Below, one piece after another: positions 1 to 20,485 of a stretch of 20,485 nt of DNA (position 1 is its first letter; each line of letters opens with the position of its first letter). The position numbers and the translations under genes were made by a program. Source of the stretch: a virus; IMG/VR virus record IMGVR_UViG_3300044729_000700, positions 1-20,485 of that record, one strand, 5' to 3'. The notes beneath the pieces were generated by a model. The model had not been told where the DNA came from. It ran no database searches and saw only the letters and a program-made list of their open reading frames with translations.

Positions 1-161
1 CCGTTGCCAGTTGTCAGTTCGCCGGTAACGTCGCTCTTTTGCGTCCAGCTCGAACTAGGTGCCGTGTTGGTTAGCAGCACCTTGAACGTGTCAGCAGAAA
101 AGTCGTGCTTTTTCTCATAGACAGCTTCGACAAACGAATAGAATTTGTAGAACGTCGCCAT
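1..161 (-). CDS. Phage tail-associated protein, N-terminal part (cut by window edge)
   Basis: Translation from the ATG at 161 gives 53 complete codons before the window ends. It begins MATFYKFYSFVEAVYEKKHD and continues with DTFKVLLTNTAPSSSW. The pattern of a short aromatic start, an 'F/VEA' helix and then 'D-T-x-K-V-x-L-T-N-T-A-P' is familiar from small proteins encoded just after distal tail genes in many siphophages. Their exact role is not established. The gene follows its upstream neighbour by 11 bases, with a weak purine stretch (AGGG) ahead of the start. The C-terminal part lies outside the window, so length and domain content cannot be judged. The call rests on the N-terminal pattern and position only. 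Confidence 0.65.
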   Translation of the reverse strand, partial: MATFYKFYSFVEAVYEKKHDFSADTFKVLLTNTAPSSSWTQKSDVTGELTTGN

Positions 162-172
162 CGATTTTTACC

Positions 173-688
173 CTATGGAATTGCCACAGCTCCAAGCGTG
201 TAACTTGCATCCGGAAAAGTGCTAACTATTGATACTTGTTGGTTTGATAAATCAACTGCGTCGCCAGCGTCCGTGAATTGGCTCGACATTGGCACGCTTT
301 GCAACGTGCTGCCCTCATCGTTGCAGTCTTCAGCGATCACATACCACCCGCCGTTAATCCACGCAGCGATGCCGTAGCGGTCGCCGTTGACGCAGACCGC
401 CGACGTGGTCCAGTTCATTACCTTAATGTCCTGCCCGCTGTCCTCAATCTGCTGCGTCGTCGCCGCTTCCTTCCACACGTCGCAGATGACGCCCCCGAGC
501 AAGGTGCCGACCCGACCGGGAATGCCGCCAGATGGGGCTTTGATGAGCTTCATCGGCTGCGGAGACGACGGGATATTTCGCAGCGGCTTGCGTGGAAAAA
601 ATGGCGGCACAGTTCCACGCTGCCCGTTCGTCTGCATCCAGCGACGCATCTCTCGGATTGTCTTGATGTCGTCTGCGGTCAGGTCCAT
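173..688 (-). CDS. Hypothetical distal tail protein (171 aa)
   Basis: I do not recognise a named family. The start is taken as the ATG at 688, which overlaps the TAA stop of the preceding gene (TAATG coupling). Longer frames starting upstream would overlap that gene needlessly. The protein opens with a short helix (MDLTADDIKTIREMRRWMQ) and a basic, proline-rich stretch. The rest is beta-rich, with Gly/Trp/Tyr patches (GIAAWINGGWYVIAED) and a Thr/Ser-rich end. No signal peptide or membrane segment is seen. Lying between a 368-residue tail protein and a tail-associated protein, downstream of the tape measure, it is inferred to be a tail-tip or fibre-associated component. Function is otherwise unknown. 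Confidence 0.7.
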   Translation of the reverse strand: MDLTADDIKTIREMRRWMQTNGQRGTVPPFFPRKPLRNIPSSPQPMKLIKAPSGGIPGRVGTLLGGVICDVWKEAATTQQIEDSGQDIKVMNWTTSAVCVNGDRYGIAAWINGGWYVIAEDCNDEGSTLQSVPMSSQFTDAGDAVDLSNQQVSIVSTFPDASYTLGAVAIP

Positions 689-1794
689 TAGGTGATGCCC
701 AGCGTGGAAAAGTCCTTGACGTTGTACGGCATGTAGACCAGCTTTTTCTGCACGTATCCCGGCCCGTCCGGTGTCGGGCATTTAAGCAGCCGCCCGTATC
801 CGTTCAGTGCCTGCGGGTCAGCAACGGCCACCGGCAGCAGGTCTGTGTTGTTTCCGTTCGGGTCCGGTCGCCAAACCGTGATTGGCGAGAATTCATAGTC
901 GCTGCGGTTGTCGCCGAACCATTCAGTCATATCCGTTGGCGTAACCAGCGACCCGTCGACGTTCGGCTGGAATGCGAAAATCATTTCATTGAAGCCTTGG
1001 TCTGGTATCTGTAAAAACCATGACTTCGGATTGTGCGCGAACACGACGCCACGCCGGAAATACAACTTGCCATCCCGCCAGTGGTCTTCCTTGACGATGT
1101 CGTTTATCAGCAGCTCGTATGCCGGGAACGTGTATCGCAGCCGCTGCCCATCCTTGTCGGACTGCGTGATGGTGACTTCGGCACTGTTGACCGCATCCAA
1201 GAAGTTGTCCCATGCTGCGTCCCAGTCCCGGTGCCAGGTCCAGTAGGTAATCCGTTTCGTGTGACTGCGTTTATTTACATTCTGCACGTTGTCGTTGGCA
1301 GAATTGACAATTGCCACCTCGGCACCGAATTGCGGTGTCGGCAGGTAATCAGGAATCACTCGGCTGGTTGCTGGCGATATCAGCGTGTGGTCCGTCGATG
1401 CCTCAAAGATACCGATGAACTGTGCAGTCGGTGATTGCTCGCTGTATTCCTCAAAGGCAATGTCAACCCGTGGCACAATCTGCTCAGGTTCGTTGGCAGG
1501 CAGGCCATCGACTGTCCGCTCGTACCGAGTGACAGCGTTGGTGAAGTTGCAGACGACATCAAACACCGCTTTGGCTTGCGTGTCGTTTCGCCTGCGTGGT
1601 TGCCGCTGGTAGCAATAAACTGGCTGAGCCACGCCGGTTATCAGATACTCCGTCCCGATTGTCGGCAGGCCAGCCGTAGCCAATGCCGCAGCCGGTCCAC
1701 TGGCGTCAACCTGCCAAGTTTCGGTGTAGTCGTACTGGAGGAAACCGTCGACCAGCCGCTCGACCAATTCCTGATTCGTTCGGTTAATTGCCAT
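688..1794 (-). CDS. Hypothetical tail protein downstream of tape measure (368 aa)
   Basis: The ATG at 1794 overlaps the TAA stop of the tape measure gene (TAATG), so the two are translationally coupled. The 368-residue product is soluble, rich in Trp, Tyr, Asn and Asp, and looks mostly beta. Examples are YWTWHRDWDAAWDNFLDAVN near residue 185 and the repeated hydrophobic/aromatic strands after it. There is no signal peptide or transmembrane helix. Position directly after the tape measure is where distal tail or baseplate hub proteins are encoded in siphophages, and the size would fit. I see no diagnostic motif (for example no peptidase or lysozyme domain), so 'distal tail/hub' is inferred from gene order alone. 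Confidence 0.7.
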   Translation of the reverse strand: MAINRTNQELVERLVDGFLQYDYTETWQVDASGPAAALATAGLPTIGTEYLITGVAQPVYCYQRQPRRRNDTQAKAVFDVVCNFTNAVTRYERTVDGLPANEPEQIVPRVDIAFEEYSEQSPTAQFIGIFEASTDHTLISPATSRVIPDYLPTPQFGAEVAIVNSANDNVQNVNKRSHTKRITYWTWHRDWDAAWDNFLDAVNSAEVTITQSDKDGQRLRYTFPAYELLINDIVKEDHWRDGKLYFRRGVVFAHNPKSWFLQIPDQGFNEMIFAFQPNVDGSLVTPTDMTEWFGDNRSDYEFSPITVWRPDPNGNNTDLLPVAVADPQALNGYGRLLKCPTPDGPGYVQKKLVYMPYNVKDFSTLGIT

Positions 1795-3086
1795 TAGTTA
1801 ATCGCGTCTCGCTGAGTTTGTTGGCGTTCCAAGTTTTCATTCAGCCGCTGTAACTGTTGGTTCGATTGCTGCTGCAATTGCAGTTCCCGCTGCCGTTCTT
1901 CCGTGCGTTCAATGATGCCTGGTGCCAGCCCGACCTGCCGCTGGATGGTGTCTTGGACGAGGGCTTGGCTAACTGTGTCTTGGCTCATGAACGGGTTGAC
2001 CGTGTTTAGCGTGCTAATCAGCGTCGTTCCGATGCCTCGCCCGATTTCGTTTACGCCGAAATTGCCACGGTTGGCGAATCCCTCCCGTGCGTTGCGGAAC
2101 ATTTCCAGCGTTCCGGCCAATGCCGGTGCAATGTCGGCGACCATCTGCGTCTTGAATCCCTGCCACGCCATCGACAATTTGTCTACTTCGTCGGCAGTTT
2201 TCATGATGGACTCAGCGGCATCGCCCTGCGTTACGCCCAGCTCGTTAGCCTTCTGAATCAACGCATTAACACCAGACTCGCCTTGGCCCAGCAATTGGAC
2301 CAACTTGCCCTCCGAGGTGCCGAATAGCTTTGTAATGAAAACGCCTTGGTCTTCGTTACTAAGCTTGCTAATGTCCGCCGCCAGCGTTCGCAACTGGTCG
2401 ACAGCGTCCATCGTGGACAATGCAGCGACTTGGTCGATCTCATAGCCCAGTTCTTGGAAGAATACTTTTGCCTTGCCCATGTCACGGCTGGCCAATGCGA
2501 TGTTATTCCGCATTGCTTCGATGACGCCTAAGGCAGTGCCGCGCTCCAAGTCGCCGCCAATAGGTGCGGTCAGTGCAAACTGCAACCGCTCAAAGTCGTC
2601 CAAGGCCATGCCGAACTTTTCGGCGAAGTCTTGGTTTTTGTCCAGCCTGTCGAACTCGTCGCTGAATTGGCGGATAGCTTCGTTGACGGTGTAGAACCCA
2701 GCAGCGTATTTGGCCAACTGGCCTACGTCGCCTCCGAACGGCATCATCGCCGTGGCATTTTTACCGCCAGACGCCATAGTCGTTTTCATGCCCTTGGCCA
2801 TCTTGGCCTGTTCAGCCGCCAAGTTCTTTGCCGCACGCTCAGCGGTAATCAATTCCGCACTGACCTGCGACCATGCCCGCTCATACTGGTCAACGGACAA
2901 CTTGCCAGCGTCCATCAACTTGTTCAGCCTGGCGTAGGCTTGCTGTGCCTTTTCCTGCGGTGTCGTGTCGCCAAGTATCTTCTTCATCGCCGACACTTCG
3001 GACCGGCTGCTGACTAGGCCACGGGTGAAGCTTTGCGTATCGGCGACCATCTTGTAGGACAGCGTGTGTATTGTCGTGCTAGCCAT
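1794..3086 (-). CDS. Tail tape measure protein (short, 430 aa)
   Basis: This protein sets tail length and occupies the tail lumen before DNA ejection. The N-terminal 100 residues are strongly helical and coiled-coil-like, rich in Ala, Lys, Glu and Gln. The central block (about 210-270) carries the recurrent tape-measure motif: QELGYEIDQV, then LRTLAADISKLSNEDQ, then ITKLFGTSEGKLVQLL with the Phe-Gly pair at 255-256. The C-terminal 40 residues are a Gln/Arg/Glu-rich helix. No clear membrane segment is seen, which is unusual for large tape measures but common in short ones. Its start overlaps the frameshifted end of the tail chaperone gene, the standard order. At the known scaling of about 0.15 nm per residue, the tail would be about 65 nm (inference). 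Confidence 0.9.
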   Translation of the reverse strand: MASTTIHTLSYKMVADTQSFTRGLVSSRSEVSAMKKILGDTTPQEKAQQAYARLNKLMDAGKLSVDQYERAWSQVSAELITAERAAKNLAAEQAKMAKGMKTTMASGGKNATAMMPFGGDVGQLAKYAAGFYTVNEAIRQFSDEFDRLDKNQDFAEKFGMALDDFERLQFALTAPIGGDLERGTALGVIEAMRNNIALASRDMGKAKVFFQELGYEIDQVAALSTMDAVDQLRTLAADISKLSNEDQGVFITKLFGTSEGKLVQLLGQGESGVNALIQKANELGVTQGDAAESIMKTADEVDKLSMAWQGFKTQMVADIAPALAGTLEMFRNAREGFANRGNFGVNEIGRGIGTTLISTLNTVNPFMSQDTVSQALVQDTIQRQVGLAPGIIERTEERQRELQLQQQSNQQLQRLNENLERQQTQRDAIN

Positions 3087-3650
3087 GTCCTAACCTTTGA
3101 AAAAAGTCCATTGCCGCCTGCGGGTCCATGCCCTTCTTTTCTTCCGCTGCCGGAAACCAACCGTTGAGGTAGCCGAACGCCCACCACTCGAACAACTGCT
3201 CCCGGTCCAGTTCGTCGGCCACTGCATCGGCGTCCAGCCTGCCGCTAAGTTCGGCGAGCTTTAGGTGCAGAAATCGCCGATGGTTGTGCCTCAGTCGCCT
3301 GATGTTTTTTTTAGTTTGTCGCCGATGTCCTCATCACTCAGCCCAGCCAGCGACATCGCCACATCGGCCAGCCTTGTGACTACTGCTGATGGCATCTGCC
3401 GCATCGTCGGGAAGTCGTCTTCCGTCAGATAAGGCTGGCCGTCGTCGCCGACCACGCACAGACTGACAATCTTCAGCCGTGCGTCCTGCTGCCGCTGTTT
3501 GTTTACCTTGTCGCCTGGACGCAGCCACAGGTCGAACTCCCGCACCCGCATCGATTCTGGCAACTCCCGCATCTTGACCACGCCGAACTCAGGCACGTCA
3601 ACGCTAACGATCTTCGTTTCCCGTGCCTTCAAAAACTGCTCTCGATTCAC
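3079..3650 (-). CDS. Tail assembly chaperone, -1 frameshifted long form (G-T type, about 190 aa)
   Basis: This is the long form made if ribosomes slip -1 on the A-rich heptamer at 3306-3312. The first 115 residues are shared with the short form. A 75-residue extension then begins NIRRLRHNHR and ends QRLGHG before a TAG at 3079-3081 that lies inside the tape measure start. The extension reads like a real protein: amphipathic helix LKLAELSGRLDADAVADEL, then an aromatic patch EWWAFGYLNGWF, resembling the T domain of tail chaperones. This frame has no ATG, GTG or TTG start between the preceding in-frame stop near 3331 and the slip site. In lambda and many siphophages such G/G-T pairs bind the tape measure and recruit tail tube protein. 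The efficiency of slippage is unknown. Confidence 0.8.
3291..3650 (-). CDS. Tail assembly chaperone, short form (G type, 119 aa)
   Basis: The start is the GTG at 3650, chosen because a GGAG sits 6 bases upstream. A longer reading from an ATG further upstream would run well into the preceding gene. The protein begins VNREQFLKARETK (Met in vivo) and has the compact chaperone-like pattern VDVPEFGVVKMRELPESMRV followed by a helical C-terminus ending LKKTSGD. This resembles the tail-assembly-chaperone families of Gram-positive and Gram-negative siphophages: a beta-rich N-terminus with 'R-E-L' and 'R-V-x-E-F' elements, then helices. The slippery A run near codon 115 and the position just before the tape measure support the call. 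It acts in the cytoplasm during tail assembly and is not expected in the virion. Confidence 0.82.
   Translation of the reverse strand: MNREQFLKARETKIVSVDVPEFGVVKMRELPESMRVREFDLWLRPGDKVNKQRQQDARLKIVSLCVVGDDGQPYLTEDDFPTMRQMPSAVVTRLADVAMSLAGLSDEDIGDKLKKTSGD
3306..3312 (-). promoter_or_regulatory. Slippery heptamer for programmed -1 ribosomal frameshift
   Basis: The minus strand reads CTA AAA AAA ACA in the chaperone frame. The last base of CTA plus the next two codons form A AAA AAA, a canonical X XXY YYZ slippery heptamer, and the run of eight A continues into the following codon. The zero frame stops at TGA 3291-3293, only four codons later. The -1 frame continues for 75 codons to the tape measure start. 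I do not see an unambiguous downstream pseudoknot. The next bases are moderately GC-rich and could fold. Confidence 0.8.
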
Positions 3651-3660
3651 CGTCTGCTCC

Positions 3661-4023
3661 TTAGGTGTTGTAGCTGTCAAACTTAACTTTACAGGCTGCC
3701 GTGTCTGCGATGGCATACAGTGTGATGCCCGTTCCTAAATGGAAGCAGGCTTGCCCGCCATTGGCTGGTAGCCGGATGGCGTTGCCGCCGCCGCTGGCAA
3801 ACCGCAGACTGACGAAGTTGGTCGTATCCAAGTTGGTCGCCACGACATAGCCCGGCACGACATCGCCAAACGCTACCGTCTCCTCCGAGGTGCCGACGTC
3901 TTGGCAAACGCTGCCAGCCCGTGCGGTCGTCTGGGTAAACTGCCTCGTCTGCGTCTGGGTCGTTTGCCGCAGGTATCCATTAGTCACGCTCGCTCCGACC
4001 GTGACGCTGATTTCATTTGCCAT
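3661..4023 (-). CDS. Hypothetical virion-associated protein (120 aa)
   Basis: The ATG at 4023 overlaps the preceding TAA stop (TAATG). The product starts MANEISVTVGASVTNGYLRQ and is rich in Thr, Gln and Val. Alternating hydrophobic residues suggest an all-beta fold, with a Gly-rich turn (ASGGGNAIRLPANGGQACF) near residues 76-94. No signal peptide or membrane helix is present. It lies between the major tail protein and the tail chaperone, a place where some siphophages carry small tail-tube-associated or decoration proteins. I do not recognise a family, and the structural role is inferred from fold character and position. Confidence 0.72.
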   Translation of the reverse strand: MANEISVTVGASVTNGYLRQTTQTQTRQFTQTTARAGSVCQDVGTSEETVAFGDVVPGYVVATNLDTTNFVSLRFASGGGNAIRLPANGGQACFHLGTGITLYAIADTAACKVKFDSYNT

Positions 4024-4304
4024 TACTCGTCGTCCTCCTCATTGACTGCCACTGGTTCCGGAACGCTGCTAATCTGGTCAGGCTTGATGCCGAACTCCGT
4101 TTCGACCAGCACCTTGACCGCCGTCACAATCCACGGTTCCTGCGATGCGAACCAGTTGATGAACTGGACACGGTGGTAGGGTGGGTCGCCTGTGTAGCCG
4201 ACCAGCCCGTAACCATCGGCGATGATGCTTCGCAGCTGCGGAAACAACGGGCCGCCGTCTTTGTCCTTGGCCGGATGTGGTGCCAGCCTTACACGTTCTG
4301 CCAT
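4023..4304 (-). CDS. Hypothetical small protein of the tail module (93 aa)
   Basis: The ATG at 4304 is preceded by a strong Shine-Dalgarno (GGAGG, 5 bases upstream) in the 12-base gap after the major tail gene. The protein begins MAERVRLAPHPAKDKDGG and contains a Pro/Tyr/Trp-rich middle (YTGDPPYHRVQFINWFASQE). It ends in an acidic tail (AVNEEDDE). No transmembrane helix, signal peptide or catalytic motif is apparent. Coupled by a TAATG overlap to the next gene, it is co-translated with tail genes. Function is unknown. A minor tail or assembly role is suggested by position only. Confidence 0.7.
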   Translation of the reverse strand: MAERVRLAPHPAKDKDGGPLFPQLRSIIADGYGLVGYTGDPPYHRVQFINWFASQEPWIVTAVKVLVETEFGIKPDQISSVPEPVAVNEEDDE

Positions 4305-4316
4305 CTGTGCCTCCGG

Positions 4317-4742
4317 TTAGTTGCCTGCGGTCCATGCTGGCGGGGTTGCTCCCGTCCATTTCACGGTCAGCTCGCAGGTCTGGACTTGGTTTGTTTGCAG
4401 CGTAGGGAACTTTACCCGGGTAACCAGTCCGGTTCCGGCGTAGGTTGCGGCAGTCGTTCCGCCAGGTGCGACCGGCCAAGTGATGGTTACGGTTTCCGAT
4501 GTGGTGCTGGTTGCGTACCAGCCCGCAGTCGCCGCTGGGTCGAATTGTGCCGTCAGCGTCACCTCGCCCGGTTCTTCCAAGTCGCCTGCCATGTAGGTCG
4601 GTGCGGTGCTGGCCAGATGCGTGATGTCGATTGCTGGCCGGGAACGCTCGCCAGCGTCGATGGTCAACCAGTTAAGTGCCCGGCTGCTGGTCCCGAACGT
4701 GATGCTGCCGCCGTGCCCTGTGTCGATTCGTGTGTTTGCCAT
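4317..4742 (-). CDS. Major tail (tube) protein (141 aa)
   Basis: This is the probable tail tube subunit. The start is the ATG at 4742, which overlaps the previous stop (TAATG); an upstream extension is not needed. The protein is Thr/Gly/Ala-rich and beta-structured. Residues about 33-70 give the pattern typical of siphophage tail tube proteins: an 'A-I-D-I-T-H-L-A-S-T-A' strand, 'Y-M-A-G-D-L-E-E-P-G-E-V-T-L-T-A-Q-F-D-P', then a second sheet. The 'DITH..S...P' element followed by 'PGEvtltvqfdp' recurs in gpV-like proteins. Position between the tail completion protein and the chaperone/tape measure pair matches the usual order. The length is within, but at the short end of, the family range. 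Confidence 0.85.
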   Translation of the reverse strand: MANTRIDTGHGGSITFGTSSRALNWLTIDAGERSRPAIDITHLASTAPTYMAGDLEEPGEVTLTAQFDPAATAGWYATSTTSETVTITWPVAPGGTTAATYAGTGLVTRVKFPTLQTNQVQTCELTVKWTGATPPAWTAGN

Positions 4743-5188
4743 TAGCTTGTCGCCTCCTGATACATGACGATGTAATCCCTGCTCACCCAATACCGTTTTT
4801 GACTTGAACCAGACACCGGCGGATCGAACCCCCGACGATAGCTAACATTGCCGGTGACGTTCAACACCCGCACCAAGTCGCCGCCAGTGGCCATCGAACC
4901 TCGAAACATTTGTAGAGGTGCGAGACGTACCGCTTCCGCAAGTCCGTAAGCAGCCGCAGCCGTGACGCCGTAGCAATCGATCTGGATGCGGTTGCTGCAC
5001 ACGCCGCTGATTCCGGTGAGGTGTTCCAGCGACTGGCCCTCAAATATCTCCATGACGATGTAGGGCATCGTGGCCCCTTCTTTGGCGTCGTGGAAATAGA
5101 TGCGGGCTGCGTCGCCACTGCCGACCAGCGACGTGATCGCCGACTTAGTCTTCAGGTAAATCCGCAGGCTGTTCAGGATGTCAGGCAT
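4742..5188 (-). CDS. Tail completion / tail terminator protein, DUF3168-like (148 aa)
   Basis: It starts at the ATG overlapping the upstream TAA (TAATG) and reads MPDILNSLRIYLKTKSAITS. It then has a glycine loop, 'R-I-Y-F-H-D-A-K-E-G-A-T-M-P-Y-I-V-M-E-I-F', and 'R-I-Q-I-D-C-Y-G' near residue 67. This is the recognisable pattern of the DUF3168/gp17-like family. These proteins cap the tail tube and form the interface to the head connector. A small C-terminal beta section ends SRDYIVMYQEATS. Its placement, after the gp10-like protein and before the major tail protein, is exactly the expected one for this family. It has no catalytic role. Confidence 0.83.
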   Translation of the reverse strand: MPDILNSLRIYLKTKSAITSLVGSGDAARIYFHDAKEGATMPYIVMEIFEGQSLEHLTGISGVCSNRIQIDCYGVTAAAAYGLAEAVRLAPLQMFRGSMATGGDLVRVLNVTGNVSYRRGFDPPVSGSSQKRYWVSRDYIVMYQEATS

Positions 5189-5718
5189 TAGCGGCTGCTC
5201 CTGATGGACTTTTCGAGGCTGCTGATAACCGCTTGGTTCTGCTGAATCTGTGTTGAATCAACGGCAGGTGCCAGCCACCGCTTGGCCTCGACGAACGTTT
5301 TGCGTGTCGCTGGTTTGTCGCTCCAGAAATACGCCTTGTGCCCAAACTCCAGCAAATGCCCGTGTGCGGTCGTGTTCTTGCGGTCCTTGCCTTTCATGTG
5401 CGGCTCCAGCTTTTGGCCTGTAATCGCCATGTGCAGCATGCCGTCATTCTTGGAAACCATCTTGATGGCGATACTGTCGGCCAACGGTTTCCGCAGCATG
5501 TCACGGTCCCGCTGCTTCTTGCTTTTCTTCTTGTTGGTTCCGGTCCGGTCGCTGCGTGGAATCCGTGCCTGTGCATCCTTCTGCACAATCTTGGACGCTG
5601 CCTTCAGTGCGTCGGCAAGTGCCTTGCCACGAACAAGCAAGTCGACCCGCTGGAGGTAGTCTTCAATCTTAACGTCTTCGCTGATGCTGGACTCAATAGC
5701 CATCTTCGCTTTTGCCAT
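5188..5718 (-). CDS. HK97 gp10-like head-tail / minor structural protein (176 aa)
   Basis: The ATG at 5718 overlaps the preceding TGA (TGATG). The N-terminal part is helical, with ALKAASKIVQKDAQARIP near residues 38-55. A very basic, low-complexity insert (about residues 56-75, TGTNKKKSKKQRDRDMLR) follows. The C-terminal part has the gp10-type core: 'A-H-G-H-L-L-E-F-G-H' followed by 'A-x-R-K-T-F-V-E-A' and 'LAPAVDS'. In HK97-like phages this family acts at the head-tail joining or neck region. The Lys/Arg-rich insert is longer than usual and could contact DNA or fold only on assembly (inference). The neighbours on both sides are head-tail joining and tail completion proteins, which supports the call. 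Confidence 0.83.
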   Translation of the reverse strand: MAKAKMAIESSISEDVKIEDYLQRVDLLVRGKALADALKAASKIVQKDAQARIPRSDRTGTNKKKSKKQRDRDMLRKPLADSIAIKMVSKNDGMLHMAITGQKLEPHMKGKDRKNTTAHGHLLEFGHKAYFWSDKPATRKTFVEAKRWLAPAVDSTQIQQNQAVISSLEKSIRSSR

Positions 5719-6044
5719 CAGACAACCACCTCCGTCGCCTGAATCATCAGCTGCGTGTTGCTGTCCATCGCCAGCACCCGGCTAACTTCGTAGTAAGTTT
5801 GGGTAAGCGGCTGGTAGATTCGCATGTTCGGCAGGATTCCGGCGTAGTACCGCATTTCGATAACGTGCGAGACGGTCGCTTCAATCTGCCTGCCACGATA
5901 CGTTTCGCCGCCACTGACTGCGGTGATGCTACACGGCAGGTCACGCCACAGCGTCGTCGCAAAAGCAGGGTCGTCGCTGCCTTCTGCGGACGTTTCGCGG
6001 TAGACGTGAACGCGATCACGGTACTGGCCAGCCTTTAGTCTCAC
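5718..6044 (-). CDS. Head-tail joining (stopper) protein (108 aa)
   Basis: The GTG at 6044 overlaps the connector's TGA (GTGA), giving the start MRLKAGQYRDRVHVYRE. The family pattern follows: 'L-W-R-D-L-P-C-S-I-T-A-V-S-G-G-E' and 'R-G-R-Q-I-E-A-T-V-S-H-V-I-E-M-R-Y' around residues 32-65, then a Tyr-rich strand region ending ATEVVV. This is the SPP1 gp16 / phage head-tail joining family, a small beta-barrel that closes the connector channel after DNA packaging. The length is typical of the family. The gene sits between the connector/adaptor protein and the gp10-like protein, as expected. Confidence 0.86.
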   Translation of the reverse strand: MRLKAGQYRDRVHVYRETSAEGSDDPAFATTLWRDLPCSITAVSGGETYRGRQIEATVSHVIEMRYYAGILPNMRIYQPLTQTYYEVSRVLAMDSNTQLMIQATEVVV

Positions 6045-6658
6045 GGGTAGTTACTCCGTTTGAGCCGGGCCAGCAGGTTTTCGTAGGCTTTGAATCCGCC
6101 AGTGATGACTTCGTTGCCCATCATCGTCCGCTCTTCAAAGTAATAGCCAATCAGCAGCAGCATCGCCTGTTTGTAAATCTGGGGGACTGCCCCGCCATTG
6201 GCACCATAGCCCGCCGTGTAGGCTAAACTGATGGCGTCCCAGCGGTCGTAGGCTGTCGGCCATGCCGCGTTGCTATTAAGCCACACGCGGCGACGGTCCG
6301 TGTCCAGGCTGTAGCTGGAGGCCGAAAATGTCTGCTGCGTGTTGGATGAGTCGTAGTAGGTGATCGAAGTGACCGCCGAGACTGGCCGGTAATAGAGTTG
6401 CCAGTATTCTTCGTCGCCGGACCAGTTGAACTTTTCCGTAACCGTGCGAGATATGAGGCAAACCTGACAGTCATGCTCGACCTGCTCCCGTGCCTGCTGA
6501 ATGAGGTTTTGCAGATGCTCGTCGTGGGCCGTGTCAGCGTCGGCGATTTCGAGATGCTTTTTCACCTCGCTCAGTTGCAGCGGTTCCACTGCCGGTGTCG
6601 TCTGCGTGATCGACTTGTCCGCTGTCCGCAATGGTCCGCTGATTGAGAATCCGCCCAT
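6041..6658 (-). CDS. Head-tail connector (adaptor) protein, HK97 gp6-like (205 aa)
   Basis: The ATG at 6658 is chosen because a GAGG lies 7 bases upstream; a TTG two codons earlier is possible. After about 25 divergent residues comes the family start 'P-L-Q-L-S-E-V-K-K-H-L-E-I' with 'DEHLQNLIQQAREQVEHDC', the helical adaptor core of gp6/gp15-type proteins. Next is a beta region containing 'Y-Y-R-P-V-S-A-V-T-S-I' and 'AISLAYTAGYG', and a final helix pair (AMLLLIGYYFEERTMMG). Adaptors form a dodecameric ring under the portal. The 5' end overlaps a small upstream gene by 125 bases in another frame, which is unusual. The 3' end overlaps the joining protein by 4 bases. Confidence 0.88.
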   Translation of the reverse strand: MGGFSISGPLRTADKSITQTTPAVEPLQLSEVKKHLEIADADTAHDEHLQNLIQQAREQVEHDCQVCLISRTVTEKFNWSGDEEYWQLYYRPVSAVTSITYYDSSNTQQTFSASSYSLDTDRRRVWLNSNAAWPTAYDRWDAISLAYTAGYGANGGAVPQIYKQAMLLLIGYYFEERTMMGNEVITGGFKAYENLLARLKRSNYP

Positions 6659-6779
6659 TTCCAAACCTCACCAGACAATCTGCCACACCGGGATACACTT
6701 CGATCACGTCATCGGCCTTGCGACCGTTCCAGTTGCGGAGCAGCTGAACCTGCACCTGCTGGACCTGTTTCATTTTCAT
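6534..6779 (-). CDS. Small phage protein overlapping the connector gene (81 aa)
   Basis: The ATG at 6779 overlaps the glycosyltransferase stop (ATGA) and has GGAG 5 bases upstream. The first 45 residues follow a pattern common in small proteins encoded near head-tail genes: 'V-Q-L-L-R-N-W-N-G-R-K-A-D-D-V-I-E-V' then 'G-V-A-D-C-L-V-R-F-G-N-G', a small beta motif of unknown function. Such proteins normally end soon after this point. Here the frame runs on for about 36 more residues, Arg/Thr/Gly-rich and low in hydrophobics (ending EKASRNRRR), inside the connector gene. The tail is probably an unstructured by-product of overlap. The N-terminal part and signals are convincing; the function is not known. 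Confidence 0.7.
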   Translation of the reverse strand: MKMKQVQQVQVQLLRNWNGRKADDVIEVYPGVADCLVRFGNGRILNQRTIADSGQVDHADDTGSGTAATERGEKASRNRRR

Positions 6780-7453
6780 GCCTGCTGCTCCTTGCGTTCG
6801 AGGTACTGCTGCCGCCACTGCTCTGGGTAGATGTGCTGCGGTTGCAGGTTCTCGTCGTAGATAGCGATCATCTCTTCCATGTGGCCGATGCGGCAGTCGA
6901 TGTCTACCCAGACCCGCCGCCCAGCCTCACGGAACTTGTTCCAAAACCAGATGTCATCATCGATCTTGGCGTCGGTCCACTTGCCATCCGCATCCGGCCT
7001 GCACCAGAACCAAGGCTTCGGCACGTCCTTGAGCCGGTCTAGCTTGATGGCCGTTAGCCCGAAATGTGCCGTTGTCACTTCCAGCGGTTGGCCGCAGTAT
7101 TCCACCCGCGTCTCGCCGCCCATCGTGAACAGCGGAATCTGCTTTCCCCGCTTGCACTGCATTGCCGCCACAGCGTCGTATTTGTCGTCGCTGTACAGCA
7201 CGCCAAGCAAACGGTGAACGTGTTCGACGGTAAAGCAGCTGTCGAAGTCCACCGTAATCGCCACGTCAATTCCGTGGTCGATAGCGTCTTCCAGCATCCG
7301 CTGCATGCATTGCCCGTAGAACACGCCGCCCGAAACGACAATCGGAATCCCTGCCTTCTTAAAAGCGTGGTCGATAACGTTCCGGCTCCAGACGCATTCG
7401 TATCTGGGAGCCGTCATCAACGCGGCGACCTTCGCTTCCTTGTGTGTATCCAT
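6776..7453 (-). CDS. GT-A fold glycosyltransferase-like protein (225 aa)
   Basis: This looks like a compact nucleotide-sugar-dependent glycosyltransferase (GT2-like). The first 60 residues give a Rossmann-type start (AKVAALMTAPRYE, then IPIVVSGG). Residues 63-71 read DVAITVDFD, with the metal-binding D-x-D at 69-71. A middle strand, TTAHFGLTAIKLDRL (127-141), resembles the acceptor-side 'G-x-x-x-I-x-R-x-x-L' segment. Residues 165-167 are DDD (IDDDIWFWNKFREAG). A late His (G-H at 190-191 after VDIDC) fits the third metal ligand of GT-A enzymes. No membrane segment is present, so it acts in the cytoplasm. Lying inside the head and connector genes, it could modify virion proteins (inference). 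Donor and acceptor are unknown. Confidence 0.75.
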   Translation of the reverse strand: MDTHKEAKVAALMTAPRYECVWSRNVIDHAFKKAGIPIVVSGGVFYGQCMQRMLEDAIDHGIDVAITVDFDSCFTVEHVHRLLGVLYSDDKYDAVAAMQCKRGKQIPLFTMGGETRVEYCGQPLEVTTAHFGLTAIKLDRLKDVPKPWFWCRPDADGKWTDAKIDDDIWFWNKFREAGRRVWVDIDCRIGHMEEMIAIYDENLQPQHIYPEQWRQQYLERKEQQA

Positions 7454-7488
7454 AGCGTTCTGCTCCGCTGCTGGTAACCGTCTTATGA

Positions 7489-7911
7489 TTAACCAACCTT
7501 GACGTAATCGGCATTGTTGGTGTTTGCGGAGGCGGCAATTTCCTTTTGCAGGATGCCGACCACCGAGGTTAATACCGGCCCATTGGTCGTGGTGTCCGGT
7601 GTGAGTCCGACTTGCAGGTAACGCTTGCGGCCATTCAGGTCAACGTGCAGGACGGCTTCAGCCGCTGCGGTGTTGTCGATGGTAAAAGCGTAGGTGCTGT
7701 TGAACGTGGCGAAGTTGGATGCCGTGGTGTCGTCCGATTCCTTCAATGAAACGACGACATTGGTGCTGTTGGTGTTCAGTTCCGCACCACAGGTAATACT
7801 GATGGTTGCGTAATCGGCACCTTGGCAATCGAGGTTGGCAGTCCGTGCAGTAGTCACGGCGGTAATCGGGGCGAGCAGCGTGGAATACACGCAGCTTTGG
7901 AGAGTCTTCAT
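7489..7911 (-). CDS. Hypothetical head accessory or decoration-like protein (140 aa)
   Basis: It begins MKTLQSCVYSTLLAPITAVT and is Thr/Asn/Ala-rich with alternating hydrophobic residues: 'A-T-I-S-I-T-C-G', 'V-V-V-S-L-K-E-S', 'V-L-H-V-D-L-N-G-R-K-R-Y-L-Q-V-G-L'. An all-beta virion protein is likely. The translation start is strong: AAGGAA lies 7 bases before the ATG, the same spacing as in the capsid gene, and both genes open with ATGAAGACT. It is the first gene after the capsid terminator, the usual place for a capsid-stabilising or decoration protein. I do not recognise a family. A minor capsid or neck role is equally possible. Confidence 0.72.
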   Translation of the reverse strand: MKTLQSCVYSTLLAPITAVTTARTANLDCQGADYATISITCGAELNTNSTNVVVSLKESDDTTASNFATFNSTYAFTIDNTAAAEAVLHVDLNGRKRYLQVGLTPDTTTNGPVLTSVVGILQKEIAASANTNNADYVKVG

Positions 7912-7946
7912 TTATCGGTTCCTTGTCAGGTTTTGGTTCGTTCAGG

Positions 7947-7979
7947 AAAAAAGGGGGAGGCAGCGAACCGCCTCCCCCC
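7947..7979 (-). terminator. Intrinsic terminator after the major capsid gene
   Basis: On the minus strand, GGGGGAGGC (7970-7978) pairs perfectly with GCCTCCCCC (7953-7961). The intervening bases form a short UUCG-type loop, and six T follow at 7947-7952. This is a textbook Rho-independent terminator. A second perfect 7-bp hairpin (7987-8008) lies between it and the capsid stop codon. The next start codon is 36 bases past the end of the T-tract, so the next gene depends on read-through or on a promoter I cannot see. Confidence 0.88.
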
Positions 7980-7986
7980 GACGGTC

Positions 7987-8008
7987 CCAAGTGGAGCAGA
8001 ACACTTGG
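7987..8008 (-). other. Hairpin just after capsid stop codon
   Basis: The arms CCAAGTG and CACTTGG are perfect 7-bp complements around an 8-base loop. They begin 5 bases after the capsid stop. There is no T-tract directly after it, so on its own it is not a terminator. It probably protects the 3' end of the capsid message or works in tandem with the GC-rich terminator that follows. Confidence 0.6.
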
Positions 8009-8012
8009 CTTA

Positions 8013-9368
8013 CTAGGATGCGTTGCACTTGACGCCGATGATCGGTCCGCCAAGCGATGCAGTGCCGCGTTCGTGGCAGTTGATGTCGAAACGTTCGGTT
8101 GCCCGGAAGTAGATGCTGTCGGTGTTGAAGCCGTAGCTGTTATCGACTGCGATGCTGATGCCACGCTTCTGGCCCATCGATACCGCTCGGCTCAGGTCGC
8201 CAAAATAGGCGATGAACTTGCCGGACAGGTCAGTCGTTGGCGCTCCGCTGTCCATCGCTTGGCAGAACACGACTGGATAGCCCATGAAGATTGGACCCAT
8301 GCCGGTTGCGTAGTTGGCCACGTTGACAGCTTGAGCGCTGGCCAACCGTTGCAGAACGTTGTAGTAAATCGAGCTGTGGCAGTACCACTTCGGCTGAATG
8401 CCAGGCAGCATCAGCAATTTGCCCATCGCTTCCTCAAAGGATGCAATGGTGATCTCGGCTGGCGTGTCGATGTTGGTTGCGGTTTGTGCGTAAGCACCCG
8501 CTGCCAAGGCATTAGCCAAGCCAAGGATGCCGCCGTAAGTGCTGGTGCCGTCGCCAAGGAACAAGCATTGGTCTTCCTTGACGGCAAAACACTGGGCGAC
8601 TTCTTGGGTCAGCAAGTCACCCAAGGCCACGACGCTGTCTTCCGGCAGTTCGCTGGACCAGCTGGAGAATACCATCAGCTTGCGAGCTTCCAGCCGAACT
8701 TGGTCGAATGCCAAATCCGATGCGGTGACGCTGCTGTTTTCGCCAGCGAAATAGCCAGTGAATCCGCCAGCCCGGCGAGGAATCAGGGTGACGCCCGGTC
8801 CCATCGGGTAGACACGGCATTCCCGGCGAGCAATGCCGTACTCTTCGACGTTGCGGATGATGGCCGATTCCAGCACTTCGGGCACCAGATAGCCGCCCTT
8901 GGTGTTGTCGCTGGTCGACATGGCGTTTTGGATGCCGTGGTTCTTCAGCCACTCGTTTGCACCCTGATGGCCGTTGATACTGAGGAAGAACTGACCGGCG
9001 ATGTAAGCTTCCTTGTCAGCGTTCGGGCCTTGGAAAGCCTTGACCACGCCGCCCTTCGCCTTGGCCGGAACTTTGACCGCAGCGACGTTCAGCTCGCCAT
9101 TGGCGACAACTTCGTCCGATTGCTTGTCAGCGGCAAACCGCTCGCGGGCAATCTGCTTCTGTGCGGCTTCGACCTTCAGCAGCCGGTCGAGCTTCGCTTC
9201 CAGTTCGCCGAGCTTTCCGGCTTGGTCGCCCTTGCCTTGAACCTCGTCGATTTCCTTTTCCTCGTCAGCGTTCAGATCACGCTGTTCGGCCTTGGCGACG
9301 GCCAAAATCGCAGCGACGCGGTCGTGCTGCTCCTGAATCGCTTCCCGCAATTCCTTTACAGTCTTCAT
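8013..9368 (-). CDS. Major capsid protein, HK97 family (451 aa)
   Basis: This is the main head shell subunit. Residues 1-100 form a charged helical coiled coil (MKTVKELREAIQEQHDRVAA onward), matching the scaffold-like delta domain of HK97-type capsids that the prohead protease removes. Cleavage would fall near residues 100-115 (inference). The mature part has the conserved opening 'S-T-S-D-N-T-K-G-G-Y-L-V-P-E' near 151-163, then N-arm and E-loop regions, and a P-domain/A-domain core including 'YGGILGLANAL' and 'GYPVVFCQAM'. No separate scaffold gene is present, which fits a self-scaffolding capsid. The start has AAGGAA 7 bases upstream of ATG. Hairpins flank the gene on both sides, suggesting a separately controlled transcript. 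Confidence 0.95.
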   Translation of the reverse strand: MKTVKELREAIQEQHDRVAAILAVAKAEQRDLNADEEKEIDEVQGKGDQAGKLGELEAKLDRLLKVEAAQKQIARERFAADKQSDEVVANGELNVAAVKVPAKAKGGVVKAFQGPNADKEAYIAGQFFLSINGHQGANEWLKNHGIQNAMSTSDNTKGGYLVPEVLESAIIRNVEEYGIARRECRVYPMGPGVTLIPRRAGGFTGYFAGENSSVTASDLAFDQVRLEARKLMVFSSWSSELPEDSVVALGDLLTQEVAQCFAVKEDQCLFLGDGTSTYGGILGLANALAAGAYAQTATNIDTPAEITIASFEEAMGKLLMLPGIQPKWYCHSSIYYNVLQRLASAQAVNVANYATGMGPIFMGYPVVFCQAMDSGAPTTDLSGKFIAYFGDLSRAVSMGQKRGISIAVDNSYGFNTDSIYFRATERFDINCHERGTASLGGPIIGVKCNAS

Positions 9369-9403
9369 GTGTCCATTCCTTTTTTGTGCCGACCGTCAGC
9401 AGC

Positions 9404-9465
9404 AAAAAAAGAAATCGACTGCGACAGCCGACGTTGGTTTCCAAACGTCAGCCCGTCGAGTCGAT
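9404..9465 (-). terminator. Long hairpin with T-tract in the capsid gene leader
   Basis: On the minus strand the bases at 9459-9465 and 9414-9420 (ATCGACT with AGTCGAT) pair. A CGAC/GTCG block follows, then a GACGTT/AACGTC block with a GG/CC cap around a three-A loop, interrupted only by single-base bulges and two G-T pairs. TTTCTTTTTTT follows immediately (9404-9414). It has the form of a strong Rho-independent terminator. It sits between the protease stop and the capsid start, with only 36 bases from the end of the T-tract to the capsid ATG, too little for a promoter and leader. It could therefore be a regulated attenuator or an mRNA-stabilising or processing element. Confidence 0.82.
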
Positions 9466-9526
9466 GACAACCGAACTCTAGCGGGAGTTTTTCAAAATGT
9501 GTGGCAGGACATTCCCGCCGTCTGAA

Positions 9527-9554
9527 ATAATACGCTTTTCAATTACTGAATCAA
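9527..9554 (-). promoter_or_regulatory. Candidate sigma-70-like promoter upstream of the capsid gene
   Basis: The minus strand has TTGATT (9549-9554) and TATTAT (9527-9532), 16 bases apart. This matches the -35 box at 4 of 6 and the -10 box at 5 of 6 positions. The -35 overlaps the protease stop codon. Transcription would start near 9520, giving a leader of about 150 bases that contains a 6-bp inverted repeat (9481-9486 with 9513-9518) and the terminator-like hairpin at 9404-9465. Host promoter preferences are unknown, so this remains a candidate. Confidence 0.35.
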
Positions 9555-10225
9555 GTGTCCCGTCTTTTTAGTCGTATTGCCCGCAGTTTTGCGGCAATTA
9601 GCTTCGGGAATCGCTGCTCCACTGGCGTTGCTGGCTTGGCCGGGTCGAACAATTCCTGCGGCGGATGGCGGAACATCGACGCCGAGGCCATCGCTTTCGG
9701 TGCGTCCTTGATGTCGACCACTTCATCCACCAGCCCGATGGCCAGTGCTTCCTTGGCGGTGAACCAAGTTTCTTCGGCCACCATCGCCAAAATCTCGTCA
9801 CGGCTGGCATCCATCTTGGCAGCGTAGGCATCGACCAGCGTTTCGCTGTATTTGTCCAGAATGTCCGCCGTTTTCCGCATTGCTGCCGCATCGCCGATGG
9901 CAATCGTGTGGGGCTGGTGAATCATGACCATTGCCCGTGGTGCGGCTGTAACCTTGAATCCGCTGACAAGGAACAGGGTTGCCGCCGATGCCGCCAGTGC
10001 GTCAACGCTCACCGTCACCTCGCCGCCATGCCGCCGCAGGTTTTCAACCGCTGCGACAGCTTCATCCACGCTGCCGCCTGGTGAATTGACACGCACGCTA
10101 ATCGGACCGTCGCCCAGCATCCCCAGCCCTTCGACGATGGAATCCGCCCCGATAAATCCCCAGTCGGCTGGCCCGATCTGGCCGTAGACAAACATTTCCC
10201 GTGTCTTCTCGTTTACCCGCAGCAT
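9551..10225 (-). CDS. Prohead (head maturation) protease, ClpP-type (224 aa)
   Basis: This serine peptidase should cleave the delta domain from the capsid protein during head maturation. The start is taken as the ATG at 10225, because GGAGG lies 5 bases upstream; an ATG four codons earlier also reads in frame. The ClpP/S14 signature is clear: 'V-R-V-N-S-P-G-G-S-V-D-E-A' near residue 45, nucleophile Ser80 in LAASAATLFL, and catalytic His103 in MVMIHQPH. The third-position element reads EETWFTAKEALAIGLVDEVV. The acidic residue here is Glu rather than the usual Asp, so the third catalytic residue is uncertain. The position between portal and major capsid genes is standard. A basic C-terminal tail (LRAIRLKRRDT) follows the fold. 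Confidence 0.92.
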   Translation of the reverse strand: MLRVNEKTREMFVYGQIGPADWGFIGADSIVEGLGMLGDGPISVRVNSPGGSVDEAVAAVENLRRHGGEVTVSVDALAASAATLFLVSGFKVTAAPRAMVMIHQPHTIAIGDAAAMRKTADILDKYSETLVDAYAAKMDASRDEILAMVAEETWFTAKEALAIGLVDEVVDIKDAPKAMASASMFRHPPQELFDPAKPATPVEQRFPKLIAAKLRAIRLKRRDT

Positions 10226-10836
10226 TCCAGCCTCCATTCCAAGTCGAAGTTAAAGTCGTTTCTGTCCGGCATTCTGCTTGGCCGGTAACATCCAAACTGC
10301 TCCATATACGCAACCGCACCCGATAGCGAGTTATCCGGCAGTCCGTCGTAGTGCCTGAACCCGTCGGTATCCGTTTCGTGTATTACCCGCTGGACCGCCC
10401 GACGCCGGAAGTAAGGTTCCATCGTCTTCAGGATTGCAAGGTCCATGCCCTGTGCGTCGGTCATCAGCGTCTGGACCTGCTTGACGCCAGCCCATTCAAG
10501 GAACTCGCCGAGGTTAATCACCTGCACTTCCACCTCGCCCTGTTCGCTCAGGTCCGCCTGCGGATACAATTGCCGGGCCTGTTCGGTGCAGATGCCGAGG
10601 CTGCTGCTGACTCCATTCGTGTTGTAACGCCGCATCTTTGCCCGGCAGGTTGCTAGACCGCATGCCGCTTCGACTACGTGAAAGATATCGGCGACGTGTG
10701 CGTTCTGCGTCCGCAGCCAAGCCGCCGCATCTGGCAGCGGTTCGAACATGAAAAAGCGGTCGTGCCCTTGCAGTAGCCGCAGCATTTCGGCATCGCCACG
10801 GTTTGGACCGACGCAGACAAAGACGCGCTCACTCAT
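10213..10836 (-). CDS. FkbM-family SAM-dependent methyltransferase (207 aa)
   Basis: The first 120 residues carry a Rossmann-fold methyltransferase pattern. Motif I is 'F-V-C-V-G-P-N-R-G-D-A-E-M-L' (residues 6-19). The SAM-ribose-binding acidic residue lies in 'M-F-E-P-L-P-D-A-A' (30-38). Then come 'VEAACG', 'N-T-N-G-V-S-S-S-L-G', 'V-I-N-L-G-E-F-L' and 'TLMTDAQGMDLAILKTM', the FkbM-type 'D-x-x-G-x-x-x-x-x-L-K' block with Gln where Glu is common. FkbM enzymes O-methylate sugars and polyketides in many bacteria; the substrate here is not predictable. It overlaps the portal gene by 4 bases (ATGA) and the protease start by 13. That makes it an unusual inserted gene in the packaging operon rather than a foreign island. 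Confidence 0.82.
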   Translation of the reverse strand: MSERVFVCVGPNRGDAEMLRLLQGHDRFFMFEPLPDAAAWLRTQNAHVADIFHVVEAACGLATCRAKMRRYNTNGVSSSLGICTEQARQLYPQADLSEQGEVEVQVINLGEFLEWAGVKQVQTLMTDAQGMDLAILKTMEPYFRRRAVQRVIHETDTDGFRHYDGLPDNSLSGAVAYMEQFGCYRPSRMPDRNDFNFDLEWRLECCG

Positions 10837-12389
10837 AGGCTGGACAGCTCCTTGACGCCATCAGCCCGCCAGCCGGTGACCAGTGACTTGACCGCTTCGA
10901 CAAACTCCGCTGGCTGCTTGTCCGCTGCCGCCAGTAGTGCGTCCTTGTGCCGTCTGCAGTATCCGGCCACGTCGCAGTCCTCCGCCCCAGCTGTCGATTC
11001 CAGCCGTTCCTGCCAGCGAGCATAGAACCCATCGACCCAGTCCACGAAGTTCTTCGCCCGCAGGCCCCGCTGCTCTATCCGGTTGCATTCGACGCCGACC
11101 ATGTGGTGGAGCTGAGCTTGTGCCGCTGGTGCTGCGTTCGGTGCTTCCGCCTCGTCTGCGTCGTTGTCGTTTGAGTTGTCGCCGCTGGGGTCAACCTCGT
11201 CGGTCGTAATGTTCGGGTTGGAGTAGACATCGCCGCCGCTATACGGGTTCATATCCAATTTGGCCCGTGCCTCATTCGGGTTGATAATCTTGTGGACGAT
11301 GCCCTGTGCAAGCGTGTCCACGGTTGTCTTCATGTCGGTCATGATGAGCGTACCGCGGTTAAACTTGAAGTAATACTGATCCGCCATCTTTTCCCGGTCA
11401 GTCAGCAGTTTGGCGCGGCACTGCATTTCCCATTTGACCAGCCAGCGGTTAAGGCAGGACTGCAATTCCGACAGCTGCTTTTGTTCAAGGCTGGAGTAGC
11501 TGCTGCGGCTTTCATCGCCAGGCATCGATTCAAGGCCGAACCAGAGCATAATGTCGGTGCGGTTGAACTTCTGCTGCTCGACAAACTGGGCGTCGTGGTT
11601 CGACATCGTCAGCACATTGGCGGTGACGCCTTCCCGCAGCAAGCCGACCAGTTCCCCGTCTTCGTTGTGGTGCTTGCGGAATGTCGTTAGGAACTCCGCC
11701 GCCTGTTTCTCGTCACGGAATGAACCGGGGGGAGCTTGCAGCATTAGCCGCCCAGTGAATCCCTTTTCTGATTGCTTCGTCGCCAGCCGCTGCCCATTCA
11801 GCCCCATTGAAATCGACTCACGGGCGACACTGGCAAACGACTTGCCTTCGATGCCGTCATAGCCAAACCCTTGGATGTGCAAAACGTCCCGGTCATGGAT
11901 AACCACGGTCGTCTCAGGGTTGGCGGTCATTGCCGCTTCAAAGTCGCCAGCGTAGGCAGCGATGCGGTCGTGATCCATGTTCGGGTTGGTGACGTGGTAC
12001 TTCTCGCCGCCGACCATGTAGGTCTTCGTCCGGTCAGGCATCAGCGGCAGCAGTTCCGTCGGTCTGCCTGCTTGGCGAATCACCACGGCACGCCCGTTGC
12101 CCCAACCGATGGCGTGGCCCTGTATAGTCTCCTTCCACACGTCAGCGGTCTGGTAGTCGTTCGGTTGCCACCGCAGCAGATTCCAAACTGGATGGCCAAT
12201 GCCGTCGTCGCTGCCGCCTCCGTCAATCTTGCGGCGAATCTCCAGCGGCATCTGGCCGACCATGCCGCTGATTTTCGACATGGCATACCACACGCCAGCC
12301 AGTCCCAGCATCGTATGCGGGTTTACTGGCGTCACGCCGTCATCGGTTCCGTTGAACCATTTAATCAGGCCATTGAGTCCGAATCCCAT
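10833..12389 (-). CDS. Portal protein, HK97 family (518 aa)
   Basis: The portal forms the dodecameric DNA channel at one capsid vertex. The ATG at 12389 has GGAG 8 bases upstream; a GTG three codons earlier has none at a usable distance. The sequence follows the family: N-terminal 'G-L-A-G-V-W-Y-A-M-S-K-I-S-G-M-V-G-Q-M-P-L' near residue 30, 'HPVWNLLRWQPN', 'IHDRDVLHIQGFGYDGIEGKS' near 165-185, and 'WFGLESMPGDESRSSYSSLEQ' near 285-305. After the clip and wing regions comes an acidic Asn/Asp/Ala-rich linker (about 400-425). A predicted helical C-terminal extension follows, ending KELSSL, and is longer than in many relatives. Its order between terminase and protease is standard. Confidence 0.95.
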   Translation of the reverse strand: MGFGLNGLIKWFNGTDDGVTPVNPHTMLGLAGVWYAMSKISGMVGQMPLEIRRKIDGGGSDDGIGHPVWNLLRWQPNDYQTADVWKETIQGHAIGWGNGRAVVIRQAGRPTELLPLMPDRTKTYMVGGEKYHVTNPNMDHDRIAAYAGDFEAAMTANPETTVVIHDRDVLHIQGFGYDGIEGKSFASVARESISMGLNGQRLATKQSEKGFTGRLMLQAPPGSFRDEKQAAEFLTTFRKHHNEDGELVGLLREGVTANVLTMSNHDAQFVEQQKFNRTDIMLWFGLESMPGDESRSSYSSLEQKQLSELQSCLNRWLVKWEMQCRAKLLTDREKMADQYYFKFNRGTLIMTDMKTTVDTLAQGIVHKIINPNEARAKLDMNPYSGGDVYSNPNITTDEVDPSGDNSNDNDADEAEAPNAAPAAQAQLHHMVGVECNRIEQRGLRAKNFVDWVDGFYARWQERLESTAGAEDCDVAGYCRRHKDALLAAADKQPAEFVEAVKSLVTGWRADGVKELSSL

Positions 12390-12402
12390 CAGTGCCACTC
12401 CA

Positions 12403-14097
12403 TTAGCCGATGAATAAGCTGCCAGTAAACTTCGACTTACAAACCATCACCGCACGCATCGCCATCAAAGACGCAACCACCGCATCAATCTTTTCCTTGC
12501 TGTGCTTCTTGTCCGGCATGACTTGGTCCCGACTGTTGCGGTTAATGCTCATGTTCAAAGCACACCACCGCAGCACCGGGTCATTCACTGCCGGACGCAG
12601 CCGCCCCTCGACCGCTGCGTTCTGGAACTCCAGCAGCACCTCGTTGAAATGGTGATGGGCCTGCGGCATCTTCACCGCAGTCAGCCCTGCCGCGTCCAGT
12701 TCGTCACCAAGTTGGCTGGCGTTGTACGGGTCGAACGCCACCATCTGGATGCCTAGTTCTTCGCATTCGTCTAGCAGCGAATCCCGTAGGCTGGCCACGA
12801 CGTAGCGGCATTTGACCAACTGGCCGCTGTGTATCCAGTGGCTCCACGGTTGCTGCGTTAAATCCCGCCTCGATTCCTCACTGATGAACGCCCGGCTCCG
12901 CATCTCGTAGCGGTAAATAGGCCGCAGGTTTCCGGCATCGTCTTCCGTCTCGCCGACTTTGAACCGTGCCACCAAACCGTATGCCGCTAAGTCGTCTTTG
13001 CCGCCGAGGTCCACACCGGCAGCGATAGCGTCTGCTTCGTCCCAGTTGGATAGCGGCTGTGCGATGCTGTCCCACAGTTCCGCCGTGATACCGTTCTCCA
13101 CGCTGGAGACGGTGCGGTTACAGTGGTAACGCATGAAGTCGTGCCGAGCCTGCGGCTTGTTCTTGGCCTTGGTCGCTTGCTCGCTCAAATAGTCGAGCTT
13201 CACCGAAATATTCAGGTTCGGGTTGGCCTTGACCCAGACAGACGGATCGAACGGGTCGTCTGCCTCGTCGATCTCGTAGATAATGCCGAACGTGGAATCA
13301 TCCTGCCAGTCGCCCTTAATGACGCCGCGGGTGTAGGTCAATTCTTCGTTGTAGATGCGGCTGCGGTCATTGCCCGCCGTGGTAATCATCACCTGCATCG
13401 GCTGCGTCCGTGCCGCCGAGCCGGTCGTCATCGTGGCGTAGAAGTCCCGGTGATATTCCTGCCAGGCGTGCAGCTCGTCAAAGAATACGCCGTGTGGGTT
13501 TAGACCGTCGTATGGCTTGTCGCTGCCCAGTGGCCGCAGGAATGAATTGGTCGCCTCGAATGCGACGTTATCCTTGGTGATGCTGGCGTGCCGCCCAAGG
13601 TACGGCGACTGCCGCAGCATCCGGTTGGCCTCCTTGTGGATGATGCGGGCTTGGTCCAGCTTCGTTGCCCCGATGTAAACCTCAGCCCCAGCCTCGCGGT
13701 CTGCCGCCGTCAGCAGCAAGGCCAGCCCGGCACAGTAGGAGGACTTACCATTCTTGCGGGCCACGCTGATGAACGCCCTGCGGAAACGCCTGGTGCCGTC
13801 TTCCCGTTCCCAGCCAAACAGGTTCCAGTTAATGAAAGCCTGCCACGGACTGAGGTGGAACGGATGCCCGACGAACTCGCCAATCGAATGCCGCAGTAGC
13901 ATCGGGAAGAACTGACACGACTTCTCCGCCCGCTGCTGATTCAGCCGATAGGGAAAGTCCGGTGTCTGCTGCCGCTCGAGGTCACGCTGGTATCTGGCGA
14001 CCGCTGCCTTGACCATATCGCACGCCACGACCGAGCCGTCCTGCACGTCGTCGCAGTAGCTGGTCACAGCATCACGATATAGGTTAGCACGAATCAA
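12403..14097 (-). CDS. terL: Terminase large subunit (564 aa)
   Basis: This is the DNA-packaging motor ATPase with a C-terminal nuclease. The TTG at 14097 overlaps the small-subunit stop (TTGA) and has an AGGA 6 bases upstream; a GTG ten codons later is an alternative. Motifs are: Walker A 'A-R-K-N-G-K-S' (113-119), Walker B 'V-F-F-D-E' (204-208) with the catalytic Glu in DELHAW, and coupling motif 'I-T-T-A-G-N' (238-243). The RNase H-like nuclease is seen from Asp363 in 'G-V-D-L-G-G-K-D-D-L', through 'M-V-A-F-D-P-Y-N', to Asp538 in KEKIDAVVA. This is the Terminase_1/HK97-type lineage. The length is complete and no key residue is missing. Confidence 0.97.
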   Translation of the reverse strand: MIRANLYRDAVTSYCDDVQDGSVVACDMVKAAVARYQRDLERQQTPDFPYRLNQQRAEKSCQFFPMLLRHSIGEFVGHPFHLSPWQAFINWNLFGWEREDGTRRFRRAFISVARKNGKSSYCAGLALLLTAADREAGAEVYIGATKLDQARIIHKEANRMLRQSPYLGRHASITKDNVAFEATNSFLRPLGSDKPYDGLNPHGVFFDELHAWQEYHRDFYATMTTGSAARTQPMQVMITTAGNDRSRIYNEELTYTRGVIKGDWQDDSTFGIIYEIDEADDPFDPSVWVKANPNLNISVKLDYLSEQATKAKNKPQARHDFMRYHCNRTVSSVENGITAELWDSIAQPLSNWDEADAIAAGVDLGGKDDLAAYGLVARFKVGETEDDAGNLRPIYRYEMRSRAFISEESRRDLTQQPWSHWIHSGQLVKCRYVVASLRDSLLDECEELGIQMVAFDPYNASQLGDELDAAGLTAVKMPQAHHHFNEVLLEFQNAAVEGRLRPAVNDPVLRWCALNMSINRNSRDQVMPDKKHSKEKIDAVVASLMAMRAVMVCKSKFTGSLFIG

Positions 14098-14558
14098 TTA
14101 AGTCCTGCTTTCATGAACTCAGCGAATGGGTCAGCGTCCTTTTGCTGCTGATCGACCTTCAGCCCTGCCCGGTCAACAGGCGAGAGGCCAAACTGCTTGC
14201 CGAGCCGGTCGTATTGCCCGCACAGTTTCAAGTAAATCTCAATCAGCTTGCCATCTAGCGGCGACGATTCAATTGCCTGCTGCAAGTCGTTGAGCTGTTG
14301 ACGGATGAACGCCAATTGATGCAGTTTGCCCTCGTCGCAATTCTTCAGCACGCTTTCCGGCAGCGTCTCCATTACGTGCTTCCATTGGCGTTTGCCATCG
14401 TCACGCAGCGATTCCGGTGGAGTCAATTGCAGTGGTGCGTTGCTGAATATCACAGACTCCAAACGGTTGCCGTGCCGGTCCTCGCGGTAGGTGCCGTCTA
14501 GTTTGTGCTTCGCTGCAATCTTCGGTTTGCGTCCTTGTTGGCCTTTGTAACCAGCCAT
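14094..14558 (-). CDS. terS: Terminase small subunit, P27-like (154 aa)
   Basis: TerS recognises the packaging site and recruits TerL. The ATG at 14558 is taken as the start (MAGYKGQQGRKPKIAAKHKL). It has only a weak GGA 8 bases upstream; a TTG ten codons earlier is possible but also lacks a clear signal. The basic N-terminus fits a DNA-binding role. A helical core follows: 'W-K-H-V-M-E-T-L-P-E-S', 'LHQLAFIRQQLNDLQQAIE', and 'IYLKLCGQYDRLGKQFGLSPVDRAGL' near residues 110-135. The last is the most diagnostic element, as 'fGLtPxsRaxL' recurs in P27-family TerS. The charged C-terminus (DADPFAEFMKAGLN) probably contacts TerL. Confidence 0.88.
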   Translation of the reverse strand: MAGYKGQQGRKPKIAAKHKLDGTYREDRHGNRLESVIFSNAPLQLTPPESLRDDGKRQWKHVMETLPESVLKNCDEGKLHQLAFIRQQLNDLQQAIESSPLDGKLIEIYLKLCGQYDRLGKQFGLSPVDRAGLKVDQQQKDADPFAEFMKAGLN

Positions 14559-14598
14559 TTTTCGAGTCCATTCGTGTGTAAAGGTCAAAGGGGTCCGT

Positions 14599-14613
14599 CA
14601 TTTTGCCAAAATG
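14599..14613. other. 15-bp palindrome in the HNH-terS gap (candidate cos/TerS or HNH site)
   Basis: The sequence CATTTTGCCAAAATG is a perfect inverted repeat with a single central base. It lies in the 116-base gap between the HNH gene and terS. A nearby shorter dyad (AGCG-AC-CGCT on the minus strand, around 14630) adds symmetry. In HK97-like phages the packaging site usually lies next to terS, often beside an HNH gene, so a role as a terminase binding or cleavage region is possible. No staggered-end site can be proved by eye. The remaining bases of the gap show no coding region or convincing promoter. Confidence 0.4.
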
Positions 14614-14674
14614 CGTCGAACCATTTCGCAGCGGTCGCTGGCAAATCAAACCACACAATTTTCGGGCCTCCGTC

Positions 14675-14989
14675 TCATTCTGCGACGTGCCTGCCATCGT
14701 GGCATGTGTTGCATAATGCAACTAAGTTCGTCCACGTCAGCCGCTGCGATTGGTCGACCGCTATCGGCACGATGTGATGAACTTCGCTACTGGGTGTAAC
14801 CTTGCCTTGCTTCAAGCAGTCCTCGCACAATGGATAGTGTGCCCGATACCGCTCGCTTAATTGTTTCCAGTCCGCCCCATAGCCACGCTGCTTCGTTGTC
14901 TTGTAGGTCATGCTTTGCGCTGGCTTGCGGCATGTTCCGCATCCATCCCGCCCCACCACCTGCCCACACTTGCAGAACCTCGCAGACAT
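14675..14989 (-). CDS. HNH endonuclease (104 aa)
   Basis: The ATG at 14989 overlaps the preceding TAA (TAATG). A Cys-rich N-terminus (C6, C8, C17, C20) can bind a structural zinc. The HNH nuclease proper starts at 'R-G-Y-G-A-D-W-K-Q-L-S-E-R-Y' and has the zinc knuckle Cys55/Cys58 (PLCEDCLK). The catalytic core His71-His72 is in EVHHIVPI, Asn88 is in 'L-T-W-T-N-L-V-A-L-C', and Cys93-x-x-Cys96-His97 leads to His101. HNH proteins next to terminase genes are needed for cos cleavage or packaging in several HK97-like phages (established). That role is plausible here because terS follows after a short gap. A homing-type nuclease is a less likely alternative, as no host gene is interrupted. Confidence 0.93.
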   Translation of the reverse strand: MSARFCKCGQVVGRDGCGTCRKPAQSMTYKTTKQRGYGADWKQLSERYRAHYPLCEDCLKQGKVTPSSEVHHIVPIAVDQSQRLTWTNLVALCNTCHDGRHVAE

Positions 14990-15318
14990 TACGCTTCATC
15001 CTGATGCGGTGCGTGTTCGATGATGTATGGTCCGTGCATGATTACGTTGCCGTTGTCCGTTCGCCGTAGTGCCCAGCGATAGCTATGCTCCAGCTTGTTG
15101 ACGCTTTCGCTGATGGTGAATGCCACGGTCGTCGATGTCTTGGTCATGCTGGCATTGGCGACGGTTGTGATGTCGGTACGGTCCAGCGATTCCAGCACAA
15201 ACTCCAGCGTCATGGCTGAACAGTTAACCGCTGTGCCGTCTGAGTCCACGGTCGTGATCGTGTGCGTCTTAGTTTCGCCCACCAATGCGTATAGCGTTTG
15301 TTTGCCAGGCTTTGCCAC
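14989..15318 (-). CDS. Hypothetical beta-rich virion-type protein (109 aa)
   Basis: The GTG at 15318 overlaps the preceding TAG (TAGTG), so it is coupled to the gene before. It starts MAKPGKQTLYALVGETKTHT in its translated form. Strands alternate with turns: 'T-L-E-F-V-L-E-S-L-D-R-T', 'T-V-A-F-T-I-S-E-S-V', 'SYRWALRRTDNGNVIMHGPY'. The layout (N-terminal strand pair, 'F-x-L-x-S', then 'Y-x-W-x-L-x-R-T-D-x-G-x-x') resembles immunoglobulin-like domains of phage baseplate or adhesin-associated proteins of the BppU N-terminal type. I cannot assign it firmly. It may form part of an adsorption apparatus with the two genes upstream, which lie in the same run of coupled genes. Confidence 0.72.
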   Translation of the reverse strand: MAKPGKQTLYALVGETKTHTITTVDSDGTAVNCSAMTLEFVLESLDRTDITTVANASMTKTSTTVAFTISESVNKLEHSYRWALRRTDNGNVIMHGPYIIEHAPHQDEA

Positions 15319-15728
15319 TAGATATCCTCCGGCTGCGGAATGTACCCCTGCTCGATTGCTTGCTCGCGGGTCAAGATGTACGGTTGCCAGCTTGGCGGCA
15401 CCATATCAGCAAGCCGAACTGTCTTGCCAACCATTCCAGCGACGGCCTGTTTAATTCCGTCGGCCTCTTCCTTGGTAATGCCGTTGTTGGCGACAAAGAT
15501 GTCCAGCAACTGCTGCAACTCCTCGCCGTCAGCTTCAACGTGAATCGGCACCGTTTCCGTGTCGGGCAGGCTCAGAAGCGGCCAAGCAGTGCCGTTCGGA
15601 TGGTTGATGATGGGGCAATACTGTTCTGTGATATAGGCTTGGTCGCGCAAATGCGACGGACGCAGCAGCCGCATGATGGCTTGGTTGAATGGCTGGATTA
15701 GCTGCGGGTCAATTGGGATTAGTGGCAT
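15318..15728 (-). CDS. Hypothetical protein (136 aa)
   Basis: The ATG at 15728 overlaps the preceding TGA (TGATG) and has GGGGAG about 7 bases upstream; a TTG five codons earlier is less likely. The protein is mixed helix and strand, proline-rich at both ends (MPLIPIDPQLIQPFNQAIMR at the start, EQGYIPQPEDI at the end). The middle is helical (EELQQLLDIFVANNGITKEE, then DGIKQAVAGMVGKTV). No catalytic motif, signal peptide or membrane helix is seen. I do not recognise a family. It sits between the beta-sandwich protein and the Ig-like protein, so a structural or assembly role is guessed from context only. Confidence 0.7.
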   Translation of the reverse strand: MPLIPIDPQLIQPFNQAIMRLLRPSHLRDQAYITEQYCPIINHPNGTAWPLLSLPDTETVPIHVEADGEELQQLLDIFVANNGITKEEADGIKQAVAGMVGKTVRLADMVPPSWQPYILTREQAIEQGYIPQPEDI

Positions 15729-16519
15729 CAGTACGCTCCCCAATATGCATTCATGTTCGATTCAATTGCGCTGATTTCTGCCTCTGAAAGCTCGGAACTG
15801 AAATAGACCGATTCGCAATGGTTTGAAATACCAGCCCCGGTAGTCCTGCCCAATATGATTGGTGCTGCTGCTGGTGTTTCCGTGTAGCCAGTCGATGTTG
15901 ACCACGAACCGCCGTTTCTTCTCAAGCGTGCATTAGGGCTGGCTTGAATTTGCCCAGTAAAAATGCTGAATGTATTACCGGCACTTGCCAAAGACGCACC
16001 AGAACCGCCGGTGACGCGAATACGCACCGCATTTCCGCTGGCAATTTGTTGCATTCTAAACGCAACGCTTGTCACTACTTCTGAATCGTCCGCTTGAACT
16101 CGCCGAGTGACGCACCAGGTAAATGGGCGAGTGATCGCCACATTCGCGCCGGTCGTAAGGATTTTATTGATGCCGAAGACGACAGCCGGTTTGCTGTTTT
16201 CAGTTTGCAGTACTCCGCCTGAAACAATCAGCGGCTGCGTTCCTGCTGTTGCATTAACTGCATTGTTTCCACTTTTCTGGTCATACCAAGTAGTTACAAA
16301 ACCGTCGCCAGCCCCGACGAAAGATAATAGCGAGGATGTGTCTAAATCCTTACTAATAAATGGGACGTCTAGCTCCGCCGAATCGCTGGAGCGACGAACT
16401 CGGATCGCTGCCCCGCCGTAGTTGTCACGGATTTTTCGTAATGAAAAAGCAGCGGCGACAGTTGGATAGCGGTCTACAATTCCCGTCCCGCTTCCTCCAA
16501 GCAACAGCAACAGTCCCAT
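15728..16519 (-). CDS. Virion beta-sandwich protein, arabinofuranosidase-B/LamG-like (263 aa)
   Basis: A GGAG lies 8 bases upstream of the ATG. After a hydrophobic, Gly-rich N-terminus (MGLLLLLGGSGTG) comes 'A-A-F-S-L-R-K-I-R-D-N-Y-G-G', 'I-R-V-R-R-S-S-D-S-A-E-L-D-V', 'LLSFVGAGDGFVTTWYDQKS' and 'A-T-A-G-T-Q-P-L-I-V-S-G-G-V'. This series is the familiar 'AYSLR..G.AIRVRRSSD...FVG...GFVTTWYDQ' pattern shared by arabinofuranosidase B catalytic domains and many phage adsorption proteins. The rest is a jelly-roll-like beta region. The C-terminal 'SSELSEAEISAIESNMNAYW' matches the end of LamG/concanavalin modules. In phages these domains bind or degrade surface glycans. Catalytic activity here is unproven, and binding is at least as likely. 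Confidence 0.84.
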   Translation of the reverse strand: MGLLLLLGGSGTGIVDRYPTVAAAFSLRKIRDNYGGAAIRVRRSSDSAELDVPFISKDLDTSSLLSFVGAGDGFVTTWYDQKSGNNAVNATAGTQPLIVSGGVLQTENSKPAVVFGINKILTTGANVAITRPFTWCVTRRVQADDSEVVTSVAFRMQQIASGNAVRIRVTGGSGASLASAGNTFSIFTGQIQASPNARLRRNGGSWSTSTGYTETPAAAPIILGRTTGAGISNHCESVYFSSELSEAEISAIESNMNAYWGAY

Positions 16520-17026
16520 CTACTTCGCTCCGTATTTGGCGACCAACTGACCACGGCAGCGGCTGCACCACGCAGGCCCAGTTCCGTTGATGTTCATAAT
16601 GCAGCCTTTATCGGGACAGTGGCCCCACTTGTCAGTGGCTGGACTGGCCTTGATGCCAAGGAAGTGCCCAACTTCATGCTGGACGCAGATGCCTGCCACG
16701 GGTGCCGTGATTGGCCTCGTCTGCGATAGATAGACTTTGCCGTTTCCCATGTAGACGCCAATGGCGTTATAGGTCACCTGCTTCATAAAGTAGAACCGCA
16801 GATGTGGCTTGCTCGACGACTCCACGAACTTGGCACCGGAAACCTTCGACAGGTCCGCCATTGCCTTGCGGATGATGCCGACCGTCTGGGCATTGTTCAT
16901 GCCCTTGAACGCAAAGCCGGGATAATGGCCGTAGACCAGCTGGAACTTGAACTGGCGCGGCTTTCCTGCCTCCATCAGTTCAGGCTGGTCGATTGCTTCG
17001 ATGTCGCACCCGCAAAAGGCTTGCAT
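16520..17026 (-). CDS. Archaemetzincin-like zinc metallopeptidase with an insertion (168 aa)
   Basis: The ATG at 17026 overlaps the preceding TAA (TAATG). Residues 117-124 are H-E-V-G-H-F-L-G, the zinc-binding and catalytic start of metzincin peptidases (HExxHxxG). Further on are His136-Cys137, Cys142, the Met-turn Met144 in 'C-I-M-N', and Cys154-x-x-Cys157. The series 'H-C-x4-C-x-M ... C-x-x-C' is the archaemetzincin hallmark. In the usual motif the third zinc His is three residues after the Gly; here it is 12 after it, so nine extra residues (IKASPATDKWG region) are inserted. Upstream, residues 30-105 form the mixed fold. No signal peptide is seen. Its target may be a host surface or virion protein (inference). 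Confidence 0.82.
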   Translation of the reverse strand: MQAFCGCDIEAIDQPELMEAGKPRQFKFQLVYGHYPGFAFKGMNNAQTVGIIRKAMADLSKVSGAKFVESSSKPHLRFYFMKQVTYNAIGVYMGNGKVYLSQTRPITAPVAGICVQHEVGHFLGIKASPATDKWGHCPDKGCIMNINGTGPAWCSRCRGQLVAKYGAK

Positions 17027-17361
17027 TAGCTCACCGGCCTCAGAACGCAGACGATGTCACGGGCCGACGCTTCACTGCTGCCGGGTACGAGCTTGACATA
17101 TTGCGGGCCGCAGAACACATCAACATCCAGCGGCACATAGTCGCTGGTGCTGACCGTGGCACTGTAAGCAGACGCCCCGCCCTTGGCCATCAGCGTGTTG
17201 AATGTGCTGTTGTTCCAGCTGGCTTGGAACGTGATCGCCGTGCTGGTCAGCGTGCCTGGCGTGTAAAAGCCGACGAGCTGATACCGCGTGCAATCCAGTG
17301 CCGCACTGGCATCAGTGCCAGACAGGCTCACGGTTTGGTAAATGCGTCCAGGTGCGTCCAT
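17026..17361 (-). CDS. Hypothetical beta-rich protein (111 aa)
   Basis: Its start has one of the clearest Shine-Dalgarno sequences in the window (AGGAGG, 6-7 bases before the ATG at 17361). The product reads MDAPGRIYQTVSLSGTDASA and is rich in Ser, Thr, Val and Tyr. Strand patterns include 'I-T-F-Q-A-S-W-N-N-S-T-F' and 'V-P-L-D-V-D-V-F-C-G-P-Q-Y-V-K-L-V-P'. The 'F-x-A-S-W-N' and 'Q-Y-V-K-L' elements recall small phage proteins with immunoglobulin-like or carbohydrate-binding folds, but no family is certain. It is coupled to the zinc peptidase by a TAATG overlap, so the two may act together. No signal peptide or membrane helix is present. Confidence 0.74.
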   Translation of the reverse strand: MDAPGRIYQTVSLSGTDASAALDCTRYQLVGFYTPGTLTSTAITFQASWNNSTFNTLMAKGGASAYSATVSTSDYVPLDVDVFCGPQYVKLVPGSSEASARDIVCVLRPVS

Positions 17362-17372
17362 TCAGTTTCCTC

Positions 17373-17582
17373 CTACTTGGATTCCATTTGTTCGGTGATG
17401 TCGGCAATGCGTTCCCAGAGCTTGTCCCGGTCCTTCCACAGGTTCTCCCGGTCTTGGCGGCAATTGATGACTTCGGTTTTCAGTTCGTCGAATTGCCGGA
17501 CGAACCAGCGGCCCATGTAGGCCACGACGCCGCCCAGCGTCGAAACTGCCACCCCTAAGGCTCCGATTAGACTCAAGTCCAC
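17373..17582 (-). CDS. Membrane-anchored coiled-coil protein, holin- or spanin-like (69 aa)
   Basis: The GTG at 17582 is the only usable start, because a stop precedes it two codons upstream; AAGGG lies about 8 bases ahead. Residues 5-24 (LIGALGVAVSTLGGVVAYMG) make one transmembrane helix. It is followed by a charged coiled coil (FDELKTEVINCRQDRENLWK and on to ITEQMESK). This layout, a single N-terminal membrane anchor and a coiled-coil tail, is shared by small phage holin-associated proteins and inner-membrane spanin subunits. Topology cannot be determined by eye. It lies between the cysteine peptidase and a small beta protein, inside the accessory cassette. A lysis role is likely but unproven. 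Confidence 0.72.
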   Translation of the reverse strand: MDLSLIGALGVAVSTLGGVVAYMGRWFVRQFDELKTEVINCRQDRENLWKDRDKLWERIADITEQMESK

Positions 17583-17594
17583 AGGTCAACCCTT

Positions 17595-18383
17595 TCATGC
17601 AATGGCATCCGGCACTGGATATTCCATGCCAGCCGGTGCGTAGCCAATGAAAACCGTCCACCTGCCCGCCAGTGCCGTCTCAATACTTTTCGGTGTCCAT
17701 TCGTGAACGCCGTCGCCGTTCCAGTTGCCCCACGAATTAAGATTGGCGACGTTTCCGCTGCTGCGTCGCTGCCAGAACACGGTACTGTGACCGCCGCCGC
17801 TCCGTCCGTTGTAACGGTCGACGATCTCTTCGTTGCAGCTGTCGTTCCAAGTTAGGCCGGTCTGAATTGGAAGGCCCTGTTCAAGCCAGTCCAGCATCGA
17901 TTGCAGGTCTTTGAATGGTTTCGTCGTCTGGAGCTTGAACAGGAATTTGTTTGCAGCCGATGCGGGTTGCTGCGGGTTGTATCTCGACGGATACGGCCAG
18001 TCGGATTCAAGGCAAAGGCCGTGCTGGGTTGCCACCCATTGGCCTGCGGAAAGCGTGCTGCCTTGGTCGCCCCGGATGCCGTCTTTTTTCTGGCTTAGGT
18101 AATAAGCCGCTGCCCGGCTGAATGATGCCTTGCGACCAGTTGCGAGGAAGTAACAAATTTGAAACACGGTCGCTAGTGCGTGCCCCTGACATGCACCTTG
18201 CTGGCCTTGGTCCGTAATTGAAACCACGCCCAGCGGGTCCGCTTGCGTGTTGAACTTCGGAAACGTGTCCCGATACCACTTCAGCAGCTCGCCCGATTCC
18301 GTGCCGGTCGATTCCAGCAGCGGCACGTTCTCGCTGTCGATGGCCCAGCCGAGCCGACCTTGTTCCAGTATGCGTCCGCTCAT
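17595..18383 (-). CDS. Papain-like (C1) cysteine peptidase (262 aa)
   Basis: The ATG at 18383 overlaps the preceding gene's stop (ATGA). The core has papain-type catalytic residues with the right spacing: oxyanion-hole Gln59 and nucleophile Cys65 in 'T-D-Q-G-Q-Q-G-A-C-Q-G-H-A', as in papain Q19/C25. The general-base His199 is in 'S-G-G-G-H-S-T-V-F', and Asn216 in 'L-N-S-W-G-N-W-N-G-D-G', the classic 'NSWG..WG..G' end. The first 50 residues are a short, propeptide-like segment. There is no signal peptide or transmembrane helix, so export would need lysis or packaging in the virion. Such peptidases are uncommon among phage genes (general knowledge). Its substrate is unknown. Confidence 0.9.
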   Translation of the reverse strand: MSGRILEQGRLGWAIDSENVPLLESTGTESGELLKWYRDTFPKFNTQADPLGVVSITDQGQQGACQGHALATVFQICYFLATGRKASFSRAAAYYLSQKKDGIRGDQGSTLSAGQWVATQHGLCLESDWPYPSRYNPQQPASAANKFLFKLQTTKPFKDLQSMLDWLEQGLPIQTGLTWNDSCNEEIVDRYNGRSGGGHSTVFWQRRSSGNVANLNSWGNWNGDGVHEWTPKSIETALAGRWTVFIGYAPAGMEYPVPDAIA

Positions 18384-19159
18384 TGTCGGGCCTCTAACGC
18401 TTTCGCAATTTCGTTCAGTGCAGCGAACCAGTCATCACGGCTGAAACTGCCACGGCGGGTCTGCTCGGCCTTGATGGCGGCGTCTAGCTTCGTTTTCCAT
18501 TCGCCCCATTTCGCACACTTGGCCAAATCCGCACACTGCCGCCCGTCCACGGTTGCCTTCAGGTCTGCCAAGATGCGGTCGATGCTGCGGAGCTGACCCC
18601 CAACGCCGAATAGCTGCCCGGCTCCGTTTCGGTAGGCAGCAGCGAACTTGGCAGCGTTAGCAGCGTCTGCCGGTGCCATGTCGTAGGTCAACTGGCCGAC
18701 GCCGTAGTCGTTCGGCACGATGTCCGGCTTGGGTTCCGGTTCCGGCTCAGGTTCGGGTTCCGGTGGTGGGACTGGCTTGCCGCTAATCTCGAACTTAATC
18801 TCAGCGTCGTCGATGCCCTTATCTGGGTCGAATACCGTCACCTCGACAACGTACGCACCAGCACCAGCAAACAAGTAAACGTTATCGGCCAGCTTTTCCG
18901 GTTCGACACGGTTGCCGTTTTGGCGAGCCTTGACCCGCTGGAACTTGTAATCCGACTTGACTTCCAGCAGCACGACATCCGAAACGCTGACGTTTGAATC
19001 GTCGCCGACCAGAATGCGGTTGCCCTGCACCTGCGGGTTAGTCACGCCCAGCAGGGCCTTCTTGCGGGTTACAGTCGTCTCGACCTGCCCGAACGCAGAC
19101 GACGCCAGGCACAGCAGCAGAAACGCCGTAACAAAAAGCGTGGCGGATTTGTTACGCAT
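18380..19159 (-). CDS. Secreted two-domain protein with Pro-Glu linker (259 aa)
   Basis: The ATG at 19159 overlaps the previous TAA by one base. The first 24 residues are a good Sec signal peptide: basic MRNK, hydrophobic core LFVTAFLLLCLASSA, cleavage near 'A-F-G-Q'. Residues 30-130 look like a beta-sandwich domain ('VVLLEVKSDYKFQRVKA', 'AYVVEVTVFDPDKGIDDAEI'). A Pro/Glu/Lys repeat linker (about 131-148) leads to a helical C-terminal domain with the pair Cys-x5-Cys (CADLAKC) and a Trp-rich element (AKWGEWKTKL). I do not recognise the family. A Sec-exported phage protein would act in the periplasm or envelope, for example in lysis or in superinfection exclusion (inference). Confidence 0.78.
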   Translation of the reverse strand: MRNKSATLFVTAFLLLCLASSAFGQVETTVTRKKALLGVTNPQVQGNRILVGDDSNVSVSDVVLLEVKSDYKFQRVKARQNGNRVEPEKLADNVYLFAGAGAYVVEVTVFDPDKGIDDAEIKFEISGKPVPPPEPEPEPEPEPKPDIVPNDYGVGQLTYDMAPADAANAAKFAAAYRNGAGQLFGVGGQLRSIDRILADLKATVDGRQCADLAKCAKWGEWKTKLDAAIKAEQTRRGSFSRDDWFAALNEIAKALEARQ

Positions 19160-19389
19160 TACAGCACCCCAAACGCAGCCAGAATCATCAGCACGATCTT
19201 CACCACCTGTTCCCAGTCGATTTGGCTCCAGTCGATAGCACTGACGCCGAGCTTGTCCGCCAGTTCCTCTTCAAACGCCGCGGCAAAGTCTGGGTCACGG
19301 CGACAGCGGCGTCGCAGCCAACGCAACCGAACCCGGTCGCCCATCTCCTGCTTTTCAAGGTTTGCGTCGATGGCTTGCAGCATTGTCAT
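19159..19389 (-). CDS. Small tail-anchored membrane protein (76 aa)
   Basis: The ATG at 19389 is used (MTMLQAIDANLEKQEMGDRV); it overlaps the stop of the tiny lipoprotein ORF (ATGA). The first 55 residues are a charged soluble domain with an Arg-rich helix (RVRLRWLRRRCRRDPDFAAA). The last 17 residues (QVVKIVLMILAAFGVL) form one short hydrophobic helix, so the protein is probably tail-anchored. No lytic motif is present. It sits between holin-like and lipoprotein genes and the secreted protein, in a tightly coupled run. A holin-partner or regulatory role in lysis is a guess from this company. Confidence 0.7.
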   Translation of the reverse strand: MTMLQAIDANLEKQEMGDRVRLRWLRRRCRRDPDFAAAFEEELADKLGVSAIDWSQIDWEQVVKIVLMILAAFGVL

Positions 19390-19478
19390 TTTTCGCCCCC
19401 GTGGATTTCCGCCAGAACCGACAAGCAGCTGGTTAGCATGACTGCCAGCAGAACCAACCCCATGCACTCCGATGTCAC
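19386..19478 (-). CDS. Very small lipoprotein-like ORF (30 aa)
   Basis: A GTG at 19478 overlaps the preceding stop (GTGA) and has GGAG 8 bases ahead; an ATG at 19463 gives a 25-residue form. The peptide has a hydrophobic run LVLLAVML followed by a lipobox 'L-T-S-C' and a short tail of 12 residues (LSVLAEIHGGEK). Its stop overlaps the next start (ATGA), so it sits exactly in a gene-sized slot between two coupled genes. Its n-region lacks basic residues, which weakens the case. Size and layout recall short phage or plasmid lysis lipoproteins (colicin-lysis type), but this is inference. It could also be a leader that couples translation. Confidence 0.45.
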   Translation of the reverse strand: MTSECMGLVLLAVMLTSCLSVLAEIHGGEK

Positions 19479-19726
19479 TGTTTCGGCTCCAAGTAGCGTG
19501 GCGAGGTCTTGACCAGCAGCAGCGTCTCCAGCAGTGGCCAGCGTTTTGCCGCCAGCCCAATCAGTGCATTGGCCAGCCCGGTTAGAACGATAATCATCGC
19601 CGCCTCGACTGCCAGCGACTGGTCAGGCGAGAACCCTACGCCGAGGTATCGAAGCAGGAACGCCGCCAGCCACGCCCAGACACTGGACGCAGCCACACGA
19701 ACGAATCGGGTAATCAAGTCATTCAT
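19475..19726 (-). CDS. Holin-like protein with two transmembrane helices (83 aa)
   Basis: The start is the ATG at 19726 (MNDLITRFVRVAASSVWAWL); it overlaps the RMF-like gene by 8 bases. A first hydrophobic helix (about residues 11-28, including VWAWLAAFLLRYLG) and a second (about 39-58, AMIIVLTGLANALIGLAA) are joined by a short polar loop (FSPDQSLAVE). A charged C-terminus follows (TSPRYLEPKQ). Size and two-helix hairpin topology match class II holins, the pore-formers that trigger host lysis. Its place among peptidase and small membrane genes supports this. No recognised muralytic endolysin is visible nearby. Confidence 0.68.
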   Translation of the reverse strand: MNDLITRFVRVAASSVWAWLAAFLLRYLGVGFSPDQSLAVEAAMIIVLTGLANALIGLAAKRWPLLETLLLVKTSPRYLEPKQ

Positions 19727-19931
19727 CAAACCACCTCCGCCGCTGGTGCGGCTCCCAATACTTTTCGCTGTAGTAACCACGCATCCACGCCAGTCGCCGG
19801 ATATTCCCACCTTGGCCGCAGGGAAACGGACAATCGCCCGGTTGCTGTCCTGCGTGAAATGCCTTTCGCCCCTCCGTTTCGTCCGCCTCGTAAGTCAAAA
19901 GCGGGCTGCCTTCCATGACTTTTGTGGCCAT
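19719..19931 (-). CDS. RMF-like small protein (70 aa)
   Basis: The ATG at 19931 is preferred, with GGGAGG about 9 bases upstream, over a longer upstream reading. The pattern is 'E-G-R-K-A-F-H-A-G', a Cys-Pro element (GDCPFPCGQG) and 'R-R-L-A-W-M-R-G-Y-Y-S-E-K-Y'. This is close in layout to ribosome modulation factor and its phage relatives, which share 'A...G..A', 'CP' and 'W..G(W/Y)'. RMF-type proteins bind ribosomes and can inactivate them in stationary phase; many phage members have no tested function. The protein is basic and lacks membrane segments. A role in shutting down or tuning host translation late in infection is inference. Confidence 0.6.
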   Translation of the reverse strand: MATKVMEGSPLLTYEADETEGRKAFHAGQQPGDCPFPCGQGGNIRRLAWMRGYYSEKYWEPHQRRRWFDE

Positions 19932-19957
19932 TCCTAAGCCTCCCGCTCCCGGAGAAA

Positions 19958-20485
19958 CTACCGACCTAGAAGTTGTCGGGCCTTGTTGGCAAGTCCCGAC
20001 CGCACCGGGGCTGTGATGCTGTGTAGCGTTCCTGCCGCCGTCCGAATTTTCCGCTTGGCCCAAACAGAACCACCGCTAACAACACCGACAACCTTGCCAG
20101 CAGCGTTGACCACTGGACCGCCGCTGTCACCCGGTATCGCAAACGCAAACAGCACCAGCGACTTATCGCCAATTGCCGCTACGGTTGATTTAAAACATCG
20201 CAAGCCCTGCCCGCCGCCGAATCCGCAGACACGAACAGACTCGCCCTCCTTGGCGTCGCCGACTTCCAGAACACTGCACCCGTCCGGCGTGTTGCATTGC
20301 AGCACAGCCACATCCGCCTCGCGGTCAGTGCCCCGCAGCGTGGCTTTGTTGGTCGAACCGTCGTGGAAGCTGACGGTGAAAGATTCGTTGCCGTCGGTGA
20401 CGTGTGCAGCGGTCAGAATCGCAGGCCGGTTATCCGCCGCCTGGACGATGCAGCCGGTGCCGGTGCCGCCGTTGCTGTTACCACG
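19958..20485 (-). CDS. Trypsin-like (S1) serine peptidase, cut by window edge
   Basis: The frame is open from the right-hand window edge, so the start lies outside. In the 175 residues seen, the catalytic triad is complete: His28 in 'I-L-T-A-A-H-V', Asp58 in 'D-R-E-A-D-V-A-V-L', and Ser121 in 'P-G-D-S-G-G-P-V'. The N-terminal residues GNSNGGTGTGCIVQ match the typical lead-in to the His motif. A basic stretch (WAKRKIRTAAGT) and helix follow the Ser motif. The peptidase may act on host envelope, host or phage proteins; a signal peptide could lie outside the window. It ends 27 bases before the RMF-like gene start. Confidence 0.88.
   Translation of the reverse strand, partial: RGNSNGGTGTGCIVQAADNRPAILTAAHVTDGNESFTVSFHDGSTNKATLRGTDREADVAVLQCNTPDGCSVLEVGDAKEGESVRVCGFGGGQGLRCFKSTVAAIGDKSLVLFAFAIPGDSGGPVVNAAGKVVGVVSGGSVWAKRKIRTAAGTLHSITAPVRSGLANKARQLLGR

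Follow-up and report, generated by a model that had tools for sequence, protein, structure and literature searches.

A glycosyltransferase among the head genes of uncultured phages, its interchangeable methyltransferases and probable modification of the virion by a methyl-capped sugar

What do a glycosyltransferase (GT) and a methyltransferase do among the head genes of a phage? The window, which is the whole stretch of 20,485 bases of a virus record analysed here, has its late genes clustered on the minus strand in the order terminase, portal, FkbM-family methyltransferase, ClpP-like protease, HK97 capsid, 140-aa protein, GT, connector and tail genes. These include a portal protein (10833–12398, PF04860, E 1.1e-61), a ClpP-like head maturation protease (9551–10237, PF00574, phrog_94), an HK97-fold major capsid protein (8013–9368, PF05065, E 1.5e-34) and a head-tail connector (6041–6664, PF05135, phrog_442), which always follows the GT. 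A first-pass annotation of this DNA had proposed that the GT and the methyltransferase together furnish virion proteins with a methylated glycan. Sequence comparison and structure prediction make it probable that they form a module for virion glycosylation with a methyl-capped sugar.

The GT gene (6776–7453, minus strand, 225 aa) lies between the capsid-accessory and connector genes, as first annotated, and its AlphaFold2 model (pLDDT 89, pTM 0.87), which consists of a single small domain, identifies the product as a GT-A-fold enzyme predicted to transfer sugar. The nearest solved structures are A197 of STIV (Z 18.8), the GT domain of LH3 (16.9), Mimivirus R699 (15.8) and COLGALT1 (15.7), and the fold agrees with protein glycosylation, although by itself it proves no substrate. 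In 30 GT homologues, with identity down to 44%, D69 and D71 of the DxD motif (DFD, residues 69–71), D165, D167 and the late histidine H191 are invariant; D166 varies, so that the motif first described as DDD is really D-x-D. By sequence the enzyme has no match in Pfam, NCBIfam or PADLOC, no meaningful one in PDB sequences, a single weak one to an unnamed PHROG, and none by tblastn at E 1e-3 in 50,697 isolated phage records, where homology may be remote. Between GT and connector lies a small minus-strand ORF (6534–6818, start uncertain), which is conserved by tblastn (53–100%) within the close clade only and for which no family match was found in Pfam or PHROG.

Virus-encoded GTs that hypermodify DNA exist, and an N6/N4 DNA methylase occurs in two related genomes, so the GT might instead glycosylate a modified base in the phage DNA and the methyltransferase cap that sugar. 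We regard this as very improbable, since the Pfam scan of 37 ORFs from two relatives, whose contigs may be incomplete, revealed no thymidylate-synthase-like or hydroxymethylase gene, the nearest folds of the GT act on proteins or polysaccharides, and the GT is tightly linked to a head protein.

The FkbM-family methyltransferase gene (10213–10836, minus strand, 207 aa) was correctly placed between portal and protease by the first-pass annotation and overlaps both, by 4 nt with the portal gene and by 25 nt with the protease gene, provided that translation of the latter begins at the first ATG. Its product scores above the cut-offs of PF05050 (E 6.5e-7, 30.1 bits; cut-off 22.7) and of the NCBIfam model TIGR01444 (E 4.1e-12, 46.8 bits; cut-off 37.7), while tblastn against isolated phages gave no match and its profile found none among solved structures. 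The dN/dS values of the GT (0.05–0.12) and FkbM (0.06–0.125) genes, compared with 0.127 for the capsid gene, are low; neither is thus a chance ORF and both are under purifying selection.

Relatives of the GT are widespread among viral contigs, two scans confirming 133 and 229 and a search with a fused form as query 282, in sets that overlap each other and that depend on our own HMMs and on contigs which are often fragmentary. Its position, between the jelly-roll head gene (the 140-aa protein) and the connector, is constant down to about 30% capsid identity. As to the host, the GT profile found only two MAG contigs, one from Pirellula and one gammaproteobacterial, and 397 genomes of the class of the Pirellula MAG contained, besides that MAG, one weak match (E 3e-4). 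These observations bear on an alternative in which the GT and the methyltransferase act on the host surface polysaccharide, for receptor masking or superinfection exclusion. Phage GTs modifying host surface glycans exist, the donor sugars would be identical and a site in the head module would suit late expression. We nevertheless consider this alternative unlikely, as the GT has a fixed neighbour in one head protein, of a type that varies with it, is predicted as a single small GT-A domain, and has no prophage relatives in the genomes searched except the two MAG contigs.

If the two enzymes act together, their genes should be related in occurrence, and the co-occurrence check suggested with the first-pass annotation was run. 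The correlation is incomplete for the FkbM gene of the window itself, which is nearly confined to the clade of the window, with close homologues at 25 loci in the gene order of the window wherever this is readable, and two divergent homologues (42–45% identity) at L052 and L078; many GT-bearing relatives have no homologue, and L025 is a clean natural case of FkbM loss in which the GT remains intact. The correlation is very strong for methyltransferase function, since the slot is refilled by unrelated families or replaced by a fusion and such genes are absent from GT-negative relatives. The methyltransferase is swapped (METHYLTRANSFERASE), other GT-positive phages carrying a different one at one of four sites, namely the portal–protease, protease–capsid and terL–portal intervals and the position directly before the GT. 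The alternatives include Methyltransf_11 (L043, L097), Methyltransf_23/DUF1698 (L065, L188), another FkbM subfamily (L049, L112, L121 and others), a small family without assignment (L048, L115) and the 'QFGE' family (L051, L071, L154 and many more). The last is weakly tied to PF05050, the copy of L097 scoring above the cut-off and most others below, so that most members are only weakly assigned as putative methyltransferases; as profile comparison with the FkbM of the window gave no significant homology, the two are treated as separate families.

L117 and its relatives form a sister lineage in which a Methyltransf_11 domain, its LNIGAG motif intact, stands at the N-terminus of the GT. The single-domain GTs on the side of the window form one well-supported group in the GT tree (SH-aLRT 99), which is nested among the fusions under midpoint rooting, and the single-domain rows L210 and L214, long or unplaced, fall outside it; as the root of the tree was not inferred, one reading of this topology is that the fused domain was first lost and then replaced. 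Across the tree there are at least 24 changes of methyltransferase state, and at least 13 if only single-domain GTs are counted. Other genes found beside the GT encode a sulfotransferase (L117, L205, L211), a GDP-mannose dehydratase (L177, L174, L216, L250), an NAD-dependent epimerase (L125, L254) or a second GT (L214).

The fusion bears on a further alternative, in which a virion protein is the direct substrate of the methyltransferase, which would act independently of the GT and be its neighbour by chance of late expression. Such independence would fit the window, where the genes for protease, capsid and jelly-roll protein lie between FkbM and the GT, as well as L025, which retains the GT without FkbM. 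Both the methyltransferase-GT fusion in the sister lineage and the absence of methyltransferases where there is no GT argue against it, and we hold it to be quite improbable.

That absence was established with relatives from capsid-based scans, which lack the GT and share the capsid, the 140-aa protein and the connector. After capsids were collapsed at 95% identity, giving 65 GT-positive and 15 GT-negative clusters, a methyltransferase, fused or separate, was present in 62/65 of the former and 0/15 of the latter. With unfused GTs only, the counts were 26/29 versus 0/15 (Fisher p 3.5e-9) and, with clustering at 60%, 10/13 versus 0/8 (p 0.001), ancestry being ignored in both tests; the three unfused GT clusters without a methyltransferase are L057, L106 and L214. 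Because the methyltransferase HMMs were built from GT-positive phages and are thus biased, the unassigned ORFs of the GT-negative head modules, 53 and 39 in two sets that overlap in part, were also scanned against all Pfam, and no methyltransferase was found. The capsid tree has three well-supported independent GT switches (seven on all branches), and methyltransferase presence follows the GT in 2.7 of the three on average and never changes in the opposite direction; with only three supported switches this test cannot reach significance. A sulfotransferase, GDP-mannose dehydratase or epimerase occurs in 10/65 GT-positive and 0/15 GT-negative clusters, a difference which alone is not significant.

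Since unrelated methyltransferases refill the slot and GT-negative relatives have none, the functional coupling and the virion setting of the proposed joint modification are supported, while the glycan itself, its methylation and its acceptor keep the standing of a proposal. The same comparison bears on the view that the two genes are passengers without common function in a recombination-prone head region. This region is indeed mosaic, with terS, TMP and other genes exchanged among close relatives, but purifying selection on GT and FkbM and the lack of such genes in GT-negative relatives make passengers a highly unlikely explanation. Since the GT-negative relatives contain no methyltransferase, we also rejected the related idea of a head region that is a mere hot spot for such passengers.

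The product of the gene preceding the GT (7489–7911, minus strand, 140 aa, phrog_5707) is modelled by AlphaFold2 as a jelly-roll-type beta-sandwich (pLDDT 85.7), with fold matches to XepA, YomS and the capsid cement protein of BPP-1 (Z 8.5–10.9). It is probably a capsid cement or decoration protein; as the match to the BPP-1 protein (3j4u_H, Z 8.5) is equalled by many unrelated beta-sandwiches, this role is indicated mainly by the position of the gene, which follows that of the major capsid protein. Its type varies together with the GT. The version found in 35/35 GT-negative loci has a G(D/Q) loop, and that of 191/194 GT-positive loci is the other, Thr-rich one, the three exceptions matching the G(D/Q) pattern through a GDT loop in which the threonine is still there. 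The clearest swap is found in L345/L227, where the capsid shares 68% identity with that of a GT-positive phage, whereas the jelly-roll protein shares 61% with its counterpart in a GT-negative phage whose capsid is only 44% identical. In the jelly-roll protein Ser and Thr together amount to 22.5% in GT-positive and 17.8% in GT-negative phages (p 1.3e-8, uncorrected for the tree), whereas the capsid protein shows no difference between the two groups (13.7% versus 13.3%, p 0.44). As both its type and its Ser/Thr content track the GT, the jelly-roll protein is the leading candidate for the acceptor of the glycan. Capsid and tail tube proteins, which are the acceptors reported in mycobacteriophages, are possible acceptors here as well.

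In the scheme that we infer, the GT and the methyltransferase would be made late in infection alongside the head proteins, and the GT would move a sugar from a nucleotide-sugar donor onto side chains at the surface of a virion protein, the likeliest being Thr or Ser in loops of the adjacent jelly-roll protein. FkbM would then O-methylate the transferred sugar and so cap it. In relatives the cap would be added by a methyltransferase of another family or by one fused to the GT, and some relatives may employ a sulfotransferase too, perhaps as a further interchangeable capping enzyme, or synthesize their own deoxysugar donor. The benefit may lie in a changed adsorption or in a particle that is masked or protected. 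A more tentative reading, to which we give somewhat less than even weight, is that these genes constitute a mobile capsid-coat cassette, in which a glycan-bearing jelly-roll cement protein, its own GT and an interchangeable cap enzyme would move together between related capsids, a swap of the cap changing the chemistry of the coat.

Glycosylation of virions is itself already known from actinophages and STIV, the new details being the swappable cap enzyme, the fusion and the link to an acceptor. According to passages in PMC12363180, PMC12619734 and PMC13313380, virions of Che8, Corndog and Myrna are glycosylated by a phage GT (Freeman et al. 2023), the capsid and tail tube subunits of mycobacteriophages are reported to bear glycans, and a GT and a methyltransferase of Rhodococcus phages have likewise been read as virion glycosylation. 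Common to the actinophages and the window is a phage-encoded GT, which here stands among virion structural genes. Unlike those systems, the window has a GT that is not detectably homologous to GTs of isolates (tblastn, E 1e-3) and whose place, as in its relatives, is fixed next to a jelly-roll head protein; the accompanying methyltransferase is swappable or fused.

The jelly-roll capsid protein of STIV is glycosylated, and the A197 enzyme of this virus is essential and has been proposed to glycosylate the capsid, its substrates being unproven (PMC10551542). A197 is the best fold match to the GT of the window, over 176 residues with an rmsd of 3.4, but it shares only 14% identity and belongs to an archaeal virus. 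We know of no methyltransferase linked to A197. LH3 (PLOD3), whose GT domain was matched, and COLGALT1 are collagen protein glycosyltransferases and, like Mimivirus R699, share the GT-A fold (Z 15.7–16.9), whereas all three are multidomain proteins of eukaryotes or a giant virus with 10–18% identity to the GT of the window.

Hundreds of uncultured phage contigs conserve a capsid-linked GT together with a natural series of replacements of the modifying enzyme; the documented cases of virion glycosylation come from a few actinophages and archaeal viruses. If the proposed scheme is true, phage capsid coats would be under selection for a chemical cap and a likely acceptor would have been named, while matched GT-positive and GT-negative relatives and an isolate with an analogous gene set, Streptomyces phage KimJongPhill, would provide test material. 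As judged by gene content, KimJongPhill has the nearest arrangement among isolates to the putative cassette of the window, a UDP-sugar gene, a methyltransferase and a GT (gp4–gp6) lying directly upstream of terminase and portal. It differs in that these genes precede the terminase and in that its GT, gp6, which was tested as a homologue of the GT of the window, showed no detectable homology. Its methyltransferase, gp5, is homologous to the methyltransferase domain of the fused GT (E 5e-17, own HMM).

The tape measure gene of the window (1794-3086, minus strand) shares only ~37% identity with its counterpart in L005, a related uncultured phage contig that matches the window at 92-100% identity across the head genes. 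Identity is also reduced, to 47-67%, in the two genes following the tape measure gene. The window and L005 are separated by a sharp mosaic break at the tape measure gene.

One late operon of the window holds three protease genes, each of a different type, namely a Trypsin_2 protease (19958-20485, minus strand; PF13365, E 2.4e-20), a papain-like C1 protease (17595-18383, minus strand; PF00112, barely over the cut-off) and an astacin/matrixin-like zincin (16520-17026, minus strand). The virion structural protein encoded at 15728-16519 (minus strand; phrog_10356) has a weak, below cut-off match to arabinofuranosidase B (PF09206, E 4.8e-5), and this similarity perhaps reflects a carbohydrate-binding part.

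In L267, a related phage lacking the GT-A-fold glycosyltransferase (GT), the GT slot from the jelly-roll head protein gene to the connector gene is occupied (7933-9260) by a cytidylyltransferase resembling CMP-sialate synthetase (PF02348, E 3.9e-24) and an unassigned 210-aa ORF, a pair possibly providing a different sugar coat. Among GT-positive relatives, L205 contains, at 7167-8472, a sulfotransferase gene and a second ORF, nucleotidyltransferase-like as judged by eye, both adjoining its methyltransferase-GT fusion, and two GT copies lie close to the connector gene on some contigs (L178, L195 and L201).
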